64,000 bases of DNA from Archangium primigenium (lineage in GTDB: Bacteria > Myxococcota > Myxococcia > Myxococcales > Myxococcaceae). The translations under genes were made by a program, and so were the position numbers. Each line of letters opens with the position of its first letter. The stretch's first letter is position 1. The stretch lies in NCBI RefSeq assembly GCF_016904885.1, contig NZ_JADWYI010000001.1, forward strand, positions 6,696,001-6,760,000. Reading direction: 5' to 3'. This document shows positions 1 through 64,000 of this stretch, piece by piece. The notes under the pieces were generated by a model. It was not told the origin of the DNA, searched no databases, and was given only the letters and a program-made list of their open reading frames with translations.

Positions 1-462
1 GCCCCCGCACGTGCGGGCCACGTCCCAGGGGTTGTTGGTGCGGCCGAAGACGGTGTTGTGCGTCTGCGTGTCCAGCGCGAGCCGGGGCATGTTCGTCTTG
101 CCCACGATGACGGCGCCCGCCGCCTTGAGCCGCGCCACCACGGTGGCATCCCGCTCGGGCACGTAGCGCGCCAGGGCGTCGAAGCCGCTCGTCGTGCGCA
201 GCCCCGTCGTCTCGAAGGCGTCCTTGATGGTGAGCGGCACGCCATGCAAGGGCCCCCACACCTCCCCCCGCGCGAGCGCCGCGTCCGCCTCACGCGCCCG
301 GGCACGCGCCCGGCGCTCGTCGAGCGTCACCAGGGCGTTGAGCCGGACGTTGTTGCGGGACACCTGACCCAGGTGGGCGTCCAGCAGCTCGACGGCGGAC
401 ACCTGACGGGCCCGGATGCGTTCGGCCATCTGATGCGTGGGGAGGAAGGCGAGTTCTTGCAT
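1..462 (-). CDS. Amidase signature family protein, N-terminal part (runs off the window start)
   Basis: The first 154 codons of an amidase-signature (AS) hydrolase are visible; the rest lies before base 1. The ATG is at 462, 10 bp after the stop of the upstream radical SAM gene, so the two are probably co-transcribed. A GVPLTIKD segment supplies the catalytic Lys (about residue 80), and the frame ends in GRTNNPWDVARTCGG, the block immediately before the Ser-rich signature where the cis-Ser and nucleophile Ser sit. Amidases of this type hydrolyse linear or cyclic amides; GatA-like and 6-aminohexanoate-cyclic-dimer-hydrolase-like proteins share this motif, so the substrate cannot be given. Confidence 0.85.
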   Translation of the reverse strand, partial: MQELAFLPTHQMAERIRARQVSAVELLDAHLGQVSRNNVRLNALVTLDERRARARAREADAALARGEVWGPLHGVPLTIKDAFETTGLRTTSGFDALARYVPERDATVVARLKAAGAVIVGKTNMPRLALDTQTHNTVFGRTNNPWDVARTCGG

Positions 463-472
463 GGGAGAAACT

Positions 473-1795
473 TTACTCCCGAACTCCCCCGTTGCGGCGC
501 TCGTCCAGTCCGCGCGCGAAGTTGCCGATGACGAGGCCCGGCCGCGCCGCCTTGAGCCGCTTGAGCAGCTCGCGGATGCCGATGGGCTCGCCGCCCGCGC
601 CCTTGTCCCGCGCCACCTCCAGGTACTGGATGGGATCGATGCACAACGAGCGCGTCTGCACCTGATCCACCTGGTACTTCTTCACCAGCCGGGCGAGCGC
701 ATCGGCCTCCCCCTCGCGGTCGGTGACCCCCGGGAAGAGCAGGAGGTTGAGCGCCAGGTAGGCGTTGCGCTCGCGCGCGAGCGCGATGGAGGCCTCCACG
801 TCCTCCCAGCCGTACTTCACCGGCTTGTAGTAGGCCTCGTACAGGTCCTTCACCGCCGAGTTGAGCGACACACGCACCGCGTCGAGCCCGGCGTCGAACA
901 AGGCCGACAGGCCCTGGGTGAGGCTCGCGTTGGTGTTGATGTTGATGGAGCCGCGCGAGGAGTGCGCGCGCATGTAGCGGATGGACTCGGCGATGTACTT
1001 CCAGCGCGTGAGCGGCTCGCCCTCGCACCCCTGGCCGAAGCTGACCATGGTGCGGCCCGGCGCGTGCTCCAGGTGGTGCAGGCCGATGGCCCCCATCTCC
1101 TCGGCGCTGGGGCCGTCGTCCATGCGCTCGTGCGAGGCGGGCGGACCGTCCGCGGGCTGATCCGAGATGCACCCCACGCAGCGCGCGTTGCACATCACCG
1201 AGGCGGGGATGGCGCCCTCGTCGCGCACGTAGAAGATGTTCTGCGAGGTGAAGCAGCGGTACAGCATCGCGCACGTGGTGAGCTGCTTGAGCACGCGGTT
1301 GCCCGGAAAGCGCGCCAGGTGCGCGTCCACGAGCTTCTTGAGCTCCGGCGTCGAGTACTTCTCCGGCTCCCAGTGCGAGCGCTTGTCGGTGTGGATGGCC
1401 CACGCCACCGGCCCGTCCTTGCCCCAGGCCGCGGCGGTGTACGCCCACTGCGGCAGCACGGGCCCGTCCGCCTTCACCTCGCCGGGCAGGAACGTGCGCG
1501 TGTAGCCCGGCGGCAGGAGCGCCCCCACGGCGCTGGGCACGAACGTCTTGCCGTCCATGCGCATCTCGCGCACCAGCTCCAGCTCGCCCGTCTCCGGATT
1601 GAGCCCCACGGGCAGCCGACCCGGCAGGTGCACGAGCCGCCCCGCCGAGGGCAGCGGAATGGGCTTGTCCTGGGGAGGTACCAGCTCCTCGCCGCTGCGC
1701 AGCGTGGCGAGCAGGTAGGGGTGCTCCATCACCCGGCCCTTGGGATCGGCGAACAACAACTTGGGTGCCAAAGTCATGGTCACGTTAACTATCAC
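473..1795 (-). CDS. Radical SAM protein
   Basis: A 440-aa protein with a CxxxCxxC cluster motif (C202, C206, C209; CNARCVGC) that should bind a [4Fe-4S] cluster and S-adenosylmethionine, followed by a TIM-barrel-like region (INTNASL, DAVRVSLNS, PGVTDREGE). The roughly 200 residues before the cluster are unusual for the family and of unknown role. Three starts are possible: GTG at 1795, an in-frame GTG at 1783, and ATG at 1777; a GAGGGTGA stretch upstream fits the second and third by spacing. It is upstream of, and likely in an operon with, the amidase. The reaction is unknown; a peptide-modifying or cofactor-maturation role is possible but not shown. Confidence 0.8.
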   Translation of the reverse strand: MIVNVTMTLAPKLLFADPKGRVMEHPYLLATLRSGEELVPPQDKPIPLPSAGRLVHLPGRLPVGLNPETGELELVREMRMDGKTFVPSAVGALLPPGYTRTFLPGEVKADGPVLPQWAYTAAAWGKDGPVAWAIHTDKRSHWEPEKYSTPELKKLVDAHLARFPGNRVLKQLTTCAMLYRCFTSQNIFYVRDEGAIPASVMCNARCVGCISDQPADGPPASHERMDDGPSAEEMGAIGLHHLEHAPGRTMVSFGQGCEGEPLTRWKYIAESIRYMRAHSSRGSININTNASLTQGLSALFDAGLDAVRVSLNSAVKDLYEAYYKPVKYGWEDVEASIALARERNAYLALNLLLFPGVTDREGEADALARLVKKYQVDQVQTRSLCIDPIQYLEVARDKGAGGEPIGIRELLKRLKAARPGLVIGNFARGLDERRNGGVRE

Positions 1796-1912
1796 CCTCG
1801 CTGACGCCTTTCGATGGCTCGCCGGGGCGCGTCTTGACTCGTCCTGGACCCCTGCCTAGCGTCCGCCCGCTTTTTCCGCGCGGAGCCGCGGAACTTTTTG
1901 GAGGCATTCCAC

Positions 1913-3046
1913 GTGATTGTCGGCGTTCCCAAGGAAATCAAGACCCGTGAGTACCGGGTTGGCATGGTACCCGCGGGGGTCCGCGCCCTCACCGGCGCGG
2001 GTCACACGGTCCTGGTGGAGACGAACGCAGGGGCGGGCTCGGGCCTGCCGGACTCGGAGTACCAGCGCGTGGGGGCGCAGATCGTCCAGAGCGCGGACGA
2101 GGTCTGGAAGCGCTCGGAGATGATCGTCAAGGTGAAGGAGCCCATCGCGCCGGAATACGAGCGCATCCAGGACGGGCAGATCATCTACACCTACTTCCAC
2201 CTGGCCGGCGTGGACCCGGAGCTCACGCGCACGCTGGTGAAGAAGAAGGCCGCGGCGGTGGCGTACGAGACCATCCAGATGGAGGACGGCTCGCTGCCCC
2301 TGCTCAAGCCCATGAGCGAGGTGGCCGGCAAGATGGCCATCCAGGTGGGCGCCGCGTGCCTGGAGAAGGCGCACGGGGGCAAGGGCATCCTGCTGGGCGG
2401 CGTGCCCGGCGTGCGCCGCGGCCGCGTGGTCATTCTCGGCGGCGGCGTGGTGGGCACCTGCGCGGCCAAGGTGGCCGTGGGCACGGGCGCCGAGGTCACC
2501 CTCATCGACATCAACCTCGAGCGCCTCACCTACCTGGACGACGTGTTCCTCGGCCGCGTGTCCACGCTGGCCTCCGACTCGGAGAGCATCGCCAAGAGCG
2601 TGCGCGAGGCGGACCTCGTCATCGGCGGCGTGCTCATCCCCGGCGGCAAGGCGCCCAAGCTCGTGTCCGAGGCGCTCATCGCCGAGATGAGCCCCGGCTC
2701 CGTCGTGGTGGACGTGGCGGTGGACCAGGGCGGCTGCATCGAGACGTGCGTGCCCACCACGCACGACAACCCCACCTTCGTGAAGCACGGCGTCGTGCAC
2801 TACTGCGTGGCCAACATGCCCGGCGCGGTGCCCCAGACGTCCACCTTCGCCCTCACCAACACCACCCGCCCCTTCGGCCGGAAGATCGCCGACCTGGGAC
2901 TGGTGGAGGCCATCAAGTCCGACAAGGCGCTCGCCCGCGGCCTCAACACCTACAACGGCCACGTCACCTACGAGGCCGTCGCCAAGGACCTGGGCTACAG
3001 CTACCAGTCCATCTACGACGCCATCGGCGCCAAGGGCCCCCGCTAG
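1913..3046 (+). CDS. ald: Alanine dehydrogenase
   Basis: A 377-aa NAD-dependent alanine dehydrogenase, which converts L-alanine reversibly to pyruvate and ammonia in the cytoplasm. The N-terminus begins [18 protein letters not shown], typical of the Ald/transhydrogenase family. The Rossmann NAD site is [17 protein letters not shown], and the conserved DQGGCIETC and [16 protein letters not shown] blocks are present; length is normal. I take GTG 1913 as the start because GGAGG (1900-1904) lies 8 bp upstream; a TTG at 1898 is also in frame but would overlap that ribosome-binding site. In Myxococcus xanthus the orthologous aldA lies near rpoE1 and frzS and is needed for normal development, and the same order is seen here. 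Confidence 0.97.
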
Positions 3047-3278
3047 GGCAAACCCCGGCGGGATGTAGGGCGAAAGCGCACCTGAACCCCTGTCCGGGGG
3101 GTGTTTCCCGGGGGGGTTGGGGAATAAGACTTTTCGCCAGGCGTCTCCTGCCTTTCAGGGCAGCCGTGCGAACGGCGCGGCGTGATTGGGTTGTTGCCCG
3201 TTCTGTTCCCGGACATACATTGTCTGGGGGGTTAACGACTCATTCGCCTGTAATTTCGGGCCTCTGGAAGGCGGGAGC

Positions 3279-3935
3279 ATGCTGGACTTCAGGCAGAACA
3301 ATCGGACCAAGCAGGAGTTCGAGGAACTGGCCCTGGCCCACCTCGATCCGCTGTACTCGGCGGCCCTGCGGCTGACGAAGAACGAGCGTGACGCCGAGGA
3401 CCTGGTGCAGGACACCTGCATGCGGGCCTACCGCTTCTTCGACAAGTTCGAGCGCGGCACCAACATCAAGGCCTGGCTCTTCAAGATCCTCACCAACACC
3501 TTCATCAACCGCTACCGGCGCAAGGTGAAGGAGCGCAGCGTGGTGGAGGGCGTGGAGCGCGAGGCGGTGCACGAGCGCTTCGTGAGCCGGGACGCCACGG
3601 ACTTCGCGGCCAACCCCGAGCAGTACTTCTTCGACCGGCTCCTGTCGGACGACGTGCTGCGCGCCATCGACGCGCTGCCCATCGACTTCCGCCTGGTGGT
3701 CATCCTCGCGGACCTGCAGGAGTTCTCCTACAAGGAGATCGCCGAGATCCTCGAGTGCCCGGTGGGCACGGTGATGAGCCGCCTGTTCCGGGGCCGCAAG
3801 CTCCTGCAGAAGACCCTCAAGGAGTACGCGGCCGGTACGGGCGTGCTCAAGCCGGAGGAGTTGACGCAGCCCGGCGCGGCCCAGGCCCCCGCCGCGAGCC
3901 TCGATGAATATCGGCGCAGGAAGAAGGTAGGGTAG
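3279..3935 (+). CDS. rpoE1: ECF RNA polymerase sigma factor (RpoE1-like)
   Basis: A 218-aa ECF sigma-70 factor. Region 2 (about residues 18-85) contains [15 protein letters not shown] and [14 protein letters not shown], which bind core polymerase and melt the -10. Region 4 (about 130-185) contains [26 protein letters not shown], a helix-turn-helix for the -35. The ATG at 3279 follows GGAAGG (3266-3271); a longer in-frame start exists but lacks sigma-family sequence. An anti-sigma gene follows 48 bp downstream, so activity is probably controlled by sequestration. Its position between ald and frzS matches the M. xanthus rpoE1 locus, where the factor affects motility behaviour; the symbol is given on that synteny. 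Confidence 0.9.
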
Positions 3936-3983
3936 TCCGAGGTTGATGGGCCCGGATACACTCCCTCCCCTGTCTGAGCGCTC

Positions 3984-4811
3984 ATGAACTGCCAGGAATT
4001 CGATTCGGTTCTCCAGCCGTTCCTCGATGGCGAATTCCAGCCCGAGGAGCGGGTGGACATGGAAGCGCACCTGAACGGGTGCGCGGAGTGTGCCCGGCGG
4101 GTTCATGAGGAGGCCCGGATGCAGCAGTCGCTGCGCCGTGCCGTCCGGCAGGCCACGGTCTCCACCCGGGCGCCGGACGCGCTGCGCGCCCGGCTGCAGG
4201 GCGGCATCCAGCAGGAAAACCGCCGCCGGTCCCAGGCCGAGTGGTGGCGGATGGGCGCCGCGGCGCTCGTGCTGGTGACGGTGAGCGGAGGCGCGTGGAT
4301 GCTCTTCCGGCCCGAGTACTCCCAGCGCTACCGCGAGGACGCCGTGCGGCGGCACACCAAGAAGCTGCCCGCCGAGGTGGCGGGCACCTCGCGCGAGACG
4401 GTGGAGGCCTGGTTCGACGGCAAGCTGGACCACCGCGTGTCCGTCCCCCACTGGCCCAACGTGCGCCTGTCCGGCGCGCGCATCTCCAACGTGACGGATC
4501 GCCCCGCCGCGTACATCAGCTACGAGCGCGGTGGAGACACCCAGGGGGCGCCCGCGCGCCGCATCGGGTTGTTCGTCTTCGACGACACCCGGCGTGAAGT
4601 GGAGGCGCCGCCCCTGCGCGCCGTGCAGGTGAACTCCAGCCTTGGCTACAACGTGGCCATGTGGCGCGAGGGGGAGATCGTCTACGAGCTGGTGTCGGAC
4701 CTCGACGAGTCGGACATCCGACGCATGCTCGCCCAGCAGGCCGCCCCGCGGGAGCTGCCCGTCGCCGTGACGGCCGAGCCCCAGGCGCGCCCCGTGTCGC
4801 TACAGCCCTGA
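3984..4811 (+). CDS. Zinc-finger (ZAS-type) transmembrane anti-sigma factor
   Basis: A 275-aa protein whose first 40 residues carry a zinc-binding anti-sigma motif (C3, H29, C33, C36; HLNGCAEC), as in the RsrA/ChrR group. One membrane helix lies at about 87-108 (MGAAALVLVTVSGGAWMLF), followed by a roughly 165-residue periplasmic domain of unknown fold that may sense the signal. Immediately downstream of the ECF sigma gene, it should hold that sigma factor at the inner membrane until released. The domain order is cytoplasmic ZAS, membrane helix, sensor. Confidence 0.88.
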   Translation: MNCQEFDSVLQPFLDGEFQPEERVDMEAHLNGCAECARRVHEEARMQQSLRRAVRQATVSTRAPDALRARLQGGIQQENRRRSQAEWWRMGAAALVLVTVSGGAWMLFRPEYSQRYREDAVRRHTKKLPAEVAGTSRETVEAWFDGKLDHRVSVPHWPNVRLSGARISNVTDRPAAYISYERGGDTQGAPARRIGLFVFDDTRREVEAPPLRAVQVNSSLGYNVAMWREGEIVYELVSDLDESDIRRMLAQQAAPRELPVAVTAEPQARPVSLQP

Positions 4812-4883
4812 TCCGCGCGGTCCCGAGGGATCGCCTGCCTGCCCCACGAGGCGGACGGCCTGGTGCCGCGAGTGGACCGAAGA

Positions 4884-4912
4884 TTGACGGTCTGGATGGG
4901 CACCGATAGCCT
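4884..4912 (+). promoter_or_regulatory. Candidate sigma-70 promoter of frzS
   Basis: TTGACG at 4884-4889 and TAGCCT at 4907-4912 are separated by exactly 17 bp and lie 82 bp before the frzS ATG in the 182-bp gap after the anti-sigma gene. This is a consensus match only. Confidence 0.35.
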
Positions 4913-4993
4913 TCCGAGCGACTTTTTCAGACTCATCGTCCCCGCGTTCCCTGCGCGGCGGGCACCCGCCCCTCCTGTTCCGGCACTCCCTCC

Positions 4994-6730
4994 ATGTCCA
5001 AGAACATCCTGATTGTCGAAAGTGACACCGCCCTCTCCGCGAGCCTGCGCGAGGCCCTGGAGGCCCGGGGCTTCACGGCGCAGGAGACCACCGACGGCAA
5101 GGGCAGCGTGGAGCAGATCCGCCGTGACCGGCCGGAGCTCGTGGTGCTCGCGGTGGACCTGTCCGCGGGCCAGAACGGCTACCTCATCTGCGGCAAGCTC
5201 AAGAAGGACGACGATCTCAAGACGATCCCCATCATCATCATCGGCAACCCGGACGGCTTCGCCCAGCACCGCAAGCTCAAGGCGCACGCGGACGACTACG
5301 TGTCCAAGCCCGTGCACGCCGACGACCTGGTGGAGCGCGTGGGCGCGCTGATCGGCTTCCCCGAGCTGCCCGCGGGTGAGGTCGTCGACGACGGGTTCTC
5401 GCTCGGGGGCCTGGATGGCTCGGGCGACGAGCCGGTGCACGGCGAGGAGCTGGCCATCGAGGGCGAGCCCCTGGAGCACCACGGCGACGAGCTGTCCATG
5501 CTCGACTCGCCCTTCGGGGAGCCCGAGGCGGAGCTGGGCAGCCTGGAGGAGCCCGAGGCCGCGCCGCTGGCGTCCGCGAACGAGGAGTTCTCGCTCGACA
5601 GCCTCGGGGGCTCCGACGACGGGTCGCTCGACGCGCTCGGCATGGACGACGAGAAGACCATGGTGGGCTTCATGCCCGCTCCGGCGCCCGCCCCGGCCCC
5701 GGCGCCCACCCCCGTGCCCGTGGCGGCGCCTCGCCCGGCGCCCGTGGCCGCCGCCCGTCCCGCCCCGGCCCCGGCGCCCGCTCCGGCGCCCGTGCCCGTG
5801 GCGGCGCCCCGCCCGGCTCCCGCGCCCGCGCCTGCTCCCGCTCCGGTGGCCCGGGCCGCTCCGGCGGTGGCCGCCACCACGTCCGCGGCGGACCTGGCCG
5901 AGCTGCGCACCCTGCGCGCCCGGGTGGCCGAGCTCGAGGGCACGCTGGATGACACCCGCGCCCAGATGAGCACCGCCGAGTCGCGCATCACGGAGCTCGA
6001 GGCCGAGCTGGACGTGAAGACCACGGAGCTGGAGACGACCAAGTCCTCCGTGGGCAAGAACGATCAGGCCACGCTGCAGCTGCGCGAGGCCTCCAACCGC
6101 AAGGATCGCGAGATCCTCCGGCTCAAGACGGAGCTCAACCAGAAGGAGCAGGAGATCGTCGAGCAGCAGGATCGCCTGCTCGCGCTGGAGCAGCAGTCCA
6201 ACGGCGCCTCCGAGGAGCTGACGCGCAAGGACTCGCAGCTCAAGCTGCTGCAGACCAAGTCGGACCAGCTCACCGCGGAGCGCCGGCGCATCGAGCAGCA
6301 GTTCTCCGCCGCCCGCGAGGAGGCCCGGGGCGCCACGGCGCGCGCCGCGGCGCTGCAGAGCGAGGTGGAGCAGTACCAGTTGCAGCTGGGTGACGCCGAG
6401 GAGACGCGGGCCCGCGCGGATCAGCTCGACGCGGAGCTGGCGGCGGCGCGCTCGGACGCGGAGAACGTCCGCGCCGAGCTGGACAACACCCGCGCCGAGC
6501 TGGACGCCACGCGCGCCCAGGCCGGCCAGGAAGGCGACGAGCTGCGCCGGCGCATCACCGAGCTGGAGGAGTCGGTGTCGCGCAACGAGGACCGCGTGGC
6601 CCGGCTCTACGCGCGCATCAAGTCCGACGAGAAGCTGCGCGAGAAGACCAAGAAGGCGCTCGCCATCGCCAACCAGCTGCTCGAGGAGCAGCCGGTGGCC
6701 GTGCACGACGACGAAGAAGCGGTGGCCTGA
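4994..6730 (+). CDS. frzS: FrzS: atypical receiver-domain coiled-coil motility protein
   Basis: A 578-aa FrzS. In M. xanthus FrzS is a pole-localised protein needed for social (type IV pilus) motility that works with the Frz chemosensory pathway. Residues 1-125 are a receiver fold: the phosphorylation-site Asp (D55 in AVDLSAG) and the late Lys (SKPVHADD) are present, but the switch Thr/Ser after beta-4 is Gly (IIIIGNP), as expected for this atypical receiver. Residues about 130-225 are acidic and low in complexity, about 227-295 are an Ala-Pro repeat linker, and about 300-565 are a long coiled coil. It is slightly longer than my recollection of the M. xanthus protein, possibly because of the linker. 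ATG at 4994. Confidence 0.96.
   Translation: MSKNILIVESDTALSASLREALEARGFTAQETTDGKGSVEQIRRDRPELVVLAVDLSAGQNGYLICGKLKKDDDLKTIPIIIIGNPDGFAQHRKLKAHADDYVSKPVHADDLVERVGALIGFPELPAGEVVDDGFSLGGLDGSGDEPVHGEELAIEGEPLEHHGDELSMLDSPFGEPEAELGSLEEPEAAPLASANEEFSLDSLGGSDDGSLDALGMDDEKTMVGFMPAPAPAPAPAPTPVPVAAPRPAPVAAARPAPAPAPAPAPVPVAAPRPAPAPAPAPAPVARAAPAVAATTSAADLAELRTLRARVAELEGTLDDTRAQMSTAESRITELEAELDVKTTELETTKSSVGKNDQATLQLREASNRKDREILRLKTELNQKEQEIVEQQDRLLALEQQSNGASEELTRKDSQLKLLQTKSDQLTAERRRIEQQFSAAREEARGATARAAALQSEVEQYQLQLGDAEETRARADQLDAELAAARSDAENVRAELDNTRAELDATRAQAGQEGDELRRRITELEESVSRNEDRVARLYARIKSDEKLREKTKKALAIANQLLEEQPVAVHDDEEAVA
5671..5877 (+). repeat. Ala-Pro-rich repeat coding for the FrzS linker
   Basis: About 205 bp of near-repetitive GC-rich sequence built from gcncc(n) units encodes alternating Ala-Pro runs and two copies of a PVPVAAPRPAP module inside frzS. 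It joins receiver and coiled coil, and such tracts tend to vary in length between strains. Confidence 0.7.
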
Positions 6731-6742
6731 GGCCTGGTCCCC

Positions 6743-6766
6743 GGCGGGGAGTCACTCCTCCCCGCC
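6743..6766. terminator. Hairpin between convergent frzS and the HEAT-like gene
   Basis: A perfect 9-bp stem, GGCGGGGAG (6743-6751) with CTCCCCGCC (6758-6766) around a 6-nt loop, lies in the 64-bp gap between two convergent genes. There is no T-tract, so it may act as a pause or RNA 3'-end structure rather than a classical intrinsic terminator. Confidence 0.45.
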
Positions 6767-6794
6767 CCCCCCGCCCCACCCCGGCCCGGGAGGA

Positions 6795-7948
6795 CTAGTC
6801 CTTCTCGGGCTTCTTCTCGTTCTTCTTCTCCAGCATCTTCTTGGCGACGCCCTGGAGCGCGGACGGCACGTTCTTGTCGCGCGACAGATCCTTGATGTCG
6901 TTCTCGCGCAGGGTGTTGAGGAACTTCATCCCCACGGCGAGCGGCAGGCGCGGGTTCTTGAGCAGCGCCATCTTGATCTTGTAGTTCTTCGTCCACTCGC
7001 GGCTGCCGTAGATGATGCGCAGCACCTCCTCGTTGACGGCCTTGTTCGCCGCGCTGTTGAGAACCTCGCCCTCGGTGATGCGGGGGCTGCGGATGACGGC
7101 GGTGCACACGAGCTTGTTCGTGTCGCGGATGAGCATGCTGCGCGCCTCCTTGTTGCCCAGCGTCGCGAGCTTGATCTTCTGCGCGATGGTCATCTTCATG
7201 ATGCGCTGGGTGAGGCTCTCGCGCTTGCGCTCCTCCATGGGCGGCGCCTCGGCGTCCGCCTCGGCCGGGGCCTTCTCCTTCACCAGGTCGTCCTGGAACT
7301 CCTGGAGGATCTCCTCGGCGGTGGGGCCGGGATCGGGCGGCGCGGCGACGGCCTGGGGTCCGAACAGGCGCACGCGCGCCGCCTGCATCTGGGGCACGTC
7401 CGCGAGCGTGAGGCCGCTGCGCACGGCGAAGTCACACACGCCGTCGAGCAGCGCGGGGCCCGCCTGGGGGTTGGTGCACAGCTGGCGCAGGATATCCTCG
7501 TGGCGCAGCAGGCGCAGCTGGTTCTGCCCGATGATCTCCGCGATCTTCGTGCTGCACGTGCGCGCCACCTGGGCCACGGACTCGTCCGGGGTGGAGGGGT
7601 TGAGCACCAGCATCTCCGCGTAGGCGTCCTTGGCGACCAAGAGCGGCAGGAGCCAGCCGAGCACCGGCGCCTGCACGTCCTCGTCCCGCAGGCCCGCGGA
7701 GAAGCGGTCCGGCAGCGCGGCGGCCGTCTTGCCCGCGGTGTCGCGCACGCCCGCGTCCGGGTCGAACGTGAGCATGAAGAGCGCGCGGAGCATGTCCGCG
7801 GGCGCCAGCGGCACCAGGGCCTTGGCCGCCATCATCCGCAGGGGCGGCGGCGCGGCCGGGTCCACGTGCTTGCGCGTGTTGGGCGGGAGGACCTCCGCCG
7901 AGAGGGGACAGCCAGACGGCGGGGCGGCGGGGGTCTCGGGCGTCGTGC

Positions 7949-7952
<4 letters not shown>
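6795..7952 (-). CDS. HEAT-like helical-repeat protein of unknown function
   Basis: A 385-aa soluble protein without signal peptide or membrane helix. The first ~200 residues are regular amphipathic helices ([23 protein letters not shown] and similar) like HEAT or DUF2336 repeats. A charged Pro/Glu linker follows, then a second helical block ([36 protein letters not shown]) seen in conserved myxobacterial and delta-proteobacterial hypotheticals, and a Lys/Glu-rich end. Its ATG overlaps the coaX stop by 4 bp (ATGA, 7949-7952), so it is translationally coupled to coaX. I cannot assign a function; scaffold or docking is the usual role of such repeats. Confidence 0.8.
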
Positions 7953-8719
<767 letters not shown>

Positions 8720-8734
8720 GGCTCGCCGCGCAGT

Positions 8735-9736
8735 CTAGCGGGGCCGCACCTGCTCCACATCCCCGGCGAGCACCCTTTCCACCCGACCGTCCGCCGTGCG
8801 CACCAGCAGCGCGCCCGAGTCGTCGATGCCCTCGGCCACCCCGCGCAGCTCCGAGCGGTCCGTGCGCACCCGCACCTCCTGCCCCAGGGTGCCCGTGAGC
8901 TCCACCCAGCGCTGACGCACCGGGTCGAAGCCGACGTCCTGGTGGAGATCCAGCCACTCCTCCAGGCGGCCCCAGAGCGCGGCGGTGAACAGGGCGCGGT
9001 TGATGCGCCGGCCGAGCGCCATGCACAGCGACGTGGCCGTCTCGGCCAGCTCGGGCGGGAAGTCCGCCGGGCCCGCGTTGAGGTTGACGCCGATGCCGAG
9101 CACCACGAAGTGCACCCGCTCGGGCTCCGCCGACAGCTCGGTGAGGATGCCGGCCACCTTCTTGCCGCCGATCTGCACGTCGTTGGGCCACTTGATGGAG
9201 GCCTCGGCGCCCTCCTCGCGCAGCACCTCGCACAAGGCCACCGCGGCCACCAGGGTGAGCTCCGGGGCGCGCTGCGGCGGCAGGTCCGGCCGGAGGATGG
9301 CGGAGAAGTACAGGTTGAGCCCCGAGGGCGAGGCCCACACCCGGCCCCGGCGGCCCTTGCCCGCCGTCTGCTGCTCGGTGACGACCACCTCGCCGTGCTC
9401 GGCGCCATCGGTGGCCAGGCGGAAGGCGGTCTCGTTCGTGGAGGGCAGCGACTCGTGGAAGTGCAGGCCCTGGCCCAGGTGGTGCGTGGACAGGAGCGGC
9501 GTGAGCTCCAGGGGCGAGAGCTTGTCCGGCACGTCCATCAACCGGTAGCCCCGCGCGGGCACCGCGTCGATGCGGTAGCCCTTGCCGCGCAAGGACTCCA
9601 CGTGCTTCCACACCGCCGTGCGCGACAGGCCGAGCTTGTCCGACAGGGCCTCGCCGGACAGGAAGTCATCCCGGCCCTCCACCAGGAAGCCCAGGATGAG
9701 TTCCTCGTACGTCCGCTCGCTGCTCTCGACACCCAT
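8735..9736 (-). CDS. birA: Biotin--[acetyl-CoA-carboxylase] ligase / biotin repressor
   Basis: A 333-aa bifunctional BirA. Residues about 10-70 form a winged helix (GEALSDKLGLSRTAVWKHVESL), so it may also repress transcription. The catalytic domain contains the biotinyl-AMP loop AGKGRRGRVWASPSGLNLYF, KWPNDVQIGGKKVAGIL and GIGVNLN, and a C-terminal SH3-like domain follows. It attaches biotin to the carboxyl carrier protein of acetyl-CoA carboxylase. First gene of the birA-coaX-HEAT unit. Confidence 0.96.
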   Translation of the reverse strand: MGVESSERTYEELILGFLVEGRDDFLSGEALSDKLGLSRTAVWKHVESLRGKGYRIDAVPARGYRLMDVPDKLSPLELTPLLSTHHLGQGLHFHESLPSTNETAFRLATDGAEHGEVVVTEQQTAGKGRRGRVWASPSGLNLYFSAILRPDLPPQRAPELTLVAAVALCEVLREEGAEASIKWPNDVQIGGKKVAGILTELSAEPERVHFVVLGIGVNLNAGPADFPPELAETATSLCMALGRRINRALFTAALWGRLEEWLDLHQDVGFDPVRQRWVELTGTLGQEVRVRTDRSELRGVAEGIDDSGALLVRTADGRVERVLAGDVEQVRPR

Positions 9737-9853
9737 GGCGCTGCTCTCTTCCCGCTCGAAGGGGCTCCAGGGTAGGGAGAGCGGAGCCGACTTTCAACGG
9801 GGGGTGGCCCCGCCCCCGAGGGCGAGGCCCGTGAGGCTTGCCTCCTCGGGCAC

Positions 9854-11179
9854 CTAGCGACCGGACAGCAGGAGGCCGGGGCCCTCCTCGATGCGGATGA
9901 CCTGGGTGGGCGCCCGGGTGCTGCGCAGCGAGTCGATCCACGTCACCGCGGCGGTGACGTCCGCCTCGCGCGTGTCGTGGGTGAAGACGACGATGGTGGC
10001 GTGGGTGTCCTCGGGGCGCGGGGGGCGCTGGAGCACGGAGTTGATGCTCACGCCCTTCTCGCCCAGCACGCTGGCGATGCGGCCGAGCACGCCCGGCTCG
10101 TCGCTCACGGAGAAGCGCAGGTAGGCCGGACCGCGCCGGTCCCCCGAGGGCAACAGGGGCACGTCCTGCATGTGCGGCGCGCTGGGCAGGGGCAGCCGCC
10201 CCGTGGCGCCCGCGAGCAGGTTGCGGCAGGTGTCGATGATGTCGGACACCACGGCGCTGCCCGTGGGCAAGGAGCCCGCGCCCAGGCCCGAGAAGAGCGA
10301 GGCCCCGAGCGCCGCGGACTGCAGGAGCACCGCGTTGAAGCCGCCCTTCACGTCCGCCAGGGGGCTCGCCGCGGGGATGAACGCCGGGTGCACGCGCACG
10401 TCCATGCCGTCCGGGGTGCGCCGCGCCCGGGCGAGCAGCTTGAGCACGAAGCCCGCCTCGCGCCCGTAGGCGATGTCCACGGGCGTCACGCCGGTGATGC
10501 CCTCCACCAGGATGGACTCGGGGGACACGCGCGCGGAGAAGGCCAGCGAGGCGAGCAGGCACAGCTTCTGCGCCGCGTCCATGCCGCTCACGTCCAGTGT
10601 GGGATCCGCTTCCGCGTAGCCGAGCGCCTGCGCGCGCTTGAGCGCGTCCGCGTACGTCGCGCCCTCGTCCGCCATGGCCGAGAGGATGAAGTTGGTGGTG
10701 CCGTTCACGATGCCCGTGAGCGACTCCACCCGGTCGGAGGCCAGCGCCTCGCGCAGCGTGCGGATGATGGGGATGCCGCCGCACACCGCGCCCTCGAAGT
10801 GCACCTCCACGCCCCGCTCCACGGCGCGCGAGAACAAGGCCTCGCCATGCGCGGACAAGAGCGCCTTGTTGGCCGTCACCACGTGGCGGCCCGAGGCGAT
10901 GGCCTGCTCGAGGTACTCGCGCGCGGGAGACAGGCCGCCCATCAGCTCCACCACCACGGACACCTCGGGGTTGGCGAGGATGGTCTGGATGTCGTGGGTG
11001 ATGAGCGCCGAGGGCACGTCCTCGGGACGGGCGCGGCCCGGCTCGCGCACCAGCACGTGGTGCACCCGCACGCGCGCGCCCAGGCGCCGCTCGATGTCCT
11101 TCGCGTGCTGCGCGAGGATGCGGTACGTCCCCAGCCCCACGTTGCCCAGGCCCAGCAGGGCGATGCCGATTTCCTTCAT
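9854..11179 (-). CDS. hom: Homoserine dehydrogenase
   Basis: A 441-aa homoserine dehydrogenase reducing aspartate semialdehyde to homoserine in threonine/methionine synthesis. It has the N-terminal NAD(P) fold (IGIALLGLGNVGLGTYRIL), the HVVTANKALLS block, substrate residues in GIVNGTTNFIL and ADPTLDVSGMDAAQKL, and a C-terminal ACT domain (FSVSDEPGVLGRIASVLGEKG) typical of feedback-regulated enzymes. The ATG at 11179 overlaps the stop of the upstream exported-protein gene by 4 bp, so translation is probably coupled. Confidence 0.97.
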   Translation of the reverse strand: MKEIGIALLGLGNVGLGTYRILAQHAKDIERRLGARVRVHHVLVREPGRARPEDVPSALITHDIQTILANPEVSVVVELMGGLSPAREYLEQAIASGRHVVTANKALLSAHGEALFSRAVERGVEVHFEGAVCGGIPIIRTLREALASDRVESLTGIVNGTTNFILSAMADEGATYADALKRAQALGYAEADPTLDVSGMDAAQKLCLLASLAFSARVSPESILVEGITGVTPVDIAYGREAGFVLKLLARARRTPDGMDVRVHPAFIPAASPLADVKGGFNAVLLQSAALGASLFSGLGAGSLPTGSAVVSDIIDTCRNLLAGATGRLPLPSAPHMQDVPLLPSGDRRGPAYLRFSVSDEPGVLGRIASVLGEKGVSINSVLQRPPRPEDTHATIVVFTHDTREADVTAAVTWIDSLRSTRAPTQVIRIEEGPGLLLSGR

Positions 11180-11832
11180 CTCGAGTCTCCCGGGCGCGCC
11201 TCGGCCCCCGCGTTGCGCACCGTGTAGGACGTCAGCTCCAGCGAGGTCTGGGGCATGCGCTCTCCCCCGCTCCGCTCCACGAACAACTCCATGCGCACCA
11301 GACCCACACCCTGGGCGAAGGTCAAGTCGTTGATGAGCGTGGTCTCGGCGTCCACGCGGTTGCGCGCCTCCACCCGCACGCACGCGCCAAAGGCCCGCGC
11401 CGCCGTGTCACAGGGCACGTTCGCCTGGAGGATGCGGTAGCGCTCGGTGGACGACACCGACACCACGTTGGTCCACTGGGTGCCCTCGGTGAGCGGGCCG
11501 CGCAGGAGGTAGCGCTTGAGGTCGCGCACGCCAAAGGAGTCCACGGTGAGCTGCCCGCCCTGGTTGTCCTGGAAGTAGCCCCCCTCCTCCTTGACGATCC
11601 GCACCGTCACGGATTTGTCCGCGCGGCCGTTGATCCGGTACGTCCACTGGTTGCCCACCGCGAGCGGGTAGTAGGCGGACAGGTCCTCGGGCGCGCGCTC
11701 CGAGGAGGCGGTGGACTCGGCCACCGGCTGGCGGCTGGCGCAGGCCTGCGCCCCGAGCACCAGCGCGGCCCCGAGGCCCATTCGTACGACGACGGTCGAG
11801 AGCTTCATGTTCCGCTTCAGGGTCCGCTTCAT
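11176..11832 (-). CDS. Exported, possibly lipid-anchored protein of unknown function
   Basis: A 218-aa protein. Its N-terminus has a basic stretch, a hydrophobic core and ALVLGAQAC, a lipobox-like cleavage site (imperfect). The mature part begins with a Ser-rich spacer and then PLAVGNQWTYRINGR, a motif seen in small beta-rich exported proteins of myxobacteria. Two in-frame starts occur within a short direct repeat: ATG 11832, preceded by AGGAA, and ATG 11808. It lies 5 bp after the HEAT lipoprotein stop and overlaps hom by 4 bp, so all three are one transcription unit, although no functional link with homoserine synthesis is apparent. Confidence 0.75.
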   Translation of the reverse strand: MKRTLKRNMKLSTVVVRMGLGAALVLGAQACASRQPVAESTASSERAPEDLSAYYPLAVGNQWTYRINGRADKSVTVRIVKEEGGYFQDNQGGQLTVDSFGVRDLKRYLLRGPLTEGTQWTNVVSVSSTERYRILQANVPCDTAARAFGACVRVEARNRVDAETTLINDLTFAQGVGLVRMELFVERSGGERMPQTSLELTSYTVRNAGAEARPGDSR

Positions 11833-11837
11833 GTTTC

Positions 11838-12755
11838 CTAGTGTTCCGCGCGGTCCGGGCCGCGCGCCTCCGGCGTTGCGAGCTTGTGAGCCGCGTAGAG
11901 TGTATCCAGCGCCTGCTGGGCCGCGGCCTGCACCGCGGGCTGATCGTGTCCCTGGGCCACGGTGAAGAGGTAGGCCTCGGCCTCGGTGCCGCCGATCTCC
12001 CCGATGGCGAAGACGACCTCCTGCACGAAGCCCGTCTCGCGATCCTTCACCAGGTCGATGAGCGCGGGAATGGCGGCGCGCTCCTTCATCTCCACCAGCG
12101 CCCCCATGGCCTGGCGCGCCACCTGGACGTCCTCGTCCTGGAGCTGGCGCAGCAGCATGGGCGTGGCGGCCGGGTTGCGCCGCTCGGCGAGCACCCGCAG
12201 GGCGAACTCGCGCACCCGCTCGTCCGGGGACTGGATGTCCACGAGCAGCGCCGCGTCCGGGCGTCCCACCGCCGCGAGTTGCAGGCTCGCGGCATCGGTC
12301 ACCTGCTGCAGGCCCCGCAGGAGCGCCTCGCGCAGGGCCTTGCGCCGCGCCGGAGCGTCCTTCGCCTCCACCCGCGCCTCGCCCAGGCCCACCACCTGAT
12401 AGCGCTGGGGCGCCTCGCCGCCTCGCCGCTCCAGCCGCAGGGTGACGCCCACCTCGGCGAAGGCGTAGGTGCTGTCGTCCTTGAGCACCTCGCGCGTGAA
12501 GGGCAGCTCCAGGGTGAGGACCCAGGACTCCGAGGCGCCACCGCGCGCCTCCTCGGTGGGCAGCACGAAGCGCCGACTGTCCTGGAGCAACCGCGTGAAC
12601 TGGGAGCGGATGTCCGACGGCCCCCATCCGAGCAGGCCGTTGTCCACCACCGTGGCGCCCTCGAGCTCCACGTGCTCCACCGGGAAGCGCGGCTCGCGCG
12701 AGCGGCAGGCGCCGAGCAGCAACGCCACCAGGGAGAGGATCAAGGCGGGCTTCAT
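11838..12755 (-). CDS. HEAT-repeat lipoprotein
   Basis: A 305-aa protein with a good lipoprotein signal (LVALLLGAC). The first ~165 mature residues form a beta-rich domain of unknown family (PVEHVELEGATVVDNGLLG). From about residue 185 there are HEAT-type repeats (VREFALRVLAERRNPAATPMLL, VARQAMGALVEM, FVQEVVFAIGEIGG), which usually bind other proteins. ATG 12755 is chosen because the lipoprotein signal starts there. It heads a three-gene coupled unit ending in hom. Confidence 0.8.
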   Translation of the reverse strand: MKPALILSLVALLLGACRSREPRFPVEHVELEGATVVDNGLLGWGPSDIRSQFTRLLQDSRRFVLPTEEARGGASESWVLTLELPFTREVLKDDSTYAFAEVGVTLRLERRGGEAPQRYQVVGLGEARVEAKDAPARRKALREALLRGLQQVTDAASLQLAAVGRPDAALLVDIQSPDERVREFALRVLAERRNPAATPMLLRQLQDEDVQVARQAMGALVEMKERAAIPALIDLVKDRETGFVQEVVFAIGEIGGTEAEAYLFTVAQGHDQPAVQAAAQQALDTLYAAHKLATPEARGPDRAEH

Positions 12756-12809
12756 GGGAGCAACCCTAGCCCAGTCCCGCGCGACCCTCATCCCTGGAGA
12801 GCGGGATCG

Positions 12810-14927
12810 TCAGACCGTGCCACCCTCCGGCGGGCCGTCCTTCGAGTCGGGAGCCGCGGGGTCGCCATGCGGGGCGGTGACCGTCTCGGGGACCGGCTGG
12901 GCCTCGGCGGCGGCCGGCTCCGGCGGCGGCGCGGGAACGGCGCCCTCGGTGGGCGGCGGCTCGGCGAGCGGCGGCTCGGCGGGCGACGGCTCGGCGAGCG
13001 ATGGCTCGGCGGGCGGTGCCACCACCGCCACCACGTCCAGCGTCTCCGTCACGACGACGGTCTCGGTCACGGCGACGGTCTCGGCCACGACGACGGCCGA
13101 CTCCGCGGCGGCTTCCGGCGCGGCGGTGCCCTCGGCGCTCGCCCCCGCCTCACCCGGCGCGCCCTCGGGCCGGTTGCCCCGACCCCGGCGTCCCCGACGG
13201 CGGCGGCGGCGGCGCTTGCGCTCGCTCGCGCCCTCCTCGGACGTGGCCCCGCCCTCCGTCGTGCCTCCGACGAAGGCGCTCGCGGCCTCCAGATCCTCGT
13301 CGTCGCCCTCCTCGTCGCCCTCCTCGTCGTTCACGGACGGCGCGACGGGCTCGGCCGCCTCGAGCGGCGCGGGCGCGGGCGCGGCGCTGGCCGCCTCACC
13401 CGAGGCCTCCTGCTGCTGGCGCGCGGCCTGACGCTCCCGGCGGCGCGCATCCCGCTCGCGCTGACGCTCCTCGCGGCGCTCCTCCCGCCGCTTCTGGGAG
13501 TCCTTCTGGGCCTCCTCGGACTCGGCGGACACCGTGGCCTCGCGTGCCCCGGTCTCCTCGCCGCCCTCGCCGCCCTCGTCGGCCCGGGCCTGCTTCTCCC
13601 GGGCGCGCTCCTCGCGGCGCTTCTGGGCCTCCTCGGCCTCCAGCTTCGCCACCTCGAAGAAGCGCTCGTCCACGTCGTACAGCTCCACCGTGGTGACGCT
13701 GACGGCCGCCTTGGCCTCGAGGAACTTCTCGCCCAGCGCGTCGCCGCACCAGAGCATCACCAGCGAGCCGCTGGCCTGGGCCTCGGTGCGCGCGTCACCC
13801 CGGGCCTCGCCCGCGCAGGCGAGCAGACCCACCTGCGCCGAGTAGTGGCCGAGGTCCTTGCGCAGCTCCTGCACCGCCTTGCGATCCAACGCGGGCACGC
13901 CCTTGAGCATGCGGATGGCGAAGCGCAGGTCCACGCTGCCCTCGCGCTTGCGCGCGGTGAGCAGGGGCCCTTCCTTGGAGCGCTTGGCCACCTTGAGCTC
14001 GCGGAAGCCCAGGGCGTGCATCATCTTCACCACGGACTTCTCGAAGGTGCCCACGTCCAGCTCGCCCAGGCGCTTGCGCACCGCGCGGGCCACGGCCTTG
14101 CGCGCGTCCTTGACGGCCGTGCGCGCCGTGGTGAGCAGCGCGGCATCCGCCTGCGCCTCGGGGGCCGCGGCGGCCGCGGCGCGGTTGAGCACCGGCCGCC
14201 CGTCCTCCAGCGGAATGCCCAGCGCCGCGGCGAACGCGGCCTGCAGCTCCAGGGGCGGCGCCTCGCTCGGCGAGCCCGCGCGCTCGAGCGTCACCGCGCC
14301 CGTCTCCGGAGAGAAGGAGAACTGCGGCCGACGGCCCGCGTCGATGCGGCGCTGGTTGTCCTCGAGCAGCGCCGTGAGCAGCGCCTCCACCGTGGCGTCC
14401 TCCGCCGCGAGCTCCTTGGTGCGCGCCTGCTCCAAGAGCTGCTCGGGCCGCAGCGACTGGTCCGCCTCGCTGAGGATCTCGAACACCACCTCCGGCAGCG
14501 GCGGGAAGCGGCGCCGACGTCCACCCCGGCCCTCCTCCTCGTCCTCGCGCCTCCGCTGCTTGCGCTCGCTCCCCCGTCCCGCCACCCGCACGTTGTCGTT
14601 GCGCGACTCCGGGTGACGCTCGGTCGGCCGCAGGGGCGGCAGACCTTCCTCGGGATGAGCCTCCATCACACCCGTGTGCGCCAGCGCCTCCGCGTCCTCG
14701 GGCAGCGACCAGTCCGTCAGCGCGAAGGTGTCCTTGGCGGTGACGACCACCTTGCGATCGCGCGTGCGACGGGCCATCGCCGCGAGCCGCGACAACATCG
14801 TCAGCTCGGGCGTCTTGCCCACGTGCGACAGCAGGTTCTGGGCGATCGACCTCTCGGTGATCTCGAGGAAATGGAGGGGACGGCCTTCGCTCTCGAGCAC
14901 CCGGAGAGCGGCCTCATAAAAAGTCAT
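12810..14927 (-). CDS. HARE-HTH / Mrr-like nuclease-fold protein with long charged tail
   Basis: A 705-aa protein. Residues 1-75 (FYEAALRVLESEGRPLHFLEITERSI...) match the HARE-HTH (HB1/ASXL-type) winged helix that links DNA modification or restriction to chromatin-like factors; a second helical block lies at about 145-200. Residues about 295-410 resemble the Mrr/restriction-endonuclease catalytic fold (FEKSVVKMMHALGFRELKV, VDLRFAIRMLKG, VGLLACAG). The expected Q/E-x-K after the Asp strand is replaced by I-R-M, so cleavage activity is doubtful. Residues about 430-705 are Arg/Glu-rich, then Ala/Pro/Glu-rich, and probably disordered. A DNA-binding regulator or degenerate nuclease is the most I can say. 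Confidence 0.75.
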   Translation of the reverse strand: MTFYEAALRVLESEGRPLHFLEITERSIAQNLLSHVGKTPELTMLSRLAAMARRTRDRKVVVTAKDTFALTDWSLPEDAEALAHTGVMEAHPEEGLPPLRPTERHPESRNDNVRVAGRGSERKQRRREDEEEGRGGRRRRFPPLPEVVFEILSEADQSLRPEQLLEQARTKELAAEDATVEALLTALLEDNQRRIDAGRRPQFSFSPETGAVTLERAGSPSEAPPLELQAAFAAALGIPLEDGRPVLNRAAAAAAPEAQADAALLTTARTAVKDARKAVARAVRKRLGELDVGTFEKSVVKMMHALGFRELKVAKRSKEGPLLTARKREGSVDLRFAIRMLKGVPALDRKAVQELRKDLGHYSAQVGLLACAGEARGDARTEAQASGSLVMLWCGDALGEKFLEAKAAVSVTTVELYDVDERFFEVAKLEAEEAQKRREERAREKQARADEGGEGGEETGAREATVSAESEEAQKDSQKRREERREERQRERDARRRERQAARQQQEASGEAASAAPAPAPLEAAEPVAPSVNDEEGDEEGDDEDLEAASAFVGGTTEGGATSEEGASERKRRRRRRRGRRGRGNRPEGAPGEAGASAEGTAAPEAAAESAVVVAETVAVTETVVVTETLDVVAVVAPPAEPSLAEPSPAEPPLAEPPPTEGAVPAPPPEPAAAEAQPVPETVTAPHGDPAAPDSKDGPPEGGTV

Positions 14928-15029
14928 CGACGATTCCCCAATAATTTCGAACGGTTACAAAAATGTAGGTCCGTATGGGCGGCGGATGCTAGCCATCGCT
15001 ATTCTGGCTTGTCAACGAATGGGGAAGGG

Positions 15030-17219
15030 ATGATCCGCTTTCGCATCGGACATCGATGGAAGCGCGAACCCGCGGGAGCGCCACACGATTCCGTATCACT
15101 GGAACTCGACGGCGTGAATCTGCTGCCGGGCGCGGTCGAGGAGCCCCTCGTGGAGGGGGTGTCCGCGCTGCTCGAGGCGGTGGCGGCGCTGCACCGCGGC
15201 ACCCGACGCGTGGCCCAGGTCTCCCTCACCGAGGCCCACCTGGAGCTGGTCCTGAGACGTTCAGGAGCGGACATCGAGGTGCAGGTGGCCAGCCTGTCGC
15301 GCCCGGCCCGGCTCCTGCGCCCTCCCCTGCGCGTGGACGCGGATGAACTGACGGAGGCGGCCCGGGCATGCGGCCAGTCCTTCCTCCAGGACCTGGGCCA
15401 GGCGCGGCCGGAGACGCGCGCGGGCGAGCCCGGACACGCCCTGGAGCGGAGCCTGGCGCAATTGGAGTCCCCCACCTTCCTCGGCCGCGAGCCCAAGCCC
15501 CAGCCCTTCGCCCTGCGGGTGGAGCCCCCGGCCATGCCCGGCTTCGGCTTCACGCTGGAGGACCCGGACGACGTGCTGCGCCGCGCGGTGAAGGACAAGG
15601 CACCCGCCCTCGCCTCGCTCTTGTGCCCGGGCGAGGTGTGGCTCGCGCTGCCCGACAAGCCCGTGGCCTGGCGCGCCCAGGGCCCCGTGCTGCTCACCAC
15701 CCTGGAGCTCACGCGCCAGGCGGCGGACCTGGCGCGGGCCCTGGAGGTGGGCGAGCCGCGCTTCGCCTTCGAGCCCGCGGGCGTCCGGCCCGAGCTGTCC
15801 CTGGACCTCCGGGCGGGCGAGACGCGCCTGGGCCCGGTGGTCATTCCGCTCGGGGCCAAGGCGCTGCTCACGGCCCTCTTCCACCTGGGGCAGAGCCTCG
15901 CGGTGGCCCTGTCCGAGCACGAGCGGGCGCTCGCGACCAACCCCTACCTGGTGGAGCTGACCGAGCGCTGCCGCGAGGGCCTGTCGCACCTGCGCGACGG
16001 CGTGGGCCCCGAGGCCGAGGGCAGCGCCGCGCCCGTGCGGGCCCCGGCGCCGGCGGCCCCCACGTCCCGGCCCCTGAAGGTCCCCGGGCGCCTGCGCCGC
16101 CTGCGCTTCGAGAGTCTGTGGGAGCAGCGCAAGCTGGCCAACGCGGACGCGGGGCGGCTGATGATGAGCCCCAAGGGCCTCGTGTATTCGTCCCCGGACC
16201 TGGCGTGCGGGTTCGATCGCAAGACGGGCAAGCAGCAGTGGCGGCGCGCGGCGTCCCACGGCGTGGCGGCCGCGGAGGACGGCTACACGCTGGCGGCGAG
16301 CGCGGTGCGCCTGTGCGGTTTTCCCGGCAAGGGCGCGGGCGCGAGCTGGCTGCGCGACCACGAGGCGATGCGCATCGGCCCGCGGCTCTTGCGCCACTAC
16401 GGCATGCTCTACACGCTCGGGGATGACCGCGTGGCGCTCGCCATCCACGAGGCCACGGGCCGCGAGGTGTGGCGCCAGACACCTCCGCGCACACGGCGCG
16501 GCTACCTGGGCGTGCACGCGCACCGGGCCCTGCTGGCCACGGACTCGGGCTACCTGTACGGGTTGGGCCTCTCGGATGGCCAGGTGCGCTTCCGGATGAG
16601 CGCGTCCCTGCCCTTCCTCGGCGCGCCGGTGCCCTGGGCCAAGCGCTTCGTGGCGCTCTTGGGCCAGGGCTCCAACTCGGCGCTGCTCCTGGCGGACGCG
16701 CACACGGGTGAGTCGGTGTGGACGTATGAGATGTCGCTCGCCCTGCCCTCCACGCCGCTGCCCAGCGGCAAGCGGCTGTACATCGCCGGGGAGCTGGAGG
16801 GCGAGGGCGTGCTGGTGTGCGTGGACGCGGCGGGTCAGGCGCGCTGGCAGCGGCCGTTGAACCTGGGCCCGGGCCCCTTCGCGCTGGCGCGGCTGCCGGG
16901 CGCGGTGCTGGTGACGAGCGCGCTGGGGGCGGCGGCGCGGGTGAGCGACGCGGGCGAGGTGGACTGGCGCGTGGGCGCGGCGGGCGAGCAGCTCACGCGG
17001 GCCCTGCCGCCCATCGTCTCGCGCGGCGTGGTGCTGGTGCCCGGCGAGCGCGTGCGCGCGGTGGACCCCGTCCGGGGCGACGTGCTCGCCGAGGTGCGCG
17101 CCGGCGTGGGCCTCATGTCGCTCCAGGCCGACTCGCGGCTCAACCTCTACTTCCTGGACGAGTTCGGCACGCTCTCCGCCTACAAGCTCGGCTCGCACTT
17201 CGCCGTCGTGGGCGAGTGA
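15030..17219 (+). CDS. PQQ-binding-like beta-propeller repeat protein
   Basis: A 729-aa protein without clear signal peptide. The C-terminal half (about 365-729) has repeated beta-propeller blades of the PQQ/BamB type (FDRKTGKQQWRR, AIHEATGREVWRQ, LLADAHTGESVWTYE, VCVDAAGQARWQRP, AVDPVRGDVLAEV). The N-terminal ~350 residues are a separate domain of unknown family joined by an Ala/Pro linker. ATG 15030 follows GGGGAAGGG. Divergent from the HARE-HTH gene across a 102-bp gap. Function unknown; such propellers scaffold complexes rather than bind PQQ when outside dehydrogenases. Confidence 0.8.
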   Translation: MIRFRIGHRWKREPAGAPHDSVSLELDGVNLLPGAVEEPLVEGVSALLEAVAALHRGTRRVAQVSLTEAHLELVLRRSGADIEVQVASLSRPARLLRPPLRVDADELTEAARACGQSFLQDLGQARPETRAGEPGHALERSLAQLESPTFLGREPKPQPFALRVEPPAMPGFGFTLEDPDDVLRRAVKDKAPALASLLCPGEVWLALPDKPVAWRAQGPVLLTTLELTRQAADLARALEVGEPRFAFEPAGVRPELSLDLRAGETRLGPVVIPLGAKALLTALFHLGQSLAVALSEHERALATNPYLVELTERCREGLSHLRDGVGPEAEGSAAPVRAPAPAAPTSRPLKVPGRLRRLRFESLWEQRKLANADAGRLMMSPKGLVYSSPDLACGFDRKTGKQQWRRAASHGVAAAEDGYTLAASAVRLCGFPGKGAGASWLRDHEAMRIGPRLLRHYGMLYTLGDDRVALAIHEATGREVWRQTPPRTRRGYLGVHAHRALLATDSGYLYGLGLSDGQVRFRMSASLPFLGAPVPWAKRFVALLGQGSNSALLLADAHTGESVWTYEMSLALPSTPLPSGKRLYIAGELEGEGVLVCVDAAGQARWQRPLNLGPGPFALARLPGAVLVTSALGAAARVSDAGEVDWRVGAAGEQLTRALPPIVSRGVVLVPGERVRAVDPVRGDVLAEVRAGVGLMSLQADSRLNLYFLDEFGTLSAYKLGSHFAVVGE

Positions 17220-17245
17220 CGCTCCTTTTTCGCTAACCTGCCGCC

Positions 17246-18397
17246 ATGCCCGTCCACATCCAGAGCCTCCGGCCCCGGAACCTCCTGTCCTTCGGGCCCG
17301 ATACGGAGGCCCTCGCCCTCCGGGAGCTCAACGTCGTCATCGGCCCCAACGGCTCGGGCAAGTCCAACCTCATCGAAGTACTGGGACTGCTCGCCGCCAC
17401 GCCCCGAAGCGTGGGCGATGCCCTCCGCGCGGGAGGTGGCCTCGAGGAGTGGTCGTGGAAGGGCGACCGGAAAGGGACGAAGCCGGGGCTCGAGGCCCTC
17501 GTCCAGGGCGCGACCCCCCTGCGCTACGAACTCTCGGCGAGGCCCCATGTCATGCGCCCAGGCCTGGGCGAGCTGGAGGAACGGCTCGTGCACATGTCGG
17601 ATGCGCAGCAACTGTACTTCGGTGAGCTCAATGGCCTGACCCACATCCTCCATCGCGAGTCGCTGCGGGTGGTGAATTCGCACGACTTCAATTCCACCGA
17701 GTCGGTGCTGTCCCAGCGGCAGGACCCCGAGGGCTATCCCGAGATCTTCCAGCTCGCGGGACTTCTGCGCTCGATCCGTTTCTACCGGGACTGGACCTTC
17801 GGCCGGACCTTCCCGCCACGAATGCCCCAGCCCGCCGACCTGCCCAACGACTACTTGATGGAGGACGGGCGGAATCTGGGGCTGATGCTCAATCGGATCC
17901 GCCGCAGTCCCGAGGCCAAGCAGTCCCTGCTGAGCTACCTGCGGCTGATCTACGACGGCATTCACGACTTCGACGTCAGCGTGCAAGGCGGCACGGTCCA
18001 GGTCTTCTTGCATGAGAACACCTGGGTGATCCCCTCCACCCGTCTCTCGGATGGGACGTTGCGCTGGCTGAGCCTGCTCACCGTCCTCCTCAACCCCGCG
18101 CCGCAGTCCGTCGTCTGCATCGAGGAGCCCGAAATCGGCCTCCACCCAGACCTGATGCCCTCGCTCGCGAAGCTGCTGCGCGAGGCGAGCGAGCGCATGC
18201 AGCTCGTCGTCACCACCCACTCGGATGCCCTGGTCGATGCGCTCTCGAGCACTCCCGAGGCCGTCCTCGTGTGTGAAAAGCACCAGGGCAGCACCGTGAT
18301 GCGCCGGTGCACGCGCGAGGAGCTGTCGGAGTGGCTCGGTAAATACACGCTGGGACAGCTCTGGCGTCGGGGCGAGCTGGGAGGAAATCGCTGGTGA
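17246..18397 (+). CDS. AAA (ABC/OLD-like) ATPase, probable defence or RNA/DNA-sensing ATPase
   Basis: A 383-aa AAA_21/OLD-type ATPase. Walker A is GPNGSGKS (33-40), a signature-like LSDGTLRW at about 266, Walker B VVCIEEPEIGLHP at about 288, and the switch His in VVTTHSD at about 322. The insert between A and B is too short for an SMC coiled coil. The next gene, a DUF4276 Toprim-like protein, starts inside its stop codon (GTGA overlap, 18394-18397), so the two are made together. ATPase plus Toprim pairs such as PARIS (AriA/AriB) and Gabija/OLD relatives defend against phages; a defence role here is inferred from that architecture. Confidence 0.85.
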   Translation: MPVHIQSLRPRNLLSFGPDTEALALRELNVVIGPNGSGKSNLIEVLGLLAATPRSVGDALRAGGGLEEWSWKGDRKGTKPGLEALVQGATPLRYELSARPHVMRPGLGELEERLVHMSDAQQLYFGELNGLTHILHRESLRVVNSHDFNSTESVLSQRQDPEGYPEIFQLAGLLRSIRFYRDWTFGRTFPPRMPQPADLPNDYLMEDGRNLGLMLNRIRRSPEAKQSLLSYLRLIYDGIHDFDVSVQGGTVQVFLHENTWVIPSTRLSDGTLRWLSLLTVLLNPAPQSVVCIEEPEIGLHPDLMPSLAKLLREASERMQLVVTTHSDALVDALSSTPEAVLVCEKHQGSTVMRRCTREELSEWLGKYTLGQLWRRGELGGNRW

Positions 18398-18996
18398 GCG
18401 TGCGCATCTACGTCGAAGGCGGGGGGGATTCCAATGCCCTGCGGACCGAATGCCGACGTGGATTCGCCGAGTTCCTCAAGAAGAGTCTCCCCGCCGGGAA
18501 GCAACCCAAGATCGTCGCCTGCGGGAGCCGCAACGACGCGATCGAGGACTTCTGCACGGCCCTTCGCCATCCGCGCGGAGACCAGATCTTCCTCCTCGTC
18601 GATGCCGAGGGCCCGGTCTCCGAGAATCAGACAGTCTGGCACATCCTGATCGCCAGCGGCACGTGGGCGCCCATCCCGGAGGTCTCGGAGGACCAGACGC
18701 ATCTCATGGTGCAGTGCATGGAGAGCTGGTTCCTCGCCGACGTCCCGGCGTTGAAGACGTACTTCGGGCAAGGCTTCCAGGAGTCCGCGCTCCCCAAGAA
18801 CTCCCGCATCGAGACGGTCTCCAAGCTGGATGTCCTCAACGGATTGAAGAAGGCGACCCGTCAGACCAAGACCAAGGGCGACTACTCCAAGAGTGAGCAC
18901 AGCTTCGCTATCCTGGCCCTCATCGACCCCACGAAGGTGCGACAGGCCTCTCCCCACGCGGAACGGTTCATCCAGACGCTGCTTCGGCACGTTTGA
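18394..18996 (+). CDS. DUF4276 family (Toprim-like) protein
   Basis: A 200-aa protein with the DUF4276 pattern: N-terminal VEGGGDSNALRTECRRGF with the conserved Glu (E8), an acidic DxE (LLVDAEGP, D70/E72), and the family motif LMVQCMESWFLAD. This arrangement resembles the metal-binding Glu and DxD of Toprim nucleases. GTG start coupled to the upstream ATPase. As in other ATPase-Toprim systems, it could be a nuclease effector held in check by the ATPase; this is inference. Confidence 0.82.
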   Translation: MSVRIYVEGGGDSNALRTECRRGFAEFLKKSLPAGKQPKIVACGSRNDAIEDFCTALRHPRGDQIFLLVDAEGPVSENQTVWHILIASGTWAPIPEVSEDQTHLMVQCMESWFLADVPALKTYFGQGFQESALPKNSRIETVSKLDVLNGLKKATRQTKTKGDYSKSEHSFAILALIDPTKVRQASPHAERFIQTLLRHV

Positions 18997-19013
18997 TCGA
19001 GTCCGGTCGAAAC

Positions 19014-19088
19014 ACGACCTCTGGGGTCTATACAACCGCCCGACATCTCGGGTAGGAAGGAAGACTCACGGGAGGCGTGCACATGAGC
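19014..19088 (+). promoter_or_regulatory. Leader with TATACA box and CCCGA-CATC-TCGGG inverted repeat, copy 1
   Basis: This upstream block is almost identical to bases 19924-19994. It carries a TATACA (19029-19034), a perfect inverted repeat CCCGA-N4-TCGGG (19039-19052) and GGAGG (19071-19075), 7 bp before ATG 19083. It probably holds the promoter and either an operator or an RNA hairpin. Confidence 0.5.
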
Positions 19089-19817
19089 GACACGACGAAG
19101 TGGAAGGGGCGTCGACTGGGGGGTTATGAGATTGGGGAGCGTTACCCAGACATCCCCGAGGACGAAGGCCGACTCCATGAGGCACGTCACGTCGACACGG
19201 GTGAGCCCGCGCTGCTCTTGATGCCCGGCACGGGTGACGACTGGCGCACGTACACGCCCTGGATCGTGGAGGCCACCAACCGCATCGAGCCCCACGGCCT
19301 CTTCCTTCGCCTCAAGCGCCTGCCCGGAGGTCGACTGCCCACGTTCCACGAGCTGACCCTCGGCTTCATCCGCCTCGCGGGCCTCCTGGCGCGCATCGAC
19401 GGACGCGAGGACATCCGCGCTCCTTTCGAGCGTGAACCTCAACCTGGCGCACGCCCCTGGATGAAGCGCTGGGGCCTCATGGGCGCGGGCATCGCCCTGG
19501 CTGTCGGCCTCGCCCTCCTCTTCTGGCCTCGGACCACCACGCCTCCGTCGTCCTTCGGCTTCGTCGACGACTCGCCGCTCTTCACGGATGGTCAGGACCT
19601 GTCGACTCCCGCCATCGCCTACCCGATGCCCGAGACTCCCTTCAAGGAACAGCGCAAGCCACCCTGCGCCGAAGGCTTGGAGATCGAGGTCCGCGGCGGC
19701 TGTTGGATCCGGCATGAGAAGTCCGCCCCCTGCCCTCCCCGCTCGGCCGAGTACCAGGGCCGGTGCTACGTCCCCGTGAAGAAGCCGGACCCGCAACCGC
19801 GCTCGATACAGCACTGA
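19083..19817 (+). CDS. Kinase-remnant membrane protein, tandem copy A
   Basis: A 244-aa protein. Residues about 10-115 resemble the N-lobe of myxobacterial Ser/Thr kinases (GGYEIGERYP, GRLHEARHVDTGEPALLLMPG), but the Gly-rich loop is destroyed and there is no catalytic or DFG loop, so it cannot be an active kinase. One membrane helix lies at about 130-149. An outer domain with four conserved Cys (KPPC, GGCW, PCPP, GRCY) ends the protein; I recall similar C-terminal domains in full-length myxobacterial kinases. ATG 19083 is supported by GGAGG; a GTG six bases earlier is weaker. Its tandem paralogue follows. Confidence 0.75.
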   Translation: MSDTTKWKGRRLGGYEIGERYPDIPEDEGRLHEARHVDTGEPALLLMPGTGDDWRTYTPWIVEATNRIEPHGLFLRLKRLPGGRLPTFHELTLGFIRLAGLLARIDGREDIRAPFEREPQPGARPWMKRWGLMGAGIALAVGLALLFWPRTTTPPSSFGFVDDSPLFTDGQDLSTPAIAYPMPETPFKEQRKPPCAEGLEIEVRGGCWIRHEKSAPCPPRSAEYQGRCYVPVKKPDPQPRSIQH

Positions 19818-19923
19818 ATCAAGTATTCAATCCATCAGTCTCAGCAACCCAAGCACAACACAATCACAGACAGGCTGGCATCTACACTCAGCAAGCACGT
19901 ATGCCACAGGACATAGACCAAGA

Positions 19924-19994
19924 ACGACCTCTTGAGTCTATACAACCGCCCGACATCTCGGGTAGGAAGACACACGGGAGGCGCGGACATGAGT
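19924..19994 (+). promoter_or_regulatory. Leader with TATACA box and inverted repeat, copy 2
   Basis: Duplicate of the block at 19014-19088: TATACA at 19939-19944, CCCGA-N4-TCGGG at 19949-19962 and GGAGG at 19977-19981 before ATG 19989. The 106 bp before it are unusually A/T-rich for the window and hold nothing recognisable. Confidence 0.5.
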
Positions 19995-20723
19995 GATACG
20001 ACGAAGTGGAAGGGGCGTCGGTTGGGGGGCTACGAGATCGGGGAGCGTTACCCAGGCATCCCGGAGGACGAGGGCCGACTTCATGAGGCACGTCACGTCG
20101 AAACGGGTGAGCCCGCGCTGCTCTTGATGCCCGGCACGGGCGACGACTGGCGCACGTACACGCCCTGGAGCGTGGAGGCCACGAACCGCACCGAGCCCCA
20201 CGGCCTCTTCCTCCGCCTCAAGCGCCTGCCCGGGGGGCGGCTGCCCACGTTCCACGAATTGACCCTCGGCTTCATCCGCCTCGCGGGCCTCCTGGCGCGC
20301 ATCGACGGACGCGAGGACATCCGCGCGCCTTTCGAGCGCGAGCCCCAGCCTGGCGCACGCCCCTGGATGAAGCGCTGGGGTCTCACGGGCGCGGGCATCG
20401 CCCTGGCCGCTGGCCTCGCCCTCCTCTTCTGGCCTCGCTCCGCCACGACGCCGGCACTCCACCGGCCCGTCGACGACTCTCCTATTTTCACGAATGGGCA
20501 GAGCCCTTCGGCTCCAGCTATCGCCTACCCGATGCCCGAGAAGCCCTTCAAGGAGCAGCGCAAACCACCCTGCATGCCCGAAACGGAAGTCGAGGTTCAG
20601 GGCGGCTGTTGGGTGCGCCACCGGAAAGACGCCCCCTGCCCTCCTGGTACAGCCGAACACCAAGGCCGGTGCTACGTGGCCGTGAAGAAGCCCGACCCCG
20701 AGCCCAACTCCGTCCAGCCCTGA
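19989..20723 (+). CDS. Kinase-remnant membrane protein, tandem copy B
   Basis: A 244-aa paralogue of the previous gene, exactly equal in length and nearly identical over residues 1-150 (kinase-like N-lobe remnant and membrane helix). The region just after the helix (about 150-200) has diverged most; the four Cys of the C-terminal domain (KPPC, GGCW, PCPP, GRCY) are kept. The strong nucleotide identity, including the leader, indicates a recent tandem duplication. Possible roles are as a decoy or partner for a full-length kinase, but nothing here shows this. Confidence 0.75.
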   Translation: MSDTTKWKGRRLGGYEIGERYPGIPEDEGRLHEARHVETGEPALLLMPGTGDDWRTYTPWSVEATNRTEPHGLFLRLKRLPGGRLPTFHELTLGFIRLAGLLARIDGREDIRAPFEREPQPGARPWMKRWGLTGAGIALAAGLALLFWPRSATTPALHRPVDDSPIFTNGQSPSAPAIAYPMPEKPFKEQRKPPCMPETEVEVQGGCWVRHRKDAPCPPGTAEHQGRCYVAVKKPDPEPNSVQP

Positions 20724-20801
20724 CACCCGCCGGGAACCTTCCGTGCGGTGCGCTGTCCAAGGCCGCGAGCAGCATCTCCCCCTCCACTGAAAGGCATCTC
20801 C

Positions 20802-22670
20802 ATGCGCGCCTCCGCGTGCGTCCTGCTGTTGGCGTTGGGGCTCGGCTGCGGCTCGGCCCGTGTCCTTCCGCCTGCGCGCTCCACCGATGCGGACAGCCCC
20901 CAACTCCAGGGCCATGTCCGGGCACCGGATGGCTCGCCCTTGCGCGGCGCTCGGGTGGCGCTGGTTCCCTTCGTGCCCACGTGGAACCTGCGGACGGATG
21001 CGCCCGTGGCCCTCGTGACGACGAACGCGGAGGGCGCCTTCGCGTTCGGACCCGTTCCCCCCGGGAACTACAGCCTGTCCGCCGTCACCCGAGAGGGCGC
21101 GATCGTGTTCTCCCCGCGGCTCGCGGTGAAGGCGGGCGAGCCTCCTCCTCGCCCGGAACTGAGGCTCCCCGAGGCGCGCGACAGTTGGACGGTCTCCGTG
21201 GTGGACGAGGCGGACGTGCCCATCACCAGCGCGGCGCTGCGTGTGGTGCGGCCCGGCATGCCCTACGACGATGTGGCATTCCCCGGGGACTCGGCGCCGG
21301 GCCTCTTCCGCCTGGAGACCCCGCCCGAGGAGGCATGCGGGCTCATCGTCTCGGCACCGGGCTTCACGACCCGGATGCAGCAGGTGGCGCGTCCGGATGC
21401 ACCCGTCGTGGTGCGTCTGGAGCGGGTCGCGGACGAGGCCATGCAACGCGCGGCGGTGGATTGGATGAAGCAGCGCGGGGTGAAGCTCCCGTCCGCGGAG
21501 CCCGGCCGCGGCGTGGAGGATCTCGAGCCCCTGCGGCCCGTGCTCCAGGATGCGCGGGTGGTGGCCATGGGCGAGGCCACGCACGGCACCCGGGAGTTCT
21601 TCCAGCTCAAGCACCGCCTCTTCGAGTTCCTCGTCACGCGCCTGGGCTTCACCGCGCTCGTCTTCGAGAGCAGCTTCGCCGAGATGCTCCCCCTGGATGA
21701 GTACGTGCTCACCGGGAAGGGGGACCCCGCCGCGCTGCTCGAGGGCGACACCTGGGACACCGAGGAGGTGCTGGCGCTCGTGCGGTGGATGCGCCGCTAC
21801 AACGAGGACCCGGCCCACCCCCGGAAGCTCCGGATCTGGGGCATGGACATGCAGTACTCGCCCGAGGCCGTGGCCCGGGTGCTGACCTATCTGGAACAGG
21901 TGGACCCCGCGCAGGTCCCCGCGCTCCGCGAGCCCTTCGCCCCCCTGACCGAGCCCAGCGCACGCACCTTTTTCCGATTGCCCCTGGAGCGGAAGGAGGC
22001 GGTGCGAGACCTGCTCGACACGCTCTCGGCGCGCTTCGAGCGCGAGCGCGAGGCCTGGAGCCGCCGCACCCGCCCCGAGGCGTGGACCCTGGCGCGACAG
22101 AACCTCCGGGTGCTGCGCCAGTACCTGGCCCACGTGCTCCACGAGGCGGGCGGAGAGCGGGACCAGGCCATGGCGGACAACGTGCGCTGGCTGCTGGAGT
22201 GGGTGCCCGGGACGCGCATGGCGGTGTGGTCCCACAACGGGCACGTCATGCGGGGGCCGAGCGAGTGGAAGGACATGCCCATGGGGCGGCACCTCGCGCG
22301 CACGCTGGGCCCGGCACTCTACGTGTTCGGCTTCGCGTTCCATCAGGGCGCGTTCCAGGCCTTCAACATGGATCCGAACCCGCCCCCCGAGCGCCGGGGC
22401 ATGGTGGAGTTCTCCGTGCCGCCCTCGCCCGAGGGCTCGCTGGACGAGGTGCTCGCCCGTGTGGGCTGGCCCCTGCTGGCGGTGGACCTGCGCGCCCTGC
22501 CCCGGAGCGGCCCCGCCCACGAGTGGTGGCGTCGCACCCACCTCACCCACGACGTGGGCTTCGTTGCCTCGGACCAGGGCGCGCCGTCGCTGAGTTCGGT
22601 TCGCGCCCTGGAGAGCTACGACGGCCTCGTGTTCGTGGAGCGCACCACGCGGGCGCGCCCCAATCCCTGA
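20802..22670 (+). CDS. Exported erythromycin-esterase family protein
   Basis: A 622-aa protein with a signal sequence ending LLLALGLGC (lipobox-like). Residues about 35-100 are a carboxypeptidase-regulatory-like beta-sandwich (LQGHVRAPDGSPLRGARVALVP, AFAFGPVPPGNYSLSA), and a second such domain follows. From about 235 lies an Ere-type domain with VAMGEATHGTREFFQLKHRLFEFL, GFTALVFESSFAE, TWDTEEVLALVRWMRRYN and VWSHNGHVMR, so the active-site His and Glu positions are present. EreA/EreB hydrolyse macrolide lactones, but most members have other or unknown substrates. The exported location and extra domains make simple resistance uncertain. ATG follows AAAGG. Confidence 0.88.
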   Translation: MRASACVLLLALGLGCGSARVLPPARSTDADSPQLQGHVRAPDGSPLRGARVALVPFVPTWNLRTDAPVALVTTNAEGAFAFGPVPPGNYSLSAVTREGAIVFSPRLAVKAGEPPPRPELRLPEARDSWTVSVVDEADVPITSAALRVVRPGMPYDDVAFPGDSAPGLFRLETPPEEACGLIVSAPGFTTRMQQVARPDAPVVVRLERVADEAMQRAAVDWMKQRGVKLPSAEPGRGVEDLEPLRPVLQDARVVAMGEATHGTREFFQLKHRLFEFLVTRLGFTALVFESSFAEMLPLDEYVLTGKGDPAALLEGDTWDTEEVLALVRWMRRYNEDPAHPRKLRIWGMDMQYSPEAVARVLTYLEQVDPAQVPALREPFAPLTEPSARTFFRLPLERKEAVRDLLDTLSARFEREREAWSRRTRPEAWTLARQNLRVLRQYLAHVLHEAGGERDQAMADNVRWLLEWVPGTRMAVWSHNGHVMRGPSEWKDMPMGRHLARTLGPALYVFGFAFHQGAFQAFNMDPNPPPERRGMVEFSVPPSPEGSLDEVLARVGWPLLAVDLRALPRSGPAHEWWRRTHLTHDVGFVASDQGAPSLSSVRALESYDGLVFVERTTRARPNP

Positions 22671-22815
22671 CGCCTCACGCGCTCCCGAAGGGGTGTGACG
22701 GCGCGCACACGTGGGCGGTGTGCCGCATCACAGCCCCCGCGCGGTCTCCAGGGCACTGTTCTCCTCACTGGGGCGACGAACGCCACAGCAACTCAATCGA
22801 GATTGGAACACGCCC

Positions 22816-23424
22816 ATGAAGACGACTGCCTGGATGACCGTGGTGCTGGCTGGCCTCTCCTTCCTTCCCGCCTGCGGTGGTGAGGACCTGAGCCCGATGG
22901 AAACCGAGAACCTCGTCCAGACGAGCCAGGCGATCGCCCTCGGTGGGGCGACCTACTCGCTGACCGCCCGCGGAGGCACCACGGGCTTTCCCACCCAGAC
23001 CGAGTGCCCCGGCGGGTACGTGGCGGTGGGCCTCCATGGTCGCGCCGCGACGTACATCGACCGGCTGGGCCTGCTGTGCCGCGTCCTGAACGCGGATGGC
23101 AGTTTCGGCGCGACCTACTACGCCGGTGCGCAGGGCGGATTCGGCGGGAACAACGTCGAGCGCGCGTGTCCGGCCGGGCAGTTCCTCGTGGGCTTCCAGG
23201 GCAGCGGTTCCTCCTACGTCGATTCGATCAGCCTTCAGTGCGCATCGCCCGCGCCCTGGATGGCGCACGGCGACTGGCAGAACCAGTCCGGTTCCATGAT
23301 GGGGAGCAGCGGTGGCACGAGCTTCGAGGATCGGTGCTCGCCGGGCTTCGTGGTCACCTCGCTCAACGTGCGGGTGGGCGGTTACGTCGATCAGATGCAG
23401 GGCATTTGCACCCAGCTCTACTGA
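22816..23424 (+). CDS. Small lipoprotein with Cys/Gly repeat domain
   Basis: A 202-aa protein with a lipoprotein signal (LSFLPAC). The mature part has three imperfect repeats of the form (T/G)xxxxxCPxGxxxxGLxGRxxxYIDxLxLxC (around TECPGGYVAVGLHGRAATYID, RACPAGQFLVGFQGSGSSYVD and DRCSPGFVVTSLNVRVGGYVD), each about 60 residues and probably closed by a Cys pair. This resembles jacalin- or lectin-like repeat proteins of myxobacteria, but I cannot name the family. Likely at the outer membrane surface; function unknown. Confidence 0.75.
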   Translation: MKTTAWMTVVLAGLSFLPACGGEDLSPMETENLVQTSQAIALGGATYSLTARGGTTGFPTQTECPGGYVAVGLHGRAATYIDRLGLLCRVLNADGSFGATYYAGAQGGFGGNNVERACPAGQFLVGFQGSGSSYVDSISLQCASPAPWMAHGDWQNQSGSMMGSSGGTSFEDRCSPGFVVTSLNVRVGGYVDQMQGICTQLY

Positions 23425-23436
23425 GCCGCGCCCACC

Positions 23437-23482
23437 AGGCGCCGGTCGAGGGTCTCGCGCCTCGACGATCCTACCGGCGCCT
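23437..23482. terminator. Bidirectional hairpin between convergent genes
   Basis: AGGCGCCGGT (23437-23446) pairs perfectly with ACCGGCGCCT (23473-23482), enclosing a second stem, TCGAGG with CCTCGA. It lies in the 65-bp gap between the converging repeat lipoprotein and the immunity-like gene. There is no clear T-tract on either side. Confidence 0.5.
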
Positions 23483-23489
23483 CACGCGC

Positions 23490-24251
23490 TCACGCGGTCG
23501 TACGCCCGCCAATCTCGGGGAAGCGTTCATACGCCCGCTTGAGCGCATCCAGGTGAGCGGGGTTGTCCAGGTCGAGCGGTGCCTCCGTGAGCCGGACAAT
23601 CCACCCCCCCGACACCGTGCGCCGTGATCGAGCGAGCAGGTCCTCGTCGCGCGTCGGGTCTGGAAAGCCGAGGGCCCGTGCGGCGGCGGCCGACCAATAG
23701 TTCAGCCACCCGAGGCGATGCGGAATCTCCGGCGAGGGCATGGCACTGGGGGACTTGAGCACCGGCAGTCCGCGAGGAGGCGGCCTCAGGTCGTCGGGCC
23801 GATTCTTCGTCTGGCGCGCGATGTCCACGCTCGCTTTGAAGGGCGTCGTGAGCCCCCAGAAAGCGCGAGCACTCTCCGCGACAGCCTCCAAGACCTCCGG
23901 AGCCGCTGCGATCCCCTCCGCTGCGAAAGGCAGCACCGCATGGACTTCGAACCAGGCTTGACCGCCTGGGGCGCTGTGCGCCGGTTTTTGCCACCCAGCC
24001 ACCGACACGTAGGCGTTCAAGTCGCCGTTATGGAGGAGCGGAAATTCGCCGACCCACTTCTTTTGGGCGAGCCATGCATCGCGCTCCGTCAACAGGGTGC
24101 GCTGTCCCTCTTTGGACGTCGTCCACTCCAGGCGCAAGCCGGGGAACGTGCGCTCCATTCCATGAACCACGGCCATGGGGCGACCATCGGTGCCCACGCT
24201 TCCAGGAGCATAGACAATCATGGCCAGTTCATCGTGCTGCGTGGCAGGCAT
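23490..24251 (-). CDS. Candidate immunity protein of the nuclease-lipoprotein pair, copy 1
   Basis: A 253-aa soluble protein without signal peptide, homologous along its length to the protein at 29464-30222 (shared blocks PRGLPxLK, PxRLGWLNYWSAAxAxALGFPDPT, TGGWxVRLTExPLDxDxPAHLxAL+RAYERFPxIGGR). It starts 1 bp after the stop of the lipoprotein nuclease gene, and the second copy has the same spacing. A cytoplasmic protein always directly downstream of a toxin-like gene is expected to be its inhibitor. I cannot name the family with confidence; an Imm52-type or myxobacterial DUF family is possible. Confidence 0.7.
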   Translation of the reverse strand: MPATQHDELAMIVYAPGSVGTDGRPMAVVHGMERTFPGLRLEWTTSKEGQRTLLTERDAWLAQKKWVGEFPLLHNGDLNAYVSVAGWQKPAHSAPGGQAWFEVHAVLPFAAEGIAAAPEVLEAVAESARAFWGLTTPFKASVDIARQTKNRPDDLRPPPRGLPVLKSPSAMPSPEIPHRLGWLNYWSAAAARALGFPDPTRDEDLLARSRRTVSGGWIVRLTEAPLDLDNPAHLDALKRAYERFPEIGGRTTA

Positions 24252-24252
24252 T

Positions 24253-25146
24253 TCAGCACCAGTCCATGATGATGATCAGTCCTTCAAGCTCGGGGTCCGC
24301 GGATTCCAAAGCGGCTTTGTGGGCGGCGCTGCGCACGCCCACTCGGAAGTCAAACCCGCAGGCCCGCGCGAGGTCGCGCTCGATCAGCAACTTCGGCACC
24401 TGCTCACTGAGCACGAATCCGCGAAGGTCGCGCGGATATGTGTCGAAATTGTCGGTCTTGACCTCCCACAGCGTGCGCATGGCCAGTTGGAGCGCGTCGA
24501 AGTTCTTCCCGTTCACGAACACATCTCCGCCAGGGAAGCTGTTGCCCGGACCCCTGTCGGCGCACGTGTCGTGCGGTTTATTGCCCCCCAGGTGGTACGG
24601 CACCGGATTGGGCTCGCACCGAGGACGCTCCCGTTGCGAGGTGTCGGGTGGTTCCAGCGGAGGGCCGGCGGCCCCCTTTGAGTCCGGCTTGGGTCGTTTC
24701 CGCAGCGAGAGGTTCCGCGACAGGGACGTTGTCTCGGAACGGTCCTGCCTCGACTCGTAGGCCGCGAGCGCCTCTTTGATGGCGAAGCCCACGACCACCA
24801 CGCCCGTCACCACCACCGCTCCCACGACAAGCTCCGGTGCCGCCAGGACGCAGAGCCCAAGGCCCACGGCAACGGCCCCGGCGGAAGCCACGGAGCACCG
24901 TCCCGTGAGGTCGTGAAACTCGACCTGGCCGTGGTCGAGGGCCGGATAGCAGCGCTCCGCCAGCACGGGCCACGGATGGGACGCCTCTTGCACGGCGCAC
25001 CGCCCGCCGTCCGTCCAGGGAAGGGCCGCCGCGCGCTGGAGGTTGGTGAGCCGTGGACCCCTGTCTACGGGCTCCTCCGGGCCTGGCGAGGACGTCGCGC
25101 AGGCGGAGAGATAGAGCAGAAGGGTGAGGCACACGCGAAAGCGCAT
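24253..25146 (-). CDS. Lipoprotein with C-terminal PD-(D/E)XK nuclease-like domain (SitA-type toxin candidate), copy 1
   Basis: A 297-aa protein. Signal peptide with lipobox LSAC (Cys16). Residues 33-85 form a Cys/Trp-rich domain (NLQRAAALPW, GRCAVQEAS, AERCYPALD, FHDLTGRC), followed by a hydrophobic stretch at about 90-123. A variable Pro/Arg linker leads to the C-terminal domain with GGDVFVNGKNFDALQ (D217) and LWEVKT (E228, K230), matching the D...ExK metal site of restriction-endonuclease-fold toxins. The last residues are IIIMDWC. SitA toxins of M. xanthus have this plan (lipoprotein, conserved N-terminus, variable toxic domain, immunity gene next) and move between cells by TraAB outer-membrane exchange. 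That assignment is inferred. Confidence 0.72.
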   Translation of the reverse strand: MRFRVCLTLLLYLSACATSSPGPEEPVDRGPRLTNLQRAAALPWTDGGRCAVQEASHPWPVLAERCYPALDHGQVEFHDLTGRCSVASAGAVAVGLGLCVLAAPELVVGAVVVTGVVVVGFAIKEALAAYESRQDRSETTSLSRNLSLRKRPKPDSKGAAGPPLEPPDTSQRERPRCEPNPVPYHLGGNKPHDTCADRGPGNSFPGGDVFVNGKNFDALQLAMRTLWEVKTDNFDTYPRDLRGFVLSEQVPKLLIERDLARACGFDFRVGVRSAAHKAALESADPELEGLIIIMDWC

Positions 25147-25162
25147 GGCTTTGCGTCCGGCC

Positions 25163-26302
25163 TCACGGCGTGCCGCAGAAGTGGGTGATCGCCCGCGAGA
25201 GCACCTGCTCGCAGCGCACCAGGTCCTCCTCGGGGACGAACTCCCCCGTCTGGTGCGCCACCCGGATGTCGCCCGGGCCGAACACCACCGCCTCCGCCCC
25301 CAGCGCCGTGAGCTGCGGCGCCTCGGTGCCGAACGACACCGTCGCCGGCGCGTTGCCCGTCTGCTCCGACACGAAGCGCACCACCTCCGCGTCCGCGCTC
25401 GTGGCCACACCCGCGTCCATGCGCACCACGTTCACCCGCGCCTCGAAGCCCGGCTCCCGCCGCATCAGCTCCTGACGGATGTGCTCCAGCGCCTTGGCCA
25501 CCCGTTCCGCCGGCTGTCCCGGAATGGGCCGCCACTCCACCGTGAAGCGGCACGCCCCGGGGATGACGTTCTTCGCCTTGCCCCCCTGGATGAGGCCCAC
25601 GTTCACCGTGGTGAAGGGCGGATCGAACGTCTCGTCCCGGTCCTCGCACAGCGCGCCGAGCGCCAGCTCCTCGAGCAGTTGCAGGAAGCGCCCCGCGCGG
25701 AAGATGGCCGAGGCCCCCGTGGCCGGGTACGCGCTGTGCCCCTCCTTGCCCAGCACCTCCACCTCCGCCAGGCAGTAGCCCTTGTTGGCCCGCACCGGCC
25801 GGAGCATCGTGGGCTCGCCGACGATGGCGTGCCGCGCCCGCCCCAGGCCCGCCTTCACCAGGTGCTTGGCCCCGATGAGCCCCGCCTCCTCGTCCGCCGT
25901 GAGCACCACCAGCAGGGGCGCGCGCAGGCGCTCGGCGCGCGTGGCCGCGTGCAGCGCGCAGGCGATGAAGCCCTTCGTGTCACACGCCCCGCGCCCGTAG
26001 AGCTTGCCGTCCCGGCCCGTGAGCGTCAGGGCCTCCTTCCACTCCGAGTCGTACGGCACGCAGTCCGAGTGCCCCACCAGCGCGAGCGCCGCGCGGCCCT
26101 CGTCGCCGCCCTTGAGCGCGAGCAGGTTCACCTTCTCCACGCCCGCCGCGTCCGTGTAGCGCTGGCGCTGGGCGGAGAAGCCCGCGGCCTCCAGTCGGGC
26201 CTGGACGAGCTCGATGAAGGGCAGGTTGGTGCGTGCCGAGGTGGTGTCCACCGCGACGAGTTCCGCCAGGGAAGCCCGCAGCGCGGGCAAGGTGTCACTC
26301 AC
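25163..26302 (-). CDS. argE: M20 family deacetylase (acetylornithine deacetylase-like)
   Basis: A 379-aa M20/ArgE-type zinc amidohydrolase. Metal and catalytic residues are visible in VGHSDCVP (His), GRGACDTKGF (bridging Asp), LTADEEAGL (Glu-Glu) and VAHQTGEFV (final His). The GTG start at 26302 has GGAGG 8 bp upstream and overlaps the hutF stop as GTGA. ArgE removes acetate from N-acetylornithine. Because the gene is coupled to hutF, whose product is N-formylglutamate, it might instead deformylate that compound; see findings. The symbol reflects sequence family only. Confidence 0.85.
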   Translation of the reverse strand: MSDTLPALRASLAELVAVDTTSARTNLPFIELVQARLEAAGFSAQRQRYTDAAGVEKVNLLALKGGDEGRAALALVGHSDCVPYDSEWKEALTLTGRDGKLYGRGACDTKGFIACALHAATRAERLRAPLLVVLTADEEAGLIGAKHLVKAGLGRARHAIVGEPTMLRPVRANKGYCLAEVEVLGKEGHSAYPATGASAIFRAGRFLQLLEELALGALCEDRDETFDPPFTTVNVGLIQGGKAKNVIPGACRFTVEWRPIPGQPAERVAKALEHIRQELMRREPGFEARVNVVRMDAGVATSADAEVVRFVSEQTGNAPATVSFGTEAPQLTALGAEAVVFGPGDIRVAHQTGEFVPEEDLVRCEQVLSRAITHFCGTP

Positions 26303-27681
26303 GGGTACAACCTCCGAGCGAGGGAGTGGAAGGCCCGGCCGGACGCCTCGGCGAGGGCATGGTGGCCATCCGTCACCACCGCGCGGCCCCCCACCACCAC
26401 GTCGCGCACCGCCGCCTTGTCCCCGCCCAGGACGATGCCGGCCAGCAGCGAGGCCGGGCTCGCGCCCAGGAGCGAGGGGTGATTCAGGTCCACGGTGAAG
26501 AAGTCCGCCGGGGCGCCGGGCGCGAGCATCCCCGCGTCGAGCCCCAGTGAGCGCGCGCCCTGCGCGGTGGCCATGTCGAACAGCCGGGCCGCCAGGCCGT
26601 CCACCGCGCCCGTGCCCGGGTCGAGCACCGCGCGCCGTAGCCGCGCGAGCCGCAGGTGGCCCTCGAGTTGTCGCGCCTCGTCCAGCAGATCCACCGTGGC
26701 CTGGCTGTCCGAGCCCAGGCACACCCGCACGCCCGCCTGGAGCAGTACGTCCGCCGGGACGATGCCATCGCCCAGGTTGCGCTCGGTGGAAGGGCACGCG
26801 CAGACCAGCGCCTCGCGCTCGCCGAGCAGCCGCGCCTCGGCCTCTGTCACGTGCACCGCGTGCACGGCGGTGAAGCGCGGACTCAGGAGGCCCACGTCCG
26901 CGAGCAGCTCCACGGGCCGCCGGCCATGCTCGGCGAGGCACGCTTCGATCTCGCGGGGCTGCTCGGCCACGTGCATGTGCAGGGGCAGGTCCGGCAGCGC
27001 GGTCGCGGCGGCGGCGAGCCACTCGCGCGTCACGGCGCGCACGCTGTGGGGCGCCAGGCCCACGCTCACCCCGGGCTGTCCCTTCGTCGTCCGGGCCAGC
27101 GTCTCCACGGAGGCGAGGAAGGTGTCCACGTTGGGGTCGATGAAGCGGCGCTGGCGGGGGTTGGGCGCCACGCGGAAGCCCGCGCGCGCGTAGCCCACCC
27201 GGAGCAGCACGATGCGCAGGCCCACGTCCTGGGCGGCGCCGATGACGGCGTGCGCGAGCTCGTTCGGATCCGCGTAGGGCGTGCCGTCCGCCTGGTGGTG
27301 CAGGTAGTGGAACTCGCCCACGGCGGTGATGCCCGCGAGCACCATCTCCAGGAAGGCCTGGCGCGAGGCGAGGTACACCTCCTCGGGCGAGAGGGACTCG
27401 GCGGCGCGGTACATGGCCTCGCGCCAGCTCCAGAAGTCGTCCGAGCCGACCCCCGAGGGCACGTACTCGGTGCGCCCGCGGATGAGGCGCTGGAAGGCGT
27501 GCGAGTGGCCGTTGACGAGCCCCGGCAGCAGCGCGCGTCCGGGCAGGCGGACGACGCGGGCGCCCTCGGGCACGGGCCCCGCCAGGACGCGGCCGTCGGC
27601 GCCGACCGTCAGCGCGCGTCCCTCGTGGAACCGGCCCTCGGCGAAGAGGACGTCCGGTTGATAGACGGTGGTGGCGTTCAC
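26299..27681 (-). CDS. hutF: Formimidoylglutamate deiminase
   Basis: A 460-aa amidohydrolase converting N-formimino-L-glutamate to N-formyl-L-glutamate and ammonia in the five-step histidine degradation route. Metal site motifs: NGHSHAFQRLIRGRTE (HxH plus the HutF-specific Arg), LHMHVAEQ, AVHAVHVTEAE and CLGSDSQATVDLL. Length and the FWSWREAMYR block fit HutF rather than guanine deaminase. No other hut gene is in the window. Its stop overlaps the GTG of the M20 gene. Confidence 0.93.
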   Translation of the reverse strand: MNATTVYQPDVLFAEGRFHEGRALTVGADGRVLAGPVPEGARVVRLPGRALLPGLVNGHSHAFQRLIRGRTEYVPSGVGSDDFWSWREAMYRAAESLSPEEVYLASRQAFLEMVLAGITAVGEFHYLHHQADGTPYADPNELAHAVIGAAQDVGLRIVLLRVGYARAGFRVAPNPRQRRFIDPNVDTFLASVETLARTTKGQPGVSVGLAPHSVRAVTREWLAAAATALPDLPLHMHVAEQPREIEACLAEHGRRPVELLADVGLLSPRFTAVHAVHVTEAEARLLGEREALVCACPSTERNLGDGIVPADVLLQAGVRVCLGSDSQATVDLLDEARQLEGHLRLARLRRAVLDPGTGAVDGLAARLFDMATAQGARSLGLDAGMLAPGAPADFFTVDLNHPSLLGASPASLLAGIVLGGDKAAVRDVVVGGRAVVTDGHHALAEASGRAFHSLARRLYP

Positions 27682-27705
27682 CCGCCCGAGCCTATGCCAG
27701 CCGGC

Positions 27706-28308
27706 TCACCCGGCCCAGAGCAGAGCCAGTTCGAGGTCCACGGCGTCGAAGGGTTCGGCGCGCACCCGTTCCTCGGTGGAGAAGGACTCCACCAGGAGCC
27801 AGTGGCCGCCCTCGCGCCGGAAGATGTCGAGCGTGTGCGCGAGGGGGTCCACATGCCACACGTGGCGGACACCATCCCGGCCGTAGATGCGCATCTTCGG
27901 CCCCTTGTCGACGCGCTGCGTCCGCGCCGAGAGCACCTCGCACACCCAGTCCGGGGCGAGCGCGTAGTGAGACGGCGCGCCCTCGCCCTCTAGCGAATGG
28001 GGCATGCGCTCGCGCCGCCAGCCCGCGAGGTCCGGCACGAGCTTGTCCGGACGCGGGCCGAGGTCGAGTTCCGGCTCATCCAGGATGACCCAGCCCCCGG
28101 GGCCGCCGCGCCCCAGCCAGAAGGGTCCACCCAGGAGGACGCCCAGTTGCGAGGCCACCCGGGTATGCGGCTGGGCGGGACGTGGGCTGACGTAGAGCTC
28201 ACCCGCGACGATCTCCGCCACCTGCTCGGGAGGAACCGCTTGAAAGGCCGCCTCCACGGACGGGGCGTTGCGCTCGGTGGACTCGGCCTTGGGGTCTCGG
28301 GGATCCAT
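27706..28308 (-). CDS. Uma2 family PD-(D/E)XK nuclease-like protein
   Basis: A 200-aa Uma2 (DUF820) protein. Family landmarks are GELYVSPRPAQPHTRVASQLG, LDLGPRPDKLVPDLAGWRRER and DWVCEVLSARTQRVDKGPKMRIYGRDGVRHVWHVDP, with the putative nuclease Asp (VPDL) and CEV Glu. ATG 28308 has GGAG 9 bp upstream; two earlier in-frame ATGs exist. Uma2 genes are numerous in multicellular bacteria and their role is unknown. It lies between hutF and the second toxin-like pair, transcribed away from the latter. Confidence 0.88.
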   Translation of the reverse strand: MDPRDPKAESTERNAPSVEAAFQAVPPEQVAEIVAGELYVSPRPAQPHTRVASQLGVLLGGPFWLGRGGPGGWVILDEPELDLGPRPDKLVPDLAGWRRERMPHSLEGEGAPSHYALAPDWVCEVLSARTQRVDKGPKMRIYGRDGVRHVWHVDPLAHTLDIFRREGGHWLLVESFSTEERVRAEPFDAVDLELALLWAG

Positions 28309-28446
28309 GCGAAGAAACTCCAGCATGACTTCCAACGTTGGCGCAACAACCCGATGTCACGAGTAGCAACGACATGCCGAGAGCGTACGTACAGAAGCAA
28401 GTTTACGACCAGCGGCCGACGTCGAATGAATAGGTCCACTTCCTGA

Positions 28447-28474
28447 TTGAGGCCAAGCCGTCATCCGGTATTTT
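28447..28474 (+). promoter_or_regulatory. Candidate promoter of nuclease-lipoprotein copy 2
   Basis: TTGAGG (28447-28452) and TATTTT (28469-28474) are spaced by 16 bp, 67 bp before the ATG. The 233-bp gap 28309-28541 is markedly A/T-richer than its surroundings, which fits imported DNA. Confidence 0.3.
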
Positions 28475-28541
28475 CATCCACACAGAGGCAATATCCACGA
28501 GAAACCAACTAGCTACGCACACCCAGCAGACAAACAAGGCT

Positions 28542-29462
28542 ATGCAAATTTACGTATTATTACCTCTTGTCCTTCTCTTGGCCTGCGCGACATCGGCGCC
28601 GGCGCCAAGGACTTTTGACGCCCCTCATCAGAAAATTACCAATCTTCAGCGAGCGGCTGCGCTGCCTTGGATAGACGATGGGCGCTGCGTGGTCAGGGAA
28701 GCGTCGCGAGCATGGTCCGTGGTCGCGGAACGGTGCTTTCATGCGCTCGACCAAGAGCGAGTCCGTTTCCATGATCTCACAGGGCGATGTACAACACTCG
28801 CGTCCGCAGGTGTGGCCGTCATGGGGATCGGAATGTGTATCCTGGCGGCGCCCGAGGTCATCGTCGGGACCGTGGTCGTCATTGGCGTGGTGACCCTGGC
28901 GGTGGCCATTGAGCAGGAACTCGGCGAGTATGCACTAAAGGGAGTATGGCCCGAGGACGGCAGCTCGAGTACTCAGTCTGGAGCGCAGTCTGCCGACAAG
29001 CACCCCTTGGCGGACAAGAAGGCAAAACCCCAGACATCATCTTCGGGTCAAGACTGGCTGCCTCCCCATCCGCCCGACGCGCCCGTAGGTGAGCATCAAC
29101 CTGATTGCAGGCCTGTCAAAGTAGCGCACCGGGGTGGCCATCCATTACACAATCAGTGTGCTGACAACGTTCCCCACAACGGTTTCTCCGGAGGAGATGT
29201 CCGGGTCAATGGCAAGAATTTCGATGCACTCCAAGTGGCCTCGCGGACGCTTTGGGAGGTCAAGACCACCAACATAGAAGCCTACAATCCGTACGTTCAA
29301 CGGGCCGAGCTCGAAAAGCAGGTCGAGGAGGCGCAAAGAGAGCGAGACCTCGCGGCGGCTTGCGGCTATGACTTCGTCATGGGGGTTCGCACCCAAGCGC
29401 ACAAGGCGCTGCTCGAGCGTGAAGACTTCACACTTCGGGTCGTTGTCATGGACTGGTGCTGA
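28542..29462 (+). CDS. Lipoprotein with C-terminal PD-(D/E)XK nuclease-like domain (SitA-type toxin candidate), copy 2
   Basis: A 306-aa paralogue of the protein at 24253-25146. Lipobox LLAC (Cys15); the same N-terminal domain (NLQRAAALPW, GRCVVREAS, AERCFHALD, FHDLTGRC), hydrophobic segment (about 90-122) and C-terminal domain with GKNFDALQ (D228), LWEVKT (E239, K241) and terminal MDWC. The central linker (about 130-190) is unrelated and Ser/Lys/Pro-rich, and residues after EVKT differ, adding a Glu/Arg-rich helix. Base composition is visibly lower in GC than in flanking genes. The immunity-like gene follows after 1 bp. Confidence 0.72.
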   Translation: MQIYVLLPLVLLLACATSAPAPRTFDAPHQKITNLQRAAALPWIDDGRCVVREASRAWSVVAERCFHALDQERVRFHDLTGRCTTLASAGVAVMGIGMCILAAPEVIVGTVVVIGVVTLAVAIEQELGEYALKGVWPEDGSSSTQSGAQSADKHPLADKKAKPQTSSSGQDWLPPHPPDAPVGEHQPDCRPVKVAHRGGHPLHNQCADNVPHNGFSGGDVRVNGKNFDALQVASRTLWEVKTTNIEAYNPYVQRAELEKQVEEAQRERDLAAACGYDFVMGVRTQAHKALLEREDFTLRVVVMDWC

Positions 29463-29463
29463 C

Positions 29464-30222
29464 ATGCCCGAGTTGGAAGATGCTCTAGGCATCATTAGCT
29501 ACTCGCCTGCGCTCGGGGAGGGAGACGTACGCCCCTTGGCTATTGTTCAAGGGCTGGAACATGCGCGTCCAGGGGTTCGTCTGGAGTGGACCGTTTCCGA
29601 CGCGCACCAGCTCGTCGCATTGCCAGGGCGCGATGCATGGCTTGTCCGGTCGATGAAATCCGGAGGCTTTCCACTCCTCTGCAACAACGACGCGCGAGCC
29701 CCCGTGATGATTTCCGGGCGAGGACGCGCCGCGACCTCGAGTCCAGGCGGTCAACCCCTGCTCGAAGTTCATGCGCAACTGCCGCTCGATACCGAGAGCG
29801 CCGCGTCGGCAACACAGGTGTTGGAGGCAATAGCGGAAGGCGCCCGTGCCTACTGGGGACATGCGTCCCGCAAGAGCATCGGGTCGGAGCTCGCGCGGCA
29901 GCTCCAGCATGCCAGTCATGGACCAGCGCTCTCACCGCGTGGGCTTCCCATGCTCAAGCCGCCTTGGCGCCTCTCGTCTCCCCTCATTCCGTACCATCTG
30001 GGATGGCTGAACTACTGGTCGGCTGCCACCGCGCACGCCCTCGGTTTCCCCGACCCCACTTGTGATGCGGAGTGGCTCGCCCATGCACGGCGCACGGCGA
30101 CGGGGGGATGGGTCGTTCGGCTCACGGAGACGCCACTCGATTTTGACCATCCCGCCCATCTGGAAGCGCTGCGGCGGGCCTACGAGCGCTTCCCCCTTAT
30201 TGGAGGGCGTGCTTCCAGTTGA
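29464..30222 (+). CDS. Candidate immunity protein of the nuclease-lipoprotein pair, copy 2
   Basis: A 252-aa soluble paralogue of 23490-24251. The C-terminal half is strongly conserved (YHLGWLNYWSAATAHALGFPDPT, TGGWVVRLTETPLDFDHPAHLEALRRAYERFP). The N-terminal half is more divergent (LEDALGIISYSPALGEGDVRPLAIVQGLE), as expected if it recognises the variable part of its own toxin. Begins 1 bp after the toxin stop (TGA-C-ATG). Confidence 0.7.
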   Translation: MPELEDALGIISYSPALGEGDVRPLAIVQGLEHARPGVRLEWTVSDAHQLVALPGRDAWLVRSMKSGGFPLLCNNDARAPVMISGRGRAATSSPGGQPLLEVHAQLPLDTESAASATQVLEAIAEGARAYWGHASRKSIGSELARQLQHASHGPALSPRGLPMLKPPWRLSSPLIPYHLGWLNYWSAATAHALGFPDPTCDAEWLAHARRTATGGWVVRLTETPLDFDHPAHLEALRRAYERFPLIGGRASS

Positions 30223-30246
30223 CGGGACCCCGCCCCCAAACATTCC

Positions 30247-31060
30247 TCAAGGCGCTGGACGGTAGCCCTGGGTCACCGCCGCGCTCACGGGCGAGAAGGC
30301 GTCCACGGGTGAGCCTGTCCAGGTACTCGTGGGCGCGCGCAACTGCACCGGTGTGCCCGCCGCGCCATCGCAGGTGACGCTGTCGACCAGCTCCAGCGTG
30401 GTGCCGCCCTCCTTGGAGACCACGGCGCCGCACGGCCCGGCGTCCGAGAGGATGGAGTTCGTCACCTTCACGCGCGCCGCCGGCGTGGCGTTGTTCTCCA
30501 GGACGATCTCGCTGCCCGCGTTGCCGAAGAAGGTGGAGTCGTAGACCTCCACATAGCCCTGCGACCACAGGCCCGCGGTGGAGTAGTTGTCGTGCTTCTG
30601 GGCGTAGGCGCTCAGCACGTTGTTGAGCGTGGTGGGCTGGGGGCTGTCGTTCCACAGGCGGAAGTTGCGCTTGTTGCGCAGCGCCACGCAGTTCTCGTAG
30701 TAGGCCGCCTGCGACTTGTCGTCCCAGCCGCCGTCCGTGTTGTCGTACGCCGCCGAGTTCAAGAAGGAGATGCGCGACGCGCTGCGCTCCAGCGAGAAGC
30801 CATCCCCGTTCTGGTAGTCCCCCGCCGCGGCGCTCTGGTACGTGTTGTTGCGCGCCGTCACCCGGTTGAACACCACGTCGCGTGCGCCCGGCACGCCGTT
30901 CGTCTTGGGGTTCTCCACCGACACGCCGAAGGGGAAGGCCTCCGTGGGCCAGGTGGCGTCCTCCCTGGCCCACCACGCGCTTCTTCTGCGCCGCCGTGCC
31001 GCTCGCGTCGGAGAGGAACTGCACGGCGTGGCGCGCTCGTCGGGGTCGCTCCGCCAAGGC
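30247..31060 (-). pseudogene. Decayed right-handed beta-helix (pectate-lyase-like) gene
   Basis: A readable C-terminal part of about 245 residues has beta-helix turns (VVFNRVTARNNTYQS, GFSLERSASRISFLNSAAYDNT, YYENCVALRNKRNFRLWND, VEVYDSTFFGNAGSEIVLENNA). Upstream of about 30,985 the sensible sequence moves to another frame (VQFLSDASGTAAQKKRVV). There is no signal peptide or plausible start, so the 5' part is lost or frameshifted. It lies directly downstream of, and convergent with, the immunity gene of copy 2. The 124 bp between it and the next gene hold nothing I recognise. Confidence 0.55.
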
Positions 31061-31184
31061 GACAGCAAGCCTGCGCACAGAGGTCATGCCGGCAACCACC
31101 GCCTCACGCGCTTCGACATGGGGACTCCAATCCAAGAGATGGAGCCCCCACCCTACTCCGCGCGGCTGTCCGGTTTCCCGGGAA

Positions 31185-32090
31185 TTACCGCCGGGCCGCC
31201 TTGGCCGGATCGATCTCTTCCTCGGGACGCTCGGACACCGTGGCGCCCTCCCACTTCTCGCCCGCGCCGAGCCGCCAATCCGAGGGGACGTCCAGCTTCC
31301 AGAGGTACTTGGCCGTGGCGTCGCCGCCCGAGGCCGCGCGGGAGCTCACCTGGAAGGCGATCTCCATCTTCTTCACCTCGCTGGGCATCAGGTCCATGTC
31401 GTAGTGGCCCAGGACCATCTGCGGGGGGAACTCGGCGATGAAGCGCTCGGGGAAGTCCACCTTCATGGCGGGGTCGTCCGCGTTCATCTCGCCAATGAGC
31501 TTGCCGCGCTCGTCGGTGAGCTTCCAGTGGGTGTTGAAGGAGGCGCTCGTCATCATCTTCTTCATCTTCCCGTCGGTCTTCTCCTCGCGCTGGGCGCCCC
31601 AGAGCACCAGGCGCAGGCGCACCTGCGGCTTGTCGAGCACCTTGACGAGCTCGGCGTCCACCACGTCCAGGCGCATGCCCTTGTCGGTGGCCGTCCACAG
31701 GGGCTTGTACTTGCCCTCGCGCATCAGATCGAACACCCGGCGCGTGTACGTGTAGAAGGCCTTGCGGTCCTCGGCGCGATCGTCCTTGTCACCGCGCGCG
31801 GCGAGCTCGGTGAGGTAGGCGTCGAAGTCCTTGCCCAGCTTGAAGCGGTCCTGGTGGGCGGAGACCTGCTCGAAGTACTTCTTGAAGAAGGGCGGCAGCT
31901 CCTGCCGGTAGGCGGACTCGTCGGGGTTGATGCGCATCCACCCCACGCGCTCGAGGTAGTCCTTCTGCACGTGCGTGAGGTCCGCCTCCCGCTGGGCCTC
32001 CGTGGCCCGGGCGCCCGCGGCGCGGGACGTCATCACCGCGGCGAGCAGTGCGCCGACGATGACGAGGGCGACTCCGAAATAACGCTTCAA
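31185..32090 (-). CDS. Membrane-anchored/exported protein of unknown function
   Basis: A 301-aa protein beginning LKRYFGVALVIVGALLAAVMTSRAAG, an uncleaved anchor or signal peptide. The rest is mixed alpha/beta (QKDYLERVGWMRINPDESAYRQELPPFFKKYFE, PQMVLGHYDMDLMPSEVKKMEIAFQV) with no domain I can name, and ends in an acidic tail. I take a TTG start at 32090 because AGGAG lies 8 bp upstream and the hydrophobic segment begins there; an in-frame upstream ATG at 32159 gives an unlikely N-terminus. Divergent from the MetX-like gene. Confidence 0.7.
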   Translation of the reverse strand: MKRYFGVALVIVGALLAAVMTSRAAGARATEAQREADLTHVQKDYLERVGWMRINPDESAYRQELPPFFKKYFEQVSAHQDRFKLGKDFDAYLTELAARGDKDDRAEDRKAFYTYTRRVFDLMREGKYKPLWTATDKGMRLDVVDAELVKVLDKPQVRLRLVLWGAQREEKTDGKMKKMMTSASFNTHWKLTDERGKLIGEMNADDPAMKVDFPERFIAEFPPQMVLGHYDMDLMPSEVKKMEIAFQVSSRAASGGDATAKYLWKLDVPSDWRLGAGEKWEGATVSERPEEEIDPAKAARR

Positions 32091-32145
32091 GCGAATGGCT
32101 CCTGTCCTGGAAGTGACCGCTCTAGTGATATGAGACCTGCTTCGC

Positions 32146-33141
32146 GTGTACCAGACCACCGGATGCTACGTGTCGCCGGTTGCACTCCCCTTGGAGGAGG
32201 GCGGCCTGTTGGGCAGGGCCCACGTCGCCTGGTGTACCTACGGCGAGCGCTCGGACGACAATGTTGTGGTGTTGCTGCACGACCTGGCGCACTCGCACCA
32301 GGCGTTGGGGCCCGTCACGGGCGGTGCGTACGAGCCCGGGGGCTGGGCCACGGAGCTCGTGGGCGAGGGGCGGCCGTTGGACCCGGCCGCGCTGCACGTG
32401 GTGGTGCCCAACCTGTTGGGCAGCCCCTTCGGCTCCACGTCGCCGGTGTCGGTGGACCCGCAGTCGGGCCAGCCCTACGGGGCGGCGCTGCCCACGGTGA
32501 CGGTGCTGGACATGGCGCGCGCGGTGGCGGCGATGCTGCGCGGGATGAAGGTGGAGCGCGTCCGGGCGGTGGTGGGCATGGGGCTCGGGGGCATGGTGGC
32601 GCTGCGGCTCGCGGCGCTCTTTCCGGAGCAGGTGGGCTCGGTGGTGGTGCTGGGCGCGGCCAAGGTGCTGCCCGAGTCCCTGCGCGAGCGGCTCGGGCTG
32701 GTGCGGCACACGCTGCGCATGGAGGCGGATCCCCGGCGCGCCCTGCGCAAGCAGTACCTGGAGTACCTGGGGCTCGTGCGGGCGCCCGGTGACGCGCCCT
32801 CCGAGGCCGAGGCCCGGGCCTACCAGGCGCTGGACGCCGAGGCCCAGGCCTTCGCCGAGCACTTCGACGCGCACGCCTGGGCGCTGTTGTGCACCGCCTA
32901 CGCGGGCGCGGACCTGTCCGAGTGCCTGGGCGAGGTGCGCGCGCCGGTGCTGCTGGCCGCGGCGGTCAACGACGTGCTCGCCCCGCCCTCGCGGGTGCGG
33001 GACACCTACCACCAGCTCAGCGCGGCGGGTCTGCGCACGCACTACCACGAGCTGCCCGAGCCCTTCGCCCACCGGGCGCTCTTGACGGAGGCGCGGCGGC
33101 TGCACGCCCCCTTGCGCGACTTCCTGCGCCGGCGCGGCTAG
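32146..33141 (+). CDS. MetX-like alpha/beta hydrolase lacking the nucleophile serine
   Basis: A 331-aa alpha/beta-hydrolase most like homoserine O-acetyltransferase (NLLGSPFGSTSPVSVDPQSGQPYG resembles the family block). The nucleophile elbow, normally GGSxGG, reads VVGMGLGGMVAL here, so the Ser is Gly. The Asp (AVNDVLAPP) and His (PFAHRALLTE) of the triad remain. It is probably catalytically dead for acyl transfer or has another role. Start GTG 32146 lacks a strong ribosome-binding site. The last 4 bp overlap the convergent udk gene. Confidence 0.8.
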   Translation: MYQTTGCYVSPVALPLEEGGLLGRAHVAWCTYGERSDDNVVVLLHDLAHSHQALGPVTGGAYEPGGWATELVGEGRPLDPAALHVVVPNLLGSPFGSTSPVSVDPQSGQPYGAALPTVTVLDMARAVAAMLRGMKVERVRAVVGMGLGGMVALRLAALFPEQVGSVVVLGAAKVLPESLRERLGLVRHTLRMEADPRRALRKQYLEYLGLVRAPGDAPSEAEARAYQALDAEAQAFAEHFDAHAWALLCTAYAGADLSECLGEVRAPVLLAAAVNDVLAPPSRVRDTYHQLSAAGLRTHYHELPEPFAHRALLTEARRLHAPLRDFLRRRG

Positions 33142-33773
33142 AGCGACGGCAGCGGGTGCAGGAGCCGCCCGCGCAGGGCGCCCACGATCATCCCGATGGC
33201 GATGTCGTTGTTGCCGCCGTGCGGGACGATGATGTCCGCGTGGTGCTTGGAGGGCTCGACGAAGCCCATGTGCATGGGCCGCACGTGGCGCAGGTACTGG
33301 CTCACCACGTGATCGAAGTCACGGCCGCGCTCGTGGATGTCGCGCTCGAGCCGGCGCAGGATGCGCAGGTCGTCATCGGTGTCCACGTAGATGCGCACGT
33401 TCATCTCGTCGCGCACGGGCTTCATGTGCAGCACGAGGATGCCCTCCAGGAGGATCATGTCTCCCGGGTCCACCTTGACGGTGTGGGCCTGGCGCGTGGA
33501 CGTCTTGAAGTCGTAGACGGGCTTCTCGATGGGGCGCCCGGCCTTGAGCTCGCGGATGTGCGCGACGAGCAGATCCGTGTCGAAGGCGTCCGGGTGGTCG
33601 AAGTTGACCTCGCGGCGCTCCGCCAGGTCCAGGTCCGCCAGGTCCCGGTAGTACGAGTCCTGATCGATGAAGGCCACGCGGCAGTCGGCCAGCGCATCGC
33701 GGACCTTGCGGGCCACCGTGGTCTTGCCGGACGCGGTCCCACCAGCGATGCCAACGACGAGAGGTGACGACAT
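33138..33773 (-). CDS. udk: Uridine kinase
   Basis: A 211-aa uridine/cytidine kinase phosphorylating uridine to UMP in pyrimidine salvage. P-loop GIAGGTASGKTTVA at residues 8-21, the DQDSYYRDL substrate block, NFDHPDAFDTDLL, VYDFKTSTR and LLEGILVLH (Walker B) are all present, with normal length. Confidence 0.96.
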   Translation of the reverse strand: MSSPLVVGIAGGTASGKTTVARKVRDALADCRVAFIDQDSYYRDLADLDLAERREVNFDHPDAFDTDLLVAHIRELKAGRPIEKPVYDFKTSTRQAHTVKVDPGDMILLEGILVLHMKPVRDEMNVRIYVDTDDDLRILRRLERDIHERGRDFDHVVSQYLRHVRPMHMGFVEPSKHHADIIVPHGGNNDIAIGMIVGALRGRLLHPLPSL

Positions 33774-34047
33774 GGGCGCGAACTACCGCAGCGGGCGGGC
33801 GGGCGCAAGACTCCGTCCGGTACCCCACATCTCGGGCGCCTTCCGGGCCGCTTCGTGCCCCACTCAACCCGGGGCCTGTCCGGAGCTCGACGCGCGAGGG
33901 GTCGGCGTAAACACGTGCATTCCCCGACTCTCCCGTTAACCCTATAAGACTGGGAGGTCGCCTGCTTTTCCAGGGGCGGACAGCCAGCTGTCCCGGGGGT
34001 GGAGTCCATCATCCGGGCCTTGTCTCGCGCAGTGGGGGGAGGAAGAC

Positions 34048-35043
34048 ATGAGAAACGTCCTGACCGGGAGCACCCGTCGTCTGTCTCGCGTGTCCACCAT
34101 CCTGTCCCGTGTCTGGATGTGTGCCCTGCTGGCGGTGGGGGCCTGTGGGCCGCTGGAGACCCCGCCCGAGGAGGAGCTCTGGGCGACGTCTTCCCAGGCC
34201 CTGGAGTCCCACGGAGGGCTGTCGGCCGCCGACCTGTCACTGCACGGGCTGTCGCTCAACGGCCTGTCCCTCAACGGCCTGTCGCTCAACGGGCTGTCGC
34301 TCAACGGCCTGTCCCTCAACGGCCTGTCCCTCAACGGGCTCGCGGCGGAAGCCTTCGCGCAGTGGTTCCAGGAGGACGCCGAGCTGCATGCCCAGGTGAT
34401 GAAGTACGTCGTGCGCTGTGCCGTCCCGGCGAACCAGACGCGGACCCACACGGCCGCGGACGGACGGAGCTGGACGTGGGCGGGCGGCCTGGGGCTGGCG
34501 CCCACGTGGAGCGACGGCGCCTCGGCCACCTTGACCGAGCAGCGCCTGGTCTCCGCGTGTCTGGCGGCCCACGCCAACAAGTTCGGGATTCAGGTGGCCA
34601 TGTCCGTGCTGGGCCGTGACGCCCGGGGCGCGGCGCTCGCCACGGCCTCCGACGAGGCCTGGCGCTTTCCCCTGCGCGAGGGCTGCTTCTTCGGCAACCT
34701 CTTCAACGGCGAGGGCATCTACGCCGGCAACGACAACCGGGGCCTCAACCACCGCAACAGCACGCCGCGCGCCTGCGCCCTGTCCATCAAGAAGTCCGGC
34801 CCCCCCGTGTGCGAGCCCCTCGTCCGCGTGGACTCGGACTGCTCGGCGATCTGCACCCTGGACGTCACGGGGCGCTTCTACGCGTCCTGTACCTCCAACG
34901 GCATCACCTACCCGGCGCTCACCACGCGGCTGCGCACCGAGGACCTCTACACGTGCGGCGACGGCGTCTGCCAGGTGAGCGAGTCCTGTGGCACCGGCAC
35001 CGAGTACGACAACTGCGCGGCGGATTGCGGCGCCTGCAAGTGA
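34048..35043 (+). CDS. Lipoprotein with LSLNG pentapeptide repeats and Cys-rich C-terminus
   Basis: A 331-aa protein with a lipoprotein signal (LLAVGAC). Residues 62-97 are seven tandem copies of LSL(N/H)G. A conserved central domain of unknown family follows (FAQWFQEDAELHAQVMKYVVRCAV, CFFGNLFNGEGIYAGND). The end (TCGDGVCQVSESC...CAADCGAC) is a CGDG-type disulfide motif common in exported delta-proteobacterial and myxobacterial proteins. ATG 34048 has GGAGGA 4-5 bp upstream. Likely surface-exposed; function unknown. Confidence 0.8.
   Translation: MRNVLTGSTRRLSRVSTILSRVWMCALLAVGACGPLETPPEEELWATSSQALESHGGLSAADLSLHGLSLNGLSLNGLSLNGLSLNGLSLNGLSLNGLAAEAFAQWFQEDAELHAQVMKYVVRCAVPANQTRTHTAADGRSWTWAGGLGLAPTWSDGASATLTEQRLVSACLAAHANKFGIQVAMSVLGRDARGAALATASDEAWRFPLREGCFFGNLFNGEGIYAGNDNRGLNHRNSTPRACALSIKKSGPPVCEPLVRVDSDCSAICTLDVTGRFYASCTSNGITYPALTTRLRTEDLYTCGDGVCQVSESCGTGTEYDNCAADCGACK
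34234..34338 (+). repeat. Seven tandem 15-bp units (LSLNG repeats)
   Basis: Seven direct repeats of ctgtcnctcaacggn (the first unit diverged, coding LSLHG) in frame inside the lipoprotein gene. Units differ at only one or two wobble positions. Confidence 0.9.
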
Positions 35044-35053
35044 GCCGCGGGGC

Positions 35054-36694
35054 TCACCCCCGACGCAGCAGGCCGAGCGCCAGGCCCTCGGCGAGCACAC
35101 GCGGCGGCACCTCGGCCTCGGCCCCGGGCGCGCGCGCCAGGGCCTCGAGGCCCGCGAGGAGCGAGGGCGCGCACGTGAGCACCTCCAGTCCCCGCCCCTT
35201 GCGCCGCAGCACGAAGCGCCACGGGCCCGGCGCCGGACGCCCCGCCACCTGCGCGAGCGAGTCCAGGCCACTCACCTCCAGCGCCTCGCTCGCCCAGGCC
35301 CGACCCGCGAGGTGACGGCGCAGGGCGCGCGCGGCGAACACCGCCTCGGTCAGATCCACCGGGAAGCCGCCCAGGCGCACCCCCTCGGCCAGGCCCACCT
35401 GCCCCGGCCCGGGCCCCGGCCCCGGCGCGCTCATCCGCCACGCGTTGGGCAGGAACGTCTCGAAGGACACCACCGCCGCGAGCCCCTCGTCCGGGTGCTC
35501 GCGCAGCACGCGCCGGCTCCAGGCCGCGAAGGCATGGCCCGGCGCGCGCTCCGGGGACTCGAAGAGCGCGCGGAACTCCGGGGACGCGGTGAAGTCGCGC
35601 AGCCGCTCGCGCGTGCCCGCCAGGAGCAGCCGCGACAGGGGCCAGTCCCGGTCCAGTTGCTCGGCCACCACCGCGAGCCGGAAGTCCGTCTCCGCGCGCG
35701 CCCCCTCCACGTCCTCCCCAGGCTCCGGGGCCGCGCCATACCCCACGGAGAACAGCGCCCACGGCGCGCTCTCGGCCGCGAGCGCGGGCACGGGGGGCGT
35801 CGACACGGAGAGCGGCAGCGGGGGCCGGGGCCCCGCGGGCACCACCCGGCGCAGCCGCCGCAGCGTGAGCAGCGCCACCTCCAGCGGGTGCCCATCCCCC
35901 TCGAACGTCACCGCGCGCAGCGCCGGGCAGCGCGGGACAAGCGCCTCCACCAGCGCGAGCAACTCCTCGCGCACCGGCTGGGTGTGGTCATCCACGTAGA
36001 GGCCCCGCGCCCCGCGCCGGGTGACGACCCCCCCGGCCACGTGCAGCTCGATGACGCGGTCCAGTGGGAAGTCCGCGAGCCCCGCGTCCAGGGGCAGCCC
36101 CGCCGCGAGCTGGTAGCTGAGCAGGTGCCCCAGGTCGAGCAGCAGCGGCAGGCCCGTGCGCGCGTGCAGCCGGGCCATGAAGTCCAACACGTGCAGCTCG
36201 CCCCGGCGCGCGAAGACGGCGGGGTTTTCCAACGCCAGCGGCACGCTCAAGTAGGACTGCACGTGAAGGGCATGCGCCGCGCAGTCGCGCACGCCGGCCT
36301 CGCTGAAGGGCGGCGTGACGTAGAGGTAGCCGGGGAAGGGCTGGCCCGCGGCGTGCCACCAGCCCACGTCGTTGCCCACCCAGGCGCTGTCCACCGCGCG
36401 CGCGTGCGCGTCCAGGGCGTGGAGCGCCGCGGCGGGCTCCAGCTCCGGGCCGTAGAGGTTGAGGTGCACCGGATGGAAGAGCACGGGCACTTCGCCGCGG
36501 CGCGTCCACAACTCGGGAAAGAGCGACGCCTGGGCGCGGGTTTCCTCCAGCGACAGGGGGGCGCTGTACTCCACGAAGTCGAAGAGGCCTGGCGCCTCGG
36601 CGAGCAGGCGGTAGGGATGGGGCGACTCCGCCGCGTCCAGGTTGCTGCTCAGCCCCAGGCCACGCCAGGGCAGTTGCCAGGTCAGGTCACGCAT
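35054..36694 (-). CDS. DUF692 (MNIO)-like metal-dependent oxidase with C-terminal extension
   Basis: A 546-aa protein. Residues 1-290 follow the TIM-barrel pattern of DUF692 multinuclear iron enzymes (MbnB/TglH/BufB relatives): FHPVHLN, LALENPAVFA, LLLDLGHLLSYQLAAG, VIELHVAGG, YVDDHTQPV and VTFEGDG hold the expected Glu, Asp and His ligands. The usual S-(D/E)-H-L block is GNDVGWW, so one His ligand is altered. Residues about 310-546 are an extra domain I cannot name. Known members modify Cys or other residues of ribosomal peptides; no obvious precursor peptide is adjacent. Convergent with the Cys-rich lipoprotein, 10 bp apart. Confidence 0.72.
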   Translation of the reverse strand: MRDLTWQLPWRGLGLSSNLDAAESPHPYRLLAEAPGLFDFVEYSAPLSLEETRAQASLFPELWTRRGEVPVLFHPVHLNLYGPELEPAAALHALDAHARAVDSAWVGNDVGWWHAAGQPFPGYLYVTPPFSEAGVRDCAAHALHVQSYLSVPLALENPAVFARRGELHVLDFMARLHARTGLPLLLDLGHLLSYQLAAGLPLDAGLADFPLDRVIELHVAGGVVTRRGARGLYVDDHTQPVREELLALVEALVPRCPALRAVTFEGDGHPLEVALLTLRRLRRVVPAGPRPPLPLSVSTPPVPALAAESAPWALFSVGYGAAPEPGEDVEGARAETDFRLAVVAEQLDRDWPLSRLLLAGTRERLRDFTASPEFRALFESPERAPGHAFAAWSRRVLREHPDEGLAAVVSFETFLPNAWRMSAPGPGPGPGQVGLAEGVRLGGFPVDLTEAVFAARALRRHLAGRAWASEALEVSGLDSLAQVAGRPAPGPWRFVLRRKGRGLEVLTCAPSLLAGLEALARAPGAEAEVPPRVLAEGLALGLLRRG

Positions 36695-36784
36695 GTGCGC
36701 ACCACCCTAGCGTGGACCCGAAGCCACCGCCTGCCCGACAGCCCACTCTTGCTTCCCGCCGCCGAGTGCCGTAACTCGGCCGCC

Positions 36785-37237
36785 ATGCGCGTTCCTCCTG
36801 TGATGCATGGGGCCAAGACGTGGACCACCTCGAACGGAGAGCTGCAACTGTGGAGGCCCGCGTCGCATGTCATCGTGACGCGCTTCCAGGGCTCCATGTA
36901 CGACGCCCACCTGGCGCACCTGGCCATGTCCGCCATCGAGGAGATCGTCGCCGCCGAGCCGCTCGTGGACATCTTCCATGACTGGGAGGAGATGGAGCTG
37001 TACGCCACGCAGGCGCGCACGCTGATGACCGAGCGCGCCGTGCCGCTCGCGCCGAACATCAACACCCTGAGCGTGCTGTTCGGCTCCAAGGTGGTGCTCA
37101 TGGGCGTGTCGCTCGCCAGCATCAAGCTGGGCGGCATCCCCACCTTCACCAACCGCAAGGAGTTCGAGCAGGCCATCCGCCACGCCGTGGAGTCCAAGCC
37201 CGGCGAGTTCAAGCTCAAGCTGCCCCTGGCCGAGTAG
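36785..37237 (+). CDS. Conserved hypothetical protein (STAS/SpoIIAA-like)
   Basis: A 150-aa soluble protein. The pattern of VIVTRFQGSMYDAHLAHLAMSAIEEIVAAEPLVDIFHDWEEM, then LMTERAVPLAPNINTLSVLFGSKVVLMGVSLASIKLG and FTNRKEFEQAIRHA, resembles SpoIIAA-like/STAS alpha-beta proteins found widely in myxobacteria. The phosphorylatable Ser of true anti-anti-sigma factors is not identifiable. ATG 36785 (an alternative is 36803) without a clear ribosome-binding site. Divergent from the DUF692 gene. Confidence 0.7.
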   Translation: MRVPPVMHGAKTWTTSNGELQLWRPASHVIVTRFQGSMYDAHLAHLAMSAIEEIVAAEPLVDIFHDWEEMELYATQARTLMTERAVPLAPNINTLSVLFGSKVVLMGVSLASIKLGGIPTFTNRKEFEQAIRHAVESKPGEFKLKLPLAE

Positions 37238-37374
37238 CCCTCCCAAGGGGCTGTCGGAGATGACCCGGAGTGGGGTCGACTTCACCGGGTCATACCTGCC
37301 CCATCGGACAGATGGACTGAACCTCGCCAGTTATAAGACGCGTCTGGAGGGTGGGGTTAGGATCGTTTGTCCCC

Positions 37375-38811
37375 ATGCCGAGCCTCGCTCTTCCCCAGAG
37401 TCCGCCCGCGTCCCCGTCCTGGCTGAAGGCCTTCCGCGATCTGCCGCACACGTATGGCTTCCAACCGGTGAAGGTGGAGGGACGCCTGCCGCCGGAGCTG
37501 GAGGGCACGCTGGTGCGCGTGGGGCCGGTGACGTTCGGCGTGGGCGAGCAGCGCTACGGGCATTGGTTCGACGGGGATGGGGGCGTGCTCGCGGTGCGCC
37601 TGGGGGGCGGCGAGGCGCGCGCGGCGGCGCGGCTCATCGAGACGCCGAGCATCCGGGCCGAGCGCACCGCGGGCAAGGTGCTCTTCAGCAACTACGGCAC
37701 GCCGGCCCCCACGCTGTGGCGGCGGCTGTTCGGTGGGGTGAAGAACGCGGCCAACACCTCGGCGATGACGTGGAACGGGCGGCTGTTCGCGCTGGTGGAG
37801 GCCTCGCGCCCCACCGAGCTGTTGATGGATGACCTGCGCACGCTCGGCGAGACGGATCTGGATGGCCTGGTGGGGCCGGCCTTCTCCGCGCATCCCCACC
37901 CGGTGGTGCCGCGCAAGGCGTCCTACAACTTCGGCGTGCGCTACGGCGCCGTCACCTGGCTGGACCTGTACGAGCTGCCCGACGACAAGCCCGCCGTGCG
38001 GCACCTGGGGGGCCTGCCCCTGCCGGGCACCGTGCTGGTGCACGACTTCATCGCCACGGCCAACCACCTGGTCTTCCTGGTGGCGCCCATGCGCATGAAC
38101 CTCTTTCGCACGATGATGGGCCGGGGCAGCCTGTCGGAGAACTTCGAGTGGAAGCCGGAGCTGGGCACCGAGGTGATCGTCGTCCCCATCGATCGGCCGA
38201 GCAAGGCGGTGCGCTTCCAGGCGGAGCCCTTCCACGCGTGGCACTTCGGCAACGGCTTCGAGCAGGGCGGGCGCATCTACATCGACTTCGTGCGCTACCC
38301 GGACTTCCGCACCAACCAGTGGCTCGCCGAGCAGATGAAGGGCTGGGCGAACACGGAGATCGACGGCACGCTGCACCGGGCGACGCTGGACGTGAAGGCG
38401 GGCACGCTGCACTGCGAACAGGTGTCCGAGCGGCGCTGTGAGTTCCCCGGCGTCTCGCCGCTGCGCGCGGGCATCCGCCACCGCTACGTGTACCTGGCCG
38501 GCCACGTGGGACGCGAGACCTGGCGAGGCCCCCAGGACGCGGTGATCAAGGTGGACATGGACACGGGCGCGGAGACGGTGGTGCGCCTGGGCGACGAGCA
38601 CCACCCCTCCGAGCCGCTCTTCATCCCCCGCCCCGGCGGGAAGGCGGAGGACGACGGGTGGCTGCTCATCCAGGGCTACGACGCCGCCCAGGATCAGAGC
38701 TACATCGCGGTGCTGGACGCGAAGACGCCCCAGTCCGGCCCGGTGGCCCGGGTGGTGCTGGAGCATGTCTTCCCCTTCACCTTCCACGGCACCTGGGTGC
38801 CCAAGCGTTGA
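37375..38811 (+). CDS. Carotenoid oxygenase family protein
   Basis: A 478-aa carotenoid-cleavage dioxygenase (RPE65/CCO family), which splits a double bond of carotenoids or stilbenes using Fe(II) and O2. The four iron-binding His are in AHPHP, VHDFI, FHAWHFGNGFE and the C-terminal FTFHGTW; RYGHWFDGDGGV is the family N-terminal block. No signal peptide. ATG 37375 is preferred over an upstream in-frame GTG. Substrate unknown; myxobacteria make C40 carotenoids. Confidence 0.92.
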   Translation: MPSLALPQSPPASPSWLKAFRDLPHTYGFQPVKVEGRLPPELEGTLVRVGPVTFGVGEQRYGHWFDGDGGVLAVRLGGGEARAAARLIETPSIRAERTAGKVLFSNYGTPAPTLWRRLFGGVKNAANTSAMTWNGRLFALVEASRPTELLMDDLRTLGETDLDGLVGPAFSAHPHPVVPRKASYNFGVRYGAVTWLDLYELPDDKPAVRHLGGLPLPGTVLVHDFIATANHLVFLVAPMRMNLFRTMMGRGSLSENFEWKPELGTEVIVVPIDRPSKAVRFQAEPFHAWHFGNGFEQGGRIYIDFVRYPDFRTNQWLAEQMKGWANTEIDGTLHRATLDVKAGTLHCEQVSERRCEFPGVSPLRAGIRHRYVYLAGHVGRETWRGPQDAVIKVDMDTGAETVVRLGDEHHPSEPLFIPRPGGKAEDDGWLLIQGYDAAQDQSYIAVLDAKTPQSGPVARVVLEHVFPFTFHGTWVPKR

Positions 38812-38824
38812 GCGGCTCCGCTCA
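38809..38824. terminator. Small hairpin spanning two convergent stop codons
   Basis: TGAGCG (38809-38814) pairs with CGCTCA (38819-38824) around a 4-nt loop; each arm contains the stop codon of one converging gene (carotenoid oxygenase and rtcB). It may mark transcription ends from both sides; no T-tract. Confidence 0.3.
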
Positions 38825-39979
38825 GCCCTTGAGGACCGCGAGCGGCGTGAGCCGCAGCACCGGCGTCACCAGGTCCGCCTCGTCCTCCAGGACCTCGGTG
38901 ATGTCGCGGTAGACGGCCGGGGCCTCCTCCACCAGCGAGGCCACGCGGCCCCCGTCGAACACCACGCGCCGCAGGGCATGTGACAGGGACGCCGGACGGA
39001 TGCGTGCCCGGGCCTCCTTGCGCGTCATCACCCGCCCCGCCCCGTGCGAGCACGAGCGGAACGCCCGCGCCTCCCCTCGCCCCATCACCACGTAGGACGC
39101 CGTCCCCATGCTCCCGGGAATGAGGCCCCGCGCTCCCGCGGCCAGCCCCACCGCGCCCTTGCGGTGCACGAGCAGCGCGCGGCCGAAGTGCGTCTCGGCC
39201 GCGACGTGGTTGTGGGGGACGTCCACGTGGGACGCGCGGTCCGGCTCCCGCCCCAAGGCCTCGGCGAGCACCGTGGCCGCCCGGGACAGCAGGTGCTCGC
39301 GGTTGGCGCGCGCGAAGCGGCAGGCCCACGCGGTGTCCGCGAGGCAGGCCGCGCCCTCGGGTGTGTCCGTGCGCAGTGCCGGGAGGCTGCCTTCGCCGAG
39401 GCGCTCGGCCACCCGCACGTGATGGCCGGCGATGGCGGCCCCCACGCCCCGGGAGCCCGTGTGCACCAGCAGCCAGAGGTCCCCCGCTGCGTCCCGGTCC
39501 AACTCCAGGAAGTGGTTGCCTCCCCCGAGCGTGCCCAGATGCCGGGGTGCCAGCCGCTCCCACTCACGCAGGAGCCGGTGGGTGGACAGGTCGGGGGCGG
39601 CGAGCGCCTCCGGTGGTGACACGCCCCGCCCCCGGTGGACCGCGTCGCCCACGGGCACGGCCCGCGCGAACGTGGCGAGCAGCCGCTCCAGCGCCGCCCG
39701 GTCGAGCGCGGCCGCGGGGTAGTCGAAGCGCACGCCGCCCACCCCGCAGCCGAGGTCTCCGCCGAGCGCCCCCGGGGCGACGTGCCGCTCGGTGGCGAAG
39801 ACGGTCCCCACGGCGACGCCCTCGGACACGTGGATGTCGGGCATGGCGGCCACGTGCTCGACGACATAGGGCTGGAGCGCGAGGTGCTGGAGCTGCTTCA
39901 CCGCGCCCGGGGGCACGTCCCGGGCCCAGGCGAGGATGGGCAGGGCGCCCGGAGGCGCGTCGAGGCGGCGCGGCATCAT
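38822..39979 (-). CDS. rtcB: RtcB family RNA ligase
   Basis: A 385-aa RtcB, joining RNA 2',3'-cyclic phosphate or 3'-phosphate ends to 5'-OH ends with GTP and Mn2+. MPDIHVSEGVAVGTVFAT, GGDLGCGVGG (metal Cys), TLGGGNHFLEL (metal His), HNHVAAE and SCSHGAGR (guanylylated His) are all present. Its ATG at 39979 overlaps the RbfA-like stop (ATGA), so the two are translationally coupled. Confidence 0.94.
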   Translation of the reverse strand: MMPRRLDAPPGALPILAWARDVPPGAVKQLQHLALQPYVVEHVAAMPDIHVSEGVAVGTVFATERHVAPGALGGDLGCGVGGVRFDYPAAALDRAALERLLATFARAVPVGDAVHRGRGVSPPEALAAPDLSTHRLLREWERLAPRHLGTLGGGNHFLELDRDAAGDLWLLVHTGSRGVGAAIAGHHVRVAERLGEGSLPALRTDTPEGAACLADTAWACRFARANREHLLSRAATVLAEALGREPDRASHVDVPHNHVAAETHFGRALLVHRKGAVGLAAGARGLIPGSMGTASYVVMGRGEARAFRSCSHGAGRVMTRKEARARIRPASLSHALRRVVFDGGRVASLVEEAPAVYRDITEVLEDEADLVTPVLRLTPLAVLKG

Positions 39980-40389
39980 TCCGCACCCCCTTCCCCATCG
40001 CCCGCGTCCCACGGGGCGCCCACGCCCACGTAGACGAAGCGCAGGTGGGGCACCCGCTTGAGGTCCAGGCCCTGCGCGAGCTGGGCGCGGATGAAGCCGC
40101 TGGCACGCGCCAGGGCGTCCTCCACGGGACGCGGCCCCTCCAGGGCGGCCTCGGGAGGCAAGGTGAAGCCGATGCGGGCATTGCGCCCGTCGGGGGTGAG
40201 CGCCAGGGACGTCACGGCGACGCCCTCGAGCACGGGGTCGGACAGCTCTCCGCGGAAGAGGCGGGCCACTTCCTGGAACAGGGCGGACTGCACGCGCAGG
40301 TGACGCGCGGGAAGAGGATCGGAAGACAGCGAGGACGGCTCCGCCTCACCGCGCGAGGCGCGGCGGCGGGGGTGCTTGGAAGAAGTCAT
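39976..40389 (-). CDS. rbfA: RbfA-like ribosome-binding factor
   Basis: A 137-aa protein with the RbfA KH-like fold signature: RVQSALFQEVARLFRGELSDPVLEGVAVTSLALTPDGRNARIGF, LARASGFIRAQLAQGLDLKRVPHLRFVYV. RbfA binds the 30S neck during 16S maturation and cold adaptation. The basic N-terminus (SSKHPRRRASRG) is extra. The usual infB/truB neighbours are absent, so this could be a second, specialised copy. ATG 40389 is assumed; an in-frame GTG at 40431 would add 14 residues. The 268 bp upstream show no other gene. Confidence 0.75.
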   Translation of the reverse strand: MTSSKHPRRRASRGEAEPSSLSSDPLPARHLRVQSALFQEVARLFRGELSDPVLEGVAVTSLALTPDGRNARIGFTLPPEAALEGPRPVEDALARASGFIRAQLAQGLDLKRVPHLRFVYVGVGAPWDAGDGEGGAE

Positions 40390-40657
40390 GAAGAGGAACG
40401 GTTCCCGTGAATCAGTTCGACAGAACTCCACGGCGACGCCCGCGCACCGAGGCGGCGAGCCCGTTCATCCCGACTTCAGCGGGGAGCGGCGCACACCCGG
40501 TCAGGCGCGCATCGACGCGGAACGATCCGAAACACCCTGAAGGACAGACCCCATGGCACACCTCCCGCCGCGCGAAGCCCCGCGCGGACCTGGTCGGCGA
40601 CAGGGACGTAAATCCCCCGGAAACCTGACAACGGCGCTCCCCCCCTCGTGCCGCGCG

Positions 40658-43198
40658 CTACGGGGCCGTCCAGAAGCCGCTGAGGACCTTGGGCGTCGAG
40701 GCCACGTGCAGCTCGTGGTACGCGCCGGGCCGCAGGGGCTGGCGCGGCGTCAGCCGGTATGTCGAGGGCGGCTCGAGCGTGAGGTCCATCGGCGGATAGT
40801 CCTGCACCGAGCCCCCCTTGGCGTCGTAGGTGATGAGCTGGAAGTAGGTGGCGTTCCACTGGGGCGGCGACTGCGGGCGGTTCACCCGCACCGCGATCGA
40901 CGTCGTCACCGGCACCTGCTCCGCGCCGGTGGCCGGCTGGAACTCCACGACCCGGATGGGCCCGTGGGCGAGCCGCAGGCGCACCCGCGTGTCCTCGAAC
41001 TCCCGGCCGAAGCGGTCGTGCACGGGTGGAATGACGACGCGCAGCTCGTGCTCCTCTTGCAGCGGCAGGCCCGGGAACACGTCGATGTAGGACTCGTTGA
41101 GCGCCACCCGCACGCCGCTGTCCGGGCGCACCCCGCCGTCCAGCTCCTCCACGTGGCCCGTCAGCACGTTGCTCCGGCCGTAGTCGTGGAGCACCCTGCC
41201 CGTGGTGCGCAGCCGCAGCGGCTCGTTGTTGGACAGCAGGATGAACTGGCCATCGTCCACGGTCAGCGTGCAGCCCGAGTCGTCCCGGGTGCCGTAACAC
41301 TCGAGCTGGTACGGCGCCTCGCGGGGGTCCGGCTGGAGGCCGGCGTCGCCCGCGGTCTCGAAGTCGATCACCCCCTTGCGGCCCTCGGGCAGCTTCCACG
41401 TGGGCAGCTCACCGGGCGCCGACACGAGCCGGGGCGAGACCACCAGCCGGTAGCGGTGCGCCGCCGCCAGGGGTCGCGAGGGCCGCAGGCGCAAGGTGGC
41501 CGGCTGGCCCTCCACGGGCTCCCATCGGCCGTTCACCCGCTCGGCCCGCGACAGGTTCCACAGGGACACGTCACTGAACTCGGGCCGCTCCACGGGCCGG
41601 TCGAACGTCACCGTCACCTCCGTGGTCGGCTCCACGTCGTGCTCGCCCGGGCCCGGCCGCGTCGCGACCACCCGCGCCAGCCCGCCTCCGGACGCGGGAT
41701 CCAACGGCTCCCAGGCGACCTCTCCCGCCGCGGCGGCGTGGCCTCCGTGGCAGACCTCCAGGCCGTTGTCCGAACCCAGGCACACGCCCAGCTCGAAGGG
41801 CAGGTTCCGGCCATGCGCGAAGGACGGGTACTGCGTGCTGCCGCCCTCGCGGCCCCGGAACACGGGCGCCGGCGCGGGATCCTGCGCGCACAGGGGATAG
41901 ACCTCGCCCAGGGGCATCTCCGTCCACCCGGCCTCCAGCGCCCAGAAGTGCACCGCGGCGAGCCGGAAGTTGCCACACCCGTCCGCCAGCAGCTTGCCCC
42001 CCGCGCCCGGGTCCAAGGTCGTCTGGTAGTGCGAGGCCATGGCGCGAAAGCGGTACTCGTCCGGGCGGCGCTCCTGGGCATTGAAGGCGAGGGGGTCACG
42101 CACGTCGGACAGGGCGCGCATGTAGACCCACGGCAGCTCGCCGTTGGGCTCGCCCGCCTTGCGCTGGATCTCCCGCGAGGGCCCGGCGAAGAGGAAGCCC
42201 GAGGGGTGATCGTGCAGATCGAAGACGCCCCGCTGGCCGCTCTCCCGGTCCGACGGCAGGGAGAGCACCGGGTGGCCCACGCGCCAGAAGCGGCCATCGC
42301 GGCCCTCGCGGAACGCCTCCACGAAGTGCTTGAGCGGCGAGGCGTAGCTCGTGGTGACGGGCCGGATCATCGACAAGAGCACGCGGTGGCCCAGCTCGTC
42401 GTAGGCGAGCGCGTTGCGGCAGCCCACGTCCCAGATCTGCTCGACCCCCGGTCGCGAGCCCTCGCCCTGGGAGGAGTCCGAGATCTGGTTCCAGGCGAAC
42501 GCCTTGGACCCGGACACGCGCTTGCCGTGGAAGAGCAGCGGCTTCCAGACGGACGGATCGCCGCGCATGATGAGATCCAGCGCCCCATCCGGCGCGCTGC
42601 CGAGCGTCAGATCCGGACAGGCCTCGAGGTACTTGAGCGGCCGGGTGTCCATGCCCAACGGCAGCGGCACGTCCTCCACCTGGGCGGCTTCGCCCGGCCG
42701 CCAGCGCACCAGCTTGAGCGGCTTGTGGCGCTCGCGCGGCCGGAAGGCCACCCACACCGTGCCCGAGGCGTCCGCCACCACGTCCAGCGCGCCGACGAGC
42801 TCGGGGCGCAGATCGAGCAGGGGCTCGCGCCGCCAGGGCTTCTCGTAGCCGCCCCAGGCGATGTCGAACCCGGAGCGATCCTCGGGCGGGAACACCACGG
42901 CCACCGTGTCCCGGTCGAGGATCACCGGCCGCCAGCGCGGCTCGCGCCAGGAGAGCTGCTGGGGCGGGATGCTGTTGAGCTGCACCGGGTAGGCGTCGTT
43001 GGCCAGCGCGTGGCGCGAGGCCTTCCAGGGCAGCTTCGCGGGCAGGAAGCGGGCGGCGAGCGGATGGTCCGCATCGGGGTCCACCTGGGGATCCGTGCCC
43101 GCATCCGACAGGCCCGTGCCGGGCTTCGCCGTCGGACAACCGAGCCCCAGGAGCAGGAACGAGAGCAGCAGGAGCCAGGTCGTGGGTGTGGGACGCAT
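40658..43198 (-). CDS. Large lipoprotein with Ig-like/SbsA domains
   Basis: An 846-aa exported protein with signal LLLLSFLLLGLGC (lipobox-like). The first ~500 residues are a unique region rich in Trp/Arg (LSWREPRWRPVILDRD, WGGYEKPWRREPLLDL), perhaps a propeller-like fold. From about 510 there are bacterial Ig-like_5 (SbsA) repeats: VVATRPGPGEHDVEPTTEVTVTFDRPVE..., and VVEFQPATGAEQVPVTTSIAVRVNRP near 750, each followed by HRYRLVVSP- or AYHELHVAS-type strands. Probably a cell-surface protein; no enzymatic motif seen. Confidence 0.8.
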   Translation of the reverse strand: MRPTPTTWLLLLSFLLLGLGCPTAKPGTGLSDAGTDPQVDPDADHPLAARFLPAKLPWKASRHALANDAYPVQLNSIPPQQLSWREPRWRPVILDRDTVAVVFPPEDRSGFDIAWGGYEKPWRREPLLDLRPELVGALDVVADASGTVWVAFRPRERHKPLKLVRWRPGEAAQVEDVPLPLGMDTRPLKYLEACPDLTLGSAPDGALDLIMRGDPSVWKPLLFHGKRVSGSKAFAWNQISDSSQGEGSRPGVEQIWDVGCRNALAYDELGHRVLLSMIRPVTTSYASPLKHFVEAFREGRDGRFWRVGHPVLSLPSDRESGQRGVFDLHDHPSGFLFAGPSREIQRKAGEPNGELPWVYMRALSDVRDPLAFNAQERRPDEYRFRAMASHYQTTLDPGAGGKLLADGCGNFRLAAVHFWALEAGWTEMPLGEVYPLCAQDPAPAPVFRGREGGSTQYPSFAHGRNLPFELGVCLGSDNGLEVCHGGHAAAAGEVAWEPLDPASGGGLARVVATRPGPGEHDVEPTTEVTVTFDRPVERPEFSDVSLWNLSRAERVNGRWEPVEGQPATLRLRPSRPLAAAHRYRLVVSPRLVSAPGELPTWKLPEGRKGVIDFETAGDAGLQPDPREAPYQLECYGTRDDSGCTLTVDDGQFILLSNNEPLRLRTTGRVLHDYGRSNVLTGHVEELDGGVRPDSGVRVALNESYIDVFPGLPLQEEHELRVVIPPVHDRFGREFEDTRVRLRLAHGPIRVVEFQPATGAEQVPVTTSIAVRVNRPQSPPQWNATYFQLITYDAKGGSVQDYPPMDLTLEPPSTYRLTPRQPLRPGAYHELHVASTPKVLSGFWTAP

Positions 43199-43281
43199 GG
43201 GGACCCACTCTCCCTTGGCCCGCCCCACCCCACCACCCCGAGATCAGGGGGGGTGAAAAGGCCGGGCGTCCGGCTCCACCC

Positions 43282-43319
43282 AAAACAGACGCCCGGGGGC
43301 CGTGAGGCCCCCGGGCGTC
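43282..43319 (-). terminator. Intrinsic terminator of the M4 metalloprotease gene
   Basis: A perfect 14-bp stem GACGCCCGGGGGCC / GGCCCCCGGGCGTC with loop GTGA (43288-43319) lies 30 bp after the protease stop. Read on the minus strand it is followed by TCTGTTTTG, a short T-tract. Confidence 0.8.
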
Positions 43320-43348
43320 CGGAACTTCAGGGCTTCAGCGCGAGGGGC

Positions 43349-45604
43349 CTAGTAGGCGCCCTTGAGGGTCACGTTGGTGAACGCGCTGTAGGCGTACGAG
43401 CAGACGTAGTAGGTGCCGGCCGCGGGGCTGCTGAGGGTGCAGCTCTCGGCGCTGCCCGTCTTGTACGGACGGCAGTTGTAGCTGCTGGTGGTGGGCTTGG
43501 AGCCGAGGCGCACGTACAGGTCCGCGTCACCCGAGCCGGTGGTGGCCTGGGTGAAGGTCGCCGAGGTGCGGCCGCTCGGAACGGCGAGCGTGTAGCAGGT
43601 CCACGAGCCCGTGGCGCCCGAGAACGGGGCCGTCGCCACGCCGTTGGTCAGCACGTCGCCGCCGCCGGTGCCGCCCGTGGTGAACGCGCCCTTGAGGCTG
43701 ATGCCCGAGGCGGCCGAGTAGCCCTTGAGCTTCACGTAGTAGGTGCCGGCCTGCGCGGTGGTGACGGGGCAGCTCTCGGTGTTGCCCGAGGCGTACGGAC
43801 GGCAGTCGTAGGAGGACTCGGTCGGCACGGAGCCGAACTTCACGTACATGTCCGCGTCACCCGTGCCGCCGCTCATGTCGAACTTGAGGCCCGTGGCGCC
43901 CGCGGGGACGGTCAGCGTGTAGGTGCAGCTCCACTCGCCCGCGCCCACGGAGATGCCCGTGAGAGCCGTGCCGTTGGCCAGCACCACCGTGGTGCTGCAA
44001 GCCGGAGGAGGCGGAGTCACCGTGCCGCCCACGCCCACCGCTTCCCAGGCGGCCGTCACCGCCGCCGTGTCGTGGCCGAGGTCCGTGGCCGCCGTCACGG
44101 TGTAGGCCTTGGCCTGGGCGAAGGTGGTGGAGGGCGTCATGTACTCGGCGTTGGCGCGGTAGAAGATGGCGCCGGCCTTCTGCACGCCGATGCCCGTCAC
44201 GTCCGTGGTGGTCTTGCCGCGCGGGTGCTTGCCACCCGTGGACAGCAGCTTGAACGCCAGGTTGGCGATGCCCGAGTTCCAGTGCACGCCGCCGTTGTCC
44301 GAGCTGCCCGTGTAGCGCTCGGGGTAGTAGTCCTTGGACGAGCCGTCCTGGGTGGGGTTGCCCATGTAGCGCAGGGCGTCGCCCGGGATGTTGGGCGTCC
44401 AGATGTCATCGCCGATCATCCAGATGGGCGCGTCCACGGACCAGCCCTTGGTCCAGCTCTCGCAGTAGGCGGCGAAGATGTCGCTCATGCCCTCGTTGAG
44501 GGCGCCGGACTCGTTGGAGTAGGTGAGGTTGGACTCGGAGCTCGTCACGGCGTGGGTGAGCTCGTGCACCGTCACGTCCAGCGACTTGCCCAGCTGGCCC
44601 GCGTCCGTGCCGTTGCTGTCGCCGTACACCATCTGCGAGCCGTTCCAGAACGCGTTGGTGTAGTTGCTGTCGTAGTGGACGGTGCTCTTCAGCTGCGCGC
44701 CCGCGTTGTTGTACGAGTCGCGGCCGAAGTTCTCCTTGTAGCAGTTGTAGGTGGTGCCCAGGTGGTCGTAGTTCTCGTCGATGTGCGCGTCGCCGGTGAC
44801 CGCGCCACCCTCGGAGCGCTTGAGCGTGCCGGGCAGGCTCGTCCTGTTGTTGGCCGTGTACACCGCGCGGCTGATCGCCGAGTGGATGTCCGTGGCGCGG
44901 CCGAGCACGCCGCCCGCCACCGCGTCCACGAAGACGTGGTCGCGGATGGGCAGCGTGGCGCCCTCACCCGTCACCACCACCTCGTAGGCCAGCTTGAGCG
45001 GGCCGTCCTGCTCGGCGCGGTAGTAGACGAGCTGGGCGCTCTCGGCCTTCAGGCCCGTGCCCTCGGTGGACACGAGCGCGGCCTTGGAGGCCGCGTCCTG
45101 GGCGACCATCGCCTTGGTGGCGACCATCTCGCCGTCACGCGCCGAGCCGTTGGCGGCATAGACGAGGCCGGCGGCGTTCACGTGCACGACGAGCTCATGG
45201 GCCACCACGGGCCGCCCCTGCTTCATCTGCGCGTAGCGCACGTGGGTGTTGCCCTGCGCGTCCACCGAGGTGCGACGCACCACCAGGTCCGTGGCGTTCA
45301 GGCGGAAGATGGGGGCGATGCGCTGCAGGGACTCCGCCAGGCGGGAGTGCGCATCCCGGGCCACCAGCCCGTTGAGGGACTGGCCGGTGGAGCCGAACTC
45401 ACCGCGCACGAGGAAGGGCACGCCGTCCGCGTGGGTGCCGAGCACCTGCGCGTTGGGCACCACGCTCAGCGCGGCCTTGATGTCGGCCGTGGACAGCGTG
45501 CCCACGTCATCGGCGCGCGCCGACGTCTGGGTGTCCGAGTCCTCGACGGTGCACGCAGCCAGGGGAAGGGCCAGCAGGGCGGCCAGAATGCGATTGCGAA
45601 CCAA
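43349..45604 (-). CDS. M4 family (thermolysin-like) metalloprotease with two PPC domains
   Basis: A 751-aa secreted zinc protease. Signal peptide with lipobox LAAC (Cys18), FTP propeptide (about 60-225, including QSLNGLVARDAHSRLAESL), catalytic domain about 245-530 with VTVHELTHAVT (H347, E348, H351), NEGMSDIF (E371) and DNGGVHWNSGI, then two C-terminal pre-peptidase (PPC) domains (about 545-640 and 650-751), each with DADMYV/DADLYV and SYxCRPY motifs. Such enzymes digest prey protein. The start is TTG 45604 with GGAGG 8 bp upstream. Confidence 0.95.
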   Translation of the reverse strand: MVRNRILAALLALPLAACTVEDSDTQTSARADDVGTLSTADIKAALSVVPNAQVLGTHADGVPFLVRGEFGSTGQSLNGLVARDAHSRLAESLQRIAPIFRLNATDLVVRRTSVDAQGNTHVRYAQMKQGRPVVAHELVVHVNAAGLVYAANGSARDGEMVATKAMVAQDAASKAALVSTEGTGLKAESAQLVYYRAEQDGPLKLAYEVVVTGEGATLPIRDHVFVDAVAGGVLGRATDIHSAISRAVYTANNRTSLPGTLKRSEGGAVTGDAHIDENYDHLGTTYNCYKENFGRDSYNNAGAQLKSTVHYDSNYTNAFWNGSQMVYGDSNGTDAGQLGKSLDVTVHELTHAVTSSESNLTYSNESGALNEGMSDIFAAYCESWTKGWSVDAPIWMIGDDIWTPNIPGDALRYMGNPTQDGSSKDYYPERYTGSSDNGGVHWNSGIANLAFKLLSTGGKHPRGKTTTDVTGIGVQKAGAIFYRANAEYMTPSTTFAQAKAYTVTAATDLGHDTAAVTAAWEAVGVGGTVTPPPPACSTTVVLANGTALTGISVGAGEWSCTYTLTVPAGATGLKFDMSGGTGDADMYVKFGSVPTESSYDCRPYASGNTESCPVTTAQAGTYYVKLKGYSAASGISLKGAFTTGGTGGGDVLTNGVATAPFSGATGSWTCYTLAVPSGRTSATFTQATTGSGDADLYVRLGSKPTTSSYNCRPYKTGSAESCTLSSPAAGTYYVCSYAYSAFTNVTLKGAY

Positions 45605-45623
45605 AGGGGGAACCTCCGCGTGG

Positions 45624-45645
45624 GCGGTGACGGGGGTGTCACCGC
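45624..45645 (-). promoter_or_regulatory. Hairpin in the protease leader
   Basis: A perfect 8-bp inverted repeat GCGGTGAC (45624-45631) / GTCACCGC (45638-45645) lies 7 bp before the ribosome-binding site of the M4 protease. It could be an operator or an mRNA structure. The rest of the 325-bp gap (45605-45929) holds a second small inverted repeat CTGTCCT-N5-AGGACAG (45834-45852) and ATGAAAA-N4-TTTTCAT (45913-45930), but no gene I can support. Confidence 0.4.
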
Positions 45646-45929
45646 TTACGGGGCGGACCTAGAGCAGGATGCGTGCCATTCCCCTAAATGACTGGAATCC
45701 CAACCGTTGGGCCCACTCGGAGTCGCGGCGGTGGAGCGGCGAGGTCGCGCAATCCGATGCCGAGATGTAACGAGGTTTGACACCCCACGCGGGAAGGCCC
45801 GTCTTCACGCGGGTTTGCCGGAAGGAACGCACCCTGTCCTACAAGAGGACAGTTCATCGACACCTGGGTCCAGGATGACATCCAGGCATTTACGGCTTTC
45901 ACGGACTGTCCCATGAAAACCGTTTTTCA

Positions 45930-46616
45930 TCAAGGCGTCCGATCCCGCCAGGCCTCGCGCAACCCGTCCTGCCGCTGCTTGCCCGCGAGGGCCTCCTCCG
46001 TCTGGCGGGGGATCTCCTCCAAGCGCGTGGTGTGCATGCGGATGCTCAGCTCGTACAGCCCCCGCTCCTGCTCGGACAGCTGGGGCCCGTAGTCCTCGAG
46101 CACGCGGCGGGCGAACTGGAGGAAGTCCTCGGACACGGCGCGGCGGTGCTCGAAGTACGCGTGAATCTCCGGCTCGGTGGCCGTGTTGGACTGCACCTTG
46201 CCCCACTCCGTGTTCCAACGCCGGGTCTCCTCCTCGCGCCATCGCAGCAGCGCCTCGTCACGCGTGGGCGCGCCCAGCCGCCAGTACAGGTTGTCGGGCA
46301 TCACCTCGCGCAGCCGCACCAGGTCCACCGGGTGCGCGGCGGGCGCGGGCTCCACGGAGGACGGCTCAGCGGGGCTCGACGTCCGGGCCGGCTCGGGCAG
46401 CGGCGCGGGCCCGGGCGTGGGCGTCGCGGCGGGCCCGGACGAGGACGGCGGGGCGGAACGGGCAGGACGCGGGGCCTGGGCCTGACGCACCGCATCCGTC
46501 GGGTCCGGCGTCACCTCGGGGGCTCGCCAGGACAGCACCAGGGCGAGGGCGAGCCCGAGGACGAGGAGTGACGCGGCGAGCCATCGCGAGAGCTTCATGC
46601 GGGGAGTGGCGCCCAT
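45930..46616 (-). CDS. Membrane-anchored hypothetical protein
   Basis: A 228-aa protein. One N-terminal membrane helix ([23 protein letters not shown]), a Pro/Ala/Ser-rich spacer (about 35-95), then a helical, charged domain ([62 protein letters not shown]) of unknown family. Starts at 46616 or 46598 are equally poor in ribosome-binding sites; the hydrophobic segment begins at 46598. Function unknown. Confidence 0.7.
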
Positions 46617-46737
46617 GCGGCGGCAGTATCCGAGCCCCCGAGGTTTCGCAACTGGATACCCCGGTGCTTTCCGGGCTCTCCGCTCTTCCCCAGAGGGCGA
46701 TAGACTCGCGCCCCCTTACCCCCAAAGGAGTGCATTC

Positions 46738-48042
46738 ATGAACAAGCAATGGCTGTTGGGTCTGATGATGGTGGCGGCGCCGGTGGCCGCCCAGGCCGAG
46801 GTGCTGGTGGGTGGAATCGTCGACGTGCTGGTGGACGGCGGCAACACCTATACGTGGGAGAAGACGACGCTGCCGGGCACCAAGTGTGGCAACGGCTCCC
46901 AGTACAAGTTCTTCGTGCACCGCAGCACCACGGGCTCGCAGAACCTGCTCTTCTTCTTCGAGGGCGGCGGCGCGTGTTGGGACTACGACACGTGCAGCGG
47001 GCGCGCGGGCGTCATCGGGGCGGCCAACCCCAATGGCATCGCGGACGACTACATGCAGCAGTTCACGGCCAAATATGTCTCGCCCATCGTCAATGGCGCG
47101 GACCCGGGCCTGCCGTTCCGCAGCCGCACGGACCTCGCGACCAAGGACTGGAACATCGTCTACATGCCCTACTGCACGGGTGACGTGCACGTGGGCAACA
47201 ACACGGCCGTCTATCCGGATCAGACGGGGCAGCAGCCGCCGCTGACCTGGAGCCACTCGGGCTACACCAACTCGATCGCGGCCATCAACTACGCCAAGCA
47301 GCAGTTCCCCCGCGTGCAGAAGCTGCTCGTCACGGGCTACAGCGCGGGCGGCACCGCCACCTCGGCCTCGTACTACTTCGTGCGCCGCGCCATCAACCCG
47401 GCCCGCGGCTACTTCCTCAATGACTCGGGCCCCATCTACATGGCCGGCGTCAACGATCTCTCGCGCCCGCTGCACAACAAGATCCGCCAGTCGTGGAACC
47501 TGGACTCGGTGTTCAGCCAGTTCCCCGCGACCTTCGATCGCAACAACATGGGCACCATGAACCGCATGGTGGCGCTCGAGTTCCCGAACGATCAGCTCGC
47601 CTACACGGGCTACTCGCGCGACTACAACTACTCGCGCTTCTCCTATGAGCGTTTCATGACGCCCAACGACAAGGAGTCGGTGCTCGCCAACTGGAAGGTG
47701 GACCAGGACAAGTTCGTCAACGAGCTCAAGCAGTACAACAACTTCAGCTACTTCATCCCCCACGAGCGGCAGATCAACGCCAGCCACTGCAGCACCATCA
47801 TCACCTTCGTGGGCGCGCACGCCTGCCAGAAGATGGAGAAGAAGCGCTGGTACGAGTACGTCTCCGAGCCGTGGCAGGACTGGAAGTGCAACAGCGAGAT
47901 GGTGTCCATGACCACCTTCCTGCAGCGCTTCATCAACGAGAACCAGCGCGTGCGCGTGTACGAGCCCGCCAACGGCTACAACGAGGATGACCCGGGCATG
48001 CAGGTGCTCGCGCCCCTCATCAACGGCGCCATCGGCGGCTAG
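46738..48042 (+). CDS. Secreted pectin-acetylesterase/Notum-family hydrolase
   Basis: A 434-aa protein with a cleavable signal ([16 protein letters not shown]). It carries pectinacetylesterase (PAE/Notum) family landmarks: [29 protein letters not shown] (oxyanion region), [25 protein letters not shown] (nucleophile Ser) and INASHCSTI (probable catalytic His). Members deacetylate pectin or, for animal Notum, remove lipid from Wnt. Here a secreted ester hydrolase acting on plant or microbial polymers is likely. ATG 46738 with AAAGGAG 7 bp upstream. Confidence 0.85.
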
Positions 48043-48051
48043 GCCCGCGCC

Positions 48052-50301
48052 TCACCGGGAGCCATAGGCGTCTTCCAACAGGCGCTCGTGGCTCCAGCCC
48101 CGGGCCTTGGCCGCCTCCACGTCGAGCCCCTCGCCGTGACCCTGGCCCTGGCCCTCGAACACCACCCGCGTGCCCTCGGACACCGCCGTCCGGGGACACG
48201 CGGGCAGCTTGAGCGCCGAGCGCAGCACCTCGCAGGGCAGCTGCTCCGGCGCGTCGAACACGGCACCGCCCTCGCCGCGCGTGCGCAGGAAGTGCACCCG
48301 GCCCTCCGCGAAGCGCACCGCCGTCGCCCCCCGTCCGAGCACCGCCTCCACCTGGGCCCGCGAGCGCTCCTCCCGCCAGGGCGCCGTGCCCCCCCGCGAG
48401 AACGGCAGCCAGCCCTTCCACGGCAAGGCCGGGGCCCTGAGGGCGCGCTCGTCCTCGGGCTGTACCCGGACGGTGCCTCGGAAGGCCTGACAGTGCGTCG
48501 TGTCGCAGACGGGCCGACCGGGATGGCGGCTGTCTCCCTGGCGCTCGTCGTGCGCCACCACCCGCGCGAGCGCCACGCGCGCCTCCCCCTTGAGCGCCGC
48601 GTCCTCCGCCGTCACCACGCCGGCCGTGTACTGCGCGCGTGTGGTGCGAAAGAGCACGTCCGAGCCTCGCCGCGCCTTGAGCGCCGAGGGGCTCGTGGGC
48701 ACGCCCGCGGGGGGCACGTAGGGCGGCGGCGGGGACCACGAGAACACCCCCGCGTAGTCGCGCCCCTCGGGGGCCTCGGGCAGCCGCACGCGCCAGGGGC
48801 TGCCCAGGCAGACCGCGGGCCCCCGGGCCACGAGCGGCGCCAGCCGGGTGAACTCCGCGCCGACCGTCCGGGGCACCCCGCCCTCCAGGACGAAGCCCAT
48901 GCCCCGGCAGCGCGCCTCCAGCACGTCCGGCGCCACCAACCCCAGCACCTGCACCCGCGCGGCCTCCAGGCCCGCGCGCATCCGCCGCACCCGGGCGAGT
49001 ACGTCGGGCACTTCCTGGGCGAAGGCCCGGGGCATGCGTCCCGGCCGCGCCAGCACCACCACCACGTCCGCGTCCACCGCGACGATCCACCCGAGCACCG
49101 GCCGGCTCTCCGCGTCGCGCACCGTGCCCGTCTTCGCCGCCACCCCGCCGAGCGCGCCCGACACGGGCAGCCCCGCCAGCGTGCCCCGCGCGGCGCTGTC
49201 CCCGAGCACCTCCAGCACGTCCGGACGCGCCTCCGCGAGCAGCCGGTACGCCTGGGCCAGGCCCCACGCCGACAGGTGGAGGCTCGAGCGCAGGCCGATG
49301 GCGTCCGCCATGTCCAGGGGCTCGCCCGACAGGCCCACCGCCGCGAGCACCGGACCCCAGGGGCCAAAACCCTCGGGCGCGCTCCCCTTCCCCACCCAGT
49401 CCAGGAAGTACCCATTGCAGGAGCGCAGCAGGGCCTCGCGTGCGTCCAGACGCGCGGGCCGGCCCTCGCCACAGGCCCACTCGGCCGCGTCCCCGCGCGC
49501 GGGCAGCACGGGCGGGGGCGTGGGGCTCGCCGCCACCACGAAGGGCTTGAGCGTCGAGCCGTAGGGCATCGCCGCGCGCACGTCCCCCTCGGACAGCAAC
49601 ACCTCGCCCGAGTGCCGACTGAGCACCACCGTGGCCGAGGCCACCGCGCGCGCGCCCACGCCCGCCAGTTCCTCCACGGACAGGGGCACCGTCCAGCGCG
49701 TGCCCCGGTGGCACTGGCGCAGCCGCCGCGTCAGCGCCCGGGGAAAGCCCGTGTCCTCGGTGAGCACCCGCGCCAGGGCCCGCCGCGCCCGGGGCGTGTC
49801 CACCTCGGGCAGCCGCGTGAGCACCTCCGTGGCGCTCGCCAACGATTGGTATGGGGCCTCGCGCCATTCGGCCAGCTCACCGCTCACCGCCAGCGCGAAG
49901 GCCTCGTGGAAGAGCCGATCCTCCGACGAGGCCGGACACGCCCACCACAAGAGCTGGTGCGCCAGCTCGTGCCGCAGGGCCCGGCGCAGCCGCGCGTCCA
50001 GCACCCCGGGCGAGCCCTGCCGCAGCTCCACCACGCCCGGCCGCCCCTGCCCGTCGCGTGAGGGCAACAGCCCCTCGCCCCGCCGCAGGGTGAGGGTGGC
50101 CGGTGCCCGCTCCGGCGCGCCGCCCGCCTCGGCCACGTAGCGGGCCTCCAGCGCCCGCCAGGCCTCGTCCGCCTCGGCGCGCAGCGCGGCCTCGGGCGTC
50201 AGATCTCCCCGGGTGATGAAGACGGGAGTGGCCGCCACCAGCACGGCCGTCACGGCGGCCCACCCCATCACCTCGTCACCAACCGCCCTGCCCCACGCCA
50301 T
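48052..50301 (-). CDS. Penicillin-binding transpeptidase/SpoIID fusion with HExxH domain
   Basis: A 749-aa envelope protein with an N-terminal membrane segment (MGWAAVTAVLVAATPVFI). Residues about 100-140 contain ALRHELAHQLLWW (H111, E112, H115) and LFHEAFA (E133), a zincin-like HExxH...E pattern. Residues 225-440 carry the penicillin-binding motifs SxxK (S249-T-L-K252), SxN (S294-C-N296) and KTGT (390-393). The last ~300 residues resemble SpoIID (ALARVVAHDER, CDTTHCQAFRGT, GQGHGEGLDVEAA). It overlaps or follows the A2M gene directly (starts 50301 or 50268). Probably acts with A2M in peptidoglycan repair, as PbpC does with its A2M partner in enterobacteria. Confidence 0.8.
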   Translation of the reverse strand: MAWGRAVGDEVMGWAAVTAVLVAATPVFITRGDLTPEAALRAEADEAWRALEARYVAEAGGAPERAPATLTLRRGEGLLPSRDGQGRPGVVELRQGSPGVLDARLRRALRHELAHQLLWWACPASSEDRLFHEAFALAVSGELAEWREAPYQSLASATEVLTRLPEVDTPRARRALARVLTEDTGFPRALTRRLRQCHRGTRWTVPLSVEELAGVGARAVASATVVLSRHSGEVLLSEGDVRAAMPYGSTLKPFVVAASPTPPPVLPARGDAAEWACGEGRPARLDAREALLRSCNGYFLDWVGKGSAPEGFGPWGPVLAAVGLSGEPLDMADAIGLRSSLHLSAWGLAQAYRLLAEARPDVLEVLGDSAARGTLAGLPVSGALGGVAAKTGTVRDAESRPVLGWIVAVDADVVVVLARPGRMPRAFAQEVPDVLARVRRMRAGLEAARVQVLGLVAPDVLEARCRGMGFVLEGGVPRTVGAEFTRLAPLVARGPAVCLGSPWRVRLPEAPEGRDYAGVFSWSPPPPYVPPAGVPTSPSALKARRGSDVLFRTTRAQYTAGVVTAEDAALKGEARVALARVVAHDERQGDSRHPGRPVCDTTHCQAFRGTVRVQPEDERALRAPALPWKGWLPFSRGGTAPWREERSRAQVEAVLGRGATAVRFAEGRVHFLRTRGEGGAVFDAPEQLPCEVLRSALKLPACPRTAVSEGTRVVFEGQGQGHGEGLDVEAAKARGWSHERLLEDAYGSR

Positions 50302-53300
50302 CCGCGTCCTTGCCCGACGACACCACCTTCACCACGTCCGCGCCCGTGCGGCCGCGAATGGACGGCACGTACATGTCCTCGATGAAGGCGGGCGGCGCCG
50401 CGAAGCTGCCCGCGAACTGCGCCCGCATCACGTAGCCCACCGTGCGCGCGCTGTCGCTCCACCACGTGGGCTCCTCGAAGAAGAAGGTGGCGCGCTCGGG
50501 GCTGAGCGCGCGGCGCTTGAGCGACTCGGGCGCGAGCGGCAGCGCGTGGGGCGGCCCGCGGAACTCCTTGTCCTCCACGAGCGGCACGAAGCCCGCCGGC
50601 ACCGCGTCCTCCACCACGTAGTAGGCCGAGCGGTTGCGGTTGTCGCCCTGGGCGTCCAGCGTCAGCTCCACGTACACGTGCTCGCCCTGGCTCACGCCCG
50701 TACCGGCCTCGAGCGGCACCTTGCCGCTCTCGCGCAGCACGTAGTAGCGCCGCGTGAGGCTCATGCCCTCGGCCACGGGCTTCACGTCCGCGAACGGCGT
50801 GGCCGCCTGGCCCCGGAGCGTCGCCACGCCCTGGAAGTCCGCCACCCGCACCGCGCGCGTGCCGGGCCCGAGCACCGCCACCAGGCCCATGCCCCGCGGC
50901 ACGAAGCGCACCGGCCCCTCGGCCCCCGTCACCTCCGGCGGCGTGAGCTTCTTGAAGGCCTTGGCGTCGCGCTCGATGAGCCACAGGGAGTGCAGGAGCG
51001 CCGTGCTCCGATCGAAGGTGGACAGGTCCGGCTCGCTTAGCGCCTCCAGCAGCCGCCGGCGCGCCTTGTCCACGTCCAGCTTTCCGAAGGAGGCCGCGTG
51101 GGCGAGGATCGCCGAGAGGCCCACGCGGCGCAGCGGGTAGCGCCACAGGGCGTCGCTCGGCGCGGGCATCTTCGCGAGCGTGACGAAGCCCTCGTTGCTC
51201 TGGGCCACCAACTCGTCGATGCGGCCCTTGAGCGCGGGCTCCTTCATCACGTCCGCCTTCTCCGCCGCGAGCACCGCGAGCGCCAGCGGGTACAGGTCCC
51301 CCGCGGGCGCCGCCTGCACCAGCGCGCGCACCCGGGCCGCCTGCCGCGGGCCGTCCAGCCGCGCGAGCACCCAGGCGCGCGTGGCCTCCCACTCGAAGGG
51401 CAGGCCTTCCTGGGCCTCCAGCCAGCGCAGGCCGTCGGTGATGCGCGCGTCGTTGCGCTCCACGAGCCCCGCCTCCACCGCGTAGGCCAAGCCGTCCAGG
51501 GCGATGAGCGTCATGGGCACGTCCGCGGTGCTGTAGCCGCTGAACCACGTGAAACCGCCGCCCTTGACGGACAGGTCCAGGATGCGCGCCATGCCCTGCA
51601 CCGCGCGGCTGCGGGCCTCGGCGAGCAGCGCCTGGCTGTCCGGATCCAACGCCTCGAGCGAGCCCGCCTTCTGGAGCGTCTGGTACAGCGCCACGTTGGG
51701 CACCGTGGTGGACACGAGCTGCTCCAGGCACCCGTACGGGTAGGACAGCAGCTCGCGCACGTTGGAGAGCGCCGCGTCCACGAGCGAGGGCTGGAGCAGC
51801 AGCTCCGCGCCGGCCACGCGCGCGCTCGCCGCCACGGGCAGCGACAACTCCCCGCCGCCCCAGGCCGACACCCGCACCGGCTCCTCCAGCGCGCCGGGCC
51901 GCACCTGCACCCCGCGCCGGTCACGCAGGGGCTCCTTGCCGCCCGTCACCTCCACCGACAGCACGGCCTCTCCCGCGCCCTGGGCCTTGAGGGTGAGGGG
52001 CAGCACCTGCTCGCCGCCCTGGGCGAGCGTCACCTGGCGCTTGTCCTCGGCCGGCGCGAGCACGCCCGCCGCCGCGAGCCGCACGCCCAGCCGCTGCTCC
52101 CCCGTGGAGGCCTCGCCCGCGGACAGACGCACCGACGCGAGCGCCTCGTCCCCCTGGCGCAGGAACTGGGGCAGCGCCGCGTACAGGTTGAGACCGCCCC
52201 GGGTGGCGAACTCCGCCGTGCCCTCGCCGAAGCGGCCCGACGTGTCCGCCGCCACGCCCGTCACCACCCAGAGCGTCTGGTTGGAGGGCAGCTTGAAGCG
52301 CACCGTGGCCCGGCCATCGCGATCCGTGACGACGGTGGGGCTCCAGAAGGCCGTATCGCGCTCCAAGTCCCGCGCCTGACGCGTGGGCGGCTTGATGGAG
52401 GCGAAGGCATGGTCAGGCAGACCCGACAGCTTGCGCGCCAGGGCCTCGCCATAGCCGTAGCCCTGGAACTCGGCGGAGAAGAAGGTGGCCACGTTGTCGC
52501 GGCCCGGCGGGTAGAAGAAGTCGAGCACCTTGGGACGGAACTCGCTCTGGATGGCGTAGACGGCCTTGTCCACGACGCCCACGGACAGCTGCGTCACTAG
52601 GCCCTGGCCCGCGTGGTCCGTCACCCGCACGTCGATGACCTGCTCGGTGAGCGGCGTGGCCTCGGCGCGGCGGGGCTGCAGGGACACGGTGAGCGTGCGC
52701 TCGGTGGGGACGATGCGGAAGCCCACCGTGCGCTCCTCCCAGCGGCCCGTGGCCGTGGGGTACGCGACGGAGGCGTACACGGCGCCACCGAAGCGCTTCT
52801 CCACGGGGAACTCGTGCACGAGCGTGCGGCCCTGGAGCGACACGAGCTGGGTGCCATACAGGCCCGCGCCCGAGAACGTCACCCACACCGGGCCCGCGTC
52901 CTTGCCGCCCGGACCCCAGCCCTGGGGCAGCAGGCCCACGAGCTGCGCGGTGTCTCCCGGCGCCAGCGTGCCCGCGAGCGCGGAGAGCGTCAGCGTGGGC
53001 ACCTGGGCCACGGGCTCCTGCGCGCTGCCGATGACGAGCGTCTGCTCCTCGCCCTTCCAAACGCCGCCGCCCTTGTCCTTGATCGTCACGCGCGCCAGCA
53101 CCGTGCCCACGTCCGCGGTGGGCACCTTCTCGCGCGCCACGCCGTTGGCCGCCGTGATGAAGCTCCGCGTGCCCAGGCTCTTCTCGCTTCCGTCCGCCCG
53201 GCGCAGCACGAACTCCACCTGGCCCTGCGTGGCCCCGTAGACCTTGCCCGACAGGGTGCTCGCGCGCAGGTTCAGCTGCGCCTCGGCGCCCTTCTTCACC

Positions 53301-54995
53301 ACCGCCGCCGAGAAGCGCGCCGTGCCCAGCACCTCCACCTTGGACAGGAAGAAGGCGGCGCTCGCGTTGGCGAACGTCTTCTGATCGTCCCGCGCGCGCA
53401 CCGTGAGCGTGTAGCGGTAGGGCAGCCGATCCTCGCCCTCGGCGAGCGCCGGCACGGGGATGTCGATGACGGCGTTGCCCTCCGCGTCGAACACCGGCGC
53501 GCTCGCCCACGGATCCTCGAACGCCTCGCGCTCGACCACGGTGGAGTACAGGCGCTCGGGCACGCTCAGGCGACCCTCGGTGGTGGACGCGCTGCCGTAC
53601 GTCACCGCGCTGCCCTGCCCGCCCAGGCCCGCGTCATCCACCCACGCCGGCGAGTCCAGCAGCGAGCGGTAGAGGAACACCTCGTAGCGCGCCCCCGCCG
53701 GCACGCCGCCCGCGAAGCGCCGCGCGCGCACGGTGGCGTGCAGCGTCTCGCCCGGCACCACCGTCTCCTTGTCCGGCTGCAGCTCCAGGTAGAACGTGGG
53801 CTTCACGTAGTCCTGCACCCGCGCCTCGCCCTGGTGCGGCTGCGTGTCCAGCTCCGCCTGCACGCGCAGCACGCCGGTGGCCAGGTCCACGGGGACCGTC
53901 ATGCCGCCGTGGAAGGCGCCGAACTCGTCCACCTTGGCCTGGGTACGCACCTCACGGCCCTCGGCCGACACGAGCTTCACCGCCACCTCGCGCCGCCGGG
54001 GGGTGAACAGGCGCGCCAGGTAGCTGTCCGGCTGGCGCACGAGCCCGCGGAACTTCACCTCGTCCCCGGGCTTGTACACGGGCCGGTCGCTGTAGATGAA
54101 CACGTCGGGCGCCACCGCGAGCGACGAGTAGAAGTCCGTGTCCACGAGCGCCGTGTCCTCGCCCACGCTCGCCGTGGCGATGAGGCGCGGCTCCTGGACG
54201 GCGAGCGTCACCTCGCCCTGGGCATCGGTGGTGCCGGTGGGGCCCTTGCCGCCGGGCAGGATACACCCGCACCTGGGCGCCCGCGCGCGGCTGCTGATCC
54301 CGCCCCGCCACGCGCACCAGCACCTGCCCATCCGTCTGCTTGAGCTGCACGGTGAGGTCCGTCACCACGAGCAGCACCTGGCCCTCCACCTTGCCCTGCA
54401 CGAGCTGCAAGAGGTAGGTGCCGGGCGGCAGGGGCGCGAGCTCCAGGTGACGCTCCTGGTAGCCGCTCTCGTAATAGGAGGTGTCGAAGCCCGGGACGTT
54501 GAAGTCGCGGTCCGCGCCGCCCAGGTCCAGGTTGAGCCACTGGCTGCGCACCACCGAGAACCCGGCGGGCACGCCCACGAGCTTCTCCTGGCCCTCGGCC
54601 ACGCGCGCCAGGGCCTGGCCCGGCGGGGGCGGCTCGCGCTTGGGCAGGCCCGGCGCCACGGCGTCGCGGAACGGGGTGCCCAGGGCGAAGAGCAGGAAGG
54701 TGCCCGGCGCGCGCGTGGCGTTGAGGCCGCGGCTCAGCGCGTTGCCGGGGTTGGGCAACACCGGGGGTGCGTCATATGCGCGGCGGATGTCGCCCTGGGC
54801 GCGGATGAAGGCCTCCGTGCTGGCGGGCTTGAGCACGCGCAGTTGCACCGGGCCCTTGCTCTCGAAGGCCACGTCCACGCCCACGGGCTCCCCGGGGCCA
54901 TAGGCGCGCGGCACGGTGATGTAGAGGGGCTTGGCGCTGGCCACCCCCGCGAGGACGAGCGCGGCCAGCAGCGCGAAACGAGCGGAATTCCTCAT
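50276..54995 (-). CDS. yfaS: Alpha-2-macroglobulin family protein (single-base frameshift as read)
   Basis: A large bacterial A2M, about 1,572 aa if the frameshift is repaired. Signal peptide MRNSARFALLAALVLAGVASA, MG domains, SDRPVYKPGDEVKFRGLVR and YVKPTFYLELQPDKETVVPGE blocks, DRDGRATVRFKLPSN, and the thioester site YPYGCLEQL at about residue 1087, so it can trap proteases covalently in the periplasm. At about 54,260 the reading frame shifts (codons for AGAQVRVYP continue as PGGKGPTGTTD after removal of one C), and no other break is seen. The ATG at 54995 overlaps the DUF2138 stop (ATGA). Confidence 0.88.
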
Positions 54996-56554
54996 GAGCC
55001 AAACCCTCCCGGAACCAGCCGGTTGCCATCCACGGTGCCACGCAGGCCGATGTACGGCAGCGTCTCCACGTCCCGCTTCGCCGCCTCGATCTCCGCCGGA
55101 ATCGCCGCGGAGCCCAGCGACTTGTACCCATCCGCCATGAGCCCGCCGAGCAGCCGGCCCAGGTGCAGGCCGAAGGCGACGGAGCCCTGGGCGCGCAGGC
55201 CCTCGACCACCGGCCCCGCGGCGCTGAGCAGGTTGGGGGTTCCGCCCTCGCACGCCTTGCGCAGCCGCGCGAGCACCGCGGGCGTGGAGGCCAGCACGTG
55301 GTGGCCACACAGCGTCGCGGTCTCCATCCGGTTGGGCCCGGAGAACATCTGCCCGAGCGCCGCCGCGTCCTCGGGCCGACCCCACAGCACGGCCACCTCG
55401 GTGGGCAGGGACGCATCGCCCCGGGGCGTCCACACGAGCGCCACCTGGCGCGTGCGCACGTTGCCCGGGAAGCCCTGGCCCGACCAGTACTGCTGCAGGG
55501 CGCTCGCCTCGAGCGTGTCCGGCAGCTTGAGCTGGAGCGTGAGCAGCACGGGCGTGTCCTCGGGCACCAGCTTGAGCAGCGCGTCGGACAGGGGCGCGCT
55601 GTCCAGGCGGGGCTCGTCCACCACCGAGCCGGTGATGCCCCGCGCCACCAGGCGCTGGCCCTGGACGGCGAACTGCAGGCGCACGCCCTGCGTCACCCCC
55701 ACCACGTGCGTGAGCAGTTGCGCCTCGCGGCCGATCACCTCCGGGGCGAAGCCCAGCTCCACGTCCACGTCCCGAGGCGCCTCCAGATCCAGGCGCGGCT
55801 CACACAGGCCCTGCAGCACCACGGTCGCCGAGCGGCCGAACACCAGCCGCTCCCGGCCCTTGGCCACCCACAAGGGCTGCTCGGCCACGAGCCAGCGCTG
55901 CACCTGGAAGCCCTCGGCGGGCACGTCCCCCTGCCCGCCCGGACACGTCTTGGCCTCCAGCACGCCGCGGCGCAAGACGCCGTTGAGCGAGTCGAAGCTG
56001 GCCATGGCGGTGTTGCCCGGCTGGGGGACGATGATGGCGGGCGTGCCCGTGCGCGGGTTGCCGGAGAACCACACCACCCGGAAGGGCGCGGACAGGAGCT
56101 GGCCGCTCATCACGTCGATCAGCGCGCCCTTGAAGGCGCCGCCCAGGTCCTCGCCCCGCGAGGAGAACATCGCCGCCCAGCCGCCCACGAAGCCCTGGCC
56201 CAGCGGCTTCTGCAACTGCTCGCGCACCCAGGCGTTGCCCGCGAGCGCCTCGCGCACCTTGGCCGGCGAGTACACGTCCACCCAGAACGCCGGGCGCACC
56301 GCCTCGTCGGGCACCGACATGGGCTGGGGCGTGAGGGTGGCGGGGGGCAGGGCCTGCAGCGCCGGCACGGGACGGGCGGCGGACGTGCCTCCGTCGGTCG
56401 GCGCCACCGGGCCCGAATCCGTCGAGGGATCCGCGGAGTGGCGTCCGATCACGAAGGCGACCACGAGCACCACGACGAGCATGGCGATGCCCAGCCCCAC
56501 GAGCAGGGCCCGGGAGGTGCCCTGTCGGGGCGGAGGGGGAAAGGGAGGGTTCAT
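54992..56554 (-). CDS. yfaA: DUF2138 (YfaA-like) membrane-anchored protein
   Basis: A 520-aa protein with a short cytoplasmic Pro-rich tip, one membrane helix (ALLVGLGIAMLVVVLVVAFVIGR, about 16-38) and a large periplasmic part (RPAFWVDVYSPAKVREAL, VVWFSGNPRTGTPAIIV, AVLWGRPEDAAALGQMF, VAFGLHLGRLLGGLM). Assignment to DUF2138 rests partly on position between DUF1175 and A2M, as in the E. coli yfa cluster. Starts and stops overlap both neighbours by 4 bp. Molecular role unknown. Confidence 0.75.
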   Translation of the reverse strand: MNPPFPPPPRQGTSRALLVGLGIAMLVVVLVVAFVIGRHSADPSTDSGPVAPTDGGTSAARPVPALQALPPATLTPQPMSVPDEAVRPAFWVDVYSPAKVREALAGNAWVREQLQKPLGQGFVGGWAAMFSSRGEDLGGAFKGALIDVMSGQLLSAPFRVVWFSGNPRTGTPAIIVPQPGNTAMASFDSLNGVLRRGVLEAKTCPGGQGDVPAEGFQVQRWLVAEQPLWVAKGRERLVFGRSATVVLQGLCEPRLDLEAPRDVDVELGFAPEVIGREAQLLTHVVGVTQGVRLQFAVQGQRLVARGITGSVVDEPRLDSAPLSDALLKLVPEDTPVLLTLQLKLPDTLEASALQQYWSGQGFPGNVRTRQVALVWTPRGDASLPTEVAVLWGRPEDAAALGQMFSGPNRMETATLCGHHVLASTPAVLARLRKACEGGTPNLLSAAGPVVEGLRAQGSVAFGLHLGRLLGGLMADGYKSLGSAAIPAEIEAAKRDVETLPYIGLRGTVDGNRLVPGGFGS

Positions 56555-57123
56555 CGCGTCCACTCCTTGAAGCGGAAGAAGCCGAGGAAGGCGGTGTTCT
56601 GGGGGACCGGACGCCACTCCAGGGGCGCCTCGGTGACGAGCGAGGGCAGGAGGCCGGTGCGCACCGCGGCCCCCTTCTCGCCCGGGTGGTAGATGACGCG
56701 CGCGGGGGCATGGGCCTTGTCCTCCGGGCGCACCACGAGCATCAGGTGGAACAGGGGACCCGCGTCGCGCTCCTGCCGGAAGGCCACCAGGTCGCCCGTG
56801 CGCAGGGACTCGCGCGTGGCCTCGTCCCGGCCGAGCCGGACGAAGCCATGGGCGAGCAGCGTCTCCGCGTCCGCGAAGTGGCTCGGCTCGCCGCGCGGCC
56901 CGAGCCACAGCGGCGTGGCGAGCCGCTCGGGCCGCCAGCGGCGGTAGGCCTCCCGATAGACGAAGCGCACGAGCCCCGCGCAGTCGCGCTGCTCGGGCTG
57001 CCACCGCTCGTCCATCTGCCGCACCTGGGCGAGCGCCAGCCGCGCCACCTCGCGCCGGAGCGCGAGCTCGGACACGTCCGCCGGAGCGGCCTGGAGCAGC
57101 AGGACGAGCAGGAGCGAGGGCAT
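56551..57123 (-). CDS. yfaT: DUF1175 (YfaT-like) exported NlpC/P60-like protein
   Basis: A 190-aa protein with a short signal sequence ([15 protein letters not shown]). The central QRDCAGLVRFVYREAYRRW supplies a Cys in the position of NlpC/P60 peptidases, and GPLFHLMLVV a His, in line with DUF1175. The terminal AFLGFFRFKEW is also conserved in the family. Placed between DUF2135 and DUF2138 as in yfaPTAS. May process cell-wall peptides; not shown. Confidence 0.8.
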   Translation of the reverse strand: MPSLLLVLLLQAAPADVSELALRREVARLALAQVRQMDERWQPEQRDCAGLVRFVYREAYRRWRPERLATPLWLGPRGEPSHFADAETLLAHGFVRLGRDEATRESLRTGDLVAFRQERDAGPLFHLMLVVRPEDKAHAPARVIYHPGEKGAAVRTGLLPSLVTEAPLEWRPVPQNTAFLGFFRFKEWTR

Positions 57124-57131
57124 GGTGGGCG

Positions 57132-58025
57132 TCAGTAGCTCGACAGGCCCTTCACGGCGGCGTCGAGGTTGCCGGGCCAGAAGGCGCCCTTGGGCATGGC
57201 GTCCTGCCCGGGCACGTACACCTCGGCCTTGCCGTCGCCGAGCACGTTCACCCACGCGAGCACGCGCGTGGTGCCCGGCGTGGCCAGCGGCACGCGCACC
57301 ATGCGGCGCGTCTCCTGGGGCGTGCCCTCGTAGAGCACCACGTTGAGCGTGGCCACGGTGTGGGCCTTGTCGCCGCTGGGCCAGTAGTTGGTGGCGATGA
57401 GGTACAGGCCCCGGGGCGGCGCGCGGTGCACGTAGAGGTAGGGCCCGTAGGCCGGATCGTCGTAGGCCGTGTCGCCCTGGGCGTTGAGGAAGAAGGTGCC
57501 GCCGCTGGGGCTCTCGGTGTCGGCCCAGTACACGTGGGCCATCTTCTTCACGTCGAGCGTGGAGGGCGCGCCGCCCGTGCCCGGCGTGACGCTGTCCGCG
57601 GTGGGCTCGTAGATGTGCAGGTCCGTGTAGACGCCCTCGGTGTCGCTGGTGAGGATCGTCTTGAGCGGCACGGGGGGAATCTGCGCGTAGCTGGTGGCCT
57701 GGGTGCGCGTGGTGCCGCCCTGGTTGGTGGCCATGACGGTGACGACGTTCTTGCCGCTGGCGGCGGGGAACTTGCGCTGGAAGCGCCCGTTGTACGTGCG
57801 CATCAGGTAGCGGTCGCCGTTGATGGAGAGCACCACGGGATCGATGGTGGTGTCGCTGACGGTGCCCTCCACGAGCAGCATCCGGTCCACCGTCCAGCCG
57901 CCCCGGGGCGCGCTCAGCCGCACCGTGGCCGGAGTCTTCCCCTTGCCGATGGGGACGCCTTGCTGGCGGGGAGCGGCGGGAGTCGGGGCCTGGGAGAGCA
58001 GCGCGGCCAGCAGTACAGGCAGCAT
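57132..58025 (-). CDS. yfaP: DUF2135 (YfaP-like) exported protein
   Basis: A 297-aa exported beta-rich protein, first gene of the A2M operon. Signal MLPVLLAALLSQAPTPA. An Ig-like segment (VRLSAPRGGWTVDRMLLVEGTVSDTTIDPVVLSINGDRYLM) is followed by the DUF2135 domain (VYTDLHIYEPTADSV, PYGPYLYVHRAPPRGLYLIATNYW, GDGKAEVYVPGQD). Function unknown; co-occurs with bacterial A2M. Confidence 0.82.
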   Translation of the reverse strand: MLPVLLAALLSQAPTPAAPRQQGVPIGKGKTPATVRLSAPRGGWTVDRMLLVEGTVSDTTIDPVVLSINGDRYLMRTYNGRFQRKFPAASGKNVVTVMATNQGGTTRTQATSYAQIPPVPLKTILTSDTEGVYTDLHIYEPTADSVTPGTGGAPSTLDVKKMAHVYWADTESPSGGTFFLNAQGDTAYDDPAYGPYLYVHRAPPRGLYLIATNYWPSGDKAHTVATLNVVLYEGTPQETRRMVRVPLATPGTTRVLAWVNVLGDGKAEVYVPGQDAMPKGAFWPGNLDAAVKGLSSY

Positions 58026-58106
58026 CGGAGGGCGCGTCCTGGTGGAGGGAAGCGCCCAGCCTGCGGCAGGAGCCCGCCGCGTTTCAAGGACTTCACGCCC
58101 CGGGGG

Positions 58107-58517
58107 CTACTTCGTCTTGAACCACGTGTAGCCGTAGTCGATGCACAGCTCCTCGCCCGCCGCGATGTCGCGCAGCGCGAAGGCGGCGCCCGACTCGGGG
58201 ATGGGCCCATCGCGGAACTCCACGTTGGGCATGTCCGAGTGGTTGTAGAGCGCGAGCAGTCCCCAGGCGTAGGCCTTCTCCCGGCCCGGCTCGTCGCTCC
58301 AGGTGAAGACGTGGTGCAGCGCCTGGCTCTCTCGGTGGTCCTGGTGCTTGAGATCGCTGGCGGGAAAGCGGCTGATGGGCGCCCACTCCACGAGCGCGCC
58401 CTTGCGCAGGGCCTTGCGCGCGAAGACCCCGCGTCCCTTCCCCGGAACGACCCGCCACTCGACGTTGGGGTGGTACTGGTTGTCGGCGATGATGCGGTCG
58501 AAATCCGGGTTGTTCAT
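58107..58517 (-). CDS. SET domain-containing protein
   Basis: A 136-aa single-domain SET protein: GKGRGVFARKALRKGALVEWAP (AdoMet-binding GxG), ALYNHSDMPNVEFR (NH pseudoknot motif), IAAGEELCIDYGYTWF (catalytic Tyr region). SET enzymes methylate protein lysines with AdoMet; bacterial targets are mostly unknown. No pre- or post-SET domain. Confidence 0.88.
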   Translation of the reverse strand: MNNPDFDRIIADNQYHPNVEWRVVPGKGRGVFARKALRKGALVEWAPISRFPASDLKHQDHRESQALHHVFTWSDEPGREKAYAWGLLALYNHSDMPNVEFRDGPIPESGAAFALRDIAAGEELCIDYGYTWFKTK

Positions 58518-58588
58518 GGCGCGTGGGTGCCGCGTGAAGTGACACCCCGGACAATAATCATCCCCCGCGTCCCGCACCCGGGTACAGG

Positions 58589-59494
58589 TCACGCGCCGTC
58601 GTCGTCCTCGTCCCCGCCGGTCTTTCGACCTCCGAGGATTTGATCGATCTCCGCGTGGGAGGCCTGGGCCTGGGCCGCGCTCAGCCGCCGCACCGCCTGC
58701 ATTTGATCGATGATCCAATGGGCCCGCTTCTTGAGCGCCGGAGAGCCCGAGGTCACCGAGCGTTTGCGCGGCGCGGGCAGCATGGCCGCCAGGAGGGCCC
58801 CCTGGGCCGCGGACAGTTGGGAGGCGGGAATGCCGAAGTGCTCGCGCGCGCCCGCGTCGATGCCGTACACGCCCGGCCCCCACTCCACGACATTCAGGTA
58901 CAGCGCGAGGATCCGGTTCTTGGGCAGCGCCTCCTCCAGGCGACGGGTGAGCAGCAGCTCCTTGGCCTTGCGCAGCAGGCTGCGATCCGTGGACAGCCAC
59001 AGGTTCTTGGCCAGCTGCTGGGTGAGCGTGGAGGCGCCCCGGCCCAGCTTGCCCTGACGGATGGCCTCCTGGATGGCGTTCTCCAACTCCTTCGTGTCCA
59101 CGCCCTCGTGCAGGTAGAAGCTCGCGTCCTCGGACAGGAGCACCGCGTCGATGGCCGGCTTGGAGATGGCGGACAGGCCCACCCAGGACTGACGGCGCCG
59201 GGCCTTGTGGCCCTGCTCCCGGGCCTCCTCGGCCCGCTGATCGATGAGCGCCGTCGTCTTCGGGTTCTCCTTGAGCAGCGCCGTGGCGTCCGGCAGTCGC
59301 GCGTACTCGTAGGAGACGAACACCACCAGTCCCAGGAAGAGCCCCATCGCCAGGCGGCGCCCCCACCCGCCCCCGCTCGAGGCCGTGGCCGCCTTGCCCT
59401 TCCCACCGCCCTTGCCGCCCTTGGCCGCCTTCGCGGGCACCTGCTTCGTCTTGCCCGTGTTCCCCTGCTTCACCTTCATCGTCCGGGTGCTCAT
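58589..59494 (-). CDS. mtgA: Monofunctional peptidoglycan glycosyltransferase
   Basis: A 301-aa GT51 transglycosylase polymerising lipid II into glycan strands. A Lys/Gly-rich cytoplasmic N-terminus (1-45), one membrane helix (LAMGLFLGLVVFVSYEYA), and motifs LLSEDASFYLHEGVD (catalytic Glu), GRGASTLTQQLAKNLWL, RKAKELLLTRRLEEALPKNRILALYLNVVEWGPGVYGID. It has an acidic tail (GGDEDDDGA) and no transpeptidase domain. GGGAGG lies 6 bp before the ATG. Confidence 0.94.
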   Translation of the reverse strand: MSTRTMKVKQGNTGKTKQVPAKAAKGGKGGGKGKAATASSGGGWGRRLAMGLFLGLVVFVSYEYARLPDATALLKENPKTTALIDQRAEEAREQGHKARRRQSWVGLSAISKPAIDAVLLSEDASFYLHEGVDTKELENAIQEAIRQGKLGRGASTLTQQLAKNLWLSTDRSLLRKAKELLLTRRLEEALPKNRILALYLNVVEWGPGVYGIDAGAREHFGIPASQLSAAQGALLAAMLPAPRKRSVTSGSPALKKRAHWIIDQMQAVRRLSAAQAQASHAEIDQILGGRKTGGDEDDDGA

Positions 59495-59663
59495 GCGCGC
59501 CCTCCCTCTAACCCGAAGAGGGAGCGAGTCCAAATTCACCCCCGAGTGCGGCGCGCTCACACCTGTGGAACGAGCCTCCGGACGCTCGTCCGCTCGCCTT
59601 CCCTCTTCCCCGTCCGCGAGGCACGACCGAAACTCCCCAGCCACGACACTTGAGGAGGTGTGG

Positions 59664-60098
59664 ATGGTGCGCAACGCGGTGTGGAGTCTGGTGGTGCTGG
59701 GAGGCCTGATGGGCGGCGTGGGCTGCGCGGGAAACAAGACGGCCACGGAGGCCGCGCTCCAGGCGGAGCAGCCCAAGGACGCCGAGGCGCAGCAGAAGGC
59801 GCGGATGTGTGGAGGCTTCGCCGGCCTGCCCTGTCCCGAGCCCCTGGTGTGCGTGGACGATCCCTCGGACTCGTGCGACCCCAAGCAAGGGGGGGCCGAC
59901 TGCTCCGGCATCTGCCAGCAAGAGGGCGACCAGAACCCCCAGGAGCCGCGCTGCGACGACAAGCGCCGGCACTACGTGGCGCGCTCGCCGGAGGAGTGCA
60001 TGCGCGTGCGCTTCGCCTGCCCGCCCCCGGGCGAGGAGAACGCGGACAAGCGCAACTTCTTCAGCGACGCGTGCGGCTGCGGCTGCGAATCGACGTGA
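59664..60098 (+). CDS. Small Cys-rich exported protein
   Basis: A 144-aa protein with signal sequence VVLGGLMGGVGC (lipobox-like) and 13 further Cys in the mature part (MCGGFAGLPCPEPLVCVDDPSDSCDP, GADCSGICQQ, CGCGC), suggesting several disulfides outside the cytoplasm. The FAGLPCPEPLVCVDDPxDxC block recalls Kazal/EGF-like Cys-rich segments of myxobacterial lipoproteins. ATG 59664 with GAGGAGG 5 bp upstream. Confidence 0.75.
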   Translation: MVRNAVWSLVVLGGLMGGVGCAGNKTATEAALQAEQPKDAEAQQKARMCGGFAGLPCPEPLVCVDDPSDSCDPKQGGADCSGICQQEGDQNPQEPRCDDKRRHYVARSPEECMRVRFACPPPGEENADKRNFFSDACGCGCEST

Positions 60099-60113
60099 GC
60101 CCCCCGGGCGCCG

Positions 60114-60383
60114 TCAGCGCGCCCACAGCCTCCACACGGCGAGGAGCACCAGCACCACGCCCCCGAGCAGGGCCCATCGGCCGAGGGGCGCGGTCCGCAG
60201 CCGCCGCGCCCGCCGGCGCGAGGCCACGCTCGGGGACTCCGCCGCCTTCACGTCGAGCCGCCGCTGCACCGCGGCGGACAGGGCCCGATTCAGGTCCTCG
60301 GGACGCACCGGCTCCCCATTGATGAGGAGTCGGGGACGCTCGTCGGAGGCCGACTCGGGGGATTCGGGGGCGGGGGCGGTCAT
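60114..60383 (-). CDS. Small tail-anchored membrane protein
   Basis: An 89-aa protein: soluble acidic N-terminus, [28 protein letters not shown], a basic stretch (SRRRARRLR) and a C-terminal membrane helix ([18 protein letters not shown]). No family recognised; convergent with the Cys-rich lipoprotein. Confidence 0.6.
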
Positions 60384-60548
60384 CTCCGGCCCAGTGTAGC
60401 GCAGGCGCCCGTCGTGCGTTGCCCTCGGAACAACACGCTCCGGGAAGAAATCGGCCACCCGACCCGAGGGGTTCTCCCGCCGCCCCCTCGGCCGAGGGGG
60501 CGGCCACAATCCCAGCGCGCGCTCCGCCCCGACGTTAGATTCACGCGC

Positions 60549-61208
<660 letters not shown>

Positions 61209-61219
61209 GGTCGCCGGGC

Positions 61220-62476
61220 CTAGTCCGAGCGCATGGCCTCCACGGGATCCAACCGCGCGGCGCGAGCCGCCGGGTAGATGCCGAAGAGGAGGCCCACGCC
61301 GGAGCTCATGCCCAGGGAGAGCGCCACCGCCCACGGGGGCACCACGGTGTTGAAGCCCAGCATCCAGCGCGCGAGGAAGGCCAGCCCGTAGCCCAGGCCC
61401 ACGCCGAGCGCGCCGCCCAGCAGGGCCATCAGCACGGCCTCGGTGGCGAACTGGCCGAGGATGCGGCTCTTGCGCGCGCCCAGCGCCTTGCGCACGCCGA
61501 TCTCCCGGGTGCGCTCCGTCACCGACACCAGCATGATGTTGAGGATGCCGATGCCGCCCACCACGAGCGACAGCAGGCACACGCCGAAGCTCGCGATGGT
61601 GATGACCTGGGAGAGGTTGTTGAACGTCGCGGTCATGGACTCGTTGGTGCTCACCTCGAAGTCATTGGGCGCGAGCGGCGCCACGTCCCGCCGGCGCCGC
61701 ATGAGGAAGGACACCTCGTCCTGGGCCTTGCGCAGCAGCTCGGGCGAGGTGGCCTGCACCGCCAGCTCCAGCGAGCTCTTCGTGCCATACAGCCCGCCGT
61801 AGGCGCGCAGCGGGACGATGACCTCGTTGTCCATGCTCATCATGCCCAGGAAGCTGCCGCGCCGCTGCAGCACGCCCACCACCGTGAAGGGCCGGCCCTT
61901 GATGCGCACCTGCTGGCCCACGGGATCCGAGCCCGGAAAGAGCGTGTCCACCACGTCCATGCCCAGCACCGCCACCGCCCGGCCGTCCTCCTGATCCATG
62001 GAGCCGAAGAAGCGGCCCGCGGCCACCGTGACGCCGCTCGTCTCCACGTACTCGGCCGTGGCGCCCGTGACGCTCACCCCGGGGCGCGTCTCCAGGGTGG
62101 CGGTGGAGATGCGCTGGCCGCCCTCGCTGTCCGAGCCGGACACCTGCGCCACCGAGGGGCAGACCTCCAGGATGGCGCGCGCGTCCTCGAGCGTGAAGTT
62201 CTGGCGCTTGGCGTACATGCGCCAGTTGAAGCGGCCGAACCCCGAGGGCCACTTGCTCACCGAGAAGGTGTTGGCGCCGAGGAACGACAGGTCCCGGTTC
62301 ACCTTGATGCGCAGGCCCTCGATGAGCGCCATCATGGCGATGACCGTGGTGACCCCGATGATGATGCCCAGCAGCGTGAGCAGGGTGCGCAGGGGGTTGC
62401 CCAGGAAGGTCCCCATCGCGAGCCGGAGGTTGTCCAGCGCCGCGAGCACGGAGGATTGAAAGCGTCGTCGGCTCAT
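61220..62476 (-). CDS. MacB-type ABC transporter permease
   Basis: A 418-aa permease with an N-terminal membrane helix, a large periplasmic MacB_PCD domain (about 45-260) and three C-terminal helices with [26 protein letters not shown], the FtsX/MacB signature. Works with the adjacent ATPase in mechanotransmission-type export of peptides, lipoproteins or drugs. Third gene of the set. Confidence 0.93.
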
Positions 62477-62486
62477 GGGGGCGTGC

Positions 62487-63719
62487 TCATTCGTAGCGAA
62501 GGGCTTCCACGGGATCCAACTGGGCGGCGCGCGCCGCCGGCCAGATGCCGAACAACAGACCCACCAAGGCGGCGAACCCCACCCCGCCGGCCACCGTGCT
62601 CCAGCGCACGTCCGCGGCCAGGGGCGTGACGAGCGAGAGCACCTTGGCCGTGCCCAGTCCCACGATCGTGCCCAAAAGGCCGCCCAGCGCGGACACCGCG
62701 GAGGCCTCCATGAGGAACTGCAACACGATGGTGCGCTTGCGCGCGCCCAGGGCGCGCCGGATGCCGATCTCCCGGGTGCGCTCGCGCACCGACACCAGCA
62801 TGATGTTCATGATGCCGATACCGCCCACCAGGAGCGTGATGAAGCCCACGCCCACCGCCACGCCGTAGAGCGCGCCGGTGAGCTGCTCGTACGTCTGGGC
62901 CAGCATCTCCGGCCGGTTGATGGAGAAGTCGTCCGGCTGGCCCGGAGGCGTGCCCCGCACGCGCCGCAGGATGCCCACGAGCTGATCCTCCGCCTTGCGC
63001 ATGTCCTCGGTGCTCTTGATGGAGATGGCCATGCTGAAGCTGCGCCGGCCAAAGGACGCGTAGAACGTCTTGAAGGGCACCAGGACGGTCAGGTCCTGAT
63101 CCCGATCCAGCAGCTTGCCCTTGGGCGCGAGCGTGCCCACCACCTGGAAGGGTCGCCCGTCGATGCGAATGGTGCGCCCGATGGGATCCAGCCCGCCGGG
63201 AAAGAGGTTGGCCGCCACCGTGGCGCCGATGACCGCCACCGGCCGGGACATGGCGTCGTCCCCATCCGTGAGCGGACGGCCCGAGAGCACCTGGTAGGAG
63301 GCGACGCTGATGTACTCGGACGTGGTGCCGGTGACGTCCACCATGGAGAGCTGCTCGCCATTGAAGGACACGTCCCCGGCGCGGGCCACCATGGGGGCGA
63401 GCCCGGACATGTACGTGAACTGCGAGCGGATCTGATCCACCTGGCCCAGGGTGAAGTTCTTGCGGTTGCGGAACTGCCACCAGTCGCCCTTCATCACCCA
63501 GGGGAACTTGGAGACGTAGAGCGTGTTGGTGCCCATGGACGCCAGCTGCTTGTCGAAGGAGGCGTTGAGCCCCTGGATGATGCCGACGATGGCCAGCAGC
63601 GTGGCCACGCCGATGCCGATGCCCACCGTGGTGAGCACCGTGCGCATGCGGTTGCTCTTGAGCGAGAAGAGCGCGATGCGCGCCCCCTCCAGCACGTCCA
63701 CGCGGACCACCCGGTTCAT
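62487..63719 (-). CDS. MacB-type ABC transporter permease
   Basis: A 410-aa paralogue of the next gene downstream ([27 protein letters not shown], periplasmic MacB_PCD). Two different permeases suggest a heterodimeric exporter with one ATPase. Its ATG overlaps the ATPase stop by 4 bp and its stop is 10 bp before the second permease. Confidence 0.93.
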
Positions 63720-64000
63720 GCGCCCCCCGCGGCCAGGCCGTGCGCGTCCCCGCCCAGGGCCACGTCGCGCCCCGGCCCGTCCGCCACCACATGCCCGTCA
63801 CTCAGGCGGATGGCCCGCGGACAGCGCGCCGCCAGCTTCGGCTCGTGCGTGACGAGCACCAGCGTGTTGCCCGCGCGGTGCAGCTCCTCGAACAGGCGGA
63901 CGATCTCCTCGCCCGTGGCCGAGTCCAGGTTGCCCGTGGGCTCGTCGGCCAGGAGCATGGACGGCTCGGCCACCAGCGCCCGGGCGATGGCCACGCGCTG
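63716..64000 (-). CDS. ABC transporter ATP-binding protein, C-terminal part (runs off the window end)
   Basis: The last 94 residues of a MacB/LolD-type ATPase: [10 protein letters not shown] after the signature, [11 protein letters not shown] (Walker B and D-loop), [14 protein letters not shown] (switch His). The Walker A half lies beyond base 64000. First of three overlapping exporter genes. Confidence 0.93.

Follow-up and report, generated by a model that had tools for sequence, protein, structure and literature searches.

The window, by which we mean the whole stretch of 64,000 nucleotides analysed here from the 9.49 Mb genome of Archangium primigenium, carries two overlapping minus-strand genes (Table 1), and the initial annotation, which described them as an rbfA-like gene translationally coupled to rtcB, had placed both genes and their shared ATGA correctly. 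The RbfA-like protein consists of a basic N-terminus, a core spanning residues 29-120 and a short tail devoid of the C-terminal segment found in canonical RbfA. On inspection, no third gene of the module was noticed in the neighbourhoods examined, and neither rtcA nor rtcR was noticed beside the pair in the window. Directly 5' of the rbfA-like start, at 40390-40410, lies a GGGAACCGTT-like stretch; of the 16 relatives in the alignment 14 retain it, 7 of them exactly. Its role could be in regulation or in ribosome binding, or it could belong to the coding sequence if the RbfA-like protein starts further upstream.

Table 1. Features of the rbfA-like-rtcB locus and its flanks, in window coordinates.
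Feature	Position	Strand	Basis or remark
rbfA-like (RbfA paralogue), 137 aa	39976-40389	-	PF02033 match, fold model
RBFA/KH core in rbfA-like	40030-40305	-	Pfam positions 1-91 of 105
A-S-G codons (residues 96-98), AxG helix-kink-helix motif	40096-40104	-	A and G columns common with canonical RbfA
rtcB of the RbfA-linked clade, 385 aa	38822-39979	-	PF01139 match, intact active-site motifs, tree
ATGA overlap of rbfA-like stop and rtcB start	39976-39979	-	sequence
RPE65-family protein, flanking	37351-38811	+	no obvious relation to the pair
Long protein with bacterial Ig-like domain, flanking	40658-43228	-	no obvious relation to the pair

The downstream protein passes the Pfam RtcB model (PF01139) with 288 bits, can be aligned to the solved RtcB 1uc2, and belongs to an alignment of 12 rows in which the motif columns D, C, N-H, H, H, H and K are invariant. 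With the metal- and GMP-binding motifs of RtcB taken as its active site, the active-site motifs of the window RtcB are intact, and GTP- and Mn-dependent ligation of 2',3'-cyclic-phosphate to 5'-OH ends is predicted. It lies far under the cut-offs of the NCBIfam models for RtcB relatives, including the PrfH-coupled ones, with 130.8 against 271.8 for the RtcB2 model TIGR03073 and 166.3 against 407 for NF007153. A tree of 85 RtcBs built with a quick method brought all 40 RbfA-linked ligases together (support 97*) and resolved within them a clade II (11 rows, 100*) and a clade I (28 rows, 94), the latter reaching 95* when joined by the ligase of locus L122. The RbfA-linked ligases stood apart from the RtcA-linked and PrfH-type RtcBs of the window genome and from the ligase near PrfH in another myxococcal genome (G158), with the PrfH-type ligase of the window genome and that of G158 on long branches. 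Identification of the window ligase as a PrfH-type RtcB2 was rejected on account of both the RtcB2 scores and its different tree group. The RtcA-linked RtcB of this genome (L102) lies beside genes recognized by eye as RtcA-like and RtcR-like, and is about 38% identical to the window RtcB.

PrfH itself gave no match over cut-off in the window genome, where the gene beside the window rtcB is instead the rbfA-like one; among the matches listed, PrfH exceeds the cut-off in at least 1 of 195 Myxococcota genomes (G158). Elsewhere in the window genome we observed a PrfH-type RtcB2 (L101:4438-5634; contig C1, ~8.6014-8.6026 Mb), which passes both TIGR03073 (444.6 bits) and NF007153 and lies immediately downstream of a run of proA-like, rsfS and rlmH-like genes, the last of these scoring under the RlmH cut-offs. 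It would represent a second ribosome-linked RtcB with no PrfH over cut-off in the same genome.

The upstream protein passes Pfam RBFA (PF02033) with 57 bits against a gathering cut-off of 34.7 and fails the NCBIfam rbfA equivalog model TIGR00082 (37.6 against 51.15), which marks it as a divergent RbfA. A second, canonical rbfA near infB, whose possible presence had been raised at the outset, does exist in this genome (113 bits, C1:2967262): it follows infB and DUF503 in the order nusA-like, infB, DUF503, rbfA, truB-like, rpsO-like, pnp-like, where infB was recognized by its G-domain motif, DUF503 by Pfam and the remaining genes by eye. As the canonical copy occupies the infB operon, the window copy, which lies outside that operon, is a paralogue; the proposal that it is the sole rbfA of the genome was rejected. 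Thus, of the original description as RbfA, a ribosome-maturation KH protein, membership in the RBFA family and the KH type II fold stand, and the protein is a paralogue rather than the maturation factor itself.

AlphaFold2 predicted an alpha-beta-beta-alpha-beta arrangement (KH type II, RbfA topology) from the window sequence alone (pLDDT 75), and RbfA topology was likewise predicted from 11 clade-II RbfA-like sequences (pLDDT 81). When these models were used in Foldseek searches, ranks 1-18 for the window protein were taken by 14 named RbfA entries and 4 mitochondrial small-subunit intermediates (matched chain not named), and ranks 1-23 for the clade-II model by 19 RbfA entries and 4 such intermediates, their chains also not named. 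An alignment of canonical and linked proteins, made without L115 and two canonical rows (L023, L031), showed that the two groups have in common: 1) a basic residue opening helix 1; 2) the Asp-Pro of the alpha1/beta1 linker; 3) an AxG kink with a following Arg; and 4) a basic-x-x-P-x-L-x-F end. In clade II the Pro (45%) and the kink Ala (55%) are less well conserved. RbfA is reported to touch 16S rRNA through its alpha1/beta1 linker, helix-kink-helix (the AxG motif) and alpha3/beta3 loop, over the h28/h44/h45 region and the 3' end (PMC9917171), and most of the residues common to the canonical and linked proteins sit in these elements as delineated in the part of that paper used here. Hence, the 16S-touching elements of RbfA appear to have been largely kept in the paralogue. 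In contrast, an Asp after the last strand that is present in 35 of 35 aligned canonical rows is mostly replaced in the linked proteins, and the canonical C-terminal segment following it is absent from most of the linked rows, so the contacts of the RbfA-like protein with the 30S may differ from those of canonical RbfA. A quick-method tree, of short rows and with long branches, likewise split 44 linked or orphan RbfA-like proteins from 37 canonical RbfAs (support 94, not starred). Many clade-II proteins (L111, L113, L114, L117) additionally display an N-terminal segment with the consensus D-D-G-x-D-P-R followed by a basic stretch, which is perhaps partner-binding.

To describe the distribution of the pair in Myxococcota we hand-picked 78 RbfA-like and 85 RtcB rows from the matches listed for 195 genomes, leaving out the rows of canonical RbfA and the second half of a split gene in G083. 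This type of rtcB is found directly downstream on the same strand at 72 of the 78 RbfA-like loci (including a decayed one in G098), with a spacing of -11 to 173 nt in match coordinates; the six loci without a following rtcB are in G146, G031, G032, G037, G155 and G016. The pair is present in at least 72 of the 195 genomes, and 66 of the 72 paired loci belong to a single family (f1, 96 genomes); in G011 the ligase is accompanied by an RbfA-like gene recovered via the profile. The adjacency noted at one locus by the initial annotation is thus conserved across the phylum and reaches other phyla, and neither of the two circumstances named there as speaking against it, a sole rbfA in the genome and an unconserved adjacency, holds; the observation is confirmed as real and larger than was claimed. 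In the decayed locus of G098 (L109; C1, ~370364-371138) residues 1-85 of the rbfA-like gene abut residues 172-346 of rtcB, as if a single deletion had taken out the junction of the two genes. At L080 (G083) and L077 (G104) the rbfA-like frame is split beside a full-length rtcB, which may equally reflect a sequence error or loss of the partner.

A scan of GTDB genomes with the aligned clade ligases, from which the best 80 loci were taken, recovered further members in MAGs of Candidatus Parabeggiatoa (two), Planctomycetaceae (one), Schlesneria (one) and another member of Planctomycetota (one), as well as in two uncultured MAGs and in records of Deltaproteobacteria or Myxococcales, four of these last being duplicates of genomes in the count above. 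An RbfA-like ORF is present at 15 of the 16 clade loci, and the exception (L118) starts at a contig end, its other half (L129) having the RbfA-like gene. We found no such ORF at 158 RtcB loci outside the clade, of which 80 are viral, 64 are genomic and 14 come from Myxococcota; 31 of the 64 genomic ones were assigned outside the clade by the RtcB tree and the rest by identity. The RbfA-like HMM had been trained on most of these positives, since 10 of the 15 loci supplied rows for it and 4 more duplicate those rows, leaving L122 as the sole independent one; phmmer with the window protein (P0001) alone returned matches at L087, L093, L112, L113, L116 and L129, and Pfam detects the RbfA-like protein in 7 of the 8 outside genomes with no use of the HMM. 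Canonical RbfA is also present in all 8 of these genomes.

Within Planctomycetota (294 genomes) we obtained 28 RbfA-like matches in 26 genomes at 93.6 bits or more, the next best match scoring 51.5. An rtcB adjoins 9 of the 28; all nine ligases, at 434 bits or more, are adjacent to an RbfA-like gene, and the next ligases, at 344 bits or less, lie elsewhere. At the other 19 loci (including L208-L210, L212-L215 and L217) no rtcB was found alongside, contig ends being a possible cause in some cases, and canonical RbfA is also present in 21 of 24 Planctomycetota genomes checked, and in most of the genomes where the short paralogue has no rtcB beside it. In the class of Parabeggiatoa, which we take to be Gammaproteobacteria, two of 369 genomes have the RbfA-like protein: one match is the query's own and the other (G495) has no rtcB in its locus. 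G197, G198 and G195 gave rows to the query alignment A2, so that their matches, two of them in the Planctomycetota search, are those of the query itself. Confinement of the RbfA-like protein to the company of RtcB was accordingly rejected, and its occurrence with no neighbouring rtcB implies that it has a role without this ligase. From the many orphans in Planctomycetota it would seem that the ligase needs the RbfA-like protein and not the reverse. Plasmid origin of the system is unsupported (best identity 38% among 30 plasmid records listed of 111 matched), as is viral origin (best identity 40% and no RbfA-like ORF among the best 80 viral loci), and membership in a known anti-phage family was rejected, with no PADLOC match for four proteins representing both partners from both sub-clades.

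The coupling of the two genes is tight at the nucleotide level. Among 54 junctions, 50 have an in-frame ATG or GTG that shares bases with the RbfA-like stop as ATGA or GTGA, and two more have a TTG that does so as TTGA. Stop and start may therefore overlap as NTGA in 52 of the 54, which come from several phyla; as the start nearest the stop was chosen in this count, these are possible rather than proven starts. The set comprised 55 ORFs, one of which (L065) has no junction, after removal of four repeats (L119, L120, L123, L124) and of the broken genes at L077 and L080, and many of its loci are close relatives among which repeats of one species may remain. L122 lies outside this set: its RbfA-like frame continues into rtcB with no NTGA junction, and its provisional classification as a clade RtcB with no RbfA-like partner was rejected when a whole-locus search found the RbfA-like sequence running into the ligase. 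The pairwise distances of the two partners are strongly correlated (r = 0.93, 39 pairs, Mantel P = 0.0001), also within clade I (0.91) and clade II (0.73, P = 0.0009). In 11 genomes the distances of canonical RbfA also correlate with those of the linked RtcB, at r = 0.71, and of the linked RbfA, at r = 0.75, which indicates that shared ancestry accounts for part of the co-divergence; once canonical RbfA is allowed for, the two partners show a partial correlation of 0.75 over the same number of genomes, a value that carries no P-value.

Paralogy beside a canonical RbfA, tight coupling, co-divergence, co-occurrence in different phyla and intact ligase motifs are all apparent at the sequence level. 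Together they are consistent with a two-gene RNA-repair module in which the RbfA-like protein brings RtcB to broken 16S rRNA on the 30S, a reading to which we would give about an even chance. In such a module the RbfA-like protein would bind free or damaged 30S at the RbfA site in the 30S neck, i.e. at h28, the h28/h44 and h44/h45 linkers and the 16S 3' end, would shift or hold the top of h44, and would present a 2',3'-cyclic-phosphate/5'-OH break in the 16S 3' region to RtcB for resealing. In published work, the tops of h44 and h45 are displaced when RbfA binds (PMC8201178), and RbfA also binds the mature 30S, from which it is removed by YjeQ (PMC4436671). Known breaks of 16S rRNA map to this neck. 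One candidate source of the break is a colicin E3-type cut in the decoding site, and another is a MazF-type cut close to the 3' end. Cleavage by colicin E3 falls between A1493 and G1494, and the resulting ends are sealed by RtcB2 on the split 30S (PMC9223846). MazF cleaves on the 5' side of the anti-Shine-Dalgarno sequence, and the rRNA is re-ligated by RtcB (PMC13247085, PMC10630183). The RbfA-like protein would thus perform 30S recognition for its own RtcB, leaving the splitting of the 70S, which PrfH initiates in the RtcB2 pathway, to other factors. We read the RbfA-like protein as the probable targeting factor and RtcB as an acquired effector because the former occurs alone, whereas no ligase with available upstream sequence was found to lack it.

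A more specific form of this proposal, which we advance tentatively and rate somewhat below an even chance, is that the RbfA paralogue serves as a 30S "nick presenter", docking at the split damaged 30S, swinging h44/h45 to a displaced position like that seen in assembly and handing the broken strand to RtcB. If so, PrfH-independent ribosome repair would extend across Myxococcota, Planctomycetota and some Gammaproteobacteria, and the last step of ribosome assembly would have been re-used as a repair state. A precedent for recruitment by RbfA is seen in human mitochondria, where, according to the part of PMC10828496 that we cite, METTL15, a methyltransferase acting on h44, is brought to the small subunit by RBFA, and the C-terminal helix of RBFA is needed for this recognition. 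METTL15 differs from RtcB in being a methyltransferase rather than a ligase. The helix that it uses falls in the part missing from the RbfA-like protein, which counts against a repair module. So do the commonness of the pair in one family (66 of 96 f1 genomes), unlike that of a sporadic anti-toxin island, and the orphan RbfA-like loci, the split frames in G083 and G104, L122 with its missing NTGA junction, the replaced Asp after the last strand, the portion of the co-divergence explained by common ancestry, and the lack of a PADLOC match for the four proteins.

The same frequency in f1 would fit a reading of the RbfA-like protein as a second maturation or stress RbfA (e.g. for cold or stationary phase), with RtcB working on pre-16S or on rRNA fragments in the ordinary course of maturation rather than repairing damage, and RbfA does act on h44/h45 and 3'-end maturation (PMC8201178, PMC9917171, in the parts cited here); the Planctomycetota RbfA-like genes with no adjoining rtcB would fit as well. 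We nevertheless consider this improbable, given that canonical RbfA is kept alongside in all 8 genomes of one check and 21 of 24 of another, and that the presence of the pair in 72 of the 195 Myxococcota genomes, a lower bound, suggests that 16S maturation does not generally need it. Alternatively, the RbfA-like protein might have left the ribosome altogether and function as a KH RNA-binding subunit taking RtcB to cut tRNA, tmRNA or mRNA. This seems unlikely to us in view of the top Foldseek matches, which are RbfA entries or small-subunit assembly intermediates, and of the position of most residues shared with canonical RbfA in the reported 16S-contact elements, although the strong divergence from canonical RbfA with loss of the C-terminal segment is in its favour, as is the presence of tRNA genes and the tmRNA gene ssrA among the candidate E. 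coli RtcB targets in the cited part of PMC10630183.

It could also be argued that an old operon arrangement has merely been kept by inertia, with the two proteins acting independently, and the RbfA-like genes that have no rtcB alongside (6 of 78 loci in Myxococcota, 19 of 28 in Planctomycetota, and G495) are compatible with this. However, the RbfA-like gene at 15 of 16 clade loci with the sole exception at a contig end, the frequency of possible NTGA overlaps (52 of 54 junctions, several phyla), and the persistence of the distance correlation after allowing for canonical RbfA make inertia a highly improbable explanation.

Delivery of RtcB to a broken 30S by the RbfA paralogue would most closely resemble the RtcB2-PrfH system (TIGR03073/TIGR03072; NF007153), likewise a two-gene unit of an RtcB ligase and a ribosome-acting partner (the role of the RbfA-like protein being our proposal) with the 30S decoding region as the proposed target; the differences are that the partner in the window is an RbfA paralogue and not a release factor, and that the ligase falls under the RtcB2 cut-offs and in another tree group. 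In its relevant part, a 2019 review (PMC6514570) portrays PrfH-RtcB as sporadic in occurrence and spread by horizontal transfer, and mentions the coupling of RtcB to PrfH and none to RbfA. The RtcA-RtcB operon with RtcR shares with the window pair an RtcB-family ligase with intact active-site motifs, and differs in representing the separate RtcB of the window genome described above. In a literature search the papers listed with both RtcB and RbfA dealt with other subjects and none linked RbfA to colicin E3, although Burroughs and Aravind 2016 and a paper on Myxococcus xanthus RtcB paralogues may mention the pairing, and publications on RbfA paralogues or homologues concerned, by title, only S. 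aureus or mitochondrial RbfA and mitoribosomes. Thus, rbfA-like-rtcB looks like an apparently new, PrfH-free form of ribosome-directed RtcB repair, to judge from its predicted function. PrfH-RtcB2 is the main known case of a ligase unit dedicated to ribosome repair. If RtcB has indeed been coupled a second time, independently, to a factor that binds the 30S, this would imply that 16S breaks occur often enough for dedicated repair devices to be selected, and would suggest that RbfA-induced displacement of h44 exposes the broken strand. It would also provide one clear testable substrate for a branch of RtcB, and would point to a role for the second RbfA in Planctomycetota and Myxococcota.

Elsewhere in the window we noticed a plus-strand gene (34048-35043) for a lipoprotein-like protein with SLNGL-type repeats and no Pfam match, and convergent with it, on the minus strand (35054-36694), a gene for an MNIO enzyme (PF05114, MbnB/TglH/ChrH, 95.7 bits). 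These two genes possibly specify a modified repeat peptide.
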